From Sphaerochaeta globosa str. Buddy (GTDB taxonomy: Bacteria; Spirochaetota; Spirochaetia; Sphaerochaetales; Sphaerochaetaceae): a stretch of 64,000 bases of DNA. The position numbers and the translations under genes were made by a program. The stretch is taken from NCBI RefSeq assembly GCF_000190435.1, contig NC_015152.1, forward strand, positions 124,001 to 188,000. The letters are read 5' to 3'. Position 1 is the stretch's first letter, and every line of letters begins with the position of its first letter. The notes under the pieces are model-generated. The model was not told the DNA's origin. It did not search any database and saw only the letters and a program-made list of their open reading frames with translations. This document shows, piece by piece, positions 1 through 64,000 of this stretch.

Positions 1-1
1 A

Positions 2-178
2 GTCTTCGCAACACTCAAAGCCGCTCTGTGGGGCACAACTAGTGATTGGTGCCTCCGAATCACCAGAACCGTAGGCGATGCCAATGGAACAGCGATTGCT
101 GGTCTCACAAAAACATGGGATGATGCAGCTGCTTTGCAGGTGATCGATGATTTCGTGGGCCTATTGAGTTCAGACTAA
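2..178 (+). CDS. C-terminal end of an unrecognised protein (partial)
   Basis: Frame 2 is open from the window edge to a TAA at 176-178, while the other two plus frames meet stops early (near 40 and 140). The visible 58 residues include W, C and an acidic end (IDDFVGLLSSD). I do not recognise the family. A hairpin that can act as terminator follows 18 bases later, which supports this being the true 3' end of a gene lying mostly outside the window. Confidence 0.5.
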   Translation, partial: VFATLKAALWGTTSDWCLRITRTVGDANGTAIAGLTKTWDDAAALQVIDDFVGLLSSD

Positions 179-196
179 AATCCAATCAAATGAGAA

Positions 197-228
197 ACAC
201 CCGTCTTCCTAGTAAGGAAAACGGGTGT
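197..228. terminator. Bidirectional hairpin between the left-edge gene and tRNA-Ala
   Basis: The arms ACACCCGT and ACGGGTGT, plus inner TTCC/GGAA, form a stem of about 12 pairs. It sits between a plus-strand gene end and a minus-strand tRNA end. T-rich sequence follows on the minus strand (TTTCTCATTT), so it most likely terminates the tRNA transcript and may serve both directions. Confidence 0.6.
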
Positions 229-231
229 CAC

Positions 232-304
232 TGGAGCCAAAGGGACTCGAACCCTCCACCTACTGATTGCGAACCAGTCGCTCTACCAGATGAGCTATGG
301 CCCC
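232..304 (-). tRNA. tRNA-Ala (anticodon CGC)
   Basis: The reverse complement folds as a 73-nt cloverleaf. The acceptor stem GGGGCCA/TGGCTCC contains the G3-T70 wobble pair that is the alanine identity element. It has a standard D arm, an anticodon stem ACTGG/TCAGT with loop TTCGCAA (anticodon CGC, reads GCG), and a T arm GAGGG-TTCGAGT-CCCTT. CCA is not encoded. It lies 41 bases beyond the end of pyrG on the same strand. Confidence 0.92.
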
Positions 305-345
305 CAGATTTGCATACACAAACCTACTGCAGAGCGGCAAAACTG

Positions 346-1950
346 TCAACTCGTAAGGCCTAACGAAGAAGCAATGAAGAGGCTGAAAAGCGGGTGGGGC
401 CTATTCGGACGGCTCTTGAACTCCGGATGGTACTGCACTCCCACAAAGAATGGATTGTCCGCCAGCTCAACTGCCTCGACCAGTGTCCCATCAGGGCTGG
501 TGCCACTGATGATCAAGCCTTTCTCAATAAGTTCCTGACGGAAATCATTGTTGAACTCATAGCGGTGGCGGTGCCGCTCCGCAATAATCCTTTGACCCTT
601 ATACGCCTTGCTCATGTTGGTGTTATCAGAAATTACACACGGATAGGTACCCAGCCGCATGGTTCCCCCCTTGGGAATATTTCCCCGTTGGTCGGGCATC
701 AGGGCAATGACCGGATGCTGGGAGTCGGGATTGAACTCACTGGAGTGGGCATCCGCATAGCCAAGTATGCTGCGTGCATACTCAATGACGGCAATCTGCA
801 TACCGAGGCAAATCCCGAGGTAGGGAACCTTGTGCTCCCTGGCATAGCGGGCGGCCAAAATTTTGCCTTCGATTCCCCTGTCCCCGAAGCCGCCGGGAAC
901 CAGGATTCCATCGGCCTGTGAAAGAAGTTGGTCTACTGAACCCTCGGTTACCTGCTCGCTGTCTATCCAGTCGATCTGCACCTGGGATCCCAAAGCCCAA
1001 GATGCATGCTTGAGTGCTTCCATTACAGAAAGGTAGGCATCGTGGAGTTGGATGTACTTGCCGACCAGGGCGATGCGTACATGCTTTTGCGCTGCCTTGA
1101 TTGTACTGAGCATCGCCTCCCATTCGCCAAGTTCCGGTTCCTTGGTCGTGAGGTTGAGCTCCCTGCAGACAATGGTGTCCAGCTGTTCTTCGTGCAGCAT
1201 CAAGGGCGCCTCATAGAGCACCGGTACTGTCCTGTTCTCGATGACACAGTCCCGCTTCACATTGCAAAAGAGGGCGATCTTGTCTTTGATGCTCTCTTCC
1301 AGGATCTCATCGGAACGAGTGACAATGATATCGGGGAAAATCCCGGAGGCCATCAGCTCCTTGACCGAGTGCTGGGTGGGCTTGCTCTTATGCTCGGCAC
1401 TGCTCTTTAAAAAGGGAACCAGAGTGACATGAATGAAGAGGCAGTTGGTACGGCCTACTTCATGACCGATCTGCCTGATCGCCTCCAGAAAGGGTTGGCT
1501 CTCAATATCGCCGGTGGTTCCCCCGATTTCGGTAATCACCACATCGGCTTCAGTTTTCTTGGCCAGTGAATAAATGGCCTCCTTGATCTCGCCGGTCACA
1601 TGGGGGATGATCTGTACCGTTGAACCGAGGTAGGCACCGCTGCGCTCCTTGGTAAGCACATTCCAGTAGACCCTTCCGCTGGTCAGGTTGGAGAACTTGT
1701 TCAAGTCTTCGTCGATGAACCGTTCGTAGTGACCCAGATCGAGGTCGGTCTCCGAGCCATCCTCGGTAACAAACACCTCCCCGTGCTGATAGGGGCTCAT
1801 CGTTCCCGGATCCACATTCATGTAGGGATCGAGCTTCTGTGCAGCGATTTTCAGTCCCCTTGCCTTGAGCAGCCTCCCCAATGAAGCTGCGGTTATTCCT
1901 TTGCCAAGGCCCGAAACGACCCCGCCAGTCACAAATACATGTTTGGCCAT
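346..1950 (-). CDS. pyrG: CTP synthase
   Basis: Makes CTP from UTP, ATP and glutamine; cytosolic. The 534-residue product matches the usual length. The N-terminal amidoligase domain carries the P-loop S13-GLGKG and the [14 protein letters not shown] substrate segment. The C-terminal class-I amidotransferase domain has the PGGFGDRG oxyanion strand, the GICLGMQ nucleophile Cys (around residue 385) and the HPEF His-Glu pair. I chose the ATG at 1950 because GAGGAG precedes it by 8 bases and the product then begins [10 protein letters not shown]; an in-frame start five codons upstream lacks a site. It is the last gene of the nitrogen operon, 20 bases after the ANTAR gene, which fits its use of glutamine. 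Confidence 0.97.
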
Positions 1951-1970
1951 ATGCTCACTCCTCATGGTAT

Positions 1971-2540
1971 TTACATTTCGTACGTTTTCAAAATCAACGA
2001 GGCAACGTCATATCTGCTCTTGCGCAAATCCATTGCCTGTTTCTCTATATGTCTATGTGCTTGGGTTTCATCCATGCCAAGGTTTTCGATCAAGGCCCAT
2101 TTTGCCCGGTCGATGAGCTTGATCTCCTCAATCTTGCGATGGAGTTTTTCATTCTCGTTATGCATCGCTCCTAAACGCTTTCGCATAGACATGCCAAGAC
2201 TCAGGGCCTGAAAGAACATCTGCCGGATGACCGGCTTGGAAACAACCAGGATTCCTTGGTTGGAGTATAATGCCTGTTCCTGTTCAAAATATTCGGCTTT
2301 CACCACCAGAATCGAGGTGGCAAGACTCTGCTGGGTAACCATGACGGCAAGCTCTTCGCCGGATTCATCACCCAGCGGGGCATTGACGAGTACCAGATCC
2401 AGCTCGGAGTCAAGAATGATGCGTCTGGCCTGGGATGCGCTTTGGCATTTTGTGATGTCGACTCGACCCTCATGCTCTTCGATGAGGTTGCAAAGGGATT
2501 CACATCCCTTTTCTGTCGACGAAACCACTAGAACGCGCAT
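1971..2540 (-). CDS. ANTAR-domain RNA-binding response regulator with degenerate receiver
   Basis: A protein of 189 residues. Residues 1-120 have a receiver-like fold, but the acidic pair of strand 1 is replaced (VLVVSSTE), the phospho-acceptor Asp position reads VLVNAPL, and the Thr/Ser position is Lys; only the KP lysine remains. Phosphorylation is therefore unlikely. A short coiled coil ([16 protein letters not shown]) leads into an ANTAR three-helix domain (about 130-187) with the typical [20 protein letters not shown] core. ANTAR proteins bind tandem hexaloop hairpins in leader RNA and prevent termination. It lies between glnA (12 bases) and pyrG. The ATG at 2540 has GGAGG 7 bases upstream. 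The targets are probably the terminators at 8893-8950 and 9267-9312 (inference). Confidence 0.9.
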
Positions 2541-2552
2541 CACGTTTCCTCC

Positions 2553-3833
2553 CTAGGTAGTCATGAAGTAGGGGATGCGGCTTGCCAGGTGTTTGTCGCC
2601 TGCATCCTCGTACGCACGCCAGTCGGCGAGCTTGGCCTCCAAGAAATATTCGAGCAGACGCTTGGGAATAATGGAAGAGACAAACTCGCTGTTCTTTGCC
2701 AGTTCAATTGCATCGATGAGTGACGGAGGCAGGGTTTTTCCACACTGCTTCTGGTAGGCCGATCCGATATACTCCTCATCGGATACCATATGATTCTGAA
2801 TCCCTTCCAAGGCTGCATTGAGCAGCAAGGTTATGGCAAGGTAAGGATTGCAGGCAGGGTCGGCCGAACGCACCTCGATTCTTCGGTATTCGCCGGTGGT
2901 TTGGGGAAGCCGTATCAACAGCGAGCGGTTTGCCCTCCCCCAACCGATATACCGGGGAGCTTCGAAGCAGCCCAGCCTTTCATAGGAGTTGACCAACGGA
3001 TTTAGGAACAGGGAAATCTCGTTGATACGATTGAGAATACCGGCTGTCATCTGCTGTTCGAGGATTTTGCTTTGCTGACCTTCATGGGTGATGGAAAGGT
3101 TGATATGCAGCCCGCTACCGCTTTCCTGTGCCAAGGGTTTCGGCAGGAAAGAAGCAAATAGTCCGCTTCTGTCGGCAATGGTCTTCACTACCGATTTGAA
3201 GGTGATGAAGTTGTCGGCCGCTTCCAACGGAGAGCCGTACTTGAAATCGATCTCATGCTGGCCCGGGCCTGACTCATGGTGGCTGCGCTCGGTATAGAAA
3301 CCCATCTGTTCCAGCGTCAAGCAGATTTCCCGCCTGACGTTCTCGCCCTTATCCAGGGGGGCGACATCGAGATAGCTACCCCTGTCCATCGGCCGATAGG
3401 TGGGCAGCCCCTCCTCATCAAGCTTGAATAGGTAGAATTCACACTCGGGTCCGACGCCGAATTTGTATCCCAGGAGGGCTGCTTTCTGTACAGTCTCTGC
3501 AAGCAGTGATCGTCCATCCCCCTCGAAAGGAGTACCGTCGGGACGCTTGATGGAGCAGAAAAAGCGAACCACCCGGCCTTGGGCGGGTCTCCAAGGAAGA
3601 ATTGAGAGCGTGGAAGCGTCGGGGAAAAGGAGTAAGTCACTCTCGTCCACCTGCAGAAAACCCTTCACAGCCGATGCATCGAACGAAATGCCACTGCTGA
3701 AAGCCCGATCAAGCTCATCGGCTGAAATGGAAATATTCTTGATCTGCCCGAAGATATCGCAGAAGACCAGACGTACAAACCGTACATCTTGTTCCTTGAT
3801 GAAGGCCATCACTTCACTATGGGTATTGGTCAT
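2553..3833 (-). CDS. glnA: Glutamine synthetase, type I
   Basis: Condenses ammonia with glutamate using ATP. The 426-residue product is close to the short GSI-alpha type found in clostridia and similar bacteria. It shows the beta-grasp N-domain (VRFVRLVFCDIFGQIK), the PEGFE-like metal region (GVGPECEFYLF), the ESGPGQHEIDF motif, the GSGLHINLS ATP region and RIEVRSADPACNPYLA near the C-terminus. No clear adenylylation-loop Tyr motif (NLYDLP) is visible, so control is more likely by transcription or feedback. The ATG at 3833 follows GGGAGG; longer in-frame extensions have no ribosome site. It is the second glutamine synthetase in the window, alongside type III glnN. Confidence 0.96.
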   Translation of the reverse strand: MTNTHSEVMAFIKEQDVRFVRLVFCDIFGQIKNISISADELDRAFSSGISFDASAVKGFLQVDESDLLLFPDASTLSILPWRPAQGRVVRFFCSIKRPDGTPFEGDGRSLLAETVQKAALLGYKFGVGPECEFYLFKLDEEGLPTYRPMDRGSYLDVAPLDKGENVRREICLTLEQMGFYTERSHHESGPGQHEIDFKYGSPLEAADNFITFKSVVKTIADRSGLFASFLPKPLAQESGSGLHINLSITHEGQQSKILEQQMTAGILNRINEISLFLNPLVNSYERLGCFEAPRYIGWGRANRSLLIRLPQTTGEYRRIEVRSADPACNPYLAITLLLNAALEGIQNHMVSDEEYIGSAYQKQCGKTLPPSLIDAIELAKNSEFVSSIIPKRLLEYFLEAKLADWRAYEDAGDKHLASRIPYFMTT

Positions 3834-3849
3834 CCGTAACCTCCCTCTT

Positions 3850-4575
3850 TCAAACATGGGTGTATAGCATCCGATAGGGTGTAGCAGAGTTTGCCTGCAG
3901 CACAAAGAAATGTGAATCAAGCAACTGCTGCTTGTCAAAGGAAAAAATCGTGCAATATTCATCGAGGAGACTGCTCAGAATCTCTTTGTCATCCGCTGTT
4001 GCATCCCGTGAGGCAACCTGTGGCGGCAAGCTCACCGGAAGTGTATCACAGCGCAGATACATTATTCCACCGTGCATGCCCGTCCCACAGAAATATCCCA
4101 CCGGAGGTTTGCCCTCCTGATTGCGCCCGAGCACAATAATCGTTCCACCTGCCTGATACTCACCTAAAAAGCTTCCGGCTCGGTCGCCGATGATGAGAAG
4201 CGGCTGCTTCTGCTGGTATGCTTTCATATGAATGCCCGAGCGATAGCCCGAACTGTCTCGGATATAGATGCAGCCTCCGCGCATCGCATACCCCGTTCCG
4301 TCGCCGCACGATCCATGAATGATGATTTTCCCCTCATTCATGGTATCGCCGGTGGCATCCTGGCCGTTGCCGTGGACGGTAATGGTCCCCCCATCGAGGA
4401 AGCATCCAAGAGCGTTGCCTGCCGTTCCCTTGATGAACAGCTCCTTATCCGAAAGAGCAGAACCGATATAGCGCTGCCCTTGTACCTGTTCGAGGGTGAT
4501 TTGGTCGTCCTCAATGGCCCTGATAGCTTTGTTCAGGGCTTCGTATTCCATAAAACCTGCCGTAAGGCTTGTCAT
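3850..4575 (-). CDS. Glutamate synthase GXGXG-domain subunit (GltB C-terminal part)
   Basis: The 241-residue product matches the right-handed beta-helix domain that ends the large subunit of bacterial glutamate synthase, here a separate gene as in archaea. Repeated G-x-x-G turns are visible (GGTITVHGNGQDATGDTM, GGCIYIRDSSGYRSGI). It is thought to be structural, supporting the ammonia tunnel between amidotransferase and FMN sites. A short alpha-helical tail follows. The ATG overlaps the upstream stop by 4 bases (ATGA), so translation is coupled. AGGAGG lies 7 bases before the start, whereas the 54-codon upstream extension has no support. glnA follows after 16 bases. Confidence 0.9.
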   Translation of the reverse strand: MTSLTAGFMEYEALNKAIRAIEDDQITLEQVQGQRYIGSALSDKELFIKGTAGNALGCFLDGGTITVHGNGQDATGDTMNEGKIIIHGSCGDGTGYAMRGGCIYIRDSSGYRSGIHMKAYQQKQPLLIIGDRAGSFLGEYQAGGTIIVLGRNQEGKPPVGYFCGTGMHGGIMYLRCDTLPVSLPPQVASRDATADDKEILSSLLDEYCTIFSFDKQQLLDSHFFVLQANSATPYRMLYTHV

Positions 4576-5804
4576 ACTGGACCTCCTAGGTGCTGTTGTC
4601 GGACAGTTTTTGCAAAGGCCATTAAGAGGGGTTCCTCGCAAATGAGGTCGAAATCGAGTGAATCGAGGTCGACTTGGTTTCGTAGTATGGATGTATAAAT
4701 ACCAGCACGATGGATTGCATCCCCTGAGAGAATGCAACCAACCAAGTGGTTGTCCTTGACGAATAGTCGCTTGTACCCATTCTTGCAGGCAATGAGGTGT
4801 GACTCTCCCTCATACCGGCCAACGGTTATGAGGTGGAGACCGCATAGCGAAAGGGAATTCATGGCAACGGCCTTGGTAAAGCTGGCCTCGCCTCCAGCCA
4901 TGTTCGTTCCTGCAGTCTCTCCTTGCAAATAGGCATTGGGAAGCAATGCCAACACAGCTTTTTGCCCCCCTATCATCTCAGTGCCTTCAGTACAGTCTCC
5001 TGCGGCATACATATCAGGCTCGCTGGTCCTGCCTCCCTCGTCGATGAGTATGCCCCGATTGGTTTGTAGTCCTGCCTCTTTTGCAAGCTTTATGTTGGCC
5101 CGCACCCCGACCGCGATCACCAGCAAATCGAAGCCGATGGCATGGCCGCTCTCTAAGAGAGCCTCGTTGGCAGTACACTCACGAATGCTATCGCCCAAGT
5201 AGAACCGAAGGCCCTGGCTCTGGAGATGCTCACGCACCAAGAGCGAGCATTGTTCATCGAGTACACTTGGAAGGACACGACTTGCCATATCCACTACGCT
5301 TACCGAATGTACCTTGTCAAGAATGCCCTCGGCACACTTCAAGCCGATAAGGCCGGCTCCGAGAATGAGCACCCGGCTATCAGGCCTGAGGTGGGATTGC
5401 AGACGTTTTGCTTCATCAAGGGTGAGAAAGGTAAACCAGTTTTTCACTTCCCCCAAACCCTTGATCGGAGGAATGAAGGGGGAGGAACCGGTTGCCAAAA
5501 GCAGTTTGTCGTAGGCAATGCTCATTCCCGATTCCAAGGCAACCGTTTTCGACGCTTTGTCGATGCTTGCAGCACATGAACCCTGCAGTACCGTAACCTT
5601 GTTTTCCTCGTAAAAGGCTTGGTTGCGATAGGTCATACGGTTCTCGTCGGTTTTTCCTTGCAGAAGGTAGGATATGAGAGGTCTGCTGTAACAGAGGTGG
5701 TTTTCCTCCCCGATGACGGTGATCCGACTCTCGCGGTCGAGGGTTCTGATTGCCTCAATACAGGCTGTGCTGGCTATGGAGTTACCGATCATTACATAGT
5801 GCAT
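4572..5804 (-). CDS. FAD/NAD(P)-dependent oxidoreductase of the glutamate synthase operon
   Basis: A flavoprotein of 410 residues related to rubredoxin/nitrite reductase oxidoreductases. It has an N-terminal FAD-binding strand (HYVMIGNSIAS), a mid-protein NAD(P)-binding GxGxxG (ILGAGLIGLKCAEG, about residue 150) and the second FAD motif DMYAAGDCTE near residue 275. Its place between the ferredoxin and the GXGXG gene suggests it passes electrons from NAD(P)H through the ferredoxin to the FMN/Fe-S core, replacing the usual GltD subunit (inference). The ATG at 5804 has GAGGAG 7 bases upstream and follows the ferredoxin stop with almost no gap. Confidence 0.9.
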   Translation of the reverse strand: MHYVMIGNSIASTACIEAIRTLDRESRITVIGEENHLCYSRPLISYLLQGKTDENRMTYRNQAFYEENKVTVLQGSCAASIDKASKTVALESGMSIAYDKLLLATGSSPFIPPIKGLGEVKNWFTFLTLDEAKRLQSHLRPDSRVLILGAGLIGLKCAEGILDKVHSVSVVDMASRVLPSVLDEQCSLLVREHLQSQGLRFYLGDSIRECTANEALLESGHAIGFDLLVIAVGVRANIKLAKEAGLQTNRGILIDEGGRTSEPDMYAAGDCTEGTEMIGGQKAVLALLPNAYLQGETAGTNMAGGEASFTKAVAMNSLSLCGLHLITVGRYEGESHLIACKNGYKRLFVKDNHLVGCILSGDAIHRAGIYTSILRNQVDLDSLDFDLICEEPLLMAFAKTVRQQHLGGPV

Positions 5805-5805
5805 A

Positions 5806-6234
5806 TCAACGCTCCTCAAAGACGATGGCCTTGTTCGGGCACCCTTGGATGCAGGCCGGCTGCTCTTGGGAATTGGTGGTGCAGAGCTCGCACTTCTGCA
5901 TGACTCCCTCGGTGCTGGGCATCAAGGCTCCGTAGGGGCACGCCATGATGCAGGAATAGCAGAGGACGCAGCGACTCTGGTCGATGACAATCACCCCGTC
6001 CTTGCTGGTAATAGCTCCTGCGATGCAACTCTTTACACAAAGCGGCTCGGTGCAATGGCGGCAGTTGACGGCAAAACTGATGGTTCCCTTCTGCTCGACG
6101 GTGATGCGCGACCTGATTTGTTTGTCCTTCAGCGCCTTGACCATGTCCTTGATACCCGAGTTGGCATAGGCACAGTAGTACTCGCACAGATGACAGCCGA
6201 GGCACCACATTTCATTGACATAGATGCGTTTCAT
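5806..6234 (-). CDS. Polyferredoxin-type 4Fe-4S electron carrier
   Basis: A 142-residue soluble protein of the HycB/DmsB-like class. Four cysteine clusters are visible: CLGCHLCEYYC near the start, CRHCTEPLCVKSC, CVLCYSCIMACP, and a final CELC...ACIQGCP. That is enough for up to four [4Fe-4S] centres. It sits between the FMN core gene (11 bases upstream) and the FAD oxidoreductase gene, so it most likely links the two as an electron-transfer subunit of the glutamate synthase complex. Hydrogenase or oxidoreductase partners are absent nearby, which argues against other roles. Confidence 0.9.
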   Translation of the reverse strand: MKRIYVNEMWCLGCHLCEYYCAYANSGIKDMVKALKDKQIRSRITVEQKGTISFAVNCRHCTEPLCVKSCIAGAITSKDGVIVIDQSRCVLCYSCIMACPYGALMPSTEGVMQKCELCTTNSQEQPACIQGCPNKAIVFEER

Positions 6235-6245
6235 GGTAAGTCCTC

Positions 6246-7751
6246 CTACTGTCCGGCATGTGAGATGCCCAGAATTTTCAATTCCGTCTCATTCAGCCCG
6301 ATACCCCGAAGCATCAAGCGGTTTCCGCGCAACGCCTCGATGCTGTTTATCCCCATTCCTCCCATCATCTCCTTGATTTCATGGTTCCAGGCTGTGATGA
6401 GGTTGACCAAGTGCTGGCTGCCCACGTCAGGATTCAGACGTTTGACCAACTCGGGATTCTGGGTTGCGATACCCCAGTTGCACTTGCCGCTGTGGCAGGT
6501 TCGGCACAGGTGGCAACCCAGGGCAACCAAGGCACTGGTTGCAATGTAAACGGCATCGGCACCGAGGGCGATGGCTTTGATGACATCGCTGCTGCTGCGG
6601 ATCGAACCACCGACAACCAGACTCACATTGCCTCTGATACCTTCCTGGCGAAGCCGTTGGTCGACGCTGGCCAATGCCAGTTCGATGGGAATACCCACAT
6701 TGTCGCGGATACGCAGGGGAGCGGCTCCCGTGCCTCCACGGAACCCGTCGATGGCAATGATGTCTGCACCGCTTCTGGCAATACCGCTGGCGATGGCGGA
6801 AATGTTGTGTACCGCCGCTACCTTTACGATAATCGGTTTGGTATAACGGGTCGCCTCCTTGAGGGCATAGACAAGCTGCCTGAGGTCCTCGATGGAGTAG
6901 ATGTCGTGGTGGGGGGCAGGGCTGATTGCATCAGCATAGAGGGGGATCATGCGTGTGGCAGAGATATCCTCCCCGATTTTCGATCCGGGCAAGTGGCCTC
7001 CGATACCCGGTTTCGCCCCTTGTCCCATTTTAATCTCGATGGCTGCACCAGCATTCAGGTAGTCGGGATGCACCCCGAATCGCCCGGAGGCAACCTGGAC
7101 GATGGTATGCTTGCCATAGTGATAGAAGTCCTTGTGCAAGCCCCCCTCTCCGGTGTTGTAGAAGGTGCCAAGTTCGGAGGCGGCAATGGCCAGACTCTTG
7201 TGGGCATTGTACGAGATTGAGCCGTAGGACATGGCGCTGAACATGATCGGGATGTCCATTTTCAGTTGGCCGGTTGTATTGGTGATGATACGGCCCTCAC
7301 TGTCCCTCTCAATTTTTGAGTTCTTCTTTCCCAAATAGGTCCGAGTTTCCATTGGCTCGCGAAGCGGGTCGATGGAAGGGTTTGTCACTTGGCTGGCATT
7401 GATCAGCATCTTGTCCCAATACACCGGATAATCCTTGGGAGTCCCCATGGATGCGAGCAGAACCCCGCCGGTTTGGGCTTGGCGGTAGATGTCCTCGATC
7501 ACCTCGGTCTTCCAGTTGGCATTCTCCTTGAAGGTATGGTCGGTCTTCACAATCTTCAGGGCGCGGGTGGGGCACAACGAGACACAGCGATGACAGTTCA
7601 CACACAGTGATTCATCGGCTGTCATGCGTCCCTTTTCTGCGTCGTAGTGATGTACCAGATTGGCACACTGCCGCTCGCAAACCCGACAGGTGATGCACCT
7701 GTCCTGGTTGCGGATAATCTCAAAGGGCGGATACAGGTAGTTGATACCCAT
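6246..7751 (-). CDS. Glutamate synthase FMN/Fe-S core subunit (archaeal type)
   Basis: Forms glutamate from 2-oxoglutarate and ammonia. The 501 residues begin with a two-cluster ferredoxin segment (C19-x2-C-x2-C-x3-C and CVNCHRCVSLCP). The FMN-binding (beta/alpha)8 barrel follows, with signatures MFSAMSYGSIS, GQGAKPGIGGHLPG, AIDGFRGGTGAAP and LVVGGSIRSSSD. The 3Fe-4S cysteines CHLCRTCHSGKC come near the end. The start is ATG at 7751, behind AAGGAG, giving a 32-base overlap with the amidotransferase gene. Together with the genes on either side it makes up the three parts that are fused in ordinary GltB. Confidence 0.94.
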   Translation of the reverse strand: MGINYLYPPFEIIRNQDRCITCRVCERQCANLVHHYDAEKGRMTADESLCVNCHRCVSLCPTRALKIVKTDHTFKENANWKTEVIEDIYRQAQTGGVLLASMGTPKDYPVYWDKMLINASQVTNPSIDPLREPMETRTYLGKKNSKIERDSEGRIITNTTGQLKMDIPIMFSAMSYGSISYNAHKSLAIAASELGTFYNTGEGGLHKDFYHYGKHTIVQVASGRFGVHPDYLNAGAAIEIKMGQGAKPGIGGHLPGSKIGEDISATRMIPLYADAISPAPHHDIYSIEDLRQLVYALKEATRYTKPIIVKVAAVHNISAIASGIARSGADIIAIDGFRGGTGAAPLRIRDNVGIPIELALASVDQRLRQEGIRGNVSLVVGGSIRSSSDVIKAIALGADAVYIATSALVALGCHLCRTCHSGKCNWGIATQNPELVKRLNPDVGSQHLVNLITAWNHEIKEMMGGMGINSIEALRGNRLMLRGIGLNETELKILGISHAGQ

Positions 7752-8871
7752 GCTCTTCTCCTTCTTGTACGCTGTCCAAGGTGACGATGACCGCTTTTCC
7801 CCCACTGGGGTACCAAAGGCGGTCGGGATTGGGTTCTATGACCCGAATCGCTGCCTCTTCGCTGGCCAGATAGACCCGGCTGCCTTTTTCGGCGGCCACC
7901 AAGCTACGCAATTTAAGTCGGTCGTTGAGTGCCATCAGACCATTCTTAAACCCGAGGATAATCGAGAAGGGGCCGGTGATGAGCATGCTGGCAAAGGTAT
8001 TGCGCAGGTATGTGTACTCCGCTCGCTCCTTCTCATCCTTGCGTTCGATCGTCGACCAGAAGGGGGCTGCCAGAACGTGGGAGACCTCCTCAAGGGTGAG
8101 GCCCATCCTGCGGTGCAGGTAATCGATCATGTAGGTGATGACTTCAGTATCGGTCTGAAGCGTACAGGCATAGCCGTACATCTCTATATAGCGGCGGTTT
8201 GCATCGTAGCTGGAAATCTCCCCATTATGGACCACGCTGTAGGACAGCAGGCTGAAGGGGTGGCTGCCACCCCACCAACCAGGAGTGTTGGTGGGGTAGC
8301 GGCCGTGAACGGTCCAGCTATATCCTTCGTATTCATCGAGCATGTAGAACTCACCCACATCCTCGGGATACCCTACGGCTTTGAAGACTCCCATGTCCTT
8401 GCCCGAACTGAATACATAAGCCCCCTCGATCTCGCGATTGATACGGATGACACACCGGGCGGTATATTCATCCTCGTCCAACTGGCTGAAGGAGAGCTTG
8501 GTTGGAAGCGCTGTAACAAAATATCGCCAGATGAGGGGGACATCGGTAATGGCAGGGTGCTTCTTGGTGGGAATCTTGGAGAGGTTGATCAAGTCGAAGT
8601 GTTCTTCCAGAAAATCCTCGCATGCCCGTTTTGCTTCACTGGAGTAATAGAAAATGTGCAAGGCGGTATAGTCCTTGTACTCAGGATAGATTCCGTAACC
8701 TGCAAATCCTCCTCCCAGTCCATTGCTTCTGTCGTGCATGACCGAAATGGAGGTGATGGCATCCCGCGCCGAGAAGCGCTTGCCGCTGCGGTCGATGATG
8801 CCGCTGATTGCGCATCCACTGGGAATGCGGACCTCTCCTTCCAAAGGCATTTGCTGATGATAGCCGTCCAT
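7720..8871 (-). CDS. Glutamate synthase amidotransferase subunit (class II)
   Basis: Releases ammonia from glutamine for the FMN subunit. The product is 383 residues with the start set at ATG 8871, which has GGGGAG 8 bases upstream. The frame stays open to a GTG at 9000, but those codons run through a perfect terminator hairpin (8893-8950), so they are leader, not protein. The likely nucleophile is Cys20 in IPSGCAISG, which implies removal of a short propeptide. Other class-II signatures are HGRYPTN, YSVVHNGEISSYDANRRY and LQTDTEVI. It is the first gene of the operon that continues through glnA to pyrG. Confidence 0.9.
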   Translation of the reverse strand: MDGYHQQMPLEGEVRIPSGCAISGIIDRSGKRFSARDAITSISVMHDRSNGLGGGFAGYGIYPEYKDYTALHIFYYSSEAKRACEDFLEEHFDLINLSKIPTKKHPAITDVPLIWRYFVTALPTKLSFSQLDEDEYTARCVIRINREIEGAYVFSSGKDMGVFKAVGYPEDVGEFYMLDEYEGYSWTVHGRYPTNTPGWWGGSHPFSLLSYSVVHNGEISSYDANRRYIEMYGYACTLQTDTEVITYMIDYLHRRMGLTLEEVSHVLAAPFWSTIERKDEKERAEYTYLRNTFASMLITGPFSIILGFKNGLMALNDRLKLRSLVAAEKGSRVYLASEEAAIRVIEPNPDRLWYPSGGKAVIVTLDSVQEGEEHGYQLPVSAL

Positions 8872-8892
8872 GGTGTGTACTCCCCGGGCATG

Positions 8893-8950
8893 AAAAAAGG
8901 CGTCCACCATCGATAGCTTATCCATGAAGCTACCGTTGGTGGACGCCTTT
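8893..8950 (-). terminator. Leader terminator (putative attenuator) before the glutamate synthase operon
   Basis: Read on the minus strand: arm AAAGGCGTCCACCA, inner arms TAGCTT/AAGCTA, closing arm TGGTGGACGCC, then six T. The 11-base outer arms (8899-8909 and 8937-8947) are perfectly complementary. It ends 22 bases before the start codon at 8871, so every transcript of the operon must read through it. With an ANTAR antiterminator encoded in the same operon, this is a likely control point. I could not confidently place the tandem hexaloop hairpins upstream of it; a weak candidate is TGCC-gTAGAACa-GGCA near 9028-9043. Confidence 0.85.
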
Positions 8951-9266
8951 GTCCCTGTGGTAATTTTGCTTAGTGTATCCAAGAAGAAAGACTTTGTCAC
9001 GGGGGTGGGGAAAATTTATCTGATTGCCTGTTCTACGGCATCACCTCTTCGAAGCCCGCTTGCCAACAGGTAAGGCAAGGTCCTGCAATTTCCTTCCCAG
9101 TATATCGTCCTTGGCAATGAGCAGGATGTCATCCGCCATTCCGATGGCAAGCAAAACCTGTACATAGGCTCCCATCGAAACCGATGGGGATCCTTTCTCT
9201 CCTTGAAAATCTGCAGCGTCCCTAGTTGACAGTATTCGACCCTTGGGTGTACAAAGGACCATCAGC
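8951..9266. other. Divergent intergenic/leader region between glutamate synthase operon and glnN
   Basis: No recognised gene. It must hold the promoters and leader RNAs for both directions. A minus-strand frame (about 9041-9268) encodes 75 residues that look protein-like (GAYVQVLLAIGMADDILLIA) and could start at an internal ATG; I recognise no family, so it may be a leader peptide or chance. Hairpins: CCCATCG-aaac-CGATGGG at 9171-9188, and GTTGA-CAGTAT-TCGAC near 9225-9240, a six-base loop with one wobble pair. Confidence 0.35.
9226..9255 (+). promoter_or_regulatory. Possible sigma-70-type promoter for glnN
   Basis: TTGACA (9226-9231), 18-base spacer, TACAAA (9250-9255). The -35 is perfect and the -10 matches four of six. 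If used, the RNA would begin at about 9262, immediately before the terminator hairpin, leaving no leader for upstream antiterminator hairpins. A promoter further upstream is therefore equally possible. Confidence 0.35.
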
Positions 9267-9312
9267 AAAGGCGCTGTAGTCCGTTATGGGCTACAGCGCC
9301 TTTCTCTTTTTC
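9267..9312 (+). terminator. Leader terminator (putative attenuator) before glnN
   Basis: The arms AAAGGCGCTGTAGtCC and GGgCTACAGCGCCTTT form 16 pairs (one G-T) around GTTAT, followed by CTCTTTTT. It lies 117 bases upstream of the glnN start on the same strand, and no gene ends before it on that strand, so it cannot be an ordinary gene-end terminator. It mirrors the element at 8893-8950 on the other side of the same intergenic region. Confidence 0.85.
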
Positions 9313-9428
9313 CAGCGAACACGCAGGAATTGGGTTGGTGGGCACCTCGTTTCTTGGCGGCCGAAAGGTGACAAGGCCAAGATCCGGGAGTGCCGAAAAC
9401 CCGTGTATACCACCAGAGGGGGCAGTGT

Positions 9429-11522
9429 ATGACAGAACGTGTTGATCAGTATTTCGGGTGTTCGGTATTCGGCGATAGAATGATGCGCGAATATCTCAAT
9501 AAGGAAACCTACCGCGAGCTCAAGCAGACCATCCGCGAGGGCAAGGAACTCGATATTTCCATTGCCAACCAGGTTGCACATGCCATGAAGGAATGGGCCT
9601 TGAGTAAGGGTGTTACCCATTTCACCCATTGGTTCCAGCCCATGACCGGCATTACCGCTGAAAAACACGAGAGCTTCATTTCCCCTGCAAAAGACGGCTC
9701 CGCCCTGCTGGAGTTCTCCGGCAAGGAACTCATCAAGGGCGAACCCGACGCCTCCTCCTTTCCCTCCGGCGGACTCAGGGCAACCTTCGAAGCCCGAGGC
9801 TATACCGCATGGGATCCCTCAAGTTATGCATTCATAAAGGAAAATACACTGTGTATTCCCACTGCTTTCTGTTCGTACAGCGGTGAGGTATTGGATAAGA
9901 AGACCCCGCTTCTCCGCTCCATGGAGGTTATCAGCACACAGGCTTTGAGGATTCTCAAGCTCTTCGGCAAGACCGAGGTGAAGCGTGTAGTTACCACCGT
10001 CGGACCCGAGCAGGAGTATTTCCTCATCGACAAGAGCTTGTATCTCAAGCGCAAGGACTTGATCCATACCGGACGAACCCTTCTGGGAGCAAGACCGCCC
10101 AAAGGTCAGGAGCTGGAGGACCACTACTTCGGCAACCTCAAGAGTAGGGTATCTTCCTTCATGCGTGAGCTGGATGAGGAGCTGTGGAAGCTGGGAATCC
10201 TGGCAAAGACCGAGCATAACGAGGTCGCTCCCAGCCAGCACGAGCTTGCCCCCATTTTCACCACCAGCAACCTGGCTGTCGACCACAACCAGCTGACCAT
10301 GGAGATGATGAAAAAGATTGCAGACAAGCATGGCCTGGTTTGTCTGTTGCATGAAAAGCCGTTTGCCGGTGTGAACGGGTCGGGCAAACACAACAACTGG
10401 TCCATCTCAACCGATGCAGGAGTGAACCTGCTTGAGCCTGGTGATAATCCGAAGGACAACGCCCAGTTCCTGCTCTTCCTGGTTGCAGTCATTGCTGCCG
10501 TGGATGAGTATCAGGATCTCTTGAGGGTTTCGGTTGCCAGTGCCGGCAACGACCATCGCCTGGGGGCGAACGAAGCTCCTCCGGCCATAGTTTCCATGTT
10601 CCTTGGTGAAGAGCTGACCAACATCCTCGACTCGCTTGCGGACGGAACGGATTGTCCTTGCAAGGCTCCCTCTTCGATGCTGTTGGGTGTGAACCTGCTT
10701 CCTCCGCTTCCCAAGGACAGCACCGACCGGAACAGAACCAGCCCGTTTGCTTTCACCGGCAACAAGTTTGAGTTCAGAATGCTTGGTTCCTCCTTCTCCG
10801 TCAGTGGTCCGAACTTCGTATTGAACACCATTATTGCCGATAAGCTCTCCCAGTTTGCTGATTCGCTGGAAATGGAAAACGACTTTTCCTGCGCCCTCTC
10901 AAAGCTGGTCAAGGAGACCTATCAGAAGCACCGAAGAATTGTGTTCAACGGGAACAACTATGCCCAGGCTTGGGTGGAGGAAGCCCACAGGCGGGGTTTG
11001 TCGAATCTGAAGTCCACCGTCGATGCGCTTCCGGCCTTCATTTCCAAAAAGAGCATCGACCTCTTTTCAAAGTTCAATGTCCTTAGCGAAACAGAAATCC
11101 ACAGCCGCTATGAGATTGTTTTGGAGAATTACTGCAAGACGATCAACATCGAAGCCCTCACCATGACTGATATGATTCGTAAGCAGATTCTTCCCGCCAT
11201 CAGCGCCTTCAGCGGAGAACTTGCCCGCTCTGCACAGGACAAGCTTGCTTTGGTTCCCGCACTTTCACTCTCCTATGAAAAGAATACCGTTACTGAGTTG
11301 AGCAGACTGACCGACAGCCTTGCCTCAGCGGTAGCAGAATTGGAGAGGAAGGTGGTGGATGCACGCATGCCCGGCGAAGTGCTTCAGGTGAGCAGGTACT
11401 ACCACGACCAGGTGCTCCCAGCTATGGCTGAAGTAAGGTCGATCAGTGATACAGCCGAGCTCTTGATGGGTGAACAATACTATCCTATTCCTACCTATGA
11501 GCATTTGCTCTATTCAGTCTGA
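9429..11522 (+). CDS. glnN: Glutamine synthetase, type III
   Basis: An ATP-dependent glutamine synthetase of the large GSIII class; the 698 residues are typical. Visible family segments include RATFEARGYTAWDPSS, VGPEQEYFLIDK, the EHNEVAPSQHELAP metal region, NGSGKHNNWS for ATP, RLGANEAPPAI and the NRTSPFAFTGNKFEFR active-site stretch. The chosen ATG at 9429 has AGGGGG upstream; an in-frame GTG at 9390 is possible but less well placed. It is transcribed away from the glutamate synthase operon and stands behind a leader terminator. The organism thus encodes two unrelated glutamine synthetases, probably used under different nitrogen supply (inference). Confidence 0.95.
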   Translation: MTERVDQYFGCSVFGDRMMREYLNKETYRELKQTIREGKELDISIANQVAHAMKEWALSKGVTHFTHWFQPMTGITAEKHESFISPAKDGSALLEFSGKELIKGEPDASSFPSGGLRATFEARGYTAWDPSSYAFIKENTLCIPTAFCSYSGEVLDKKTPLLRSMEVISTQALRILKLFGKTEVKRVVTTVGPEQEYFLIDKSLYLKRKDLIHTGRTLLGARPPKGQELEDHYFGNLKSRVSSFMRELDEELWKLGILAKTEHNEVAPSQHELAPIFTTSNLAVDHNQLTMEMMKKIADKHGLVCLLHEKPFAGVNGSGKHNNWSISTDAGVNLLEPGDNPKDNAQFLLFLVAVIAAVDEYQDLLRVSVASAGNDHRLGANEAPPAIVSMFLGEELTNILDSLADGTDCPCKAPSSMLLGVNLLPPLPKDSTDRNRTSPFAFTGNKFEFRMLGSSFSVSGPNFVLNTIIADKLSQFADSLEMENDFSCALSKLVKETYQKHRRIVFNGNNYAQAWVEEAHRRGLSNLKSTVDALPAFISKKSIDLFSKFNVLSETEIHSRYEIVLENYCKTINIEALTMTDMIRKQILPAISAFSGELARSAQDKLALVPALSLSYEKNTVTELSRLTDSLASAVAELERKVVDARMPGEVLQVSRYYHDQVLPAMAEVRSISDTAELLMGEQYYPIPTYEHLLYSV

Positions 11523-11546
11523 CCTGAAATATATGACATAAGCTTT

Positions 11547-11576
11547 GGAAACCCTCGTGAAAACCGAGGGTTTTCC
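11547..11576 (+). terminator. Terminator after glnN
   Basis: AAACCCTCG-tgaaaa-CGAGGGTTT with a T-rich tail (TTTTCCTGT), starting 25 bases after the glnN stop and about 57 bases before the next gene. Confidence 0.75.
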
Positions 11577-11632
11577 TGTATCATCCATGCATTTTCATGC
11601 TAGAGTAAGAGTGTTCGATCTTCGGAGGAAGG

Positions 11633-12553
11633 ATGCATCAGGAGAACCTGTCAGAATTACTCTACTCTCTCTTCAACACCATACCCGACCCCTTTTTTGT
11701 CATCGGCGAAGATGGCACCTATTTGGAGGTATTCGGGGGGACCGAACGAAGTCTTTATGATGATGGTAAACCCATGCAAGGCAAGAATATTTACGAGTTC
11801 ATGCCCAAGGAGTTTGCCGATTTCTATATGCAGCAGGTACGCCATACTCTGGAAATTAATGCTCTCAACAGCTTTGATTATCAGCTGGAAACAAACAAGG
11901 TAAACCTTCCAGAGTTCAATGGACCAGGAGGAATGCAATGGTTTGAAACCAGGATGTTCCCCCTGCAGAAGACGTATAAGGGACAACGGGCGGTTACCGC
12001 CATGATCATCAACATCACTGAACGGAGAAACCTGCATAAGAAGTTGCGGGAGCTCTCCTATGTCGATCCTTTGACCGGCCTGTATAACCGCCGCTACTTT
12101 CTGGAACGGGTACGAATCCACTTGATGGAGAAGGGCGAGGCCCACATCATGCTCTGCGATATCGACCGGTTCAAGGATGTGAATGACCAATATGGCCACT
12201 TAGCCGGTGACGCGGTGCTGAAGGAATTCGCCCGCATTGCCAGGGATGTCCTGAAGCACAATCACGCCATCGCCCGCTTAGGAGGGGATGAGTTTGTCAT
12301 GGCATTGACGGACTTGACCGATGAGCAGGCATATGAGGTGGGTGAAAGCCTTAGGAAGCGGGTGGAAGAGACTTCGATTTACTACCAAAGCACCGTACTT
12401 TCCATTTGTATCAGTATCGGCATAGCAAAGCTCAGCTTCGAGGACTTGGAGAAAAGCGAGTTGATCGCCGATGCCGACCGTGCCCTCTATCAGGCAAAAG
12501 CAGCAGGAAAGAACCGGGTCTGCCTGTTCTCTGACCCTGCAAGGGGGAAGTAA
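11633..12553 (+). CDS. PAS-GGDEF diguanylate cyclase
   Basis: Probably makes cyclic di-GMP. The 306 residues show an N-terminal PAS domain (about 8-130, ending in the usual NITERR linker), then a GGDEF domain (about 140-300) that starts with DPLTGLYNRRYF and has an intact GGDEF site at residues 217-221. No RxxD inhibitory site is obvious five residues before it. There is no membrane segment or signal peptide. The ATG follows CGGAGGAAGG. Its TAA overlaps the ATG of the next c-di-GMP gene, so the two are co-translated. Confidence 0.92.
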   Translation: MHQENLSELLYSLFNTIPDPFFVIGEDGTYLEVFGGTERSLYDDGKPMQGKNIYEFMPKEFADFYMQQVRHTLEINALNSFDYQLETNKVNLPEFNGPGGMQWFETRMFPLQKTYKGQRAVTAMIINITERRNLHKKLRELSYVDPLTGLYNRRYFLERVRIHLMEKGEAHIMLCDIDRFKDVNDQYGHLAGDAVLKEFARIARDVLKHNHAIARLGGDEFVMALTDLTDEQAYEVGESLRKRVEETSIYYQSTVLSICISIGIAKLSFEDLEKSELIADADRALYQAKAAGKNRVCLFSDPARGK

Positions 12554-14559
12554 TGTTCAATATCCTATTCAACATCGCCCTCCTGTTGGCTCTCACCATT
12601 TTCTTTGCAACCTATCCGTTTAGGAATCTTCGCCGGCTCACCTCCCATAAAGTGCTGGTCGGCATGATTATCGGCTTCATCGGTATTTCAGTCATGCTCA
12701 ATCCACTTACCCTCTATGAAGGGGTGATTTTTGACTCCCGAACCATTCTGCTTACCGTTTCGGGTATGGTGCTTGGTCTGATACCGACCGTCATCGGGGC
12801 CTCCATGATGGGGATCTATCGCATGATCATCGGAGGAAGCGGCCTTCTTACAGGTCTGATCACCATTCTCATCGGCAGTACAGTCGGAGTTGTGTGGCAT
12901 GCAAAACGGTACCAGAAAGTATTGAACAAGCATGAAGTTTTCGGGGTGGAATACTACTTGGTAGGTTTGGTAACCCATATCGGCATGCTGCTTGCGATGC
13001 TGCTCATCCCTTCGAATATCCGTAACTCGGTGATCAGCACTATGGCCTTCCCGATTCTGGTTGTCTATCCTGTGGGGACCTATCTGCTCAGCCTCCTGCT
13101 TTTCAGCCAGGCAAGGCGCATTGTTTCGATTACTGAACTTGAGAAAAGTGAACGCCTTTTTAAGACTATGTTCGAGGAAGCTCCCATCGGCATGTCCCTC
13201 ACTGATTTGAAAACGGGAAGAATTACCAACATCAACCAAAGCTATGTAACAATGCTCGGCTATACCAAAGAAGAGATGTTGGGAAGGACATGGGAAGAGT
13301 TTACCCATCCGGACGATAAGGCGGTCAGCAAGGCAACTACCGATAGATTTGCCAAAGGCGCTGCTGGACCACTTTCGCTGGACAAGCGTTTTCTTCGCAA
13401 GGATGGAGAAATCCTTTGGGCCAATCTCTCCCTCTCGGTGTTCAGTACCGAGGATAGGGAACAATCGGAATCCTTATGCATGACAGTCGATATCACCGAA
13501 CGCAAACACTATGAACAGAAAATTCTCTATGCCTCCAATCACGATGCATTGACCGGACTGTACAACCGCGTGCACTTTGAGGAGTATGTGCGGGACCTGA
13601 AACTTGGTGAGGATCAGATGCTTACCGTTGCGTTCGGCGATGTGAACGGGCTGAGAATCCTCAATGAGGCATTCGGCCGCGATGAAGGCAATCGTCTGCT
13701 CAGCCGCATAGCCCGGATTCTGGAAAAAAACCTACCCAAGGGCGATTATGTTAGCCGGGTGGGAGGTGATGAGTTCGCCCTGTTCTTCTTCAATCGCAGC
13801 ACGGACCAAGTCGAGGCCCTCCTTGGTGCGGTAACAGCCGATATTGCAGCCCTTGAGATGATGGGCTCCGTCATTCCCTCGATGAGCTTCGGCCTTTCTT
13901 CCTTGGATGCCGCCCAGCGCAGCATCAACGAGGCAATCAAGCAGGCTGAGAAGGACCTTGCCACCCGTAAGCTGGTGGATAGCCCGCATACTCGGGGCAA
14001 GGCCGTCTATGCCATCATCAATACCCTGCATGAGAAGAACAAGCGCGAGGAGAATCACTCGAGGCGTGTAAGTGATTTGTGTGAACGCCTTGCCAAGGCG
14101 TATGGTTTGGGTGAGATGGCATCGAACGAACTCAGGCTGGTTGGACTGTTGCATGACATCGGCAAGATCGCCATCCATGAATCGATTCTCAACAAGGAAG
14201 GACGGCTGACCTACGAAGAGTGGAAGGAAATGAAACGCCACGCCGAAATCGGGTACCGCATTCTCAACTCCGTTGAGGACATGGGAAGCCTTGCCCAGTA
14301 TGTACTGGCACATCATGAGCACTATGACGGCAATGGATATCCGAAGGGCTTGAAAGGTGAGGAGATTCCCTTGCAGTCGAGGATTATCAGCATCGCCGAC
14401 GCGTATGATGCCATGACTGCGTACAGACCATATCGGCAGATAGTCACCTCCGAGCAGGCAGCCCGCGAGATCAAACGGTGCATCCAAACCCAATTTGACC
14501 CCATTCTTGCAAAAGTATTCATTGAAGAGGTGCTAAACCTAAGCTACGAGAGCCTGTAG
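12553..14559 (+). CDS. Membrane 5TM sensor with PAS, GGDEF and HD-GYP domains
   Basis: A 668-residue inner-membrane signalling protein. Residues 1-190 contain about six hydrophobic helices of the 5TMR-LYT type (LTLYEGVIFDSRTILLTVSG). A PAS domain spans about 200-320. The GGDEF domain has intact GGDEF at about 404-408. The C-terminal HD-GYP phosphodiesterase domain (about 490-668) has LLHDIGK near residue 534, HHEHYDGNGYPKGL, and the late SIADAYDAMT motif. It can in principle both make and break c-di-GMP, and the two activities may be controlled separately. TAATG overlap couples it to the preceding cyclase gene. Confidence 0.92.
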   Translation: MFNILFNIALLLALTIFFATYPFRNLRRLTSHKVLVGMIIGFIGISVMLNPLTLYEGVIFDSRTILLTVSGMVLGLIPTVIGASMMGIYRMIIGGSGLLTGLITILIGSTVGVVWHAKRYQKVLNKHEVFGVEYYLVGLVTHIGMLLAMLLIPSNIRNSVISTMAFPILVVYPVGTYLLSLLLFSQARRIVSITELEKSERLFKTMFEEAPIGMSLTDLKTGRITNINQSYVTMLGYTKEEMLGRTWEEFTHPDDKAVSKATTDRFAKGAAGPLSLDKRFLRKDGEILWANLSLSVFSTEDREQSESLCMTVDITERKHYEQKILYASNHDALTGLYNRVHFEEYVRDLKLGEDQMLTVAFGDVNGLRILNEAFGRDEGNRLLSRIARILEKNLPKGDYVSRVGGDEFALFFFNRSTDQVEALLGAVTADIAALEMMGSVIPSMSFGLSSLDAAQRSINEAIKQAEKDLATRKLVDSPHTRGKAVYAIINTLHEKNKREENHSRRVSDLCERLAKAYGLGEMASNELRLVGLLHDIGKIAIHESILNKEGRLTYEEWKEMKRHAEIGYRILNSVEDMGSLAQYVLAHHEHYDGNGYPKGLKGEEIPLQSRIISIADAYDAMTAYRPYRQIVTSEQAAREIKRCIQTQFDPILAKVFIEEVLNLSYESL

Positions 14560-14620
14560 GCCGTTTCCTTGACAGCAGGTAATTTCAGGAATACCATGAA
14601 AATACCAGAAGGAGGTGCCT

Positions 14621-15274
14621 ATGGGAGTCATTACTATTTCCCGTCAGATAGGCAGTGAGGGAACCTTCATTGCCAAACGGGTTGCCGAACAACTGGGCTT
14701 GTCTTTTATTGACAAGGAAGACATCGAGAAGGTCATGCATGCCTATGGCTTCAGTGCCTTCGAAGAGGTGTACAACACCCGCCCCGGTTTTTGGGAACGC
14801 TTTGATCTGCAACGCTCCGTAACCATCGATTTTCTGCTTTCCACTATGCGCTCTTTTGCCAAGGTCGGTAATGTTGTCTTGCTCGGTCGGGGAGGGTTCG
14901 GCCTGTTCCAGGGGTATACCGACATTCTCAATGTTCGACTGAAAGCACCGCTTGCCGTACGCCTTGAACGTAAGCAGAGAGAGTATGGCGGTACTGACGA
15001 GCATGCTAGAAAAGCTCTGATAGAACAGGAGTTGATCAGGACCAGTTTTGTACAAACCGACCTGCAGTATAATCAGAACGATGCCTCGCTGTTTGATTTG
15101 GTTGTCGATACCGCCATTGTTCCCCCCGAAACTGCAAGCTTGTGGATATGCGATGCCTATCAGCAATTGATGAAGAAACCCCGCATTGACGCAAAGCATG
15201 TCCGTGCCGACCTGGTGGTTGATGACGTGCTGCTTAAGCTGGTCAAAACCATGCTTGGGGACAGCGGGTCATGA
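14621..15274 (+). CDS. Cytidylate kinase-like family protein
   Basis: A 217-residue P-loop-type protein of the cytidylate kinase-like family common in anaerobes. The N-terminus ITISRQIGSEGTFIAKRVAE is the family's variant nucleotide-binding loop, which is not a classical GxxxxGKS/T. A central LLGRGG motif and an R-rich lid (RLERKQREYG) follow. The substrate of this family is not established. I chose ATG 14621 (AAGGAGG 5 bases upstream) over a GTG six bases earlier. The stop overlaps the next start by 4 bases. Confidence 0.85.
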   Translation: MGVITISRQIGSEGTFIAKRVAEQLGLSFIDKEDIEKVMHAYGFSAFEEVYNTRPGFWERFDLQRSVTIDFLLSTMRSFAKVGNVVLLGRGGFGLFQGYTDILNVRLKAPLAVRLERKQREYGGTDEHARKALIEQELIRTSFVQTDLQYNQNDASLFDLVVDTAIVPPETASLWICDAYQQLMKKPRIDAKHVRADLVVDDVLLKLVKTMLGDSGS

Positions 15275-15639
15275 AAGCCCTCGGTGGTGCTAGAGCGTTC
15301 CTGCTCATAGGGACGCTCTTACTTGCCTTGGTCCTTATCGCTCCCTTTGTATTCTCAGTGCTATCGCTCATTGTCAGAGCAGAGTTCAACTTCGATTACC
15401 TTATGACCGCGGAATTTGGCTCCATTGCCTTGATCGCCCTCGTATTTCTCTTGGTGGGAACCTTTCTGGCAAAGGGTCCGTATGTGCTGTGTCTCTCTAC
15501 TGCTGCATTGCTGGTCGTATCGTTGGTTGCCCTGATGCTGCTTTCGGACCCTCCCATAATCCTGGCAGCAGTAGTCTTGGTTCTGTATAACCTTTCACTG
15601 GTCCTGCTGCTCCTTCATGGGGTACTGAGTCTGAAGTGA
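15271..15639 (+). CDS. Small integral membrane protein, four predicted helices
   Basis: 122 residues, almost entirely hydrophobic, with helices at about 8-33, 47-66, 69-90 and 94-119. Only the short segment RAEFNFDYLMTAEF is polar. There are no recognised motifs. It is translationally coupled (ATGA) to the cytidylate kinase-like gene, so the two may work together. No homologue is recognised from memory. Confidence 0.75.
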   Translation: MKALGGARAFLLIGTLLLALVLIAPFVFSVLSLIVRAEFNFDYLMTAEFGSIALIALVFLLVGTFLAKGPYVLCLSTAALLVVSLVALMLLSDPPIILAAVVLVLYNLSLVLLLLHGVLSLK

Positions 15640-15672
15640 CAATAGGCTGGATCGTGTAGTACACTACAGACT

Positions 15673-16359
15673 ATGGATGTACTGGCATTTCTTCAAGAAA
15701 AGGATGAGCTTTCCTACATTGACCTCATCGAGCCCCTAAGGCTTGGTCAGGCCGAGGTGCTCATCGCTGAAAAAGAGGGAGTCTTGATCCGCATCAACGA
15801 TGATGCCTTGGATGGTGTGTTGTTCGATGAACGCCTGCTTTCGACTTTCACCGATATACTTGTCGGCTCTGATGCTCCCATCGCCGTTCATGACGGAATC
15901 CTTGTCGACACGCTCAAGGCTATGGGCATGGCCTATCACTTCCCCTGTTTCCAAGCAGTCTACACCAAGAGTACCCCGTTTGTTCTTTCCCAAAATCTTA
16001 CCATTCGTGAGCTTGGCATGGATGACCTGCCCGTCGTACTGGCCAACTACAAGAATGCCGACGAAGCGTACATAACCGGTCGGGTGCAATCGGGCTCTCT
16101 GATCGGGGCACAAGTCGACGGAGAGCTTGCCGCCTTTATCGGGCAGCATGCCGAGCTGACCATAGGACTTCTGGAAGTGCTTCCCGCGTATCGGAGACGC
16201 CATATCGGTGAGGAACTGGAAAAGGCGTATATCAATCGACTGCTTGCACACGGCCGTGTTCCTTTTTGTCATGTTACGACGCACAATGAAGCCTCTCTTG
16301 CCTTGCAGAAAAAGCTGGGAATGACGTTTGGTAAGCACCTGATTCACTGGTTTAATTAA
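15673..16359 (+). CDS. GNAT-family N-acetyltransferase
   Basis: 228 residues. The N-terminal half (1-115) resembles the accessory domain of two-domain acetyltransferases. The GNAT core is in the second half, with the acetyl-CoA loop in PAYRRRHIGEELEKAY (about residues 173-188) and the typical late strand and helix HNEASLALQKKLGM. No clear Shine-Dalgarno precedes the ATG; a near-palindrome TGTAGT-AC-ACTACA lies just upstream (15655-15668). The substrate is unknown. It may be co-transcribed with the preceding two genes (33-base gap). Confidence 0.82.
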   Translation: MDVLAFLQEKDELSYIDLIEPLRLGQAEVLIAEKEGVLIRINDDALDGVLFDERLLSTFTDILVGSDAPIAVHDGILVDTLKAMGMAYHFPCFQAVYTKSTPFVLSQNLTIRELGMDDLPVVLANYKNADEAYITGRVQSGSLIGAQVDGELAAFIGQHAELTIGLLEVLPAYRRRHIGEELEKAYINRLLAHGRVPFCHVTTHNEASLALQKKLGMTFGKHLIHWFN

Positions 16360-16398
16360 TATTTATACATAATGTTTTGAAAATATATGCATAGAGAC

Positions 16399-16431
16399 TG
16401 GTCAAGCATTCGATTTTCTGTATAATTATAC
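16399..16431 (+). promoter_or_regulatory. argC promoter with overlapping ArgR-like palindrome
   Basis: TGGTCA (16399-16404), 16-base spacer, perfect TATAAT (16421-16426). The -10 lies within the 12-base perfect palindrome GTATAATTATAC (16420-16431). That resembles an ARG box (AT-rich half sites around a TAATTA centre), so binding of an arginine repressor would block the promoter. The operator assignment is inference. Confidence 0.6.
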
Positions 16432-16457
16432 CAATACTGTATGATTGGGAGGATAGT

Positions 16458-17498
16458 ATGCTGCAATGCGGAGTTATTGGTGCTACAGGATATGCAGGAT
16501 CTGTACTGGTATCCCTCTTATCTGCTCACCCAAACGTTGAGATTTCCTATGTGGCTTCCCATTCCTATGTGGGCAAGCGTTTTTCCGATATCTATCCTTC
16601 ACTGAAGGGCGCGTGTGACTTGGTCTTGGAAGAAGAGCAGGTAGAGGAGGCGAGCAAACGTTGTTCCGTTCTCTTTCTTGCTCTCCCCCACGGGCTTGCC
16701 AGCAATAAGGTCACACAAGAAGTACTCAATCGGTGCATCATCATCGACTTGGGAGCCGACTACCGGCTCTGCGATAGTAGCGTCTATGAATCGTGGTATA
16801 AGACAGAGCATGGCAGCAAGGAATTACTTACGCAGAGTGTGTACGGCCTTTGTGAACTGCATCGCAGTGAAATCGAGCAATCCAACCTGATCGCCAATCC
16901 CGGCTGCTATACCACCTGTTCCATCCTCACCCTTGCACCGTTGTTGGCTGAGAAGTTGGTCGACCCGACCAGCCTGATCATCGACAGTGCCAGCGGGGTC
17001 AGCGGAGCGGGGCGAAGCGAGAAAATTGATTCGCTGTTCTGTGAGTGCAATGAATCCTACAAGGCCTATGGGGTCACCAATCATCGGCACACCCCGGAAA
17101 TAGAGCAGGAGCTGAGCCTGATCCATGGCTCGGCTTTGATGGTGCAATTCACTCCCCATCTGGTACCGATGAACCGGGGAATTCTGTCCACTTGCTATGC
17201 AAATCTCAAGGCTGCGGTGACCGAAAAGGATATTGAGGCGGCGTATGTGAAGCACTACGGCTCTGAACCATGCATCCGGCTTATGGGTTCCAGCTTACCC
17301 GAAACCCGATTTGTACGAGGTACCAATACCTGTGCCATCGGATGGAAGGTCGATGCAAGGACAAAACGCGTCATCGCCATCGGTGCGATCGATAACCTAA
17401 TCAAGGGCGCCGCCGGACAGGCGGTGCAAAACATGAATATCCGGTGCAATTTCGAGGAGACCTTGGGTCTTCCTCTGAATGTCAGCAACCCCCTCTAG
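16458..17498 (+). CDS. argC: N-acetyl-gamma-glutamyl-phosphate reductase
   Basis: NADPH-dependent third step of arginine synthesis. 346 residues, usual length. It has the N-terminal Rossmann loop GATGYAG, the catalytic Cys in IANPGCYTT near residue 150, the SGVSGAGR substrate loop, and HRHTPEIEQE with PHLVPMNRGI. The ATG follows GGGAGGA. It is the first gene of argCJBD; argJ begins 9 bases after its stop. The palindrome over its -10 suggests arginine repression. Confidence 0.97.
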   Translation: MLQCGVIGATGYAGSVLVSLLSAHPNVEISYVASHSYVGKRFSDIYPSLKGACDLVLEEEQVEEASKRCSVLFLALPHGLASNKVTQEVLNRCIIIDLGADYRLCDSSVYESWYKTEHGSKELLTQSVYGLCELHRSEIEQSNLIANPGCYTTCSILTLAPLLAEKLVDPTSLIIDSASGVSGAGRSEKIDSLFCECNESYKAYGVTNHRHTPEIEQELSLIHGSALMVQFTPHLVPMNRGILSTCYANLKAAVTEKDIEAAYVKHYGSEPCIRLMGSSLPETRFVRGTNTCAIGWKVDARTKRVIAIGAIDNLIKGAAGQAVQNMNIRCNFEETLGLPLNVSNPL

Positions 17499-17507
17499 GA
17501 GGCTTGT

Positions 17508-18728
17508 ATGCAGATTATTGAAGGCGGAGTGACCGCCAGTGTAGGATTTTCAGCCAATGGCGTCGCCTGTGGCATCAAGAAACGCAAGAAAGATCTTGCT
17601 TTGGTCGTTAGTGAGGTAAGCTGTGCGTTTGCCGGCTCTTTTACCACCAACTTGGTAAAAGCTGCTCCGGTAATCTGGGACCAGAATCTGGTGGCAAACC
17701 AGAGCCAGGTCAAGGCAATCGTCATCAACAGCGGCAATGCCAACGCCTGTACAGCCGAGCAGGGCTACAAGGATACCGAGGCGACTGCCGGTATTGCCGG
17801 ATCCGTCTTGGGTTGCAAGGCACAAGAGGTATTGGTCTGTTCGACCGGAGTCATCGGTGTTCCCCTTCCCATGGATAAAATCAAGGAGGGCATCGAGCTG
17901 TGCAGCAAGGAGCTGGGAGCGAGCCGCGAATCTGCAGGTGAAGCAGCTTTGGCCATCTGTACCACCGACACGTTCAAGAAGGAAGTGGCGGTCAGTGTGC
18001 AGATTGAGGGCAAGACGGTACACATCGGAGGCATGGCCAAGGGCTCGGGGATGATTCATCCCAACATGGCGACCATGCTCAGCTTCATCACCACCGATGC
18101 GAATCTGGATAAAGTGACGTTGCAAACCTTGTTGGGCTCCTCCATCACCGATACCTACAATATGATCAGCGTCGACGGTGATACTTCCACCAACGATACG
18201 GTCCTGGTTCTCGCCAACGGCATGAGCAAAACCACTTCTCTCTCGCCTTCCCATCCTGATTGGGAGGCCTTTACCGAGGCGTTTATGTATGTGCATACCG
18301 AGCTTGCCAAGACCATCGTCCGTGACGGTGAGGGGGCGGGGAAGTTTCTTGAAGTAAAGGTGGTAGGGGCCAAGGACAAAGCGACCGCCCAAAAGCTAGC
18401 CCGCAGCGTCATTACCAGCAACCTGGTCAAGACGGCTTTCTTCGGTAGTGATGCCAACTGGGGAAGAATTCTCTGCGCCATGGGCTATAGCGGCGCGGCA
18501 TTCGATCCATCACAGCTTAATCTGTACTTCACCTCTTCCAAGGGTACCATCCAGGTAGTGGAAAACGGAGTACCCCTAGCATTTGACGAGCACCTTGCAA
18601 AAGGAATTCTGATGGAGAAGGAAATCATAACGTTGGCCCAACTCAAGGATGGAAAGGGAGAAGGTACCGCCTGGGGCTGTGACCTTTCCTATGAGTACGT
18701 CCGGATCAATGGAGACTATAGAAGCTGA
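17508..18728 (+). CDS. argJ: Glutamate N-acetyltransferase / ornithine acetyltransferase
   Basis: Transfers acetyl from N-acetylornithine to glutamate, recycling the acetyl group. 406 residues, usual length. The self-cleavage site is present in PNMATML with nucleophile Thr189, so the protein is expected to split into alpha and beta chains. Other family motifs are VINSGNANACTG-like (INSGNANACT) and the ending GCDLSYEYVRINGDYRS. Presence of argJ implies the cyclic arginine route; whether it can also use acetyl-CoA cannot be told here. The stop overlaps the argB start by one base. Confidence 0.97.
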   Translation: MQIIEGGVTASVGFSANGVACGIKKRKKDLALVVSEVSCAFAGSFTTNLVKAAPVIWDQNLVANQSQVKAIVINSGNANACTAEQGYKDTEATAGIAGSVLGCKAQEVLVCSTGVIGVPLPMDKIKEGIELCSKELGASRESAGEAALAICTTDTFKKEVAVSVQIEGKTVHIGGMAKGSGMIHPNMATMLSFITTDANLDKVTLQTLLGSSITDTYNMISVDGDTSTNDTVLVLANGMSKTTSLSPSHPDWEAFTEAFMYVHTELAKTIVRDGEGAGKFLEVKVVGAKDKATAQKLARSVITSNLVKTAFFGSDANWGRILCAMGYSGAAFDPSQLNLYFTSSKGTIQVVENGVPLAFDEHLAKGILMEKEIITLAQLKDGKGEGTAWGCDLSYEYVRINGDYRS

Positions 18729-19615
18729 TGAAACACCAAATGGAAACAGAAATACTCAAGGCGGAAGTTCTCATCGAGGCAATCCCGTATATCCGCAGGT
18801 TTGCCGGCAGCATAGTGGTGGTAAAGTATGGCGGTTCGGCCATGGTGGATGAGAACCTGAAGAAGTCAGTCATCCAGGACATTGCCATGCTCAAGTACAT
18901 CGGCTTGAAGCCGGTGGTGGTACACGGTGGAGGCAAGGAGATTACCAGCCTGCTCGACCGTCTGGGTAAGAAAAGTGAGTTCCTCGATGGACTGAGGGTT
19001 ACCGATGAGGAGACCGCCCAAGTAGCTGAAATGGTTCTTTCGGGTTCCATCGCCAAGGCATTGGTTGATGAGCTTGAGGGGGTGGGCATCAAGGCTGTGG
19101 GCATCAGCGGCAAGGACGGGCGGACGATGCTGTGCAGCAAGAAGCTCGATGAGAAGGGCCGCGACCTTGGCTTTGTCGGCCAGATCGACAAGGTCGATAC
19201 CTCGTTGCTCGATACCCTGCTTGCCAACAACTTCGTTCCGGTGGTATCGCCGGTGGGCGTGGATGGAATGGGCAACACCTACAACATCAATGCCGACTAC
19301 GCTGCAAGTGCAGTAGCCGGAGCCCTCTCGGCCCAGAAGCTCATGTTCCTCACCGATGTGGAAGGAATTCTCAAGGACAAGGACGACCCAGCTTCCATTC
19401 TGAGATCCCTCAATAAAGGTCAGGCGCTTGCCTATATCGCCGATGGAACCATTAAGGGTGGCATGATCCCGAAGGTGCAATGCTGCATCGACGGGCTGGA
19501 AAAGGGAGTGGAAAGCGTCCACGTTCTGGACGGGCGGGTGAGCCATGCAATTCTGCTCGAAATCTTCACCACCAAGGGTATCGGAACCATGGTGACCGAC
19601 AAGGAGAGCGTATGA
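18728..19615 (+). CDS. argB: Acetylglutamate kinase
   Basis: Phosphorylates N-acetylglutamate, the second step of arginine synthesis. 295 residues of the amino-acid-kinase fold. It has VVKYGGSAM near the start, VVHGGGKEI, the central INADYAASAVAGAL segment and the C-terminal KGGMIPKVQCC nucleotide site. An N-terminal helix (about residues 5-25) precedes the core, as in arginine-inhibited hexameric enzymes, so feedback inhibition is likely (inference). The downstream argD ATG overlaps its stop by 4 bases. Confidence 0.97.
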   Translation: MKHQMETEILKAEVLIEAIPYIRRFAGSIVVVKYGGSAMVDENLKKSVIQDIAMLKYIGLKPVVVHGGGKEITSLLDRLGKKSEFLDGLRVTDEETAQVAEMVLSGSIAKALVDELEGVGIKAVGISGKDGRTMLCSKKLDEKGRDLGFVGQIDKVDTSLLDTLLANNFVPVVSPVGVDGMGNTYNINADYAASAVAGALSAQKLMFLTDVEGILKDKDDPASILRSLNKGQALAYIADGTIKGGMIPKVQCCIDGLEKGVESVHVLDGRVSHAILLEIFTTKGIGTMVTDKESV

Positions 19616-20808
19616 GTATGCAGGCAAGCATTGCAGTGGGAAAACAGTACCTTTTGGATACGTATGCCCAAGTTCCGGTGGTTTTTGCCGGTGGAGAAGG
19701 CATGTATCTGGTCGATGAACAGGGAAAGAAATACTTGGATTTTGTTGGAGGAATTGCTGTAAACGCCCTTGGCTATCGTGATGCCGGCCTTTCTGCGGCC
19801 ATCAACGAAGTCGTCGATACCGGTCTTTTGCACTGTTCCAATCTTTACTACAACACCCATGCCCTCCAAGCGGCCAAGGGCCTATGCACCCTTGCAGGAA
19901 TGGATCGGGTGTTTTTCTGCAACAGTGGTGCCGAGGCGAATGAGGCTGCTCTCAAGCTGGCTCGAAAATTCGGGCATAAGAACAGTCCTGCACGCACTGA
20001 CATCATTTCGATGGTTCACTCCTTCCACGGCCGCACCTATGGTGCCATCACCGCCACCGGACAGGATAAGTACCATGTGAACTTCGATCCGCTTCCCGGA
20101 GGGTTCAGCTACGCTGAATTCAACAACTTACAGAGTGTAAAAGCTTTGGTGAGCGAGAAAACCTGTGCAATCATCGTCGAGCCAATCCAGGGCGAGGGGG
20201 GTATCGTGCCCTCGACGGTTGCCTTCCTCCAAGGCCTGCGCGAACTCTGTGACCAGAATGACCTGTTACTCATCTATGATGAGGTGCAGTGCGGCATGGG
20301 ACGCAGCGGAAAACCCTTTGCCTATCAGGTGTACGGGGTGAAACCAGATATTCTCACCACTGCCAAGGCACTCGCCGGCGGCATACCTGCCGGGGCCATG
20401 CTGACCTGTGACAAGGCTAATACGGTATTCGCCCCCGGCGATCATGCATCCACCTTCGGTGGCAATGCCCTGGCCATGGCCGGAGTCAATGAGATGGTCA
20501 GGCGCCTCATGGATCCTGATTTCACCGACCATGTCCAGCAGATGGGCTCCTACCTGCGGGAGAAGCTCGTACAGCTGGCATTACGCTATCCCACTCTCTG
20601 CGGCGAGGTTAGGGGTATGGGTTTGATCAACGGCATGGTATTGACGATTCCTCCCCGCAAGGTCGTCGATGCTTGTTTTGAACATGGGCTTTTGGTGGCA
20701 AGTGCCGGTTACGACGTACTTCGCTTCGTGCCTCCCTTGGTGGTCCAGCAATCCGATATCGATAAGGCGCTCTCCATTGTAGAACAGGCTCTTGCATCTT
20801 TGCTCTGA
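19612..20808 (+). CDS. argD: Acetylornithine aminotransferase
   Basis: PLP enzyme converting N-acetylglutamate semialdehyde to N-acetylornithine. 398 residues. It has the phosphate-binding CNSGAEANEAALKLAR, the HSFHGRTYGA motif, EPIQGEGG, YDEVQCGMGRSG and the PLP lysine in TTAKALAGGIPAGAM. The start is ATG 19612 (overlapping the argB stop, AAGGAG upstream). The frame extends upstream inside argB, but without a site. It is followed by a strong terminator at 20833, ending the arg operon at least partly. Confidence 0.96.
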   Translation: MSMQASIAVGKQYLLDTYAQVPVVFAGGEGMYLVDEQGKKYLDFVGGIAVNALGYRDAGLSAAINEVVDTGLLHCSNLYYNTHALQAAKGLCTLAGMDRVFFCNSGAEANEAALKLARKFGHKNSPARTDIISMVHSFHGRTYGAITATGQDKYHVNFDPLPGGFSYAEFNNLQSVKALVSEKTCAIIVEPIQGEGGIVPSTVAFLQGLRELCDQNDLLLIYDEVQCGMGRSGKPFAYQVYGVKPDILTTAKALAGGIPAGAMLTCDKANTVFAPGDHASTFGGNALAMAGVNEMVRRLMDPDFTDHVQQMGSYLREKLVQLALRYPTLCGEVRGMGLINGMVLTIPPRKVVDACFEHGLLVASAGYDVLRFVPPLVVQQSDIDKALSIVEQALASLL

Positions 20809-20832
20809 AGCGTCTAGTATCGACCCAAGAAC

Positions 20833-20874
20833 AAAGACGTTCCTAACCCTAGCGGGAAAGGAACGTCTTTTTTG
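20833..20874 (+). terminator. Terminator between argD and asnB
   Basis: AAAGACGTTCCT (20833-20844) pairs perfectly with AGGAACGTCTTT (20859-20870), followed by TTTTTTG. The T-run ends 17 bases before the asnB start and overlaps the space where an asnB promoter would need to be, so it may work as a partial or regulated terminator. Confidence 0.85.
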
Positions 20875-20890
20875 TTGTTGGAGGTAGAGG

Positions 20891-22567
20891 ATGTGTGGAT
20901 TTGTAGGTATGTTTGACATTCGCTCGTATACACCCCAGTTGCGTTCCCAGGTCTTGGCGATGTCACGCAAGATTCGTCACCGGGGACCGGATTGGTCCGG
21001 GGTGTTTGCATCAGAGAAGGCGGTTATCAGCCATGAGCGGCTGGCCATCGTCGACCCGTTGTCGGGAGGTCAACCGCTGTACAGCAAAGATAGGAATATC
21101 GTGTTGGCCGTAAACGGTGAAATCTACAATCACCAGCAGATTCGCAAGCACTACGCCGATACCTATGAGTTCCAGACCCAGAGCGACTGCGAGGTCATTC
21201 TCGCCCTGTACCAAGACAAGGGCCCTGATTTTCTTGAGGAGTTGAACGGTATTTTCGCCTTTGCACTCTACGATCAGGAAAAGGATGTGTTTCTCATCGC
21301 CCGCGACCATATCGGTATTATTCCCCTGTATCAAGGATGGGACGATGAGGGCCATTACTATGTGGCAAGTGAACTCAAAGCCCTGGAGGGAGTCTGTTCC
21401 TCCATTGAGCTCTTTCTGCCCGGTCAGTATTTCTACAGTCCCGATGGAAAGCCCAAGCAGTGGTATTCACGTTCCTGGACCAGCTACGATGTAGTCAAAG
21501 AACACGGTGGGAGCATCGAGGAAGTAAAACACGCACTCGAAGCGGCGGTGAAGCGACAGCTGATGAGCGATGTTCCCTACGGAGTATTGCTTTCCGGTGG
21601 CCTGGACAGCTCGATTATTGCAGCCATTACCGCCCAGTATGCCCAGAAACGTGTGGAGAGCGATGACCAGGAAACGGCATGGTGGCCCAGGCTCCACTCC
21701 TTTGCCATCGGCCTCGAAGGCTCTCCCGACCTTAAGGCGGCCCGCATTGCGGCAGCCTACCTTAAGACGGTGCACCACGAGGTACACTTCACCATCCAGG
21801 AAGCCCTCGATGCGCTGTCCGATGTCATTTATCATTTGGAGACCAGTGATATCACCACCGTCAGGGCTGCAACCCCGATGTATCTCCTGGGAAGGGTGAT
21901 TAAGTCGATGGGCATCAAGATGGTGCTCAGCGGAGAGGGAAGCGACGAGATTTTCGGTGGCTATCTCTACTTTCACAAGGCTCCCAATGCCCGTGAATTT
22001 CATGAGGAGACGGTTCGCAAGCTCTCCAAACTTCACCTGTATGACTGCCTCAGGGCCAATAAATCGCTTGCCGCCTGGGGCGTGGAGGGCAGGGTTCCTT
22101 TCTTGGACAAGGAGTTCATGGATGTGGCGATGAACCTGAATCCCGACCTCAAGCTCTGCCCTATTGTCGGGGAGAACAAGCGGATCGAGAAGTGGTTGCT
22201 CAGAGAAGCGTTCAAGGACTATTTGCCGCCTGAGATTACGTGGAGGCAGAAGGAACAGTTCAGCGACGGGGTTGGATACAACTGGATCGATACGCTCAAG
22301 CAGATGACGGCAAACCTCGTCACCGATGAACAGTTTGCCCTTGCTTCCAAGCGCTTTCCCATTCATACCCCTGCCACCAAGGAGGAGTATTACTATCGCT
22401 GTCTGTTTGCTTCCCACTTCCCCAGTGAAAGTGCTGCGCGTTGTGTTCCCCGTGAGGACTCGGTCGCCTGTTCAACCGCCAAGGCGTTGGAATGGGACGA
22501 GGCGTTCAGGAAAATGAACGAGCCCAGCGGCCGGGCGATAAGCGGAGTGCATGAGTCTGCCTACTAG
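20891..22567 (+). CDS. asnB: Asparagine synthase (glutamine-hydrolysing)
   Basis: Makes asparagine from aspartate, ATP and glutamine. 558 residues, usual length. The N-terminal class-II amidotransferase has nucleophile Cys2 (MCGFVGMF), the RHRGPDWSG loop and VNGEIYNH. The synthetase half has the PP-loop LLSGGLDSSIIAA and LSGEGSDEIFGGY. The ATG follows TTGGAGG. It comes 82 bases after argD behind a terminator, so its transcription depends on readthrough or a promoter overlapping that hairpin. Its stop overlaps the stop of the convergent CadD-like gene within CTAG. Confidence 0.96.
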   Translation: MCGFVGMFDIRSYTPQLRSQVLAMSRKIRHRGPDWSGVFASEKAVISHERLAIVDPLSGGQPLYSKDRNIVLAVNGEIYNHQQIRKHYADTYEFQTQSDCEVILALYQDKGPDFLEELNGIFAFALYDQEKDVFLIARDHIGIIPLYQGWDDEGHYYVASELKALEGVCSSIELFLPGQYFYSPDGKPKQWYSRSWTSYDVVKEHGGSIEEVKHALEAAVKRQLMSDVPYGVLLSGGLDSSIIAAITAQYAQKRVESDDQETAWWPRLHSFAIGLEGSPDLKAARIAAAYLKTVHHEVHFTIQEALDALSDVIYHLETSDITTVRAATPMYLLGRVIKSMGIKMVLSGEGSDEIFGGYLYFHKAPNAREFHEETVRKLSKLHLYDCLRANKSLAAWGVEGRVPFLDKEFMDVAMNLNPDLKLCPIVGENKRIEKWLLREAFKDYLPPEITWRQKEQFSDGVGYNWIDTLKQMTANLVTDEQFALASKRFPIHTPATKEEYYYRCLFASHFPSESAARCVPREDSVACSTAKALEWDEAFRKMNEPSGRAISGVHESAY

Positions 22568-23169
22568 AACAAGCTTGCCAGCTTCGCAAAGGTTCCGTTC
22601 TCGCTGAGGATGACCAATCCAAGCACGAGAAAGACCACCGGTACCAGTACCGTTGAGAAGCGGGAGAGCAGTGCTTTTATATGGCTCTGGTTTGCCAAGA
22701 GGTATCCCAGGGCCCAAAAGAGCAGGATGAGGGCAAGAAATACAACCATCGTCACCATAACTGAGGCGGAGTCGAGGGTGACAAACCAGGGTATGTAGAT
22801 ACCCAGGTTGTCCCCTCCGCTTGCGATGGTCACCAAGGTGACGGTCGCAAAGAGGCTTTTCGCTTTGATTGTCGTAGTCTCGTTTTTCTCCACATCCTTG
22901 CTCATCATCGCCTTTATTCCCAATATGATGGGAATAAAGCCCAGAAGACCTATAACCCATCCTTCGAGCATTCTGCTCGCAAGGTATGAGCCCAACAGAC
23001 TGATGGCTACCAACATCCCGATACCCAGTATCTGGCCTGCAAGAATCGATGCGCGCTGGGCGCGGGTCTTTGCCTGTGCATGAAAGAGGATGAGAAGTAC
23101 CAGGTCATCGATGCTGGTGGAGATGAAGACTACGATTGCAGAGAGTACAACTGATTGCATGTGCATCAT
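22564..23169 (-). CDS. CadD-like cation/cadmium transporter (LysE superfamily)
   Basis: 202-residue membrane protein with about six helices. Acidic residues sit in helix 1 (STSIDDLVLLILFHA) and helix 4 (SGGDNLGIYIP), as in the CadD cadmium-resistance family. Cation export is a family-based inference; the metal is not determined. The start is uncertain: two ATGs at 23169 and 23166 and one at 23160 are all without a clear ribosome site. It is divergent from a MarR gene across paired palindromes, which suggests MarR controls both. Confidence 0.8.
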   Translation of the reverse strand: MMHMQSVVLSAIVVFISTSIDDLVLLILFHAQAKTRAQRASILAGQILGIGMLVAISLLGSYLASRMLEGWVIGLLGFIPIILGIKAMMSKDVEKNETTTIKAKSLFATVTLVTIASGGDNLGIYIPWFVTLDSASVMVTMVVFLALILLFWALGYLLANQSHIKALLSRFSTVLVPVVFLVLGLVILSENGTFAKLASLF

Positions 23170-23203
23170 AGTCAAGAATTATCCGGATGAAAGTCAAGGG
23201 GCA

Positions 23204-23247
23204 TTGACAAAAGGTAACCAATTACCTAATATGCGTAACTAGTTACG
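23204..23247 (+). promoter_or_regulatory. MarR promoter with two operator palindromes
   Basis: TTGACA (23204-23209), 17-base spacer, TAATAT (23227-23232). Two related palindromes flank the -10: GGTAACCAATTACC (23213-23226) in the spacer and the perfect CGTAACTAGTTACG (23234-23247) at the start site. Both contain the half site GTAAC. This is the classic arrangement for self-repression by a MarR dimer. Confidence 0.8.
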
Positions 23248-23262
23248 TACAGAGGTAAAACT

Positions 23263-23721
23263 ATGGGTCCCGACCAACTGAAAGCAGAACTTTTTGGCAC
23301 CTTGTTTGTGCTTGCCAACCGTCTCCAAGTTCTGGGCGACCAGATGGATGACCAGATTTCCACCAAGCAGTGGCTGCTTCTGGCAGTTCTGTGCAAGGAG
23401 CCCGGAATGGAGTGTACGCTCAGCCAATTGGCGCAGAGCATGGGATCGAGCAGGCAGAATGTGAAGAAGATGGCTCAGATTCTCCAGCAGAAGGGGTTTC
23501 TTACCCTGCATAAGCCAAAAGAGGATAAGCGTTCCTTGCTTGTTTCTCCTACCAAGGCGTGTTTCGACCATCTTAGGACACGTGAGGGTAAGGAAGAGGC
23601 TTTCATCAGGATGTTCTATCAAGGCTTTGCACCCGAGGACCTTGTTGCAGTGAAGAAGGGATTTTCTCAGTGGATGCAAAACCTACAAGGAATGGAGCAG
23701 TCATATGCGAAGGAGAACTAA
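23263..23721 (+). CDS. MarR-family transcriptional regulator
   Basis: 152 residues with the MarR winged helix: the HTH in LSQLAQSMGSSRQNVKKMAQ (about residues 55-75) and the wing KPKEDKRSLLVSPT, which carries the conserved DKR. Dimerisation helices lie at both ends. It probably represses its own promoter (GTAAC palindromes) and perhaps the divergent CadD-like gene. The ligand is unknown. The next gene starts one base after its stop, so it is also a likely target. Confidence 0.9.
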   Translation: MGPDQLKAELFGTLFVLANRLQVLGDQMDDQISTKQWLLLAVLCKEPGMECTLSQLAQSMGSSRQNVKKMAQILQQKGFLTLHKPKEDKRSLLVSPTKACFDHLRTREGKEEAFIRMFYQGFAPEDLVAVKKGFSQWMQNLQGMEQSYAKEN

Positions 23722-23722
23722 C

Positions 23723-24550
23723 ATGGCGATATTGATCATCCTATCAGTCTTGGTTGTTGCTGTACTTGTCTTGGTTCTGGTCCCTTCGCAGGTGAAAACT
23801 CGTTTCAGAGCTATCGAGCGAGTCTTTATCGCTACACAGCAAGCAACAGGTGAGACTTTCACCCGAGAACAGCTGCAAGGGTATCCTATGGCAGTGCAGA
23901 ACTACTTCATCAAGGGTGGATACATCGGAAAGCAGAAAATGAGTGGGTTGAAGGCTGTTTTCTCTGATACCCCTTTCTCCTTGGGAGTGAACAAGCCTAC
24001 GGTCACCATCGATTACACGCAGCTCAACCGTGCAGAAAGGCCACAGCGCTATGCGCAGATCAGCAGCAGAATCTATGGTCTGCCTTTTGAAGGGTTGGAC
24101 TCCTACTCTGAGGGAAAAGGTGCCATGGAAGGCTACCTTGCCAAGTTCTTCAGGATTTTCAACCAGAGGGGGGACTATATGGACAAGGCTTGTTTGGTCA
24201 CCTACCTTGCCGAAGCCTTCTTTTTGCCGTCGGTTGCCTTGCGTGAGGATATTACCTATGAAGAATTGGATGCGCTGACAGTAAAAGCAACCATGAAAGC
24301 CTATGGCATCCAAGTCAGCGGGATATTCACCTTCAACGAGAAGGGAGAAATGGTCAAATTCACTACCAATGATCGTATGGCCGCCTCATTCGATGGAACT
24401 TTGGCCCAAATTCCCTGGACTGCCGAGTGTGCCGAGTACACCACCATCGATGGCATGCGAGTTCCTACCCGTTTGAAGGCAACCTGGCACTACCCTGAAG
24501 GGGATCTGGTTTACTTTGATGGGAAGGATGTCGAAATAACCTACTTCTAA
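23723..24550 (+). CDS. Conserved protein resembling DUF6544
   Basis: 275 residues with one N-terminal membrane helix (about 2-20), then a beta-rich domain facing outside or staying anchored. The segment GDYMDKACLVTYLAEAFFLP and the late TIDGMRVPTRLKATWHY look like the DUF6544/DUF6920 family as I remember it; function unknown. I chose ATG 23723 because AAGGAG precedes it, rather than ATG 23705 inside the MarR gene. It is co-transcribed with marR. The stop overlaps the convergent LacI gene stop. Confidence 0.7.
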   Translation: MAILIILSVLVVAVLVLVLVPSQVKTRFRAIERVFIATQQATGETFTREQLQGYPMAVQNYFIKGGYIGKQKMSGLKAVFSDTPFSLGVNKPTVTIDYTQLNRAERPQRYAQISSRIYGLPFEGLDSYSEGKGAMEGYLAKFFRIFNQRGDYMDKACLVTYLAEAFFLPSVALREDITYEELDALTVKATMKAYGIQVSGIFTFNEKGEMVKFTTNDRMAASFDGTLAQIPWTAECAEYTTIDGMRVPTRLKATWHYPEGDLVYFDGKDVEITYF

Positions 24551-25638
24551 GACATCAGCCTCGCCGCTGCCAGGCCGTGGATAAGGCTTCTATTCTCGGT
24601 GAGCACAAGATTGTGGTCGATCTGCAGCGTGGGAAGCTCCACCTTTCGCTTTGACTCAAGGATTTTCTCCAAGGCCAAGACCGTATAGTATCCCTGCAGT
24701 GTGGGGCTTTGGTCTATGACGGCACTGAGAAGTCGGGTTTTCAGGTGGAGGGTGGCTGTGCTGTCCAAGTCATGCAGGACGGTGATGGTGTTCTGCATGC
24801 CGACAATTTCCAAGGCATGCAGGAAGTTGGTATTGAAGGCCGGGATCAGGTACATTGCCTGTACCTTGCCTTGGTATTGTTGGACAAGGTTGAAAATCTG
24901 AGTATCCGTCTCTTGTGCCTGCAGTTTGGTATCGAAGTATTCGATATGGACGATAATGTGAGGAAATGATTGCTTCATGAGATTCATGAAGCCTTCCAGG
25001 CGCATGTTGTTGATGTTCGGTCCCTTTGCCTGGGAAAGATTATCCTCATTGCATTGGAGTACCAGAACCTCCTTCTTCTCTGAGAGGAGAAGGGTCCGGG
25101 CGATGAAGTCGGCGGCAAGCCGACCCCCTGCTGCATAATCCGATCCTATATAGGTGTGGCGCTTGCTCTGGGGGGCGTCGATGTTGAAGGTTACATAGGG
25201 AAGCCCTGCCTGCTCAATGCGGTCAAGTATGGTTGCGATGTCATACATTCTCTGGTTTACCAGGGCGACCGCATCGACACCGTGTTCAATTTCTTGCTCA
25301 AGCAAGGTGAGATAGGCTTGGGTGTCGAGTTCGGGAACCCGATGATAGTGCACTTCGTAGTCGAAGGCTTTCAGCTGTTGGGCTGCCACCTGTACCCCTT
25401 TGTTGATCTCGTCCCAGAAATAGCGGGGAAGGGTGGAGGAGAAGAGGGCGATGGTTCGTTTCTTGTTGCGAACCAACACCTGGCTGGCCCGGTGCGGTTC
25501 ATATCCCATTTCTTTTGCATAATCGAGGATTCTTTGCTTCAATGTATCAGAGACATACCCGTTGCTGTTCAGTGCACGGTTCACAGTCATGTACGAGATT
25601 CCCAGATTCTTTGCAATTTCTTTCTGTGTAATGCCCAT
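24547..25638 (-). CDS. LacI-family transcriptional regulator
   Basis: 363 residues. The N-terminal HTH is TQKEIAKNLGISYMTVNRAL followed by the hinge; the C-terminal sugar-binding periplasmic-like domain has IGSDYAAGGRLAADF and the late effector region. It is divergent from a sugar ABC importer and alpha-xylosidase operon, and a perfect palindrome (25712-25727) lies over that operon's -10, so it very probably represses those genes until a sugar, perhaps an isoprimeverose-like xyloside, binds (inference). The ATG at 25638 follows AGAGGA. Confidence 0.93.
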   Translation of the reverse strand: MGITQKEIAKNLGISYMTVNRALNSNGYVSDTLKQRILDYAKEMGYEPHRASQVLVRNKKRTIALFSSTLPRYFWDEINKGVQVAAQQLKAFDYEVHYHRVPELDTQAYLTLLEQEIEHGVDAVALVNQRMYDIATILDRIEQAGLPYVTFNIDAPQSKRHTYIGSDYAAGGRLAADFIARTLLLSEKKEVLVLQCNEDNLSQAKGPNINNMRLEGFMNLMKQSFPHIIVHIEYFDTKLQAQETDTQIFNLVQQYQGKVQAMYLIPAFNTNFLHALEIVGMQNTITVLHDLDSTATLHLKTRLLSAVIDQSPTLQGYYTVLALEKILESKRKVELPTLQIDHNLVLTENRSLIHGLAAARLMS

Positions 25639-25691
25639 ACGTCCTCTGCTGTAGCAAGAATATCGGTTATCTTCTCACAAAAAGTATTTTG

Positions 25692-25727
25692 TTGACAACC
25701 GAATACCCGTGTGTTATACGTATAACA
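25692..25727 (+). promoter_or_regulatory. Promoter and LacI-type operator of the sugar importer operon
   Basis: Perfect TTGACA at 25692-25697, and a -10 within TTATACG (25714-25720, spacer 16-17). The -10 is buried in the 16-base perfect palindrome TGTTATACGTATAACA (25712-25727), which has the central CG typical of LacI-family operators. Confidence 0.8.
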
Positions 25728-25770
25728 TACCATAGTATTTGATTATTGGTACTAAAAAAAGGAGAATCAA

Positions 25771-27030
25771 ATGAAAAAAATGCTGTTAGTATTGCTGGCA
25801 CTTCTACTTGCCTTCAGTCCTCTGTTTGCAGCAGGACAACAGGAGAAGAAGGATGAACCTGTCACGCTTAATGTGTTGTTCTACAGCCCTGAGCTTGCCG
25901 AGCAGTACACCGACATGGTTGCTGCGTATAAGCAGGCAACCGGTGTTACCCTCGACATTACCGTTCTGCAGACTGATTACCGTTCTGTCTTGACCAGCCG
26001 TCTGAACTCCGGCGACGTTCCTGATGTTTTCATGAGCAGCGCCTATGCAGACAACTCCACCTACAAGGATTATGTCTACGACCTGACCAATGAGGATTTC
26101 ATTAAGCTGATCGAACCCGGTGCCCTCCAGGGTGTCATCAGCGATGGAAAAGTGACCGGTTACCCCTTCCTGGTTCAGTCACACTCTTTCATTTACAACA
26201 AGAAAGTCTTCAAGGATAACGGAATTACCGCCCTTCCCAAGACCCTCTCCGAGTTTGAGGCTGTTGCAAAGAAACTGCAGGCCAACGGCGTACAACCTTT
26301 TGCCACCGGTTTCAAGGAATTCTGGGTACTTCCCCAGACTGCATGGCAGGCCATCGGCAATGTGCCGACCGAAAACTATGGCGGTTATGAGAAGTTCGTA
26401 GGCATGCTCAACAGCGGTTCTCTCAAATTCAAGGACATTCCCCAAATGGCCCAACTGTTCGATCTGTTGGACTTGATCAAGAAGTATGGCGGTCCGAAGC
26501 CGAACGAATCAGACTTCAACGACCAAACTTCCTCCCTGGCAACAGGCAAGGTTGCTATGATCCATCAGGGCAACTGGGCTGAGGACTCCATCCGCAAGAC
26601 CAATCCAGAAATCGAAATCGGCTTCCTTGCCGGTCCGACGGGAAACAATGCAGCAACTGCCGGTATTATGTTCGATTCCAACCAGACTATTCGTATCGCC
26701 AAGGACGGAAAGAATCGTCAGGCGGCGCTCGATTGGCTGAGATGGCTCACCACCAGCGAATATGGCAAGAACTGGATTCCAGCAAAGGTAAAGCAGCTCT
26801 CTCCGATTATCGGAGCGGCAGCCCCCGATTCCCAGGTTGCCAAGGAAACTTCCGCTCTGCTTGCAAGTGGAACCCCGGGATATCCCTGGTTCTACCAGAT
26901 GTTCCCCACCGGAACCGAGCAACAGCTTGGGGCTATTCTGCAGGGCTATTGCGCAGGTATCACCGATCGCGCTCAGACCCTCGATGCTCTGGATGCAGCC
27001 TACGCCAAGATTGCCAAGGCAGCTCAGTAA
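25771..27030 (+). CDS. Sugar ABC transporter substrate-binding protein
   Basis: 419 residues with a clear signal peptide (MKKMLLVLLALLLAF, cleavage after FAA-G; no lipobox Cys). The mature protein is of the extracellular solute-binding protein family 1 type, with VFMSSAYADNSTYKDY and NWLRW-like C-terminal helices (AALDWLRWLTTSEYG). It delivers a sugar or oligosaccharide to the two permeases that follow. Linked to an alpha-xylosidase, so a xylose-containing oligosaccharide is the likely ligand (inference). AAAGGAG precedes the start. Confidence 0.92.
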   Translation: MKKMLLVLLALLLAFSPLFAAGQQEKKDEPVTLNVLFYSPELAEQYTDMVAAYKQATGVTLDITVLQTDYRSVLTSRLNSGDVPDVFMSSAYADNSTYKDYVYDLTNEDFIKLIEPGALQGVISDGKVTGYPFLVQSHSFIYNKKVFKDNGITALPKTLSEFEAVAKKLQANGVQPFATGFKEFWVLPQTAWQAIGNVPTENYGGYEKFVGMLNSGSLKFKDIPQMAQLFDLLDLIKKYGGPKPNESDFNDQTSSLATGKVAMIHQGNWAEDSIRKTNPEIEIGFLAGPTGNNAATAGIMFDSNQTIRIAKDGKNRQAALDWLRWLTTSEYGKNWIPAKVKQLSPIIGAAAPDSQVAKETSALLASGTPGYPWFYQMFPTGTEQQLGAILQGYCAGITDRAQTLDALDAAYAKIAKAAQ

Positions 27031-27049
27031 CAACGTTTCACCTTCGATC

Positions 27050-27073
27050 GTGGCCGGAAGAAATTCCGGCCAC
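27050..27073 (+). terminator. Hairpin between binding-protein and permease genes
   Basis: GTGGCCGGAA-gaaa-TTCCGGCCAC, a perfect 10-pair stem with no T-run. Such a hairpin commonly protects the upstream binding-protein mRNA or gives partial termination, so that the binding protein is made in excess. Confidence 0.65.
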
Positions 27074-27085
27074 TAGGTAGACAGC

Positions 27086-27976
27086 ATGACACAACTGCAA
27101 CGAAAACAGCTCAATAGAGGTCTGATCTTCCTCCTCTTCACCCTGCCGGCTTTTGCGGCAATCCTTGTCTCGGTTGAAATTCCCTTTCTGATGAGTGTGT
27201 TCTCCTCCTTTACCAAATGGAACGGGTTGGACAAGGCACAAACCTTCATCGGACTGGAGAATTACAAGGAACTGTTTCTTGACGACCTGGACATGTGGAA
27301 AGCTTTCGGCTTTACCTTGCGCCTTACCCTGGGAAGTGTGCTGGCGATCAACATCTGTGCGTTGCTGCTTGCCGTTGTTCTGGATAGCGATATCCGGGGA
27401 AAGAACGTGCTTCGTGCGGCGTTCTATGTGCCCAATATTATCAGCTTGATCATTATCGGCTACATTTGGCGTTTTATTTTCTCCGCCGGCTTTGACTCCT
27501 TCTTCCAGAAAACGGGGTGGGAAGTTTTTATGCTCAGTTGGCTGGGGGATGTGAATATTATCTATTTTAGTGTGCTCATGGTTTCTCTGTGGCACTCACT
27601 GGGATTTTATCTGGTAGTCTACATTGCAGGACTGCAGACCGTTCCCCGCGACCTGATCGAGGCTTCCATGATCGACGGTGCGAACCGGACCAAGCGTTTC
27701 TTTCGCATTACCTTGCCTTTGATCATGCCGTCTATAACCGTATGTGTCTTCCATTCCCTCTCCAATGGGCTGAAGGCCTTTGATGTCATTTTCAGCCTTA
27801 CCAACGGGGGACCGGGCAATACCACCACCACTATTGCTCTGGATATCTACCGAACAGCCTTTGTCATCAACCGATTCGGCTATGGAACAGCGAAGTCCGT
27901 TGTACTCTTTCTGATGATTCTTATCCTCTCAGTCATCCAAGTCAGGGTGTTCAAGCAGCGGGAGGTGGAAGTATGA
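27086..27976 (+). CDS. Sugar ABC transporter permease 1
   Basis: 296-residue membrane protein with about six helices, of the MalF-like binding-protein-dependent permease type. The cytoplasmic EAA loop is visible as LIEASMIDGANRTKRFFRITLP near residue 195-215. The stop overlaps the next permease start by 4 bases. It works with the preceding binding protein. No ATPase gene is in the operon, so a shared MsmK/UgpC-type ATPase elsewhere is expected. Confidence 0.93.
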   Translation: MTQLQRKQLNRGLIFLLFTLPAFAAILVSVEIPFLMSVFSSFTKWNGLDKAQTFIGLENYKELFLDDLDMWKAFGFTLRLTLGSVLAINICALLLAVVLDSDIRGKNVLRAAFYVPNIISLIIIGYIWRFIFSAGFDSFFQKTGWEVFMLSWLGDVNIIYFSVLMVSLWHSLGFYLVVYIAGLQTVPRDLIEASMIDGANRTKRFFRITLPLIMPSITVCVFHSLSNGLKAFDVIFSLTNGGPGNTTTTIALDIYRTAFVINRFGYGTAKSVVLFLMILILSVIQVRVFKQREVEV

Positions 27977-28803
27977 AAAAGCGTTCGTTTCCTGCAACCA
28001 TGGCAACGATTATTCTTTTCATGATTGCCATCGGGTATCTTTATCCGCTTTTCTTGGTGGTCATCAACTCATTCAAGACGTTCAGTGAGATTACCAGCAA
28101 TGTACTTTCCCTCCCAACCAGGCTGGTCTGGGAGAACTTTCAGAATGCGTTCAAGATCATGAACTATCCCCGGTATTTTATGAATACCATGCTGGCGACC
28201 ACGGTGGGTGTCTGCGGTGTTGTATTGGTGAGTTCCTTGGCAGGGTACAAACTCTCCAGGACCAAGACCCGGTACAGCTTCATTATGTTCATGGTCCTTA
28301 TCGCTCCCATGATGATTCCGTTCCATTCCTTTATGATCTCGCTGGTAAAGGTGGCCAAGGAACTGCACCTTATCGGCTCTCCCTTGGGTCTGGGAGTTCT
28401 TTACTGGGGTTTGGGTGCATCCTTAGCCCTCTTCATGTACCATGGCGCAGTAAAATCGGTACCCCAGGAACTCGATGACTGTGCTCTTATCGATGGGGCA
28501 TCGCCGCTTCGAGCCTTTTTTCAGATAATTTTCCCCTTGTTGCAGCCGGTGACCGTCTCAGTCATCGTCATCAATACGATGTGGATGTGGAATGACTTTT
28601 TACTGCCTCTGTTGGTGCTCAGCGGTTCGAAAAAATCCTTGACCCTCCAATTGGCAGCCTATAACTTTTTTGGTCTTTACAAGGTCGAATGGAACTTTGC
28701 CATGGCAGGGGTTTTGTTGACCATTCTTCCGGCGATTCTGTTCTACTTGAGCTTACAACGCTACATCATCAAGGGAATGATCGCCGGTGCGGTAAAAACA
28801 TAA
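27973..28803 (+). CDS. Sugar ABC transporter permease 2
   Basis: 276 residues with about six membrane helices, MalG-like. The EAA loop reads ELDDCALIDGASPLRAFFQI (about residues 160-180). It forms the heterodimeric channel with permease 1; the ATGA overlap supports equal synthesis. The alpha-xylosidase gene follows after 13 bases, within the same operon. Confidence 0.93.
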   Translation: MKKRSFPATMATIILFMIAIGYLYPLFLVVINSFKTFSEITSNVLSLPTRLVWENFQNAFKIMNYPRYFMNTMLATTVGVCGVVLVSSLAGYKLSRTKTRYSFIMFMVLIAPMMIPFHSFMISLVKVAKELHLIGSPLGLGVLYWGLGASLALFMYHGAVKSVPQELDDCALIDGASPLRAFFQIIFPLLQPVTVSVIVINTMWMWNDFLLPLLVLSGSKKSLTLQLAAYNFFGLYKVEWNFAMAGVLLTILPAILFYLSLQRYIIKGMIAGAVKT

Positions 28804-28816
28804 CGGGAGATAGACT

Positions 28817-31141
28817 ATGAAATTTAGAGACGGCTATTGGAATATCCACAAGCACGTTCGTCATTTGCCAAAGGTTGCTATTGTCGATATAGAAGAAAAC
28901 CAGGGAAAGCTCTCTGTGTTCGCTGCTACCAAGAAGATCGAGCATCGCGGGTCAACCCTCAATACTCCGATGATTACCCTAGAGCTGAGCTCTCCGCTTC
29001 CGAATGTGCTGCATGTACGTTCCTATCATTTCAAGGGGTCCTTGCAGAAGGGACCGTTCTTTGAGATTGCAGCTGATAAGCCGGGGCAGCTGAACATAAC
29101 ACACAATCCCGAAGGTTTTTCTGCCCGGACGCAGGATGTATGTGCACAGGTGGCGACCAGCGGGCCTGCTGATGTCCACTTTCTGTATAAAGGCAAACCG
29201 TTGACCGTCTCAGCCGGCCTGCTCGGCGGCCATGCCATCCTGCATGACCAGGATCCCTATCAGGTGGAGTATCTCAACCTCAGTGTAGGGGAGACCATTT
29301 ATGGACTTGGTGAGCGCTTTACCCCGTTTGTCAAGAATGGACAGGTAGTGGATATTTGGAACGAGGATGGGGGTACCAGCAGCGAGCAGGCTTATAAGAA
29401 CATTCCTTTTTACCTCTCCTCCAAAGGCTACGGGGTGCTTGTTGCCAACCCGGGCAAGGTCTCCTTCGAGGTATGCTCGGAGGTGGTTACCGCGGTGCAG
29501 TTCTCAGTGCCCGGCCAATGCCTCGACTACTATATCATCGGCGGTGATGACCTGAAGGAAGTGATGGCGAATTATGCTTTGCTTACCGGCAAGCCTGCCT
29601 TGGTTCCGCCGTGGTCGTTCGGTCTGTGGCTCTCTACCTCCTTTGTAACAAACTATGATGAAAAGACGGTGAACAGTTTCATAGATGGAATGCAGCAGCG
29701 AAAGATTCCGTTGCATGTATTTCATTTCGATTGCTTCTGGATGCGTGAATTCCAGTGGGTCGACTTCTTGTGGGATACACGCCAGTTCCCCGACCCCAAG
29801 GCAATGCTGAAACGGATGCATGACCGGGGACTGAAGATCTGCGTATGGATCAATCCCTATGTCGCCCAGAAATCGTACTTGTTTGATGAGGGGATGGCAA
29901 AGGGCTATTTGGTGAAGAATCCTGACGGCAGCGTGTGGCAGTGGGACCGCTGGCAAGCCGGCATGGGTTTGGTTGACTTCACCAATCCCGAGGCGGTGAA
30001 GTGGTATCAGGGCAAGCTGGCCCTACTGCTGGAGATGGGGGTCGATACATTCAAGACTGACTTCGGTGAGAGAATTCCCACCCAGGTTGAATATTTTGAC
30101 CACTCTGATCCTATGTTGATGCACAACTACTACACATACCTCTACAACCAAGCGGTATTTACCCTGCTCCAGGAAAAACGCGGTAAACACGAGGCATTGG
30201 TTTTTGCCCGTTCTGCAACCGTCGGCGGTCAGAAGTTCCCCGTGCATTGGGGAGGTGACTGTTCGGCTACGTATGAGTCGATGGCAGAGAGCATCCGCGG
30301 AGGCTTGTCGCTCTCCTTGTGTGGGTTCGGCTATTGGAGCCACGATATCGGAGGCTTCGAGAAGCTTGCCACAGCTGACTTATTCAAGCGTTGGGTTGCC
30401 TTCGGGTTGCTTTCCTCCCATAGTCGCCTGCATGGAAACGAATCGTATCGCGTGCCTTGGGACTTCGATGCAGAGGCCTGCAAGGTTCTCAAAGCATTTG
30501 TAGAGCTCAAATGCTCGCTGATGCCCTACCTCTTCACCCAAGCTTGCATAACACATGAGACTGGGCTTCCGATGCTGCGTGCCATGGTTCTGGAGTTCCC
30601 TTCCGATCCTGTTTGTGCATACCTCGATAGGCAGTACCTGCTTGGTGAAAGTCTGTTGGTAGCGCCCATTTTCCAAGGCGATGGAAAGGCTGTGTATTAC
30701 TTGCCCAAGGGTAGGTGGACCCATCTGTTGAGCAACCAGGAAGTGGAGGGTGGTGCCTATCAAGAAGAGCACTATGACTATTTCAGTCTTCCTCTCTTTG
30801 TGAGGCCGAACAGCCTCCTGGCTATCGGAAGCAATACAGAGAAACCCGACTATGCCTACAACGACCAAGTTACGTTCCATCTTTTTGCTTTGGATGACGC
30901 AAAAGAGGCAAAAGCCAGCGTGCATGCACATGATGGTACAGAGCTGGCGGTTTGCAAGGTACGAAGAAGCGGCTCTGTGTACGAGGTTGCGGTAGAAGGG
31001 GCGATGAAGAACTGGGCTTTGTGTCTGAGAAACATCGACCAGGTTGCATCAGTTTCCGCCGGTAAGCTTTCCCGGACAATGCAAGGTATCGTGGTGACAT
31101 TCTCTTCCCACGAGAAGGAGTGCAGGATTATTACTGCATAG
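28817..31141 (+). CDS. yicI: Alpha-xylosidase, GH31 (YicI-like)
   Basis: 774 residues, the length of E. coli YicI. The nucleophile is Asp415 in TFKTDFGERIP and the acid/base is Asp481 in VHWGGDCSA, both in YicI-like context; KTDFGE followed by RIP is typical of alpha-xylosidases rather than alpha-glucosidases. There is no signal peptide, so it acts in the cytoplasm on imported alpha-xylosides such as isoprimeverose (family inference). It is the last gene of the LacI-controlled operon; a hairpin follows at 31170. ATG preceded by GGGAGA. Confidence 0.92.
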   Translation: MKFRDGYWNIHKHVRHLPKVAIVDIEENQGKLSVFAATKKIEHRGSTLNTPMITLELSSPLPNVLHVRSYHFKGSLQKGPFFEIAADKPGQLNITHNPEGFSARTQDVCAQVATSGPADVHFLYKGKPLTVSAGLLGGHAILHDQDPYQVEYLNLSVGETIYGLGERFTPFVKNGQVVDIWNEDGGTSSEQAYKNIPFYLSSKGYGVLVANPGKVSFEVCSEVVTAVQFSVPGQCLDYYIIGGDDLKEVMANYALLTGKPALVPPWSFGLWLSTSFVTNYDEKTVNSFIDGMQQRKIPLHVFHFDCFWMREFQWVDFLWDTRQFPDPKAMLKRMHDRGLKICVWINPYVAQKSYLFDEGMAKGYLVKNPDGSVWQWDRWQAGMGLVDFTNPEAVKWYQGKLALLLEMGVDTFKTDFGERIPTQVEYFDHSDPMLMHNYYTYLYNQAVFTLLQEKRGKHEALVFARSATVGGQKFPVHWGGDCSATYESMAESIRGGLSLSLCGFGYWSHDIGGFEKLATADLFKRWVAFGLLSSHSRLHGNESYRVPWDFDAEACKVLKAFVELKCSLMPYLFTQACITHETGLPMLRAMVLEFPSDPVCAYLDRQYLLGESLLVAPIFQGDGKAVYYLPKGRWTHLLSNQEVEGGAYQEEHYDYFSLPLFVRPNSLLAIGSNTEKPDYAYNDQVTFHLFALDDAKEAKASVHAHDGTELAVCKVRRSGSVYEVAVEGAMKNWALCLRNIDQVASVSAGKLSRTMQGIVVTFSSHEKECRIITA

Positions 31142-31169
31142 ACTATGCGATTGAAAGAGTATCTTTTCA

Positions 31170-31200
31170 TAAGGGCCTTCAAGGTGAGGGCCCTTATTCT
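31170..31200 (+). terminator. Terminator after the alpha-xylosidase gene
   Basis: TAAGGGCC (31170-31177) pairs with GGCCCTTA (31189-31196), with a short T-rich tail ATTCTT. It lies 28 bases after the stop and closes the sugar operon. Confidence 0.65.
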
Positions 31201-31296
31201 TGGCTCACTGGTTTTCAGAGTTTAGCTTTTGAAAAATCCGGAGAAGAAGAGGGTATGAGGTTTTTATGTTCAAGCATGCAGGAGCCTTCCTGAAGC

Positions 31297-31371
31297 TTCT
31301 GATAGAGAGAGATTGCCGATCTTCTGGCTATCAAGGATCACTAACCCGAAACGGGTAGTGACCCTCGATGA
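31297..31371. repeat. Imperfect direct repeat, copy A, left of the first AAA/DUF4143 gene
   Basis: About 75 bases that align with 32992-33063 at roughly three quarters identity, starting TCTGATAGAGA and ending GGTAGTGACC-TCGA. Both copies lie next to FAH-family sequence (a fragment here, the intact gene at copy B), and both contain a small CACTA-CC/GG-TAGTG inverted repeat. Confidence 0.7.
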
Positions 31372-31505
31372 CTTGGCTGGGGGCACAAACCTCGCTTTCA
31401 TACCGATTACGATGGAAAGCTCGGCCTCGCAGGCAAGGCGCTTGCACCTCGCAGGGTATTTGATGTCCCCATCTTGGGCCAGTGCAGCGGTGGAATTTTT
31501 ATTCA
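31372..31505 (-). pseudogene. Fragment of an FAH-family hydrolase gene
   Basis: The minus-strand frame encodes about 43 residues containing YPARCKRLACEAEL and IVIGMKARFVP. These match residues of the intact FAH gene at 33071-33823 (YPAMCKRLDYEAEL, IVIGKKARFVP) at about 27 of 39 positions. Nothing before or after that block is conserved except repeat A, so this is a duplicated copy that lost about 400 bases of its C-terminal part and its N-terminal part. Confidence 0.8.
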
Positions 31506-31516
31506 TGAACTGTTTT

Positions 31517-31607
31517 TGTGTTAATACACATAAAAAGTACGAATCTTGTTGTTTTGAAAAGGCATGTTTTATATGATTGAAGTGAACTAGAAGTGTGTGG
31601 ATACACA
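31517..31607 (+). promoter_or_regulatory. Promoter between two TGTGT-ACACA palindromes
   Basis: TGTGTtaatACACA (31517-31530) and TGTGTggatACACA (31594-31607) have centres 77 bases apart. Between them lies TTGTTG (31546-31551), 17 bases, TTATAT (31569-31574). The second palindrome ends 16 bases before the GTG at 31624. The layout suggests a dimeric regulator bound at both sites, perhaps looping. Confidence 0.55.
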
Positions 31608-31623
31608 AAAACGGAGTGTGTTT

Positions 31624-32925
31624 GTGATAATTAAAAGAGATAGGTATCTGAAGAAGCTGATTGAGAGAAGAGAAAATGGGCTCGTAAAGGTCATTACTGG
31701 CATACGCCGTAGCGGAAAAAGCGTTCTTCTGAACACTCTATATCATGACTATCTGTTGGACTGCGGTGTAAAAGAGTCCCAAATCATAATGCTGGCTTTG
31801 GATCAGGACATAAACGCCAAATACAGAAATCCACTTGTACTAGGTGAGTATATAAGGGAGATAGCTTCACAATCGCATGAAATGCAGTATGTGTTTCTTG
31901 ACGAGATACAGAAAGTTGCTGAAATCAAAAACCCATATCTTGCTTCCAATGAAGAAAAAATAACGTTCGTCGATACACTTCTCGGTCTTATGGCAATCAA
32001 GAACATCGACCTTTATGTCACTGGAAGCAATTCAAAAATGCTTTCTAGTGATATTCTGACCGCATTCCGTGGCAGAGGGGATGAGATACGCATGAATCCT
32101 CTGTCATACAGTGAGTTCTATTCTCAGTATGGCGAAGACAAAAGGCACGCATGGAGGGATTACATCACATATGGAGGCATGCCTTTTGTTCTTAGCAGAA
32201 GAAGCCATGAGGATAAAGCAAAATATCTCAGGGATTTGTTTTCAAAGATATACATAACCGATGTTGTTGAAAGGAACAGAATTTTGAATGACAGGGAGAC
32301 GCTGGAAGATCTTCTGGATTTTACTGCATCGGCAATTGGTTCCTTGACAAATCCAACCAGACTGGAGCATACGTTCTTGTCACTGAAAAAACAGAAAATT
32401 TCCCATGTAACAATATCAAGGTATCTTGAGTACTTGGAAGATGCATTCATCTTGTCCAAAGCCAAAAGGTTTGACATTAAAGGTAGAAAATATATAGGTT
32501 CGCCTATGAAGTATTATTTCACAGACATTGGACTGAGAAACGCCAGGTTGGGATTTTGTCAGATGGAAGAGACCCATATCATGGAGAATGTCATATACAA
32601 CGAGCTTATGCTCCGTGGATATAGTGTAGACGTGGGAAACCTTGAGGCCTTTGAAAAGGATGCAGAAAACAAGACTGTAAGGAAGCAGCTTGAAGTTGAT
32701 TTTGTTGCAAATGATGGATCACGTGTATGTTACATCCAGTCTGCATTGTCGATTGATGACGAAAAGAAGAGAATCCAGGAGACAAGACCTTTTAGAACCA
32801 TACATGATTCATTTAAGAAGATTGTCATTATCAAGGATGATATCATTCCTTGGCATGACAATGCAGGTGTCTTGTATTTAGGGATAGAACAGTTTCTGTT
32901 GGAAGAAGATTCGATCAGATTGTAG
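31624..32925 (+). CDS. AAA-family ATPase with DUF4143 domain (copy 1)
   Basis: With the GTG start at 31624 (GGAGTG upstream) the product is 433 residues, exactly the length of its paralogue at 49303. An AAA_14-type ATPase domain (about 1-200) has Walker A TGIRRSGKS, Walker B YVFLDEIQ and sensor VTGSNSKML. The DUF4143 domain (about 210-400) has KYYFTDIGLRNARLGF and the late EVDFVAND, a motif like a PD-(D/E)XK nuclease core. The family's role is unsettled. AT-rich compared with its neighbours, no operon partner, and flanked by direct repeats A and B, so it was probably acquired. Confidence 0.9.
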   Translation: MIIKRDRYLKKLIERRENGLVKVITGIRRSGKSVLLNTLYHDYLLDCGVKESQIIMLALDQDINAKYRNPLVLGEYIREIASQSHEMQYVFLDEIQKVAEIKNPYLASNEEKITFVDTLLGLMAIKNIDLYVTGSNSKMLSSDILTAFRGRGDEIRMNPLSYSEFYSQYGEDKRHAWRDYITYGGMPFVLSRRSHEDKAKYLRDLFSKIYITDVVERNRILNDRETLEDLLDFTASAIGSLTNPTRLEHTFLSLKKQKISHVTISRYLEYLEDAFILSKAKRFDIKGRKYIGSPMKYYFTDIGLRNARLGFCQMEETHIMENVIYNELMLRGYSVDVGNLEAFEKDAENKTVRKQLEVDFVANDGSRVCYIQSALSIDDEKKRIQETRPFRTIHDSFKKIVIIKDDIIPWHDNAGVLYLGIEQFLLEEDSIRL

Positions 32926-32991
32926 TTCAGAGTAAGAACTATGAGTGTTCCCTATGATGTCGGATTTTAACATCTTCCTGTTGTTAAGTAC

Positions 32992-33063
32992 TCTGATAGA
33001 GAAATCGTCAATCTCTTGGCAATCAAGGGCCACTACCTGAAACTGGTAGTGACCATCGAGGAT
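32992..33063. repeat. Imperfect direct repeat, copy B, right of the first AAA/DUF4143 gene
   Basis: Partner of 31297-31371. It ends 8 bases before the FAH gene stop. On the minus strand it is readable as ILDGHYQFQVVALD, and copy A in the matching frame begins VIEGHYPFRV before a stop, so the pair may descend from a small coding sequence. Confidence 0.7.
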
Positions 33064-33070
33064 ATCCTGC

Positions 33071-33823
33071 TTACCCAATCGTATTCTTCAACACTCCCAA
33101 CCCCTCGATGATGATCTGTACCGTATCACCATGGTGCATCCCGCTGATGCCGCCCGGTGTTCCGGTGAGAATAATGTCCCCGGGCAGGAGCGTCATTACC
33201 TGTGAGAGGTAGCTTACCAGGAAGGGAACCGAGAAAATGAGGTTGCTGGTATTGGACTTCTGCATTGTTTTGCCGTTCACCCGGCTTTCAATGACCAGAT
33301 TGGAGGGATCTACCTCATCGCTGATGAAGGGCCCGAAAGGGCAGAAGGTGTCGAAGCTCTTGGAAACAGTCCACTGCCCCTGTTTGGGTTGGAGGTCACG
33401 GGCGGTGACATCGTTGGCACAAGTATAGCCGAGGATATACTTGTTGACGTCGGTGATGGGAACGAACCTTGCTTTCTTACCGATGACAATGGCAAGTTCG
33501 GCCTCATAGTCAAGACGCTTGCACATTGCAGGGTACTGGATAACCCCATTAGGATTCAGCGAAGCCGTAGAGGGCTTAATGAAAACCACCGGCTCGGTAG
33601 GGATGGGAAGCTGGAACTCCTGGGCATGGTCCTTATAGTTGAGCCCAATGCAAATAGCCTTGGTATACTCACAAGGGGTGAGCAGCTCAACCTCTGAAAG
33701 ATTGAGTTTCTTGTCAGTAATTGTGTATTGCTCGAAGGGAGAACCCTCGAGTACTTGAATGGTCTCCTGTTCAAGAAGCCCGTACTTGATTGTGTCCTGG
33801 TAAGTGAAGCGTAGGTATTTCAT
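33071..33823 (-). CDS. Fumarylacetoacetate hydrolase-family protein
   Basis: 250 residues, the usual short form of the FAH superfamily (5-oxopent-3-ene-1,2,5-tricarboxylate decarboxylase/acylpyruvase type). It has ICIGLNYKDHA and the metal-binding EAELAIVIGKKAR (the E-x-E pair), then GYTCANDVTARDLQ, KSFDTFCPFGP and LTGTPGGI. The substrate is not determined by sequence; acylpyruvate or oxaloacetate tautomer activity is likely. A broken partial copy lies at 31372-31505 on the other side of the ATPase gene. Divergent from rlmD. Confidence 0.92.
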   Translation of the reverse strand: MKYLRFTYQDTIKYGLLEQETIQVLEGSPFEQYTITDKKLNLSEVELLTPCEYTKAICIGLNYKDHAQEFQLPIPTEPVVFIKPSTASLNPNGVIQYPAMCKRLDYEAELAIVIGKKARFVPITDVNKYILGYTCANDVTARDLQPKQGQWTVSKSFDTFCPFGPFISDEVDPSNLVIESRVNGKTMQKSNTSNLIFSVPFLVSYLSQVMTLLPGDIILTGTPGGISGMHHGDTVQIIIEGLGVLKNTIG

Positions 33824-33894
33824 AGGCTAAGCATAGCAAAGAGGGCTAGGAAAGACAATTGACAAAGTATGCGTTTCCCACCACCGTATAGAGT

Positions 33895-35067
33895 ATGAAA
33901 CGTTATGCAAAATGTCCTTTGGCCCGCACCTGCGGCGCCTGTCAATTAATGGATTATTCCTACTCCAAGCAGTTGGAGATGAAAATGGCTTATTTGGAGG
34001 ACCTGCTGGGCCAGTTTGGTCCAATTGCCCCCATACAAGGTATGGACGATCCCACCAGCTATCGCACCAAAGTCCAAGCTACTTTCGGCTACGATTGGAA
34101 AGATAGCCTGGTCAGCGGCATCTATCAGGAGGGTACCCACCTGTTGGTACCCATTCGTACGTGCATGGTGCAGCACCCGCTTGCTGACAGCATCCTCAAG
34201 ACAATCCGCAACCTAGCCACCCGGTTCCAGATCACCGCCTATGACGAGGATGAAGGGTATGGCTACCTTCGCCATGTCCTGATCAAGATCAGCCGCAAGA
34301 CGAATGAGGCCATGGTGGTCCTGGTATGCGCTCAGTGGCCGATCCCCTCATCGGATAATTTCATTGCAGCACTGAAGCAGCAGCATCCTGAAATTACCAC
34401 CATCGCACTGAATATGAATCGCGAACAGACCAGCATGGTACTCAGTGAGATTCCCATAAAAGTCCTGTGGGGAAAAGGCTACATTGAGGAAGAACTCTGC
34501 TCTCTTACCTTCCGCATCTCCCACTCCTCCTTCTTCCAGGTCAATGTCGAGCAGGCCCAAGTCCTCTATACGCTTGCTATGCGCATGGCACAGATTGACA
34601 ACGATGACGTTGTTGTGGATGCGTATTGTGGTACGGGAACCATTGCTTTGATAGCCGCAAAAGAAGGTGCAAAGCAAGTTATTGGTATAGAATCGAATGA
34701 GCAAGCTGTCGAAGATGCCAAATTGAATGCTGAGCGCAACAACCTGACCAATGCAGAATTTATCTGTGCCGATGCCTCAGCCCACCTCAAGGAGATGTCC
34801 AAGGCAAAGCAGAGCTGTGACGTTCTTTTCCTCGATCCACCACGCAGCGGTAGTGACGAACGCTTTTTGGCAGCGGCCATACGGCTTGCTCCCAAGCGCA
34901 TTGTCTACATTTCCTGCAATCCCAAAACGCTGGAACGAGACCTTCGGTACCTACTCAGGTTCAGTGACTATGAAGTCAGTGGCATCCAGCCGGTGGATAT
35001 GTTCCCGCATACCGAGCATCTTGAGACTGTGGTCTTGATGACTAGAAGATTCGACCTGGATAATTAA
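33895..35067 (+). CDS. rlmD: 23S rRNA (uracil-C5)-methyltransferase, RlmD/RumA type
   Basis: 390 residues. N-terminal Fe-S cysteines are CPLARTCGACQ plus Cys near residue 82; there is no TRAM domain, which makes it shorter than E. coli RumA. The C-terminal SAM domain has DAYCGTGTIAL, the motif FLDPPRSG and the catalytic SCNPKTLERDL. It methylates a uracil in rRNA (m5U1939 or 747, not distinguished). The ATG is leader-poor, with no clear Shine-Dalgarno, but the Fe-S cysteines immediately after it fix the start. Confidence 0.92.
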   Translation: MKRYAKCPLARTCGACQLMDYSYSKQLEMKMAYLEDLLGQFGPIAPIQGMDDPTSYRTKVQATFGYDWKDSLVSGIYQEGTHLLVPIRTCMVQHPLADSILKTIRNLATRFQITAYDEDEGYGYLRHVLIKISRKTNEAMVVLVCAQWPIPSSDNFIAALKQQHPEITTIALNMNREQTSMVLSEIPIKVLWGKGYIEEELCSLTFRISHSSFFQVNVEQAQVLYTLAMRMAQIDNDDVVVDAYCGTGTIALIAAKEGAKQVIGIESNEQAVEDAKLNAERNNLTNAEFICADASAHLKEMSKAKQSCDVLFLDPPRSGSDERFLAAAIRLAPKRIVYISCNPKTLERDLRYLLRFSDYEVSGIQPVDMFPHTEHLETVVLMTRRFDLDN

Positions 35068-35236
35068 AACAACCCAAAATGGCGAAGAAAGGCCTTTGGA
35101 GCGATGTTTTCTGTAAAATATTGTTTTAAAAGGCTTAGTTGTGTTCTCTATCATCAAGATTGCTTCCTCTGATACACTAGGGGAAGACTATAGTCCTGAT
35201 GTAATGATGTAATGAGTAGAAAGACAGGGAAATTTT

Positions 35237-35263
35237 TATTACGCCAAAATATGGCGTAATAAA
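35237..35263. promoter_or_regulatory. Perfect inverted repeat upstream of the AlbA_2 regulator
   Basis: TTATTACGCCA-aaata-TGGCGTAATAA, 11-base perfect arms, ending 49 bases before the chosen start. It is AT-rich outside and GC in the middle of each arm, as in operators, and no T-run follows. Autoregulation by the downstream gene is inferred. Confidence 0.7.
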
Positions 35264-35312
35264 AAAGATATTTGGCAAAATATTTGGTACACTATGAGTG
35301 GAGGACGACTTA

Positions 35313-36659
35313 TTGAAATACTTCGAAACTGAAAAGGTTGAACTGAAAGAAAAGGTCACTGACTCACTCGTAAAGGATATCGAGGCATTTCTGAACAGTG
35401 ATGGGGGAAGTGTCTATATCGGTGTGAAGGATGATGGGACAGTCATTGGCGTGCCGAAGATAGATGAAACCCTGAGAGAAATCTCTGATATCATCACAGA
35501 TAAAATAGAACCGAATGCCATTGACTGTGTCCGTCCTGAGGTTGTGTATGAGGGACAGGTCATTGTCATCAAATTGAATATTTCTAAAGGTAGTTCTGGA
35601 ATCTATTGCATTAGGAAATTCGGATTGTCTTCTAATGGTTGCCATATCAGGGTTGGAACAACCTGCAAATCCTTGTCTTCCGAAATGATCAATGTCAGGT
35701 ATCAGAGGAACTTTATGGATAGTGACCTGATGATAAAAAGGCCAGCGTATTTCGGTAATATTACATTCCGCACGCTGAAGATATTCCTATCTGAAAAGGG
35801 ATACCATCTTGACGAAAACTTCTTCGAACAAAACTTTAAGCTCCGTAATCTGGAAGGACAATACAATCAGTTGGCTGAACTTCTATCGGACAAGAATACT
35901 GTTCCTTTTATTGTAGTCAGGTTCAGGGGAAAGGATAAGTCCTCCATCTCGGAAAGAATGGATTATGGCAATAACTCTATCTTGTTGGCATATGATAAGA
36001 TCCGTAATCGCCTTGAAGCAGAAAATACTTGTGTCGTAGACACTACAGTCAGACCTAGGGTGGAGAGACGGCTATTTGATCTGGATGCTGTAAATGAGGT
36101 TGTCATGAATGCCTTGATTCACAATGACTACAGAATCACAGAGCCCCTTATTGCATTCTATGATGACAGACTGGAAATAACATCTCATGGAGGTTTGCCT
36201 GTAGGCCTAACAAGAGAAGAATTCTTCATGGGAATCAGTAAGCCTCGGAATTCTTCCTTGATGGAAATCTTTGCAAAACTTGGAATTACTGAGCACACAG
36301 GGCATGGGATTCCTTCTGTAATAAGTAAATATGGAAAGGGAGTGTTCGATATTCATGATTCATTCATCAATGTTGTCATTCCCTATGACAAGGAAGTGGC
36401 TTCGTTGAGTGGCGCATTAAATGGCGCATTAAAAAGCTCTCAACAGATAGAAGCGTCTGGTGTTTCGATTACTCAACAGGAACGGAGTGTCGTCAATCAG
36501 TTGATAGTGAATCCTACATCAACCACGAAGGAGTTGGAAAAAGAATGCAGTATCTCATATCGTACTGTTCAAAGGATTATTTCCACTCTGAAGGAAAAGG
36601 GGCTCCTCGAACGAGAAGGAAGCAAGAAGAATGGTACATGGAAGGTCCGAATAAAATAA
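35313..36659 (+). CDS. AlbA_2/HATPase_c_4 domain transcriptional regulator
   Basis: 448 residues from TTG 35313. The N-terminal AlbA_2 (Schlafen-related, formerly AAA_4) domain has ETEKVELKEK and FLNSDGGSVYIGVKDDG (about 5-115). A GHKL-type ATP-binding HATPase_c_4 region follows (about 250-365; VVMNALIHNDYR, LEITSHGGLP, HTGHGI). The C-terminus has a winged HTH (STTKELEKECSISYRTVQR). TTG is preferred because GGAGG lies 8 bases before it; the upstream GTG at 35298 overlaps that site. AT-rich and mobile-looking; such genes often accompany phage defence or mobile DNA, but none of those partners is here. Confidence 0.85.
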   Translation: MKYFETEKVELKEKVTDSLVKDIEAFLNSDGGSVYIGVKDDGTVIGVPKIDETLREISDIITDKIEPNAIDCVRPEVVYEGQVIVIKLNISKGSSGIYCIRKFGLSSNGCHIRVGTTCKSLSSEMINVRYQRNFMDSDLMIKRPAYFGNITFRTLKIFLSEKGYHLDENFFEQNFKLRNLEGQYNQLAELLSDKNTVPFIVVRFRGKDKSSISERMDYGNNSILLAYDKIRNRLEAENTCVVDTTVRPRVERRLFDLDAVNEVVMNALIHNDYRITEPLIAFYDDRLEITSHGGLPVGLTREEFFMGISKPRNSSLMEIFAKLGITEHTGHGIPSVISKYGKGVFDIHDSFINVVIPYDKEVASLSGALNGALKSSQQIEASGVSITQQERSVVNQLIVNPTSTTKELEKECSISYRTVQRIISTLKEKGLLEREGSKKNGTWKVRIK

Positions 36660-36738
36660 AAATTCTTTCGTATGTATCAGGTACATAATTGTTTCAGTCT
36701 TGAACAAGTTGAGAGTTTGGTACTGTTGAATTGCACAC

Positions 36739-36959
36739 AGTCTTTTTGGGATTCCTATTCAGTCAACTCGACACGGATGTGTTCATGGGAATATGCCGAC
36801 TAGTAAGTATTGTCAGGCAGGGGAAAGGCTTTATGTAATGGTGAAGAAGAATCCCTGTCTGCTGGTGTCTGCTATGTGTGTCATAAGGGATCTCGGCATA
36901 GCATAGTCAATAAAGGTGATGAAGATTTTATTATCCTTACGGTTGTGGTAGAACGATAA
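36739..36959 (+). pseudogene. Decayed cupin-domain gene
   Basis: One plus frame ending in TAA at 36957-36959 reads as the C-terminal half of a cupin: VLSGRGKALCNGEE, then AGVCYVCHKGSRHSIVNKGD and a final ILTVVVER. Immediately before VLSG come two in-frame stops (TAG TAA) after WEYAD, and no start is found, so the gene is dead. The rest of 36660-37130 shows nothing else I can support. Confidence 0.75.
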
Positions 36960-37140
36960 ACGTAGATTTGTTGGATATGTTCCCACGAACTGACAAACGC
37001 TCAGAACAGGGTTGATTTGTTTCCCGAAAGCAACTGCATCAATACTACTGTCACAATTCATCTGGAGACGATGGTGCTTTTGACAAGGGGGTAGAACTGA
37101 CGTTGAGAGCAGCAATTCCCATTGTCGTTCGGTATACTAT

Positions 37141-37157
37141 TTGCAATGTATATGCAA
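37141..37157 (+). promoter_or_regulatory. Inverted repeat upstream of the antitoxin gene
   Basis: TTGCA-atgtata-TGCAA, 41 bases before the antitoxin ATG, directly after a possible -10 TATACT (37133-37138). RelB/DinJ antitoxins bind palindromes over their own promoter, so this is a candidate operator. Confidence 0.45.
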
Positions 37158-37197
37158 TGCATGATAACTGTGATATCCTTGGTATCAGGAGATAGAG

Positions 37198-37494
37198 ATG
37201 GCAAGCACAACTATAAGTCTACGAACAGATACCGAATTGAAAGCTCAGGCAGAAGAGATACTGAATCAATTGGGGATGACCCTGAACGGAACATTCAATA
37301 TGCTGCTGAACCAGATTGTACGGGAGAAATCAGTGCCGTTGAGCCTTTCCCTTTCGTCTCAAAACACGCTGTACGCAGATTTACTCACAGCAGAAGCTGA
37401 GAGGAATAATGGATATGTTGGGCGATCTTCAGATGATATTCTTAAAGAACTTGACTTGATTGTTGCAGCGGCAGAAGCCAGCTATGAAGTATAG
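37198..37494 (+). CDS. RelB/DinJ-family antitoxin
   Basis: 98 residues. The N-terminal ribbon-helix-helix is typical of DinJ: TTISLRTDTELKAQAEEILNQLGMTLNG, shown in part here as ISLRTDTELKAQAEE and LGMTLNGTFNMLLNQ. The C-terminal tail (about 60-98) would wrap the toxin. The ATG has AGGAGAT upstream. The toxin gene starts 11 bases before its stop, the usual antitoxin-first overlap. Confidence 0.88.
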   Translation: MASTTISLRTDTELKAQAEEILNQLGMTLNGTFNMLLNQIVREKSVPLSLSLSSQNTLYADLLTAEAERNNGYVGRSSDDILKELDLIVAAAEASYEV

Positions 37495-37783
37495 AGTCAT
37501 CATGTCTCGTAAGGCAGATGAGATGCTTGTTGTTCATGTGCGTTTTCTTGCACAGGTAAGTATTTCTGCTGCAAAAATCCTGAGAAACGAGGTAGCTTTT
37601 GTTTTGAAAAGTTTTGAAGACAATCCTTATCTCTATCAATTGGAAGCGGATTTGAATCTTCCTGCTGGAAAGTATAGAAGGGCTGTATTTGTAAAGAGAT
37701 ACAAGGCTGTATTCTTCATTTCAGGTGATACTGTGTATGTTGATGCAATTGTAGATTGTCGTCAGGAATATCGCACTACATAA
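37484..37783 (+). CDS. RelE/ParE-superfamily toxin
   Basis: 99 residues. MKYRVIMSRKADEMLVVHVRFLAQVS matches the first strand-helix unit of the RelE/ParE fold (seen in MKYRVIMSRKADEML). The second half has KYRRAVFVKRYKAVFFI and VYVDAIVDCRQEY, the closing strands. Basic residues (R, K in KYRR) and the late RQEY would be active-site candidates if it cuts mRNA on the ribosome; ParE-type gyrase poison cannot be ruled out. Overlaps the antitoxin gene. Confidence 0.87.
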   Translation: MKYRVIMSRKADEMLVVHVRFLAQVSISAAKILRNEVAFVLKSFEDNPYLYQLEADLNLPAGKYRRAVFVKRYKAVFFISGDTVYVDAIVDCRQEYRTT

Positions 37784-37921
37784 GGCTGGGAAAACTTCGT
37801 CGTAGTTCAGGTTGGGCTTATCATATTACTGTGATCAGTTCTCCTGCAATCGATGGAATTGCTATCGCTGGCAGTACTGAATATGCACTAGATTGATAGA
37901 AAACCAAGAGGGAGGTTTCAT

Positions 37922-38770
37922 ACGCAATACTACCATGTTGATGTATTCTCAAAAGGAAAGCTTACCGGTAATGGATTAACCGTTTTAATTTGCAACCGCT
38001 TTCCAACAAATGAAACGATGCTTCAGATTACCCGGGAAATGAAGCAGTATGAAACGATTTTTCTCAGAAAGCTTCAGGATTGCGAATATAGAGCAAGAAT
38101 TTTCACCAAAGATGAAGAACTCGATTTTGCGGGGCATCCGATCCTTGGCGCCGCTGCTGTAGTGCAGCTGGTGCATGGACTCAAGGAACAAGCGGAAGTC
38201 ATATTTCATCTGAATTGCAAGGATGTTTCCGTTACCAGTGTTGCCATCGAATACGGGCAAGAATATGTCTGTAGTATGAATCAGGGACCAGCACAAACTA
38301 TCGGATGCATTGCAGCATCCGACTATGCGAAGTTGATAAGGCCGCTTGGGTTAAGTATGGATGATCTTGCAAAAGCATATCCTTTAGAGGTTGTTACAAC
38401 CGGTTTATCCTACCTTATCGTTCCCATTCGCAATGGAATTGAAAACACAGGCATTATTGCAAAGGACTACGAATCGCTGGTTCTCTCCTACGGAGCAAAG
38501 TTTGTCTATGTCTTTGATATTGATGCAATGGAAGGTAGAACATGGGATTTTAGTGGGCTTGAGGACGTGGCCACAGGCAGTGCCGCCGGACCGGTGGGGG
38601 CATATCTGTGTGAGCATGGTATCTGCCAAGAAGGTGAGGAGATGATCCTTCACCAAGGGCGATTTCTAGAAAGACCGAGTGAACTTCGAGTTTTGAAAGA
38701 GAAAGAAACAGGAAACATATTTGTCAGTGGAAATGTTTCGATTATTGCCAAGGGAACGTTCTATGGATGA
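37922..38770 (+). CDS. PhzF-family isomerase/epimerase, start codon apparently ACG
   Basis: Frame starts before the first ATG (38018): codons from 37922 read T-QYYHVDVFSKGKLTGNG, the conserved PhzF N-terminus, and GGAGG (37911-37915) lies 6 bases before ACG 37922, exactly where an ATG would be expected. Full length is then 283 residues, usual for the family. Other motifs: FAGHPILGAAAV, LPxxxE-like central region, and the late GLEDVATGSAAGPVGAYL. Either a one-base start mutation has silenced or weakened the gene, or translation starts at 38018 and loses the first strand. Confidence 0.75.
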   Translation, partial: TQYYHVDVFSKGKLTGNGLTVLICNRFPTNETMLQITREMKQYETIFLRKLQDCEYRARIFTKDEELDFAGHPILGAAAVVQLVHGLKEQAEVIFHLNCKDVSVTSVAIEYGQEYVCSMNQGPAQTIGCIAASDYAKLIRPLGLSMDDLAKAYPLEVVTTGLSYLIVPIRNGIENTGIIAKDYESLVLSYGAKFVYVFDIDAMEGRTWDFSGLEDVATGSAAGPVGAYLCEHGICQEGEEMILHQGRFLERPSELRVLKEKETGNIFVSGNVSIIAKGTFYG

Positions 38771-38870
38771 GGAATCGAAGCCGATAGTACTTCGTAAGTG
38801 AAACACTGCAAATGTGTCACAACTGGGGCAGTGAAGGCAACTGAAGATAGTGTTCCCGGCTGAAAAACAG

Positions 38871-39665
38871 TTAGTGCAATATTCGACGGATGATTCCCGT
38901 CTGCCAGGAAGGCGGGAGAAGATTCAAGAGCCGAAGTAAAGGGTTGCGGTTGATAGTGTACACATACCGTGGCCGTCTGGCCCTCAGAATCCGTAATGCC
39001 AGGTTCGCAATCTTCTCTGATGGGATGCTGTGCGACTCCACTTTGTCGACGATGGTGCGGAATCGAAGTGCATTACATGAGTATAATTCAGTTGTTTCAC
39101 AGAAAGCATCCAATCGGTTTGTGGAAACCCCTAAGAGGGCGGTACTGACAGCCCCCGGACGTAGCAGCGATACACTGAACCCGAGAAGCTGAATCTCCAT
39201 GCGAAGTGCATACGCATAGCTTTCCAGAGCAGTTTTCGTTGCTGCATATATTCCGGTAAACGGAAGCGGGTCCAACGGCGCCAATTCGCTGGTTGTGATA
39301 ATAATCCTTCCGCTTGGTTCCAAGAGCGGGAGAAAGAGGCGGTTGATGCGGTACACCCCGAAGAGATTGATATTGAAGATGCGGACAAATTCTTCTTCGG
39401 GGATTTCGATCAGGGAGTTCAAATCGTACATTCCTGCAAAGTGAAGAATAGCTTGGATGGAACCAGCTTCTTCCTTGACCCTCTGAAAAGCAGCTTCCAG
39501 TTGGGCGCTGTCTGTTACATCGGCTGTGAGAAAATGGAAAGAAAACGGACCTTTTGGTTGACGATAATCCAGACCATACACGGTATATCCGGATGCGGCC
39601 AACAGCTGGCAGGTTGCGAATCCCATGCCTCCGCTTGAGCCTGTTACGAGAATGTTCATACTCAT
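38871..39665 (-). CDS. Short-chain dehydrogenase/reductase
   Basis: 264 residues. NAD(P) loop TGSSGGMG near residue 8, LHFAGMYD (the NNAG-equivalent), catalytic YAATK with upstream Ser in TTSELAPL, and a C-terminal extension with hydrophobic RNPLLRLLNLLPP that may touch the membrane. Start taken at ATG 39665, giving MSMNILVTG; no strong ribosome site, and longer upstream codons are not conserved-looking. Substrate unknown. Convergent with phzF, 100 bases apart. Confidence 0.88.
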   Translation of the reverse strand: MSMNILVTGSSGGMGFATCQLLAASGYTVYGLDYRQPKGPFSFHFLTADVTDSAQLEAAFQRVKEEAGSIQAILHFAGMYDLNSLIEIPEEEFVRIFNINLFGVYRINRLFLPLLEPSGRIIITTSELAPLDPLPFTGIYAATKTALESYAYALRMEIQLLGFSVSLLRPGAVSTALLGVSTNRLDAFCETTELYSCNALRFRTIVDKVESHSIPSEKIANLALRILRARRPRYVYTINRNPLLRLLNLLPPSWQTGIIRRILH

Positions 39666-39862
39666 ATGCCAATTACTATAGCTGAACTTCCACTGTGAAT
39701 CTACCTTGACCTGCAACCCAAGGATGCGGGAACGGAATTCGGTGATGAGGCATTCTAGAGGTGGACATGTTTGTTCGGAGCGCTCATAGTGAAGCCAGAG
39801 TTTTGATGCCTAAAGAAGGATGGAAACTGCACCAAGAGGTTTATGAAGAGAGGAGTTGGCAC

Positions 39863-40414
39863 ATGCAGATGGGCGATATCAAACTGGGTATGGTTACCAA
39901 AGAAACCATCCATGAGCACCTTGTGTTGAGAAATCTGCTGAAGATGTACTGCTATGAATGGTCCCAGTACAATACGCTTGAGGTGAATGCGGATGGGAAT
40001 TTTGCTTTTGAAACATGCGCATCCGATTATTGGACAAAAGAGGGGTATCATGCCTTGCTGATCTCTGTCCATGGTACGTGGGCAGGCTTTGTTCTCTTTG
40101 ACAAGGAAGGCCTCATTGTGCATAAGGATTATGATTATTCCCTGGCAGAGTTTTTTGTGATGTACACGTATCGGCGTGGCGGTGTTGGAAGGTATGTTGC
40201 CAAGTACCTTTTTGATTCGTTCCCTGGAACATGGGAGATAGGCTACCATCCGAAGAATACCCCTTCCGTGTATTTCTGGGACAAAGTAGTCAACGAATAT
40301 ACGAACGGGGCATACGAAGTGAGACGTTCATGCCCTGAAAACAAGTACCATGACGGGACGCTGGGAGACGTGCTCTCTTTCAATTCCTGTACATCAAGGA
40401 TGAGCGAACGCTGA
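39863..40414 (+). CDS. GNAT-family N-acetyltransferase
   Basis: 183 residues from ATG 39863, which has GAGAGGAG 7 bases before it; an earlier GTG at 39761 is possible but adds a non-conserved segment. The acetyl-CoA motif is MYTYRRGGVGRYVAKYLF (about residues 96-113), followed by W-x-I-G-Y and NTPSVYFWDKVV, the typical late motif. The acceptor is unknown; the N-terminal LLKMYCYEWSQYN resembles acetyltransferases annotated as acting on small molecules or proteins. Confidence 0.85.
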   Translation: MQMGDIKLGMVTKETIHEHLVLRNLLKMYCYEWSQYNTLEVNADGNFAFETCASDYWTKEGYHALLISVHGTWAGFVLFDKEGLIVHKDYDYSLAEFFVMYTYRRGGVGRYVAKYLFDSFPGTWEIGYHPKNTPSVYFWDKVVNEYTNGAYEVRRSCPENKYHDGTLGDVLSFNSCTSRMSER

Positions 40415-40498
40415 TTCCCACTCGGCTGCAAGGTATGGTTTTCTCTCTGCTTTGCGTAGTATAGGGTTGAAGTTTGCTACATACAGAGGAGCACGTAT

Positions 40499-41587
40499 TT
40501 GGACATGAATCGAAAAACAATCATTACAATCGGTCTTATTGCAGGGCTTCTCATTAGTATTGTCATTGCCCTTCTTGGCTTGTCGTTGTATGGCAAGGCA
40601 ATGATGGGAAAGATTCCGGCTCTCTCATTCGATGAGGCTCTGCACTACACGCTGCAGGACAATGAAGGGGCGGTTGTTACGGTAGGCCTACTCAAGGACG
40701 GACAAGCTTCCTATACCGTCTACGGCCCCGATGGGGCTATTCTTCCTCCTACGCTTCACACCTATGAAATTGGTTCTCTGACGAAAACCTTTACGGCAAC
40801 GCTGGTGGCGAAAGCCGTTCAGGAAGGAAGGATTTCATTGGACGATACCATCGATCAGTATATTGCACTGCCATCCAACAACACGTATCCAACCATCGAA
40901 CAGCTTTTGACGCACACCTCAGGCTACAAGTCACTCTATTTTGCATGGCCGATGGCAGCGAACTTCTTTACCAGGGATAACGACTTTTTCGGCATTACGA
41001 AAGCCATGGTAAGAAATCGATTGGCTTCGTTGTCCGTGCCTGACACAACGTATGCATACGAGTATTCAAACTTCGGCTATGCCACCTTGGCTCTTGTTTT
41101 AGAAGAAATCTACGATCAGGAGTATGCAGCACTGGTTACTGCATTGGCATGCGACGATTTGCATCTGCCAAATACGCACATTTCTGATAAGAACGGGGAC
41201 TTGGGCGACTATTGGCAGTGGAAGGCAGGCGATGCATACCTGAGTGCCGGTGGATTGGTGTCAACTATTGAAGACATGTTGGCGTATGCGCAGCTGCAGC
41301 TTGGCAAGCAAGGCTACATCGGTTCAAGCCAGGAAAGCCTTCAGCACATTGGTGCCACAAACGAGCAGTATGAGCTGCTGGGCATCCGCCTCGACTGGAT
41401 CGCAATGGCTTGGATAATCGATGAAGAGAACGGTTTTATCTGGCATAACGGTGCAACCAGCAAGTACAACAGCTATCTGGCCTTCGATCCTGTTCGTCAG
41501 ATAGCTGTGGTGATTCTCTCAAACCTCTCAGCGAAATCCCGTATTCCCGCAACAGTGCTCGGTGTAAAGCTGATGCAAGGATTGTAA
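40499..41587 (+). CDS. Serine hydrolase, class C beta-lactamase-like
   Basis: 362 residues. Signal anchor or signal peptide at about 7-35 (ITIGLIAGLLISIVIALLG), then the beta-lactamase/penicillin-binding fold: S-x-x-K in GSLTKTFTA (about 97-105), Y-x-N in YEYSNFGYA and a late HNGATSKYNSY (the HxG motif in place of KTG). Likely periplasmic or membrane-tethered; may act on peptides, esters or cell wall, and sequence alone does not show antibiotic resistance. Start TTG 40499 (AGAGGAG 7 bases upstream) or ATG 40505. Confidence 0.87.
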   Translation: MDMNRKTIITIGLIAGLLISIVIALLGLSLYGKAMMGKIPALSFDEALHYTLQDNEGAVVTVGLLKDGQASYTVYGPDGAILPPTLHTYEIGSLTKTFTATLVAKAVQEGRISLDDTIDQYIALPSNNTYPTIEQLLTHTSGYKSLYFAWPMAANFFTRDNDFFGITKAMVRNRLASLSVPDTTYAYEYSNFGYATLALVLEEIYDQEYAALVTALACDDLHLPNTHISDKNGDLGDYWQWKAGDAYLSAGGLVSTIEDMLAYAQLQLGKQGYIGSSQESLQHIGATNEQYELLGIRLDWIAMAWIIDEENGFIWHNGATSKYNSYLAFDPVRQIAVVILSNLSAKSRIPATVLGVKLMQGL

Positions 41588-41600
41588 TTGTTTTGATATT

Positions 41601-41628
41601 TATAGACATTCCTGTTTCTGTGTCTATA
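41601..41628. repeat. Inverted repeat after the serine hydrolase gene
   Basis: TATAGACA (41601-41608) and TGTCTATA (41621-41628), perfect 8-base arms separated by 12 bases, 13 bases beyond the stop. There is no T-run, so it may be a weak terminator or a second regulator site; its AGAC core recurs in the TetR operator 30 bases away. Confidence 0.5.
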
Positions 41629-41650
41629 CAAAATACTTGCAGTAAGATAG

Positions 41651-41669
41651 ATTAGACTAAGAGTCTAAT
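41651..41669 (+). promoter_or_regulatory. Palindromic operator in front of the TetR gene
   Basis: ATTAGACTaAGAGTCTAAT: 9-base region arms around a single centre (41651-41669), perfect apart from the central base. It lies 18 bases before the TetR ATG, where bound repressor would block transcription. The size is right for a TetR dimer. Confidence 0.75.
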
Positions 41670-41687
41670 ACATTGGAAGGCGAGTCT

Positions 41688-42332
41688 ATGACAAAGTCCA
41701 TTCGTAAGAAAAAAGACATTGAAAATCGACGAAATGAAATACTGGATGCAGTAGAACGCATCTATGAACAAGGTACCTTTGAAACGGTGACCATGGATGA
41801 AATTGCCAAGGAAGCCGAGTTTACCAAGCAAACGCTCTATGCCTATTTCAAGGGCAAGGACGAAATAATGGCGTCGATCTATGTACGTGCCGCCAATAAA
41901 ATCAATCAGATGATCAAAGCGAAGCTCGATGAGAAAGAGTCTATGACCGGGTATGAGAAACTTGATCTAATGAGGATTGTATTTACCGAAATAGCCGTGA
42001 AGAAGCCTTTCTACACAAAAATGATGTCGATCTACCAACTCAAGGATTTGCGAGAGTTCAAGAACCTGGGAATCTACGATGAGATACTTGCCAAGAATGC
42101 CAATCTGTCCAGCTACATGTCCGACTGCATATCCCGGGGCAAATTGGACGGAAGTATCGCAAGTACTGTTGATGTCCAAAGCGGTGTCTTGTTTCTGAAA
42201 GCACTCATTCTGGGAACTGTCTCGATGGTCGTCTATAATGAGGAATACTTACGCCAGGAACTGGATTTAACCCCTTTTGATTCATTGAGAAACATCTTTG
42301 AATTCAGTATGAGAGCGTTTCAATCGAAGTAA
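41688..42332 (+). CDS. TetR-family transcriptional regulator
   Basis: 214 residues. N-terminal HTH with VTMDEIAKEAEFTKQTLYAYFKGKDE shown in the segments MDEIAKEAEFTKQTLYAYF (about 38-56); helical ligand domain after it. ATG 41688 has GGAAGG upstream; the upstream TTG at 41673 adds five residues only. It sits directly before an FtsX/ABC module and two flavodoxin-like genes, probably repressing them and itself through the palindrome at 41651. Confidence 0.9.
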   Translation: MTKSIRKKKDIENRRNEILDAVERIYEQGTFETVTMDEIAKEAEFTKQTLYAYFKGKDEIMASIYVRAANKINQMIKAKLDEKESMTGYEKLDLMRIVFTEIAVKKPFYTKMMSIYQLKDLREFKNLGIYDEILAKNANLSSYMSDCISRGKLDGSIASTVDVQSGVLFLKALILGTVSMVVYNEEYLRQELDLTPFDSLRNIFEFSMRAFQSK

Positions 42333-42441
42333 CAGAAAGCACAGGAAATACCTTGTAAAGCCCTCCGGCTTCCGTGCAAACAACCGGTCATGCCACGCGA
42401 TGACTGTCAGATACTGGTATGTTCAAACACTACAGGAAGGA

Positions 42442-44808
42442 ATGAAAAACAGAATGTTTTGGAAAATTGTACTCAATGACTTCAAGAGAAAAAAAGTAAT
42501 CACGCTCTCTGTTTTTATTTTGATGACCATGGCAGTTATATTGGGCTCCAGTGCGACCAACATCATCGCAAACCTGATCCAGTCGATAACCGATCTGAAG
42601 GAGAAGGCCAGCCCTGCCGATATTGCTCAGATGCATGCGGGAGAATATTCTCAAGCCTCTTTGGACAGATTTACCGAACAAAACCAAGAGCATATCGCAA
42701 TGCAGGAAACGATGACGCTTCTGCCCATCGAGGGATTCGATATCCAATATGGTGACAATAAAACCTTTGGGGGAACCATCCAGGATATTTTCTTTGTCGT
42801 GCAGAATAAGAAGTTCGATTTCCTGTTGGACCTGAACAATGAGAAGCTCGAGGTGGGCGAAGGGGAAGTGGCGGTTCCCATCCATTTCATGGTAGAGCAT
42901 GACCTACAAGTCGGTGATACCCTCACCGTGGCAACACAAGAGTATACGAAAGCGTTCACCATCTCCGATTACGTACGTGACTATGAGATGAATGCCGCAA
43001 TTGCTTCTTCCAAGCGATTTGTCGTCAACCCGGCCGACTATGAGGGTATGCTCGAGAAGCAAACGGGTACCTTGGAATACATCATTGAATTCAAGCTGAA
43101 AGAAAACGGCAGCGCCCAGGCTGTTCAGACTGCCTATATCGAAGCAGGGCTTCCGGCAAACGGTCCTACCGTCGGGGCGATGGTGTTCATGCTCTTCAAT
43201 GCGATGTCCGATGTGGCAATTGCCATGGTAATTGTGGTAATCGGGAGCCTGCTCATCGTTATTTCCGCGTTCTGCATCAAACTTACGTTTTTGGCAACCA
43301 TGGATGAGGACCTGAGAGAAATCGGGGTCATGAAGGCGATGGGACTCTGTAAAAGGGACATCAGGGGTGTGTACCTGACCAAATACAGAGTCATGGCACT
43401 CGCTGCGGGATTACTGGGCTATCTCCTCTCGTTTGGTGCAGTTCAGCTGTTCAGCGGCAATATGCGGCTTTTTCTCTCCTCGGACCTGACGGGAAACCTA
43501 AAATTTGTGCTTTCCCTTGTTGCCCCCCTGCTTGTCTATCTCATGATCATGCTGTACTGCAAGAAAGTACTGAAAAGAATCGATGCCATCACGGCAGTCC
43601 AGGCCTTGCGTTCCGATATACGGGAGAATGGGAAGAGCAAGAACTATAGGTTCTCGCTGATGAATAACAAGTTTTTGGGCACCAACCTCTCCATGGCGCT
43701 TCGTGATGTCGCTGTGCGTTTCAAGTTGTATCGGTTGCTGCTTGGGATTTTTATCGTAAGTACCTTCATCGTAATTCTTCCCCTGAATGTCTATAACACC
43801 ATGAATTCCCCGGATTTTTCAACCTACATGGGAATTGGGAAATCCGATATGAGAATTGATGTACGAAAAACGAAGACCATCGTACAGGATTTCCAGAGGC
43901 TGCAGGAAGAATTGGCACATGACTCGGACATCCACACATTTGCAGCCTATGTAACCTGTTACTACCAGATACAGAACACAGAAGGTGCATGGGATTATGT
44001 ATTGCTTGAGACGGGTGATTTCTCGGTCTTCCCCTTACAGTACTTGCAAGGCAGGGCGCCGATGAGGGAGGGAGAAATTGCACTTTCCTATGCCAATGCC
44101 TCAGCAGATGGATTACATAAGAACATAGGTGATGAGGTGGTAATAAAGGTTGGCGGAGTCGATACAAGACTGAAGGTGTGCGGTATCTATCAGGACATTA
44201 CCAATGGCGGAAAAACCGCAAAAGCACACAGCAGTCTTGGTTTGAACGAAGACTCCATTCTGTGGTACATCGTGAACATCGATGTCGTTCCAGGCGTCGA
44301 GATACGCGAAAAAATGGATTACTATCAGAAATCGTATGCAACTGCTCAGGTTAATGACATCAGAGAGTATACAAGACAGACTCTTGGAAACCTCATCGAT
44401 CAGATGGGAAAAGTAGTTCTATTCGGTGGTTTGGTTGCAATCCTCATTGTCGTGTTGATTACTGCACTTTTTCTGAAAATGCTGCTGTCAAAGGATATGT
44501 CCCAAATCGCAATCATGAGAAGCATTGGACTGAATACCAAAACCATCAGGGGCCACTATATGACGGGAACGATAACGATTCTGGTCCTTGGAATCATCGT
44601 AGGAGTGATTGCTTCCCATTACCTCGGCGGCCTGATTGTGAGTATGGCAATGTCCTCAATGGGGGTTGCAAGCATGCAACTCATCGAGGTCCCTTGGCAG
44701 ACCTGGTTGGTGTGCCCGCTTATACTGCTAGTGGTGGTGGGCCTGACCGTATCGGTTTGCTGCAGGGTTACGGTAGAAGACGATATTTCTGTGGTACTAA
44801 GAAGTTAG
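42442..44808 (+). CDS. FtsX-like ABC transporter permease
   Basis: 788 residues. An N-terminal membrane helix (about 15-35), a large extracytoplasmic domain, a first FtsX domain with three helices (about 260-390), a further helix near 430-450, a second extracytoplasmic domain, and a second FtsX domain (about 655-775). This doubled layout matches peptide-, bacteriocin- or lipid-related exporters and sensors of the MacB/LolC superfamily. Start ATG 42442 (AGGAAGG upstream). The ATPase gene follows after 38 bases. Confidence 0.9.
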   Translation: MKNRMFWKIVLNDFKRKKVITLSVFILMTMAVILGSSATNIIANLIQSITDLKEKASPADIAQMHAGEYSQASLDRFTEQNQEHIAMQETMTLLPIEGFDIQYGDNKTFGGTIQDIFFVVQNKKFDFLLDLNNEKLEVGEGEVAVPIHFMVEHDLQVGDTLTVATQEYTKAFTISDYVRDYEMNAAIASSKRFVVNPADYEGMLEKQTGTLEYIIEFKLKENGSAQAVQTAYIEAGLPANGPTVGAMVFMLFNAMSDVAIAMVIVVIGSLLIVISAFCIKLTFLATMDEDLREIGVMKAMGLCKRDIRGVYLTKYRVMALAAGLLGYLLSFGAVQLFSGNMRLFLSSDLTGNLKFVLSLVAPLLVYLMIMLYCKKVLKRIDAITAVQALRSDIRENGKSKNYRFSLMNNKFLGTNLSMALRDVAVRFKLYRLLLGIFIVSTFIVILPLNVYNTMNSPDFSTYMGIGKSDMRIDVRKTKTIVQDFQRLQEELAHDSDIHTFAAYVTCYYQIQNTEGAWDYVLLETGDFSVFPLQYLQGRAPMREGEIALSYANASADGLHKNIGDEVVIKVGGVDTRLKVCGIYQDITNGGKTAKAHSSLGLNEDSILWYIVNIDVVPGVEIREKMDYYQKSYATAQVNDIREYTRQTLGNLIDQMGKVVLFGGLVAILIVVLITALFLKMLLSKDMSQIAIMRSIGLNTKTIRGHYMTGTITILVLGIIVGVIASHYLGGLIVSMAMSSMGVASMQLIEVPWQTWLVCPLILLVVVGLTVSVCCRVTVEDDISVVLRS

Positions 44809-44846
44809 CGTACATTGGATGAAGGTACTAATCGGAGGAAGAACTG

Positions 44847-45614
44847 GTGAATGCAATAGTTGAAGCAAAAGGCCTGAATAAGAAAGTAACTTTGGGCAAT
44901 AATAATGAACTTCATATTCTCAAGCACATCGATTTGGTGATTGAAGCGGGTGAATTCGTATCGGTCATGGGTCCCTCGGGAAGTGGAAAGTCTACGCTCT
45001 TGTACACGCTCAGCGGGATGGACAGGCTTACCAGCGGGAGCGTCACCGTGCAAGGGCGTGAACTTGGCGGCCTGAAGGAAGAAGAGCTGGCAAAAATTCG
45101 TCTCACCACCATGGGGTTCATTTTTCAGGATATCAATCTTTTGAAGAACCTCTCGGTGATCGATAATGTTATGTTTCCGGCTCTCGTAAAAAAGGGAGCG
45201 GATAAGGATGCGGTCCATCAGAAAGCAAAGAAACTGTTGGAAATGACTGGAATCGATACACTTGAGAATAATACCATCACACAGGCTTCCGGGGGACAGC
45301 TGCAGCGAGCCGGTATCTGTAGAGCCTTGATCAACGATCCCGCCATCATATTCGGGGATGAACCGACTGGGGCATTGGATTCAAAATCGGCAGCCGAGAT
45401 TATGGAAATTCTTGCGAATATCAATCAAACAGGCACCACCGCGATGCTGGTTACCCACGATGCAAAGGTAGCAGCAAAAACCGAGCGAATACTCTATATG
45501 CTCGATGGAAGAATAGTTGCACAAAAGAACATGGGTAAATTCGACGCTAAGCAGGCTCAGCTCAAGGAACGAGAGGAGAATGTGATGAAGTGGCTGATGG
45601 AGAACGGAATCTAA
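44847..45614 (+). CDS. ABC transporter ATP-binding protein, MacB/LolD type
   Basis: 255 residues. Walker A GPSGSGKST, Q-loop FIFQDINLL, signature ASGGQLQRAGICRAL (ASGGQ instead of LSGGQ), Walker B IIFGDEPTGALD, and H-switch VTHD. The C-terminal extension (about 225-255) is charged. Pairs with the FtsX permease just upstream. Start is GTG with CGGAGG 8 bases before it. The next gene starts 1 base after its stop. Confidence 0.93.
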   Translation: MNAIVEAKGLNKKVTLGNNNELHILKHIDLVIEAGEFVSVMGPSGSGKSTLLYTLSGMDRLTSGSVTVQGRELGGLKEEELAKIRLTTMGFIFQDINLLKNLSVIDNVMFPALVKKGADKDAVHQKAKKLLEMTGIDTLENNTITQASGGQLQRAGICRALINDPAIIFGDEPTGALDSKSAAEIMEILANINQTGTTAMLVTHDAKVAAKTERILYMLDGRIVAQKNMGKFDAKQAQLKEREENVMKWLMENGI

Positions 45615-45615
45615 T

Positions 45616-46095
45616 ATGCATAGAGTCGTAGTGAGAGAGTGCGGTGAAATTGGTGTTCCTTGTGAGTATGAGCTTGATTTGAGGAAAACCGATATAAAGG
45701 ATTGTCTCGGATGTTGGTCATGCTGGCTTAAGACTCCGGGGCGATGCGTACATTCTGATTTGAATGAGTTCTACAAGGCGTATTTATCTGCTCAAAAGGT
45801 AGTCATTTTTTCGAAAGTTTCCCATGGGTTTGTAAGCGGCAACCTGAAAACGCTGTTCGACCGCATGATCGGTCTCTACCTTCCGTATTTGACCTTCAAG
45901 AGTGGGGAGTCGATGCATGTTCGCCGATATGAAAAATACCCTGAGGTTGAGCTTTACTATGAGGGGGAATTCTCTTCCCCCGAGGATGAGAAAATCTATG
46001 TGGATTATATCCATAGGGTTTTTTATCATTTCTACAGCACCTGCAACATCGTGAAACCCATAGCCCAATTTCCCACAGAAGAGATACAGCGATGA
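45616..46095 (+). CDS. Flavodoxin-like protein lacking its FMN phosphate loop
   Basis: 159 residues of the NAD(P)H-dependent FMN reductase/iron-sulfur flavoprotein type. The cysteine segment DCLGCWSCWLKTPGRC, SHGFVSGNLKTLFDRM and LPYL are clear. The family normally begins with a strand ending in NGSP(R/K) that holds FMN phosphate; here the protein begins directly with HRVVVRECG, equal to the helix after that loop, and only one base separates it from the previous gene. FMN binding is therefore doubtful. The next gene, overlapping by 4 bases, has the loop intact. Confidence 0.8.
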   Translation: MHRVVVRECGEIGVPCEYELDLRKTDIKDCLGCWSCWLKTPGRCVHSDLNEFYKAYLSAQKVVIFSKVSHGFVSGNLKTLFDRMIGLYLPYLTFKSGESMHVRRYEKYPEVELYYEGEFSSPEDEKIYVDYIHRVFYHFYSTCNIVKPIAQFPTEEIQR

Positions 46096-46736
46096 GCACA
46101 ATTATCATTAATGGCTCGCCGAAAGCCAAACACGGAAATACCGAAGTTATTATCAATCAGTTTATGAAAGACATGAAGGTCCCTTGCGAAGTGTGCTATG
46201 CAGCAAACAAAGACTATCGCAAACTTGCCGGCTACCTGCATCAGTCTGACACCGTACTCTTTGTGATGCCCTTATACATCCATGCGATGCCCGGCATTGT
46301 GATGAAGTTGATTGAGTGCATGGAAAGCGCACCGGTGCCTGGAAAGGCTATGGGATTCATTGTGCAATCGGGCTTTATGGAATCAGCACAATCAGCGTAT
46401 CTTGAACGCTATCTATCCACAATTGCCCGTGATCTGAAGTATACGTACCTGGGAACAGTGATCAGAGGTGGGTCTGCCGGGATCTCCATGATGCCGGAAT
46501 CGATGAACAAGAAACTCTTTATCCAGTTGAACCAGCTGGGATCGTATTTTGAGAGCAATGGTTCGTTTGATCAGAAAATTGCCAAGGAATTGGGGAAAAT
46601 ACAAGCTCTTTCAAAAGGCAAGTGCTTCCTCTTTGAGGCCTTGGGGAAACTAGGCCTCTCGGATGGCATATTCTGGAACGGTATGCTCAAGAATAATAAG
46701 GCCTTCGATAAGAGATTTGATAAGCCCTTCGCATAG
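46092..46736 (+). CDS. NAD(P)H-dependent flavin oxidoreductase family protein
   Basis: 214 residues. It begins STIIINGSPKAKHGNTE, the FMN phosphate loop of the flavodoxin fold, then SDTVLFVMPLYIHAMPGIV and GFIVQSG. It lacks the Cys-rich segment seen in the preceding gene, so the two may form a heterodimer sharing features (inference). The C-terminal half is helical. It ends the TetR-ABC-flavoprotein module and faces the convergent XRE gene, 8 bases away. Confidence 0.85.
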   Translation: MSTIIINGSPKAKHGNTEVIINQFMKDMKVPCEVCYAANKDYRKLAGYLHQSDTVLFVMPLYIHAMPGIVMKLIECMESAPVPGKAMGFIVQSGFMESAQSAYLERYLSTIARDLKYTYLGTVIRGGSAGISMMPESMNKKLFIQLNQLGSYFESNGSFDQKIAKELGKIQALSKGKCFLFEALGKLGLSDGIFWNGMLKNNKAFDKRFDKPFA

Positions 46737-46744
46737 AGTAGTGG

Positions 46745-47272
46745 TTAGACTGTCCCTTGGTAATTGCTGCGATGCAGGAGCCTCATCTTGAAAGTACGGA
46801 TTTTCGCTGCATTTCGGCTTGTCATAATCACGCCGAGGATGGTTGTACTGCATGCAATTCCCAAGGATAATCCCTGCACAAAATCAAACAGGTTTGATTC
46901 TTTTCCGTCATTGACAATGAGCATTGCGAAATAGAGGATGAATGCCGCCAAGCCCGCAATGAAGATCCAATGCATTCGTCGATTCGCCTTTTGCTTCTCC
47001 GTAGTACTGAAATCGGCCACCTTCAGTACGGTTTCCTCAAGTTCTGGATTCATTCTCTCCTCCCTCCTTTCTCCTTCCAACAACTCACGAAGGTCCACTT
47101 CATAAAAATCTGCCATCTGCATCAGTACATCCAGATCAGGCATAGTACTGCCGGTCTCCCAGCGTGAAACCGTCCTGTTGGATACATTGAGCCGAACTGA
47201 TACCTGCTCCTGGGTCAATTTCTTTTCTTTCCTCAATTCCTTGAAGAATGCACCGGTCTTTTTCTGATTCAT
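46745..47272 (-). CDS. XRE-family membrane-bound regulator
   Basis: 175 residues. N-terminal HTH_3 (about 8-62): LRKEKKLTQEQVSVRLNVSN, RTVSRWETGSTMPDLDVL. Then a charged linker and two membrane helices (about 100-120 and 128-148), so the repressor is tethered to the inner membrane. ATG 47272 follows AAAGGAGG. Convergent to the ABC/flavodoxin module; regulators of this design are often linked to peptide-responsive ABC exporters, which fits the neighbour (inference). Confidence 0.88.
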   Translation of the reverse strand: MNQKKTGAFFKELRKEKKLTQEQVSVRLNVSNRTVSRWETGSTMPDLDVLMQMADFYEVDLRELLEGERREERMNPELEETVLKVADFSTTEKQKANRRMHWIFIAGLAAFILYFAMLIVNDGKESNLFDFVQGLSLGIACSTTILGVIMTSRNAAKIRTFKMRLLHRSNYQGTV

Positions 47273-47500
47273 GCGGCCTCCTTTCGATGTCAGCGTACCG
47301 CTTTGCTTTACTCCCGTACACGACACAAAGCGAGAAAACGTTGTTTTTCCTAAACAGGACATACCATGTCAGGGTTTTGTACTACACAATCCATTGCAAG
47401 CAAGGATACGACTTTTCCTTTTACTGCAACAGGCTTGCGCAATTGATACAGGCTCTGGCATCATAATCAAACCAAGGTGTTCTTGTCCAAGGAGTAAGCG

Positions 47501-48241
47501 GTGCATACGCAGAAGAGGTTGAAGACGGTACATAAGGTTCTCTTGGGGATTGTCCTATCGATGCTCCTCCTTTTTGGTTCTGCATACCTCTATGTTTCAG
47601 ACTACTATCGTGCAGATGGGGCAACTGAGAATCGGACCCTGCATGCCGATCTCCACATTACAGATACGAAGGATGCACTCATCGTTGGAGCTGACCATGC
47701 TACAACTGCCCTGATTTTCTACCCAGGGGGAAAGGTTGACCATCGGGCGTACGAGCCGTTGATGCTTCTGATCGCCCAACAAGGCATGTTGTGCATCGTG
47801 CCCAAGATGCCGTTCAACCTGGCGGTATTTGATGTCGATGTTGCCGACCGATTCATTCCCCTGTACCCTGAAATTGAGAGCTGGTATGTGGGAGGGCATT
47901 CACTTGGGGGGAGCATGGCGGCAAGCTATGCTGCAAAGAAAAGTGATGGCCTTGAAGGTGTAATCCTGCTTGCCTCCTATTCCACCGCCGACCTTTTTTA
48001 TGCTGGCTTGCGGGTTTTGAGTATCTATGGCAGCAAGGATTCTGTCTTGAGCAAGGAATCATATCAGAAGTATGGAGGCAATCTTCCAAGCAATGTTACA
48101 TCCTTGGTGCTCCAAGGGGCAAATCATGCAGGATTCGGTGCCTATGGTCCCCAAAAAGGGGATGGAATCGCCGATATATCCGCCCAAGAACAGCAGGCAG
48201 CTGCAGCTCAGGCTATTGCAGAATTCTGCCTGGTGCACTAG
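47501..48241 (+). CDS. Alpha/beta hydrolase with N-terminal membrane anchor
   Basis: 246 residues. Membrane helix at about 13-33 (LLGIVLSMLLLFGSAYLYV), then a hydrolase fold with nucleophile elbow GGHSLGGSM (Ser about 127), acid region in YGSKDSVL and His in QGANHAGFG. Resembles the Abhydrolase_5 family. Probably works outside the membrane; substrate unknown. GTG start with AAGGAG 7 bases upstream. Confidence 0.87.
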   Translation: MHTQKRLKTVHKVLLGIVLSMLLLFGSAYLYVSDYYRADGATENRTLHADLHITDTKDALIVGADHATTALIFYPGGKVDHRAYEPLMLLIAQQGMLCIVPKMPFNLAVFDVDVADRFIPLYPEIESWYVGGHSLGGSMAASYAAKKSDGLEGVILLASYSTADLFYAGLRVLSIYGSKDSVLSKESYQKYGGNLPSNVTSLVLQGANHAGFGAYGPQKGDGIADISAQEQQAAAAQAIAEFCLVH

Positions 48242-48261
48242 GACATGAAGGAGATCATACG

Positions 48262-49122
48262 ATGAAGAATATCATCATTACCAATTTTACCGACCCAGTG
48301 TGTATATGGTGCTGGGGAACCGAACCGGTATTCAGGGCATTGGAAACCCATTATCCTGACCAGATTGAATTTCGCTATGTAATGGGCGGCTTGGTCGATG
48401 ACATCGACAACTTTGCCGACCCGGGCAATGGTATCGATGCAGGCTCTGATGGGGCAAACGCCCAAATTGTTTCCCATTGGCTGGAAGCAGCACAGCAACA
48501 TGGAATGCCGGTCAAGCCCGAGGGTTTTCACTTGTTCTCAAAGGAATTTCCCTCCACCTATCCCCAGAATATCGCGTATAAGGCTGCCCAAATGGTAGAT
48601 CCGCTCAAAGCGGATGCCCTACTCAGAAGAATTCGGGAAGCAACCCTGACTGAAGCCAAAGTTACAAGCGATCCGGATGTTCTAATTGAGCTTGCTTCTG
48701 ATGTTGGTCTTGATAGTGCGGTGTTCATGAGTGCACTAAAGAGCAGTGAGGCCCAACAAGCATTCCAAGAGGACCTTAGACAAACACAGAAAGCAGGAGT
48801 TGATGTGTTTCCAAGTTTCTTGATACGCAATGCAGAGGGGGGGGACGTGCTTCTTCGGGGGTATATGGGCTTTGCTGACTTTCAACAAGCCATCAGCTCT
48901 CTGACCGATGGCTCAATGATTCCCACTGAAGTAGCTCCCTCGGCAACACTGCTGTATACGTTGTTGGACAAGCATCCAAGGCTTGCATTCGAGGAGGTGT
49001 ACAGGGCTTTTGACTTCACCTCCCGAGAGCAAACGCATCGGTGGCTTAAGGACTTGATCGATACACGATTGCTGGAAAAGGAAGCGGTTGGGCCCAGCTA
49101 TTTTATAAGAAAGGGAATGTGA
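48262..49122 (+). CDS. DsbA-family (FrnE-like) thioredoxin-fold protein
   Basis: 286 residues, cytoplasmic (no signal). The active-site motif is CIWCWG (C-x2-C) near residue 15, as in FrnE-like proteins; the cis-Pro is in VFPSFLI. A C-terminal winged-helix-like extension (about 225-286) follows. Family members act as disulphide oxidoreductases or glutathione-related isomerases; the precise substrate is unknown. It follows the hydrolase gene by 20 bases and may share its transcript. A terminator follows. Confidence 0.87.
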   Translation: MKNIIITNFTDPVCIWCWGTEPVFRALETHYPDQIEFRYVMGGLVDDIDNFADPGNGIDAGSDGANAQIVSHWLEAAQQHGMPVKPEGFHLFSKEFPSTYPQNIAYKAAQMVDPLKADALLRRIREATLTEAKVTSDPDVLIELASDVGLDSAVFMSALKSSEAQQAFQEDLRQTQKAGVDVFPSFLIRNAEGGDVLLRGYMGFADFQQAISSLTDGSMIPTEVAPSATLLYTLLDKHPRLAFEEVYRAFDFTSREQTHRWLKDLIDTRLLEKEAVGPSYFIRKGM

Positions 49123-49158
49123 GTCTGTTTGAGAATCTCCTGTAGTGCATGCAGAATG

Positions 49159-49205
49159 AGAGGGAATTTCTGTTCCAAGGAGCAATGAATTCCTCTGTTT
49201 TTTTG
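49159..49205 (+). terminator. Terminator after the DsbA-like gene
   Basis: AGAGGgAATT pairs with AATTCCTCT (one bulged G), followed by GTTTTTTTTG. Its loop contains TTCCAAGGAGCAATG, similar to the loop of the terminator at 50616-50660. Confidence 0.75.
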
Positions 49206-49239
49206 TAATTTTTACAAGTCTGGTATTCCTGCATACAAT
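49203..49239 (+). promoter_or_regulatory. Promoter and palindrome of the second AAA/DUF4143 gene
   Basis: TTTACA (49211-49216), 17-base spacer, TACAAT (49234-49239), a good sigma-70-type match. The -35 lies in the perfect inverted repeat TTGTAA-ttt-TTACAA (49203-49217), which may be an operator. Confidence 0.7.
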
Positions 49240-49265
49240 GAGGTATACTTATGAAAGGAAAAAAG

Positions 49266-49288
49266 TGCATCAAGATGCATAAATTTCC
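49266..49288. repeat. Leader palindrome and left direct repeat of the second AAA/DUF4143 gene
   Basis: TGCATCAAGATGCA (49266-49279) is a perfect palindrome in the transcribed leader. It overlaps CAAGATGCATAAATTTCC (49271-49288), which recurs with one mismatch at 50633-50650 after the gene. Confidence 0.75.
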
Positions 49289-49302
49289 TGAGAGAGGATG
49301 CC

Positions 49303-50604
49303 ATGGTCATTGAACGTACTCGATATCTGAATATGTTGATTAATAAGAGGAAGAACGGTCGGGTCAAGATTGTTACTGGGATACGAAGATGTGGCAAATC
49401 CTTCTTGTTGTTTGAACTGTATCACAAGTATCTACTCTCAGAAGGTGTCTCTGAGCAGGAGATAATCGAATTACAACTTGATGACATTACCAATGCCAAA
49501 TATCAGAATCCCTTTGAGCTTGATGCGTATATTCGTGAACTGATTTCCGATGTGAACCGTTTTTACTATGTATTTATTGATGAGATCCAGAGAGTGTATA
49601 CGGTACAAAATCCCTATGTGGATGTACCTGATGCCAAAATCGGCTTTGTCGATGTTGTTCTAGGTTTGCTGAAACTCAAGCATGTCGACCTTTATATAAG
49701 CGGAAGTAATTCCAAGATGCTCTCATCGGACATCCATACTGATTTTAAGGATCGAGGAACGGAAATCAAGGTCAATCCGCTTACCTATCAGGAATTTCAT
49801 ACTGCTTTTCAAGGGGATGAACGCTATGCGTGGGATGAATACGTTACCTACGGAGGTATGCCGTATGCAGTTCTGCTGGAAGACCATGAAGAGAAGAGTC
49901 ATTATCTGAAGGACCTTTTCGAAAAGACCTATCTCTCAGATGTAAAAGAGCGATATAAGATTGGGAATGATATATCAGTATTGGATGCTTTACTCGATTA
50001 TTCTGCCTCTGCTGTAGGGTCTCTGACCAATGCATACAAGCTCTCCAATACATTTAGGTCTGTTACACAAACAAGCATTAAACCTGAAACCATTTCCCGT
50101 TATTTGGAATATTTTCAGGATGCTTATATCCTTAGAAAGGCTCTCAGGTACGATGTCAAAGGACGAAAGTATATTGGAACGCCGTATAAGTACTATTTTA
50201 CTGACGTGGGGCTCAGAAATGCGAGATTGAACTTTCGTCAGTCTGAGGAGAATCATATCATGGAGAATATTATCTATAATGAATTGATTGTCCGAGGATA
50301 TGATGTTGATGTAGGGGTTGTGGAAACCAGTATAACAACTGATGAGGGTAAGAAAATACGTACCCAACACGAAATTGACTTTGTTGCAAGCAAAGGAAGC
50401 CAACGGTATTATCTGCAGTCAGCATTTTCTCTTGCAACCGAAGAAAAACGTCAGCAGGAAATCCTGTCACTCATTCGAGTACCTGATTCATTCCGGAAGA
50501 TTGTAATCATAAAGGATCGCATTGTTCCCAAACATGATGATCAGGGTATTCTTTACCTCGGGATAGAACAATTTCTCCTAGAAGAAGCTTCTATGGACTT
50601 GTAG
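49303..50604 (+). CDS. AAA-family ATPase with DUF4143 domain (copy 2)
   Basis: 433 residues, clear paralogue of the gene at 31624. Walker A TGIRRCGKS, Walker B YVFIDEIQ, ISGSNSKML, then DUF4143 with KYYFTDVGLRNARLNF and HEIDFVASKGS. The conserved D-x-(13+)-E-I-D-F tract suggests a PD-(D/E)XK-like fold in the C-terminal part. ATG follows GAGAGAGG. It stands alone between its own promoter and terminator and is flanked by 18-base direct repeats, so it behaves as a self-contained cassette. Function not established for the family. Confidence 0.9.
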   Translation: MVIERTRYLNMLINKRKNGRVKIVTGIRRCGKSFLLFELYHKYLLSEGVSEQEIIELQLDDITNAKYQNPFELDAYIRELISDVNRFYYVFIDEIQRVYTVQNPYVDVPDAKIGFVDVVLGLLKLKHVDLYISGSNSKMLSSDIHTDFKDRGTEIKVNPLTYQEFHTAFQGDERYAWDEYVTYGGMPYAVLLEDHEEKSHYLKDLFEKTYLSDVKERYKIGNDISVLDALLDYSASAVGSLTNAYKLSNTFRSVTQTSIKPETISRYLEYFQDAYILRKALRYDVKGRKYIGTPYKYYFTDVGLRNARLNFRQSEENHIMENIIYNELIVRGYDVDVGVVETSITTDEGKKIRTQHEIDFVASKGSQRYYLQSAFSLATEEKRQQEILSLIRVPDSFRKIVIIKDRIVPKHDDQGILYLGIEQFLLEEASMDL

Positions 50605-50615
50605 ATCGATGGTTA

Positions 50616-50660
50616 AGGGGAAATTGTTGTTCCAAGATGCAAAAATTTCCCCTATTATAT
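50616..50660 (+). terminator. Terminator after the second AAA/DUF4143 gene
   Basis: AGGGGAAATT (50616-50625) pairs perfectly with AATTTCCCCT (50644-50653), followed by ATTATATAG, so the T-run is weak. The right direct repeat forms part of the loop and 3' arm. Confidence 0.65.
50633..50650. repeat. Right direct repeat of the second AAA/DUF4143 gene
   Basis: CAAGATGCAAAAATTTCC, 17 of 18 bases identical to 49271-49288 in the same orientation. Confidence 0.75.
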
Positions 50661-50724
50661 AGATCACTCTGGCCTAGCAGTATAAAGTAGTGTACTATTT
50701 CCAACGAGAGAAAGGAAAAGAGTA

Positions 50725-51003
50725 ATGTACAGCTTTACAGCAAGTATCCAGAAAGTACCCGACCAGGATGGGGCCTATGTAGTGGTTCCTTTCGATATAC
50801 AGCAGGTGTTCGGCAAGAAAAGGGTGAAGGTGCATGCCACCTTCGACGGGTATCCCTATGACGGAAGCGTTGTAAACATGGGACTTACCAATGCCGATGG
50901 GAGTATTTGTTACATTATTGGTATGAGAAAGGACATTCGTAAAAGCATTGGTAAAGGTCCGGGTGATAGCATAGCAGTGACCTTGACTGAACGGGAGGCT
51001 TAG
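50725..51003 (+). CDS. DUF1905 protein
   Basis: 92 residues, whole-length match to the DUF1905 pattern: [38 protein letters not shown] and [18 protein letters not shown] (each shown in part). A small beta-barrel domain of unknown function, often next to or fused with YdeI/OmpD-associated or DUF1801 proteins, as here. The next gene starts 1 base after its stop. Confidence 0.88.
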
Positions 51004-51004
51004 T

Positions 51005-51439
51005 ATGTGGACATGTGAAACGTGTGGTCGCAGTTTCCAAAAAACCAACCAAAGTCACAGCTGTGGAAAACCTGAGCCCAGCATTGAGGCCTATATTGCG
51101 GCACAGCCTGAAGAGATCAGGGGCTTGCTCAGCACAATGCATCAAACTATTAGCGCGGTACTCCCCGATGCCGAACAACGCATGTCCTGGGGCATGCCTA
51201 CCTATTGGAAGGGTAGCAACCTGGTGCACTTTGCTGCTCATGCCAACCATGTAGGGCTGCATATCGGTTCAGATGTACTTGCTCGCTTTCAGGATCGACT
51301 ACGTTCATTCAAGACCAGCAAGGGAGCGGTGCAATTCCCCTACAATAAACCTATTCCTTTTGATTTGATTGCAGAGATAGCGAGGTGGAGTTATGAGCAA
51401 AGACCTGTTGAACTTTCAAGCGCTGATAGACGAAACTGA
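51005..51439 (+). CDS. DUF1801 (YdhG-like) protein with N-terminal zinc-finger-like motif
   Basis: 144 residues. An N-terminal C-x2-C...H-x-C segment (WTCETCGRSFQKTNQSHSCG in part: CETCGRSFQ and HSCG) looks like a small metal-binding knuckle. The rest is the DUF1801/YdhG fold: EAYIAAQPEEIR, MSWGMPTYW, FAAHANHVGLHIG, AVQFPYNKPIP. Relatives include Fra/YdhG iron chaperone-like proteins, but function is unproved. The methyltransferase gene starts 47 bases before its stop. Confidence 0.87.
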   Translation: MWTCETCGRSFQKTNQSHSCGKPEPSIEAYIAAQPEEIRGLLSTMHQTISAVLPDAEQRMSWGMPTYWKGSNLVHFAAHANHVGLHIGSDVLARFQDRLRSFKTSKGAVQFPYNKPIPFDLIAEIARWSYEQRPVELSSADRRN

Positions 51440-52229
51440 ACAACCCAAACCGTACGACAGGGGAAGGGACAGCATGTGGACCGATCCCTATATCTCCAAG
51501 CGGTTGTTGCAAGTGCATCTCGATCCGAATGTCGAAGCTGCAAGCCGTAGTCCAAAGGCCATTGAGGCCACCCTTGCCTACATCCAGTCGTTGGTGGAAA
51601 AACCCGCATCCATACTCGATCTAGGGTGCGGGCCGGGGCTCTATACCCACCAGCTTGCCATGCGGGGCTACCAGGTCACCGGGATCGACTACTCTGTACG
51701 CTCGTTGGACTATGCAAAAGAGAGGCGTGACACAGAGGAATTGTCGATTACGTACCTGCAGCAGGACTACCGGTCACTACAGCTCGATCAGAAGTACGAC
51801 CTGATCATGATGATTTACTGTGACTTTGGGGCGTTGATTCCCGAAGAACAAGTAATTGTTGCCTCTGCGATCAAGCAGAGTCTCAAACCCGGCGGAATTT
51901 TTTTGTTTGATGCAATAACCGAAGCGAGTATTGCAGACATGTGCTTCAGCACCTCCTATAGCATTGCTGAGAGAGGATTCTATAGTCCCGAGCCCTATCT
52001 TTGTTTGGATAAGCAGTTCCATTTTCCTCTCCACCATGCAGTGTTGGACCAGCATTTGATTCTCTTCGAGGATGGAACATCCCGCCTTTATCGATTCTGG
52101 AATCATTACTTTACAACACAACAGATCCAAGCTCTCGGCTTTTCTCACATCACCATGAAAACAGGGCTGCTGCATGGCAGCGGTCCTTACAACAACGAGA
52201 AGGTGGCATTCTATGCAGTACAACCTTAG
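51393..52229 (+). CDS. Class I SAM-dependent methyltransferase
   Basis: 278 residues. SAM loop ILDLGCGPGLYTHQLA (about residues 72-87), motif II GIDYSVRSLDYA, and DLIMMIYCDFGAL as motif post-II, then GGIFLFDAITE. Small-molecule methyltransferase type; substrate unknown. Starts inside the DUF1801 gene (47-base overlap) with GAGGTGGAG upstream, so it is translationally linked. Confidence 0.9.
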   Translation: MSKDLLNFQALIDETEQPKPYDRGRDSMWTDPYISKRLLQVHLDPNVEAASRSPKAIEATLAYIQSLVEKPASILDLGCGPGLYTHQLAMRGYQVTGIDYSVRSLDYAKERRDTEELSITYLQQDYRSLQLDQKYDLIMMIYCDFGALIPEEQVIVASAIKQSLKPGGIFLFDAITEASIADMCFSTSYSIAERGFYSPEPYLCLDKQFHFPLHHAVLDQHLILFEDGTSRLYRFWNHYFTTQQIQALGFSHITMKTGLLHGSGPYNNEKVAFYAVQP

Positions 52230-52701
52230 GCCGTTACAGAAAGAAGAGTATGGTGTACTTGAAGACTTTCTCTACGATGCCATTTTTGTTCCGGACGGAG
52301 AAGAACCTCCATTGCGATCAGTATTGCTTGAGCCCTCCATCCAGAACTACTGTAAGGACTATGGACGAGATGGGGACTTCTGTTTGGTTGCAGAAACTGA
52401 GGGGAATTTGGTAGGTGTAGTTTGGGCAAGAATCCTTGCCGGGCCTGTGAAAGGCTATGGCTATGTGGACGATGCAACCCCGGAGTTCGCCATATCGATA
52501 CAGAAGGAGTATCGCAACAAAGGAATAGGGACTGCCTTGCTTTTGGCACTGTTGGATTTGCTGCAAGCGAAAGGATACAAGCAGGCCTCCCTTTCGGTTC
52601 AGAAGGAAAATCCTGCAGTAAACCTCTATACACGGGTCGGATTTGCCATCATTGATGATAAAGGTGAAGATTATCTGATGCTCTATTCCTTTGCACAGTA
52701 G
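52213..52701 (+). CDS. GNAT-family N-acetyltransferase
   Basis: 162 residues from ATG 52213, with AAGGTGG upstream; it overlaps the methyltransferase stop by 17 bases. The acetyl-CoA loop is IQKEYRNKGIGTALLLAL (about 97-114) and the closing motif SVQKENPAVNLYTRVGF. Acceptor unknown. Last of a four-gene overlapping set (DUF1905, DUF1801, methyltransferase, GNAT). Confidence 0.88.
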   Translation: MQYNLRPLQKEEYGVLEDFLYDAIFVPDGEEPPLRSVLLEPSIQNYCKDYGRDGDFCLVAETEGNLVGVVWARILAGPVKGYGYVDDATPEFAISIQKEYRNKGIGTALLLALLDLLQAKGYKQASLSVQKENPAVNLYTRVGFAIIDDKGEDYLMLYSFAQ

Positions 52702-52758
52702 CCCGAGCTCTTCTCATACTTGGATTGACACGGTATTGTGTGGAAAAAGGATACCGAT

Positions 52759-53646
52759 ATGTTTCTGTATACGCTCTCTGTTTTCAGCAAATGGGCCAAA
52801 TATGTCGGCCTTCTTGCTTTTCTGATTTCCCTCTTCAGTGAACAAGCTCTGTTCTCCTACCTCACCCTGCTCACCTTGTTCGTGGTGCTGGAGATTGCAC
52901 TCAATTTCTCTGTGTTCTCCTGTTCGATCGCCATGCTTTTTGGCCTGCTGGTTATTAGAAAGAGGTATGCTAATAATCTTCCCTCGGTGGAAACCTTTGA
53001 GAGTAGTGTACTCTACGACCTCCCCTTCGAGGGAGCTTGGGAAACGGTCAACGGTGGGTTTACCCCCGAGTATTCCCACTCATGGAACATCCCGGGGCAG
53101 CGCTATGCATACGATTTTTTGCTAATGAAACAGGGCCGATCATACTTCGGTGATGCACGGAAGGTAGAGAGTTATTATTGCTATGGGAAGCCGATTCTTT
53201 CTCCTGCGGACGGGGTGGTGGTAACGGTGCGTAATCGCTCACTCGATAGCCTCATACTGGGTAAGGATAGGTTTTTCAGCCGCTCAAGTCATATAGCAGG
53301 TAATTATTTGGTAGTGAAGCATGCACAGGGCGAGTATAGCCTTATGGCCCATCTGAAGAAGGACAGCATCCTGGTGAACGAGGGTGATCATGTTCAGAGG
53401 GGCCAAACGCTTGCCCAATGCGGCAATACCGGCAACTCAACCGAGCCCCATCTGCATTTCCATCTGCAGAGCGGGCCAAACTTTTATACCAGCGTTGGCC
53501 TTCCCCTACGGTTTTCCGGTATAGCACTCAAGCCCTGCGAGCAGTACGCACACATGGACAAACGTCCTGTCATGCCTGCTGATAGCATTCCGAAGGGATA
53601 CATCAGCAGGGGGTATACCGTACAGAATGAGAAGGGGGGACTATGA
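52759..53646 (+). CDS. M23-family metallopeptidase-like membrane protein
   Basis: 295 residues from ATG 52759 (AAAGGA upstream; a GTG at 52738 is less likely). Two N-terminal membrane helices (about 10-60), then a peptidase M23/LytM domain (about 120-260). Visible metal or catalytic motifs: AYDF (Asp of HxxxD), LMAHL and EPHLHFHL. In the first motif the His position is Arg (QRYAYDF), so zinc binding may use another His (HSWNIP just before) or be lost. It may remodel peptidoglycan. Confidence 0.8.
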   Translation: MFLYTLSVFSKWAKYVGLLAFLISLFSEQALFSYLTLLTLFVVLEIALNFSVFSCSIAMLFGLLVIRKRYANNLPSVETFESSVLYDLPFEGAWETVNGGFTPEYSHSWNIPGQRYAYDFLLMKQGRSYFGDARKVESYYCYGKPILSPADGVVVTVRNRSLDSLILGKDRFFSRSSHIAGNYLVVKHAQGEYSLMAHLKKDSILVNEGDHVQRGQTLAQCGNTGNSTEPHLHFHLQSGPNFYTSVGLPLRFSGIALKPCEQYAHMDKRPVMPADSIPKGYISRGYTVQNEKGGL

Positions 53647-54005
53647 CCATACGAACGATACAGCACAACGCAGTCACTCTTGCCCGTGTAGAAAGTGAAA
53701 CTGTCCTTATTACCGACACCGAAAGTGCCTTGGATCTTATGGCAACGGTCCAGTATCAGACACAATCTCGTTGTCTTATTGTAGACAGCAATGCTTTCGA
53801 TGCACGGTTCTTTGATCTGAAGACCCGCCTAGCCGGCGACATCCTGCAGAAGTTTGTGACCTACCAGGTTAAGCTTGCCATTATTGGTGATTTTTCAATC
53901 TATAGCAGCAAAAGTCTGCAAGACTGTATCCGCGAATCGAACCAGGGCAGGGACATATTCTTTGTTCGTGATGAGCGTGAGGCCATTGCAAAACTCTCCC
54001 GTTGA
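53643..54005 (+). CDS. DUF4180 protein
   Basis: 120 residues, whole-length match to the DUF4180 pattern, with ALDLMATVQY, FFDLKTRLAGDILQKF and LAIIGDFSIYSSKSLQDCI then ESNQGRDIFFV. Compact alpha/beta protein of unknown function. Its ATG overlaps the M23 gene stop by 4 bases. Confidence 0.88.
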   Translation: MTIRTIQHNAVTLARVESETVLITDTESALDLMATVQYQTQSRCLIVDSNAFDARFFDLKTRLAGDILQKFVTYQVKLAIIGDFSIYSSKSLQDCIRESNQGRDIFFVRDEREAIAKLSR

Positions 54006-54099
54006 GCAGGTCTTTACAGGGTTCTTCCTACTCGCTACAGTGAGGACGTCGGTAGGAGTGAAATCGTTTCTCCTAATTCATCCATAGACTAGAGAATAT

Positions 54100-55347
54100 A
54101 TGCAAAACACTACATCACCAAAGGTACCTCCACTTCTTACCAAACGGGTGGTCCTTTTTCTTCTTAGCCAGAACCTTTCCCTATTCGGCTCCTCGGTAGT
54201 CGGCTTTGCCATAATCTGGTACATCACCTTGAAAACCTCCTCGGGTATGTACCTGATGCTGGCAACCCTGGCACAGATGGTGCCCCATCTTGTAATAAGC
54301 CTCTACAGTGGCGTATGGGCTGACCGGCACAGCCGCAAGATTCTGATTATGATAAGCGATAGCTTCATTGCGATCGCCACCTTGGCGTTGGCCGTCATGT
54401 TCTCCCTCGGTTGGGAGTCGATATGGGCCATCCTCGCTGTTTCGGTAATCCGATCCATCGGAGGGGGAATTCAGAGTCCCGCAGTGAATGCAATCATACC
54501 CCAGTTGGTGCCTGAAGAGCACTTGGTGCGTATCCAAGGCATTAATCAGAGCATCAATTCAGCGCTTATGCTCATCTCTCCAGCGGTAGGTGGCATGATG
54601 CTCGGCCTCTTTGGATTGGTCTCTACGTTCTATTTGGATGTAGTCACTGCGACCCTTGCCGTCTTGGTTTTCAGCTTCATCAAAGTTGCCAAACCCAAAC
54701 GATCGGAAGAGACTCATTCGGTGGTTGCCGATATAAAAATCGGGCTTTCTTATACCCTCTCGCATCCCATTCTGCGCAACCTTCTGATCTGTTACGGCTT
54801 CTCATTCTTTTTGATCACGCCTGCTGCAATCCTCACTCCCTTGCTGGTTGAACGAACTTTCGGCAGTGAGGTATGGCGGTTGACGCTCAATGAAATGGTG
54901 TGGACCGGGGGTGCCTTGCTTGGGGGCTTATTGGTCTCCCTGAAGGGAAATTTCAAGAACAAAATCAAGGCAATTGCACTCTCCCTTGTTGCCTTTGGCG
55001 CCTGCTTCGCCCTGCTCGGTGTTGCCCCAACGTTTGTGCTCTACCTTATCGTCATGGGACTTGGCGGGCTTTTTGTTCCCATTATCAACACCGCTGAAAT
55101 TGTCATGATCCAAGAGATCAGCGACGAGGACAAGCTGGGTCGTGTTTTCTCCATCGTCCAGATTATCAGTGGAAGCTCCATCCCCTTGGGTATCATGATC
55201 TTCGGGCCTTTGGCAGACAGGGTTTCGATTCAACTGCTCTTGGTGATCAGTGGTGTCCTGTTGGCCGCCGTCGGCCTGCTATATGGTCGTACTTCCTCAA
55301 ATCAGCAGGTGGTCAAGCAAGCTGAGGTAACCCCGCCGAGCCTGTAA
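54100..55347 (+). CDS. MFS transporter
   Basis: 415 residues with about 12 membrane helices. The family motif between helices 2 and 3 is GVWADRHSRKILIM. Resembles the drug/macrolide-efflux branch (MefA-like), but the substrate is unknown. No good Shine-Dalgarno is visible (GAGAATAT). Its end overlaps the convergent M20 gene by 51 bases. Confidence 0.9.
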   Translation: MQNTTSPKVPPLLTKRVVLFLLSQNLSLFGSSVVGFAIIWYITLKTSSGMYLMLATLAQMVPHLVISLYSGVWADRHSRKILIMISDSFIAIATLALAVMFSLGWESIWAILAVSVIRSIGGGIQSPAVNAIIPQLVPEEHLVRIQGINQSINSALMLISPAVGGMMLGLFGLVSTFYLDVVTATLAVLVFSFIKVAKPKRSEETHSVVADIKIGLSYTLSHPILRNLLICYGFSFFLITPAAILTPLLVERTFGSEVWRLTLNEMVWTGGALLGGLLVSLKGNFKNKIKAIALSLVAFGACFALLGVAPTFVLYLIVMGLGGLFVPIINTAEIVMIQEISDEDKLGRVFSIVQIISGSSIPLGIMIFGPLADRVSIQLLLVISGVLLAAVGLLYGRTSSNQQVVKQAEVTPPSL

Positions 55348-56448
55348 GAGCTGCTCGACAGTACTATATTCATCAACCGTATGCGCAAGCGACTCCTCTG
55401 AAGGTCCATAGCCAATGGTCGGGATCCCTGCCTCTGCACAGAAGTGGCTCGCATTGGTGCAAAAACTGTAGTGGGAGAGAGGGCTTGAGGGAAGCGCCTG
55501 CTTGGCCGTCTGCACCAAGGGATGGTCATCGGGGAGTAGCCAGGCGGGGAAGAACCGTTTGGCATTGATGTGTACACCGGTATAGCAGGTAAGTGTTCCC
55601 TCAGCTATCGATACCGAAGCTTGTATAGCAGGATGCTTATCCAGAATCTGTTGGATCGGAAGGAGAATGGAAGATTCAGTCTCCCCTGGCAGCAACCGGC
55701 GGTCGAACGTGACCTTGCAGGATTCTGGAACCACCGAAAGTCCCGGGTAGGGAGCAGAAATGATGTCGGTCAATACCATAATCCCCTCTCCCAAAATCGG
55801 ATGATGCGGCGGCTCAAGCGCAAGGACTTCTGCAAGAAGTGTCAGCATGGAATGTACTGCATTCACTCCTTGTTGAGGATTGGAGGAGTGACAGCTCTTG
55901 CCGAAGGTTTGCAGTACAATCTCAGCACGCCCGCGCTGGCCGCGCTTGATCGTAAGCGAGGAGGCTTCTCCCACAATGACGACATCGGGCTTGATACGCT
56001 TGGTAATCAGGCGTGCTGAGAAGCCCTCAAAACACTCTTCACATACCGTGCAGGAAACATGGACCGACCCGCCAAAGTTGCCGTTTGTTTTCTGCTTGAA
56101 GTCTGCAGCTGCAATAAGCATGGCACTCAGGGCGCCTTTCATATCACTGGTTCCCCTCCCATAGAGGAGCCCTCCATCCACCGTACCTTGGTAGGGGTCG
56201 TGCCTCCACAACGCAGGATTCTCCACCCCCACCGTATCAATATGGCCATCCATAAGAATGCAAGGTCCTTCTTTGTTGCCATAGATGCTGCCGGTAACAC
56301 TTCCAAAGGCATCGACAAAGATTTCATCAAATCCTAATTGCTGCATGGTTCCTTGGATATAGGAGGCTACTTCGCCTTCAGAGCCCGAAAGACTGGGACG
56401 CTTGATCAGGTCCTGACAAAGATGGATGAGTTGTTCGTTGGTGTGCAT
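55297..56448 (-). CDS. M20-family metallopeptidase/deacylase
   Basis: 383 residues of the ArgE/DapE/YgeY superfamily. Metal motifs: DGHIDTV (His, Asp), GRGTSDMKGALSAM (bridging Asp), CEECFEG (catalytic Glu and metal Glu) and late HFCAEAGIPTIGYGP. A dimerisation domain lies at about 175-285. Substrate could be an acyl amino acid or dipeptide; the family is too broad to say. The argCJBD route here recycles acetyl groups, so an ArgE role is not required. Confidence 0.88.
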   Translation of the reverse strand: MHTNEQLIHLCQDLIKRPSLSGSEGEVASYIQGTMQQLGFDEIFVDAFGSVTGSIYGNKEGPCILMDGHIDTVGVENPALWRHDPYQGTVDGGLLYGRGTSDMKGALSAMLIAAADFKQKTNGNFGGSVHVSCTVCEECFEGFSARLITKRIKPDVVIVGEASSLTIKRGQRGRAEIVLQTFGKSCHSSNPQQGVNAVHSMLTLLAEVLALEPPHHPILGEGIMVLTDIISAPYPGLSVVPESCKVTFDRRLLPGETESSILLPIQQILDKHPAIQASVSIAEGTLTCYTGVHINAKRFFPAWLLPDDHPLVQTAKQALPSSPLSHYSFCTNASHFCAEAGIPTIGYGPSEESLAHTVDEYSTVEQLLQARRGYLSLLDHLLI

Positions 56449-56478
56449 GACCCTATGGTAGGTCAGATAAACAGAAAG

Positions 56479-59316
56479 TCAAGCTTTGTTGAGGACCTTG
56501 GTGATAAAGGTCTCAACCAAATTGGGATCAAACTCTGTATTCTTGTTTTCCCTCAACGAGAGTATTGCCTCTTCCTCAGTGATGGTACTGCCATGGAGCC
56601 GGGGACCTACGAGATCGGCATAGTTGTTTGCAATGGCAAGGATTTGAGCCGTCTGGGGGATGTCCTCATGCTTTAAGCCTTGGGGATAGCCATTGCCGTC
56701 CCAGCGTTCATGGTGGTGCAAAACCGCTTCAGAGAAGGGGGCATACTCACCGACTGATCGCAGGATATTGTACCCGATCTCAGCATGGCGCTTGAATTCA
56801 AGTGCCTCACTCCGTGTTCTTTCTTTGCTCGATTTTGTGAGAATGGCAGGGTCGATGGCAATCTTTCCCAAATCATGATAGGTGCCTGCAAGGCGTAATT
56901 CCTGAATCTCATGTTCCTGATACCCTAAAGCTTGGGCGAACGAGCCAGCTAGGTCTGCTACCTTGCGACTGTGCTCCTGTAGGGTGGCATCTTGGCTGAA
57001 AAGACGGCCAAGCAGCGAGGATATGACTTGTTTCTTGAACGAAAGGCTGCTGGCAAGCTTGTTTTGGTACATCACATCTTCTGCCATTTTGAAGGTGTCC
57101 TCAAAATGGTTGTCATTCTCATTCTTCACTGCATATCCGAAAGAGACCGAAACCTGGATTCCCTTGATATGTTCCTTTTCAAGAGCAGCATTGAGACGCC
57201 TGATGATGGCTTGTGCATGGAGGGCATCGGTCTGGGGTAGCAGAAGGACAAACTCGTCACCGCCGATTCTGCTGATGATATCGTCCTCACGGCACGTCTT
57301 ACGCATGACCTCGGCGACCTTGCGCAGCAATTCATCGCCTGCTTCATGACCGAAGGCGTCATTGGTGAGCTTCAGACCATTCACATCGGCTACGACCAAG
57401 GTGAGAGGATAGTACGGCTCGCTGTCCACTTCGTGTTTTACCTGGTCGTAGTAGCGGCGGTTGTTCAGGGTGGTCAAGGAATCGGTAAAACTGAGCGAGA
57501 GAATCTCCCGTTGTTTCTTGCGCTGCTCGGTGCTGTCACGGAATACCAAGACTACTCCGGTAATATTCATTTTTGCATTGAGAATCGGGGCCGCACTGTC
57601 GCTGATGTACCGCTCAAAACCATCACGGGCGATGAGGATGGTATCCTCATCAAGTTCGATGGCTTGTTTCAGCTGGAGAACCTGTTGTACGGGATTGGGA
57701 GCCACCTGACGGTCCTTGCCGTTCAGTATTTTGAAGACTTCCTCGAATTTTCTTCCTCTTGCTTCTTCTGCATCCCAACCGGTAAGCGATTCAGCAGCCT
57801 TGTTCATGAATTGAACGTTGCCTTGGGCATCAGTGGAAATAACACCGTCGCCAACGGAAAGCAAGGTAGTCTCAAAGAGGTTTTTCTCGAAAATAAGCTG
57901 TGCTTCAGTTTCTTTCTGATGGGTTATATCGTCGATGATCATGGCAAAGTAGCCTTGCTTGGGGCAGAATGAGGAGATTCTGAAAAGCCTTCCAAGGCCT
58001 GCATTGTACGCCTCGAAGGTCATTGACTCGCCACTTAGGGCAACCTTGCCGTTATACTCAAACCAGTACGGCTCAACCTGGTCGATTAGCTCGGTAATTC
58101 TCTTACCTACCGATTCCTTGTTTCTTAGTCCAGTCTGCACTTCAAAGTTTTGGTTGACCCTGAGGATGCGATAATCGTTGGGTGTCCCGTTCTCATCCAA
58201 GAGTATCTGGCAGTAGGCAAAACCTTGGTTCATGCTCTCGAATATTTTTCGGTTTTCTTCTTCACTTCTCTCAAGGGCTTGGGCGTTCGCAACACGTTTG
58301 GAAATATCGGCATGGGTCCCTGTCATAATGAGGGGATTGTGTTGTGCATCCCAGGTTATCACCTGACCGCGATCGAGAATCCAAAGCCAATACCCGTCCT
58401 TATGTTGCATACGGACGTCGCAGGAGTAGAAGTCAAGCTCGCCGCGGAAATGTTTCTGCAAGAGATTGAAGGACCGTTCAAAATCTTGGGGTTCGGTAAG
58501 GCGCTTGAAGGTCTCAATGGTGACCGGTTCGAGTTCTTCCTTGGTATACCCAAGAAGGGCCGCCCAGCTCTCGTTGATATGTACCGTACCCGTTACGATA
58601 TTCCATTCCCAAGTTCCCAGGTTCGAGCCTTTGATGACTGAAGCAAAACGGTCGCGTGCTGAACGTAATTCACCCTGGTCTCGCTCCTGCTGGCGGCGGT
58701 AGCGGTCAAGACGGATTACTGCCCCTCTGCCTGCAAAGAAGGTGATGAGGATGATTAGTACGGGGCCGAGGAAGGTAAGAATGCGGTCAAGCTCGTACCA
58801 GTAATCGACAGCCTTCTGTCGCATTGCCAGCAATGAATACTCGGTTGTTTCAATAGCGTCGAGAATACTTTCCAGTTCAAGGGAGATGGTTTTTGAAACA
58901 TCCATGAGATGGGTGAGTTCATCCTGCCCAAAATGGATGGCGACTTCTCCAGTCAGGTCGTCTCGGAAGGCCAATATCGGCTGCACTGCCTGCTCAATCA
59001 AGTCCTTAAACGTAGCTTCCAGAGTTTTGAGTCGCTGTTGTTGTTCCTCGTCATCACGGGTGAGAATGCTGAGCTTGATGTGGTGTTGGCTAAAGGAATA
59101 GGAACTAACACCGATTTCTTGCAAGTAGCGTCTATCGCCGGTAAGCAAATAGCCGCGCTCGGCAACTCGTATGTTCTGGAAGGTGCGCATCAGACTCTTG
59201 GTTTCAGTAATGACATCATAGGTATGACTAAGCTCACGCGTTGTTTCAATTGCGCGTGTGGTAAGGGTCATCTTAATGTACCCTATAACTAAGAGGGCTA
59301 CCAGGATAAGTACCAA
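56479..59316 (-). CDS. CHASE3-PAS-GGDEF-HD-GYP sensor protein
   Basis: 945 or more residues. Membrane helix, CHASE3 periplasmic sensor (about 15-170; TFQNIRVAERGYLLTGDRRY), second helix (about 180-200), three PAS domains (about 225-600), GGDEF (about 610-770, intact IGGDEF) and HD-GYP (about 790-945; YHDLGK, HHERWDGNGYPQGL). Makes and/or degrades c-di-GMP. The TTG at 59316 is the first usual start but has no ribosome site; the frame stays open upstream to 59372 without ATG, GTG or other TTG, and GGAAGGAG lies 8 bases before an in-frame ATC at 59355. Confidence 0.9.
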   Translation of the reverse strand: MVLILVALLVIGYIKMTLTTRAIETTRELSHTYDVITETKSLMRTFQNIRVAERGYLLTGDRRYLQEIGVSSYSFSQHHIKLSILTRDDEEQQQRLKTLEATFKDLIEQAVQPILAFRDDLTGEVAIHFGQDELTHLMDVSKTISLELESILDAIETTEYSLLAMRQKAVDYWYELDRILTFLGPVLIILITFFAGRGAVIRLDRYRRQQERDQGELRSARDRFASVIKGSNLGTWEWNIVTGTVHINESWAALLGYTKEELEPVTIETFKRLTEPQDFERSFNLLQKHFRGELDFYSCDVRMQHKDGYWLWILDRGQVITWDAQHNPLIMTGTHADISKRVANAQALERSEEENRKIFESMNQGFAYCQILLDENGTPNDYRILRVNQNFEVQTGLRNKESVGKRITELIDQVEPYWFEYNGKVALSGESMTFEAYNAGLGRLFRISSFCPKQGYFAMIIDDITHQKETEAQLIFEKNLFETTLLSVGDGVISTDAQGNVQFMNKAAESLTGWDAEEARGRKFEEVFKILNGKDRQVAPNPVQQVLQLKQAIELDEDTILIARDGFERYISDSAAPILNAKMNITGVVLVFRDSTEQRKKQREILSLSFTDSLTTLNNRRYYDQVKHEVDSEPYYPLTLVVADVNGLKLTNDAFGHEAGDELLRKVAEVMRKTCREDDIISRIGGDEFVLLLPQTDALHAQAIIRRLNAALEKEHIKGIQVSVSFGYAVKNENDNHFEDTFKMAEDVMYQNKLASSLSFKKQVISSLLGRLFSQDATLQEHSRKVADLAGSFAQALGYQEHEIQELRLAGTYHDLGKIAIDPAILTKSSKERTRSEALEFKRHAEIGYNILRSVGEYAPFSEAVLHHHERWDGNGYPQGLKHEDIPQTAQILAIANNYADLVGPRLHGSTITEEEAILSLRENKNTEFDPNLVETFITKVLNKA

Positions 59317-59500
59317 GCCGATGATGAATCGCCGGGTGATGCTACGCTCTTTGATTGAGGATTCTCCTTCCTTCTATATATCATACTCATATGAAGGTAG
59401 GCATAACAAGAGATTAATCTCCAATTACCTGCTCTTTAACTGGTTATGAAGCGAAAGGATATTTCTTGTCCTTTTTTTTGGGATATTTTCCAGACAACAA

Positions 59501-59528
59501 ACGAGCTGTTGGAAATCCAACAGCTCGT
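59501..59528 (-). terminator. Terminator after the sugar-binding protein gene
   Basis: ACGAGCTGTTGG and CCAACAGCTCGT are perfect 12-base arms around AAAT/ATTT, followed on the minus strand by TTGTTGTCTGG. It separates the binding-protein gene from the sensor gene downstream. Confidence 0.7.
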
Positions 59529-59552
59529 AGGTACAACTACATTACATTCGGT

Positions 59553-60620
59553 CTAGAAAACAGAATCCTTGTCGTAGAATTTCATGACGTTGTTCTTATC
59601 GACCAAGACTGAGGGGAGCACCACGGCGGTCGGAGACTTTGCGGTATGGAAGGCATCACTCTTTTTGCCCTCGACCACATCCAGACAATACATAATGGCA
59701 TCATACACCATGGATGGATGATAGGTGGCCGTTGCCTTTACCAGCGGGTCGTTGTTCATGATCATCTCATAGGCTGCCTTGGAACCTGCGCCGCCAAATA
59801 CCAACTTGATATCTTTGCGGCCGCTCTCCTTGATTGCCTGCAGAACACCAGTCATGACATCGTCATCCTGACAGAATACTGCATGAATTTCAGGGTACTT
59901 CTGGATGTAGTTTTCCATCAGCTCGAGTCCCTTCTGCGTTGACCAGTCGGCGAAGTCATAGCTTCTTCCACCGGCAAGGTTGATCAGACTCGGTTCCTTG
60001 GTGATTTCGTCGAAGAATGCATTCATGCGCTCTCCGTCGATAACGACCGGCATGCCGCCCATGGCCACATACTTGGTCAGCTTGTTGGCCTTCATGTAAT
60101 CACGCATGAAGATACCGGAAACCTTGCCCATTTCAGGATTGTTTCCAGCCAGGTTGACATAGCCGAACGTTGTATCAGTGAGGCCGCGATCAACTACGAT
60201 GCACTTCACTCCAGAAGCGTGTGCTTCCTTAACAACCGGAGTCAGCGGAGCGGACTCGTGGGGGAGGATTACCAGATAATCCATGCCCCAGACCATCAGG
60301 TCCTCGACATCGGAAATCTGTTTTGCATAGCCGTCGGCATGCAGAACCTTGAATTCGTACTTGCCGGGATACTGCTGCTGCAAATCCCTGACAGCCTTGT
60401 CAGCCCACCAGCCGATGCCACCGGTCCAACCGTGGTCGGGCGAGGGTACGGCGATACCGATTTTGGGAACACCTTTAGATTCCGAAACACCTTGGGCAGT
60501 AACCAAGCCAACTTTTAATCGGGTTACAGGAAAGCATAAAATTCTATTAATGATAATAAATATCAATAAGTACTTGCTTTTATTAATAGGAATACGTACT
60601 ATTAGCTTATCAGATATCAC
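59553..60620 (-). CDS. Sugar ABC substrate-binding protein with damaged 5' end
   Basis: Residues from about 50 onward are an intact periplasmic-binding-protein-4 type domain (KIGIAVPSPDHGWTGG, VVDRGLTDTTFGYV, QDDDVMTGVLQAI), like ribose/rhamnose-type binding proteins. VGLVTAQG just before it looks like the end of a signal peptide, but upstream of that the sequence turns AT-rich, and the only start is GTG 60620 with no ribosome site and an unusual leader. There are no permease or ATPase genes beside it. Probably a 5'-truncated orphan that is not properly secreted. Confidence 0.75.
   Translation of the reverse strand: MISDKLIVRIPINKSKYLLIFIIINRILCFPVTRLKVGLVTAQGVSESKGVPKIGIAVPSPDHGWTGGIGWWADKAVRDLQQQYPGKYEFKVLHADGYAKQISDVEDLMVWGMDYLVILPHESAPLTPVVKEAHASGVKCIVVDRGLTDTTFGYVNLAGNNPEMGKVSGIFMRDYMKANKLTKYVAMGGMPVVIDGERMNAFFDEITKEPSLINLAGGRSYDFADWSTQKGLELMENYIQKYPEIHAVFCQDDDVMTGVLQAIKESGRKDIKLVFGGAGSKAAYEMIMNNDPLVKATATYHPSMVYDAIMYCLDVVEGKKSDAFHTAKSPTAVVLPSVLVDKNNVMKFYDKDSVF
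60544..60602 (+). promoter_or_regulatory. Peroxiredoxin promoter with PerR/Fur-like site
   Basis: TTGCTT (60574-60579), 17-base spacer, TACTAT (60597-60602). Just upstream lies TGATAataaaTATCA (60551-60565), like a PerR/Fur box, and a larger inverted repeat CTATTAAT (60544-60551) / ATTAATAG (60582-60589) spans the -35. Peroxide control of the downstream gene is inferred. Confidence 0.6.
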
Positions 60621-60646
60621 AACGAATACATAAGGAGATAGAAATC

Positions 60647-61327
60647 ATGGACGAAATGCAGAACACCCCGACCAGTATGCCATTAATTGGAGACAAGGCT
60701 CCCGCTTTTACGGCAGTAACCACGCAGGGCCCGATCAACTTTCCCGAGGACTACAAGGGTAAGTGGGTCATACTCTTCAGTCATCCGGCAGACTTTACCC
60801 CTGTCTGTACCACCGAATTCATGACGTTTGCCTCTATGGCTGATGAATTCAGGGCACTGAACACCGAACTGGTTGGACTTTCCATCGACTCCCTCTATGC
60901 CCACATTGCATGGTTGAGAAAGATTGGGGAGCTCGAGTGGAATGGCATGAAGAATGTCGAAGTGAAATTCCCCGTTATCGAGGATATCAAGATGGATGTC
61001 GCCCGCAAATACGGCATGGTTCAGTCCCAGTCCTCCACCCAAGCGGTCAGGGCAGTCTTTATCATCGATCCCAATGCAGTGGTGAGAACCATTTTATTCT
61101 ATCCTGCTTCCACCGGTCGCAACTTCGATGAGATCAAGCGTGTCGTGCTTGCCCTTCAGAAGGCTGACAAGGAGCAGATTGCAACTCCTGCAAACTGGAG
61201 ACCCGGTCAGGATGTAATTATTCCTACTCCCGGCAGCTGCGGCACTGCAAAGGAACGCATGGAGAGTAAGGATGAGAATCAGTACTGTCTCGACTGGTTC
61301 CTCTGTTTCCGTAAGGAAAAGAAGTAA
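60647..61327 (+). CDS. Peroxiredoxin (Prx6 type)
   Basis: 226 residues. Peroxidatic Cys in HPADFTPVCTTEF (about residue 50), with the Prx6-type C-terminal extension that carries further Cys residues (GSCGTAKERM, YCLDWFLCF), so an archaeal-style disulphide relay is likely. Removes peroxides in the cytosol, protecting an anaerobe from air. ATG has AAGGAG 9 bases upstream. Preceded by a PerR/Fur-like site; followed by a strong bidirectional terminator. Confidence 0.94.
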   Translation: MDEMQNTPTSMPLIGDKAPAFTAVTTQGPINFPEDYKGKWVILFSHPADFTPVCTTEFMTFASMADEFRALNTELVGLSIDSLYAHIAWLRKIGELEWNGMKNVEVKFPVIEDIKMDVARKYGMVQSQSSTQAVRAVFIIDPNAVVRTILFYPASTGRNFDEIKRVVLALQKADKEQIATPANWRPGQDVIIPTPGSCGTAKERMESKDENQYCLDWFLCFRKEKK

Positions 61328-61358
61328 AAGCCCCAACATTACTATGTTCAATAGAAAG

Positions 61359-61386
61359 CAGGGAGAGCGGCGCTCTCCCTGTTTTT
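61359..61386. terminator. Bidirectional terminator between peroxiredoxin and Fe-S protein genes
   Basis: CAGGGAGAGC-ggc-GCTCTCCCTG with TTTTTA after it on the plus strand and CTTTCT on the minus strand. It serves the convergent gene ends at 61327 and 61412. Confidence 0.85.
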
Positions 61387-61411
61387 AATGAATGAACTCA
61401 ATTCTCTTGTG

Positions 61412-62023
61412 TTACTTGTAGGAAATTGCACCCTTGGTGCAGACTCGCTCACACTCATGGCATACAAGGCATTCGTTCTTGATGATCCTGTGCTTCTCTT
61501 CCTTAACGATGGCCCCGCTTGGACAGACCTTTGCACAGCGGGTGCAGTTGGTGCACAAGGATGGATTGATGACCATGGATTTTCTCCCAGCTCTCGCCGG
61601 CAGGGAGAGGATGGTCCCATACGGACAAAGCCAATGGTGCCATAGCTCTTCCTCAAAGAAGAGGGAGAGCGCTACTCCCAAAAGAACAAGTGCGGGAAGC
61701 ACCGGAAGTTTCTTTCCGGTTCTGAATACCACGACCATCATAGCCAGGAACCCTAGCAGCATAAGGATTCTGACAACTCCGTTCCTAAAGAAGGCGGGAG
61801 TTTTCAGGCTCTTGATCTTCAGCTTTTTCTTTCCATAGGCGATGGGTCTGAGGATGGTGTTGATCGGGCAGAGCCAACCGCAGTAAAAACGGGAGAAAAG
61901 AAGCGAGAGAAGGACGGAAGCAAAGAAAATTCCCATCCACAGCTGCACTTTTCCCTGAACCAACAGGAAGATGAAAAGAATTAGTGAAAGTACTTGGACG
62001 GTTCTTTGTAGTGCCTTTTTCAT
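61412..62023 (-). CDS. NapH/NosR-like membrane 4Fe-4S protein
   Basis: 203 residues. About four membrane helices with the two C-x3-C-P motifs of the NapH/NosR group (FYCGWLCP, HHWLCPYG), then a C-terminal two-cluster ferredoxin (CTNCTRCAKVCPSG, CLVCHECERVCTKG). Such proteins pass electrons across or along the membrane, often from quinol or a flavoprotein. No nitrate, nitrous oxide or FMN-transferase partner is nearby. It overlaps the upstream cupin gene by 4 bases, so the two act together. Confidence 0.88.
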   Translation of the reverse strand: MKKALQRTVQVLSLILFIFLLVQGKVQLWMGIFFASVLLSLLFSRFYCGWLCPINTILRPIAYGKKKLKIKSLKTPAFFRNGVVRILMLLGFLAMMVVVFRTGKKLPVLPALVLLGVALSLFFEEELWHHWLCPYGTILSLPARAGRKSMVINPSLCTNCTRCAKVCPSGAIVKEEKHRIIKNECLVCHECERVCTKGAISYK

Positions 62024-62349
62024 ACCTTCTCCGCCTTGTATACCCTTGGATGGGGGGCTTTGACAATAAAGAATTCCAAGGCTTCCTTGCCGGTATTGGA
62101 TATGTTCATTTTTGTATGGAACGGCACGTTCACGATGGATGCTTGATAATACTGCGCTTCCAGCTCTTCCAGCTGAATCGTCAAGCTTCCCCTTACGACA
62201 ATCAGGTAGACGTTCGAATCGGAATAGTGTTCAGGCAAAGCATCACCTGTTGCCAACACTACGTGGTTGATCATTGCCATATCGTCGCCGATCAGCTTTT
62301 CGATGACCTTCTCGTTGCTTTGTGTATACGGATAGTGCTTTTCAATCAT
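62020..62349 (-). CDS. Small cupin-domain protein
   Basis: 109 residues. The cupin beta-barrel has LPEHYSDSNVYLIVVRG, where the second and third metal ligands are weak (one His, then Asp/Asn), and VPFHTKMNISN as the second motif with one His. Could be a sensor or a small-ligand isomerase. Co-translated with the Fe-S membrane protein and divergent from a Crp/Fnr gene, 84 bases away. Confidence 0.85.
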   Translation of the reverse strand: MIEKHYPYTQSNEKVIEKLIGDDMAMINHVVLATGDALPEHYSDSNVYLIVVRGSLTIQLEELEAQYYQASIVNVPFHTKMNISNTGKEALEFFIVKAPHPRVYKAEKV

Positions 62350-62401
62350 AGAAATCTCCTTTCAGCCATACGTCTAGTATAGGGTACAATCAAGCGATAG
62401 A

Positions 62402-62419
62402 GTGTTACATATGCTACAC
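62402..62419. promoter_or_regulatory. Near-palindromic operator between cupin and Crp/Fnr genes
   Basis: GTGTTACATATGCTACAC: arms GTGT...ACAC and central CATATG match, with mismatches only in two inner pairs. It is 14 bases before the regulator ATG and in the shared divergent region, so the Crp/Fnr protein probably binds here and controls both directions (inference). Confidence 0.65.
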
Positions 62420-62433
62420 TTTTGGAGGGTGAC

Positions 62434-63093
62434 ATGGATATTGTGCAATCATTGGGCACTGTTGCTCTGTTTCAGTGTTTTTCAGACGAGGCTCTGGCCT
62501 CTTTTGTTAAGGAAGGGGGTATTACCCTTGTGCATTTTTGCAAGGACCAGCTGGTGGCGGTACAAGGAGAGTTGTGTACGACACTCGATGTAGTCTTGGA
62601 AGGTAGTCTTTCGCTGCAGAGCATCGATGACGATGGGAACGTGTTCAAGGCAAGGGTACTTGAGGCAGGGGAGATTTGGGGGGCAACTTTGTTGTTCAGC
62701 AGATGCAACCACTATCCGATGCAGGTTGTGTGTGACCGTGCCTGCTCGATTGTACGGTTGAAGAAAAGTCTGGTGTTGTCGTTGTGTACTAAAAATCGGG
62801 AGTTTTTGGTTGGTTTGCTGCAAATCATCAGCGACCGAGCCCATGAATTGGGTCTTACACTCACCAAACGCAATGAGCAGACACTCAGGCAAAGCTTGCT
62901 CGATTACCTTACACAACTTTCCCTGCAACAGGGAAGCAACACGATTCTGCTTCCCACAAGCAAAAAGGAACTTGCCGATCGCCTGGGTTTTGCACGTACT
63001 TCCTTAAGTCGGGAGTTCTCCAATCTGCAGAGCGAAGGGATATTGCGCTTTCGTGGTCGATCAGTTCAACTTCACATTTCTTCAAGGACTTAA
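62434..63093 (+). CDS. Crp/Fnr-family transcriptional regulator
   Basis: 219 residues. N-terminal cyclic-nucleotide-type effector barrel (about 10-125) without the R-S cAMP signature or the Fnr N-terminal cysteine cluster; several scattered Cys (e.g. near 19, 36, 47) might sense redox state. C-terminal winged helix with TSKKELADRLGFARTSLSREF shown as KKELADRLGFARTSLSREF. ATG 62434 has GGAGG 5 bases upstream. Likely regulator of the divergent cupin/Fe-S pair. Confidence 0.9.
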   Translation: MDIVQSLGTVALFQCFSDEALASFVKEGGITLVHFCKDQLVAVQGELCTTLDVVLEGSLSLQSIDDDGNVFKARVLEAGEIWGATLLFSRCNHYPMQVVCDRACSIVRLKKSLVLSLCTKNREFLVGLLQIISDRAHELGLTLTKRNEQTLRQSLLDYLTQLSLQQGSNTILLPTSKKELADRLGFARTSLSREFSNLQSEGILRFRGRSVQLHISSRT

Positions 63094-63121
63094 AGAATAT
63101 GTGAAGTTGGCTTGTAAGGTG

Positions 63122-63150
63122 TTGCCTTCTTACTTCTCTGTTGCTATAGA
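63122..63150 (+). promoter_or_regulatory. Promoter for the last gene of the window
   Basis: TTGCCT (63122-63127), 17-base spacer, TATAGA (63145-63150), 33 bases before the start codon. Confidence 0.6.
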
Positions 63151-63182
63151 AATGGGTAACAAGAGATGAAGGAGAATTGCCT

Positions 63183-64000
63183 ATGAAGCGAACACGTATA
63201 CTCTTGATGGTTAGTTTGGTGATGATGGTCGGAATGCTTGCCTTGGTGGCAACACCGACTGCTGAGAAACAGTTTGCGACGCTACAGAATAGTGACATCA
63301 GCTCTCAAAGTCTTGAGCACTTGAAGGGCTCGATCGATACCCTCAAGCAAGCGGTTGAGCGTGAAAGCGACGAAGCGTACAAGAATCTTTCCCACGCTCG
63401 CGCCAAGGGTGACAGAGCCGCATATAGTGAAGCGTACGAGAGCCTGCAAAAGCTTGCAAGCTATCGGATGACCAGTGAACAGACTGAAGAGCTTTTGAAG
63501 AGGATTCTGGTTCTTGAGGAGCCCAAACGAAGCGAATATGCAGCATGGCTGTATCAGACCAGTTCGTATTACAAGCCTGCCTTGACGCTCGACTTCTCAG
63601 CCGAGGGGGAGAATTATCGCTACAGCTACCGCCAGCAAATCAGGCGTGAACCCGGTCTTGAGATCACCCTCCCTGACAGCTCCCAGCTTAGGTTGAATTC
63701 AGCACACCTTGGGGTGCTTGCTGGTTGGGGTCTGACGCCCGATGAGGTTACCTATCAGCCGGGGCAGACGATTTCGATGAGCTTTACCGACCAGACGCTC
63801 TATGCCATCTACCAAAGCGGAGTGCGGTTTGTCGATGAGCTGAACAAAACCGATGTTTTCTTCGAAGCAGGGAAGGTAGAAGTTCCTACCCCTTCTGTTA
63901 GTGATGCTTCGGCTATTTTCGCTGGTTGGTATGACAAAACGACCGCCCAGCTGCTTACTGATCCCGCTTCTTACACTACCCAAGGCAAGGGGGCCCACTT
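63183..64000 (+). CDS. Secreted protein with WYD/InlB-type repeat (partial)
   Basis: Open from ATG 63183 (AAGGAG upstream) to the window edge, 272 residues visible and no stop. Signal peptide MKRTRILLMVSLVMMVGMLA with cleavage near ATPTA. A charged helical stretch (about 40-130, rich in E, K, S) is followed by beta-rich sequence and a segment IFAGWYDKTTAQLLTD that looks like the end of an InlB B-type repeat. Probably an extracytoplasmic surface protein; its remaining part is outside the window. Confidence 0.75.
   Translation, partial: MKRTRILLMVSLVMMVGMLALVATPTAEKQFATLQNSDISSQSLEHLKGSIDTLKQAVERESDEAYKNLSHARAKGDRAAYSEAYESLQKLASYRMTSEQTEELLKRILVLEEPKRSEYAAWLYQTSSYYKPALTLDFSAEGENYRYSYRQQIRREPGLEITLPDSSQLRLNSAHLGVLAGWGLTPDEVTYQPGQTISMSFTDQTLYAIYQSGVRFVDELNKTDVFFEAGKVEVPTPSVSDASAIFAGWYDKTTAQLLTDPASYTTQGKGAH

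Follow-up and report, generated by a model that had tools for sequence, protein, structure and literature searches.

A 2026 survey (PMC12988326) ranks PDC-S01, an ATPase fused to PD-(D/E)XK, as the fourth most common defence across prokaryotes, and reports that it has often been transferred between domains. In PADLOC, PDC-S01 is a single-gene phage defence candidate defined by the combination of AAA_14 and DUF4143. The passages on PDC-S01 consulted here mention neither an operator pair nor flanking palindromes. A second described system of interest is the insertion of restriction-modification genes with long target duplication (Nobusato et al. 2000, as cited in PMC3031569).

Both systems find counterparts in Sphaerochaeta globosa str. 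Buddy, whose complete genome of 3.32 Mb contains 10 DUF4143 genes. Two of these lie in the window, the stretch of 64,000 nucleotides analysed here (NC_015152.1, positions 124,001 to 188,000), and both match the PADLOC model PDLC04787 over nearly their whole length, at E values of about 1e-102 to 1e-105. Long target duplication involves individual selfish or defence genes between long direct repeats, the length of which varies, with empty alleles in relatives, and the first of the two paralogues as well as many other copies fit that system. The second paralogue, referred to below as the window gene, differs in that its repeats appear to be the cassette's own palindromes, which belong to a class that is also found in other phyla.

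The window gene and its product

The window gene (49303..50604, + strand) was identified by domain and PADLOC matches and by a structure model, and encodes an AAA_14 + DUF4143 protein of 433 amino acids. PDLC04787 aligned with residues 2-428 of the 433 (E 8.6e-102), the AAA_14 domain was detected with an E value of 8.6e-25, and the Walker A (GIRRCGKS) and Walker B (YVFIDEIQ) motifs are both present. The product is a candidate for phage defence with a putative role in this process. Searches of PHROGs and NCBIfam with the protein gave no match, and a profile search of PDB sequences returned a chance match only.

The model of the full-length protein reached a pLDDT of 84. Its residues 1-310 share their fold with two archaeal STAND-type ATPases, namely SSO1545 (2fna, Z 17.7) and PABY2304 (2qen, Z 17.2), at an identity of about 14%, and residues 224-284, which form three helices followed by a beta hairpin in the model, are interpreted as a winged helix. 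When modelled alone (pLDDT 86), the C-terminal domain has the order helix-strand-strand-strand-helix-strand; its best structural matches were McrC (Z 9.9), AF1548, Cdn1 and Can2, and Holliday-junction resolvases also matched (Hjc, Z 7.7). According to these models, the protein is predicted to consist of a STAND-type AAA+ ATPase, a winged helix and a C-terminal PD-(D/E)XK domain. The first-pass annotation had noted a nuclease-like C-terminal motif in DUF4143 ATPases; in the window protein this motif is altered and reads EIDF...YLQSA, in which the Asp is kept and the E-x-K positions are occupied by Q-S-A, so that nuclease activity is doubtful. The aspartate motif E-I/V-D-F is retained, and Q, not E, is invariant in all nine aligned proteins, with no subsequent Lys. 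Catalytic residues of the PD-(D/E)XK type are thus not intact, and their alteration, by which the clade of the window gene differs from PDC-S01 as defined in PADLOC, characterizes the subfamily and has no bearing on whether the gene counts as PDC-S01.

Palindromes around the window gene

The direct repeats of 18 bases that had been reported around the window gene are present: CAAGATGCATAAATTTCC (49271-49288) and CAAGATGCAAAAATTTCC (50633-50650) bracket the ORF and are one mismatch apart. A scan of the window allowing up to 3 mismatches retrieved these two sites as the sole matches, with 0.18 expected, and two matches were reached in 2 of 100 shuffles. The 3.32-Mb genome contains no third copy at up to 1 mismatch, and the one further place, which is reached with 2 mismatches, is unrelated. 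Both 18-mers are right halves of longer imperfect palindromes, and the repeat corresponds to the right half-sites of the elements called O2 and O3 below.

On the + strand, the order of elements is O1, promoter, O2, gene and O3. O1 (AGAGGGAATTTCTGTTCCAAGGAGCAATGAATTCCTCT, 38 bp, 49159..49196), an imperfect palindrome recognized in the sequence and by flank comparison, precedes a predicted promoter (TTTACA, 17 bp, TACAAT; 49211..49239) that was picked out by eye from the consensus and is probably sigma-70-like. O2 (AGGAAAAAAGTGCATCAAGATGCATAAATTTCCT, 49256..49289) is an imperfect palindrome situated directly before the start codon and includes the left 18-mer, and O3 (AGGGGAAATTGTTGTTCCAAGATGCAAAAATTTCCCCT, 50616..50653), likewise imperfect, begins 12 bp past the stop codon and includes the right 18-mer. 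The best partner of O3 in the flank comparison was O1, aligned over 41 bp. RNA folding yielded -14.5 kcal/mol for O1 and -17.7 kcal/mol for O3; given the T run that follows O1, this element may also terminate transcription of the neighbouring dsbA-like gene, and O3 is plausibly a terminator hairpin.

These sequences have counterparts far outside the genus. Over 34 bases, the window O2 aligns with the O1 of L267, a relative from another phylum, with a score of 22 and 28 matches, and 18 of 19 bases are shared between the window O3 and the O2 that belongs to L256, a Bacillota relative. Within 26 genomes, the window palindrome was found at the window locus only, apart from scattered matches with 2 mismatches, which led us to reject a dispersed repeat family or an attC-like array.

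Operator-like pairs in relatives from different phyla

A scan of 84,980 species genomes led to 80 close relatives, 48-67% identical, from Clostridia, Bacteroidales, Mycoplasma, Treponemataceae, Succinivibrio, Collinsella and other taxa. Read side by side, many of them have a common upstream plan, in which a palindrome, the -35/-10 elements, a second palindrome and the start codon follow each other; the palindrome classes include TGCGTAAATACGCA, TGCGGATTCCGCA and GAAAGTTRGTCNACATGTNGACNNACTTTC. Repeat pairs that bracket the promoter at a spacing of 68-83 bp, a range picked after members had been inspected, were detected in 35 of 93 close relatives and in none of 448 control genes, which were other genes from the same contigs and to which the same score and cut were applied. 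Without a condition on spacing, the corresponding figures are 38/93 and 3/448. When proteins were collapsed at an identity of at least 80%, pairs were present in 24 of 65 (P 4e-24), although this collapse corrects only partly for identical layouts in related species, which amount to one event. Fewer than half of the relatives pass the cut for O1 and O2. The palindromicity of the O2 region exceeded that of shuffles at score 8 (21/93 versus 2/279), and a test for helical phasing between O1 and O2 gave a weak signal (Rayleigh P about 0.04). A third copy past the stop codon, as judged by comparing O2 with the downstream DNA, was seen in 15 of 93 relatives versus 3 of 448 controls (7/65 after collapsing), and most relatives are devoid of a detectable O3.

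The more closely two proteins are related, the more similar are their O2 regions (Mantel r 0.41, P 0.001), as compared to 0.03 for a control region. This correspondence between palindrome class and protein identity, which extends across phyla, indicates that the palindromes belong to the cassette and move with the gene. It also speaks against the earlier interpretation of the 18-mers as cassette ends or as a recombination signature, since they are half-sites of palindromes that recur before relatives in other phyla and follow the protein lineage.

The palindromes are placed on both sides of the promoter, their spacing is conserved in relatives and they are inherited together with the protein; from the sequences, autoregulation is their likeliest use. 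We favour, with a probability of roughly 60%, a reading in which the PDC-S01 gene is a self-contained one-gene cassette that carries its own regulatory palindromes. Counted against it are two features of the window gene, namely an O1-O2 spacing of 95 bp, outside the 68-83 bp of the relatives, and an O1 that resembles O3 more than O2, as well as the small share of relatives, below one half, that pass the cut for the pair and the scarcity of a third copy downstream.

Gain and loss of the gene in Sphaerochaeta

Related genomes differ in what they carry at the place of the window gene. G011 has the same neighbours (dsbA-like and DUF1905) without PDC-S01, and a single O1-like palindrome remains. 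In G001, a gene pair for a RelB-type antitoxin and a PIN toxin is located exactly between two O1-type palindromes (L053:4311-5226). Here, the palindrome edges are the duplication edges, and both outer flanks align with the single-copy allele of G011 up to the palindromes. This toxin-antitoxin pair is left without explanation by the cassette reading and was counted against it. No alignment with G011 was found for the right flank of the window locus, so that only its left junction is resolved, and this was likewise counted against that reading.

Two further loci show the same pattern. At the guaA/MATE locus (L070-L073), the gene lies between palindromes in four genomes, and in G019 and G020 the gene is absent and one palindrome is present; the L081 locus contains the gene in two genomes and a lone palindrome in six. 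At all three Sphaerochaeta loci, relatives lacking the gene retain exactly one palindrome. Such empty-site alleles were found in G011, G019, G020 and the six genomes at the L081 locus, and genomes lacking the gene at the same place bear out the idea of the first-pass annotation, to the extent that the gene is a unit gained or lost between direct repeats. The analysis revealed no sign of the phase variation that the annotation had also considered.

In 26 genomes of the genus, the palindrome of the L081 locus, GAAAGTNNGTCNACATGTNGACNNACTTTC, otherwise adjoins DUF4143 genes or stubs (L339, L343), apart from two other sites, located in G001 and G011, where no gene remnant was found. The L339 and L343 sites, in G007 and G013, are lone palindromes next to DUF4143 5' stubs with about 40 and 26 matched residues, and these are apparently decayed cassettes. 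In the species tree, which is apparently that of FastTree, G018, in which the L070 locus contains the gene, is placed outside a group of six close genomes to which the gene-less G019 and G020 belong, and this position favours loss at this locus. The gene copies at L070 and L081 show more similarity than their flanks do, which leaves room for a recent horizontal transfer into the site. The plainest reading of a lone palindrome in these sequences is that it would be the footprint of a deleted gene, left by an O1 x O3 deletion.

The first paralogue and duplications of host DNA

The first paralogue (31624..32925, + strand) has its likely start at GTG 31624, because the listed start at 31597 falls inside its O2 and the orthologue in G001 has an ATG at the position of 31624. 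Its own O1 (TGTGTTAATACACA, 31517..31530) and O2 (TGTGTGGATACACA, 31594..31607), both on the + strand, are 77 bp apart. Flank comparison confirmed that this paralogue, too, is situated between direct repeats, in this case of about 74 bp, with the left copy at 31298..31371 and the right copy, which reaches the 3' end of a FAA-hydrolase gene, at 32992..33062 (+ strand). Adjacent to the left copy is a decayed FAA-hydrolase fragment (31372..31542, - strand; query residues 69-125, 53% identity) that, to judge from its sequence, is a remnant of a long duplication. The G001 orthologue, 92.5% identical, is found at the same place with a similar FAA-hydrolase fragment. Neither in sequence nor in kind are the repeats around the first paralogue related to those around the window gene.

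Comparing the flanks of DUF4143 genes throughout the genus, as the first-pass annotation had proposed, revealed that direct repeats are far more common beside them (17 of 71) than around neighbouring genes (3 of 270). After near-identical proteins had been collapsed, repeats flanked 8 of 41 DUF4143 genes as compared to the same 3 of 270 controls, and two of the three positive controls are another AAA ATPase and a Schlafen gene. Some of these repeats are not cassette palindromes but stretches of host DNA that have been duplicated, ends of adjacent genes included, and several other copies, the first paralogue among them, lie between long duplications of local host DNA.

Long repeats also flank other genes of the genus. 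The Schlafen AlbA_2 genes L218, L229, L238 and L083:7402-8815 lie between long direct repeats, with alignment scores of 58, 65 and 127 and an exact 37-mer; no such long repeats flank the window's own Schlafen gene (35298-36659). The PIN_3 toxin gene L246 (G000:C1:646765-647088), in the same genome as the window, lies between two copies of AACCRAAGGCCGACCA...CTGATCAGCCTT, of which the right one is palindromic. Two AAA ATPases outside the main set (L102:7146-8507 and L258:3861-5087) are located between direct repeats of 55-77 bp. Near a DUF4143 gene of G016 (L078, L077), a hicB-like segment is repeated, with 190 bp at 93% and 52 bp, about 5 kb apart.

Alternative explanations

The observations on host DNA fit a different account, in which a cassette lands at an intrinsic terminator or another local sequence and duplicates it; the repeats would then be host DNA, and the alleles with one palindrome untouched targets. 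Pure target duplication fits the first paralogue with its FAA-hydrolase remnant as well as the toxin-antitoxin pair of G001, whose flanks align with the single-copy allele, and it is also favoured by the many DUF4143 copies between host-DNA repeats, sometimes with the 3' end of the upstream gene, and by the flanking repeats of Schlafen genes and PIN toxins. However, a random host target fails to account for the palindromes of the window gene and of the L070 and L081 loci, the classes of which also precede relatives elsewhere, both at different loci and in different phyla, and the L070 and L081 loci are free of such palindromes in the outgroups G001 and G010. Pure duplication of host terminators was dropped as the principal explanation of the window gene since the same palindromes precede the gene in other phyla, and we regard target duplication as unlikely here, albeit with a weight that should not be neglected.

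The presence of three alleles at one palindrome, namely empty in G011, with a toxin-antitoxin pair in G001 and with PDC-S01 in the window, together with the one-palindrome alleles at two further loci, would also be expected if the palindromes were site-specific recombination sites like integron attC, at which cassettes of one or two genes are exchanged or switched on and off. This is improbable: the cassette is without a recombinase, the palindromes vary among lineages, the attC core GTTRRRY was not seen in them by eye, and a pair that brackets the promoter at a fixed spacing is better explained by regulation. A solely RNA-based function of the hairpins, as intrinsic terminators of the neighbour and of this gene plus a leader hairpin, agrees with the folding of O1 and O3 and with the T run after O1 but is similarly improbable, as many relatives have palindromes too short for a stable RNA hairpin (e.g., TGCGGATTCCGCA), the O1 of the pair lies upstream of the promoter and terminators alone leave the tracking of the protein lineage unexplained.

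Proposed model and implications

In the self-contained cassette that we favour, the winged-helix protein, product of the sole gene of the unit, would bind O1 and O2 as putative operators and, when bound, repress its own promoter, until a signal such as infection releases or activates it. O3 would terminate transcription and might offer the protein a third site. Being direct repeats, O1 and O3 can also cause the gene to be lost, and a deletion between them would remove the gene and leave one palindrome. That the cassette carries its palindromes would account for the cassette-like appearance of these genes, with a direct repeat on either side.

Few defence candidates are commoner in bacteria and archaea than PDC-S01, for which no mechanism is known. 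In this context, a conserved two-operator promoter that changes with the protein would provide a handle on the target of the protein and on the signal that releases it, and the lone palindrome is a possible footprint for counting lost copies. A bolder view, to which we attach little probability, holds that the palindromes, besides being operators, serve as structure-specific recombination sites, at which the ATPase with its altered nuclease domain moves or swaps single-gene defence and toxin-antitoxin cassettes; if this were true, PDC-S01 acting at its palindromes would be a minimal mobile element.
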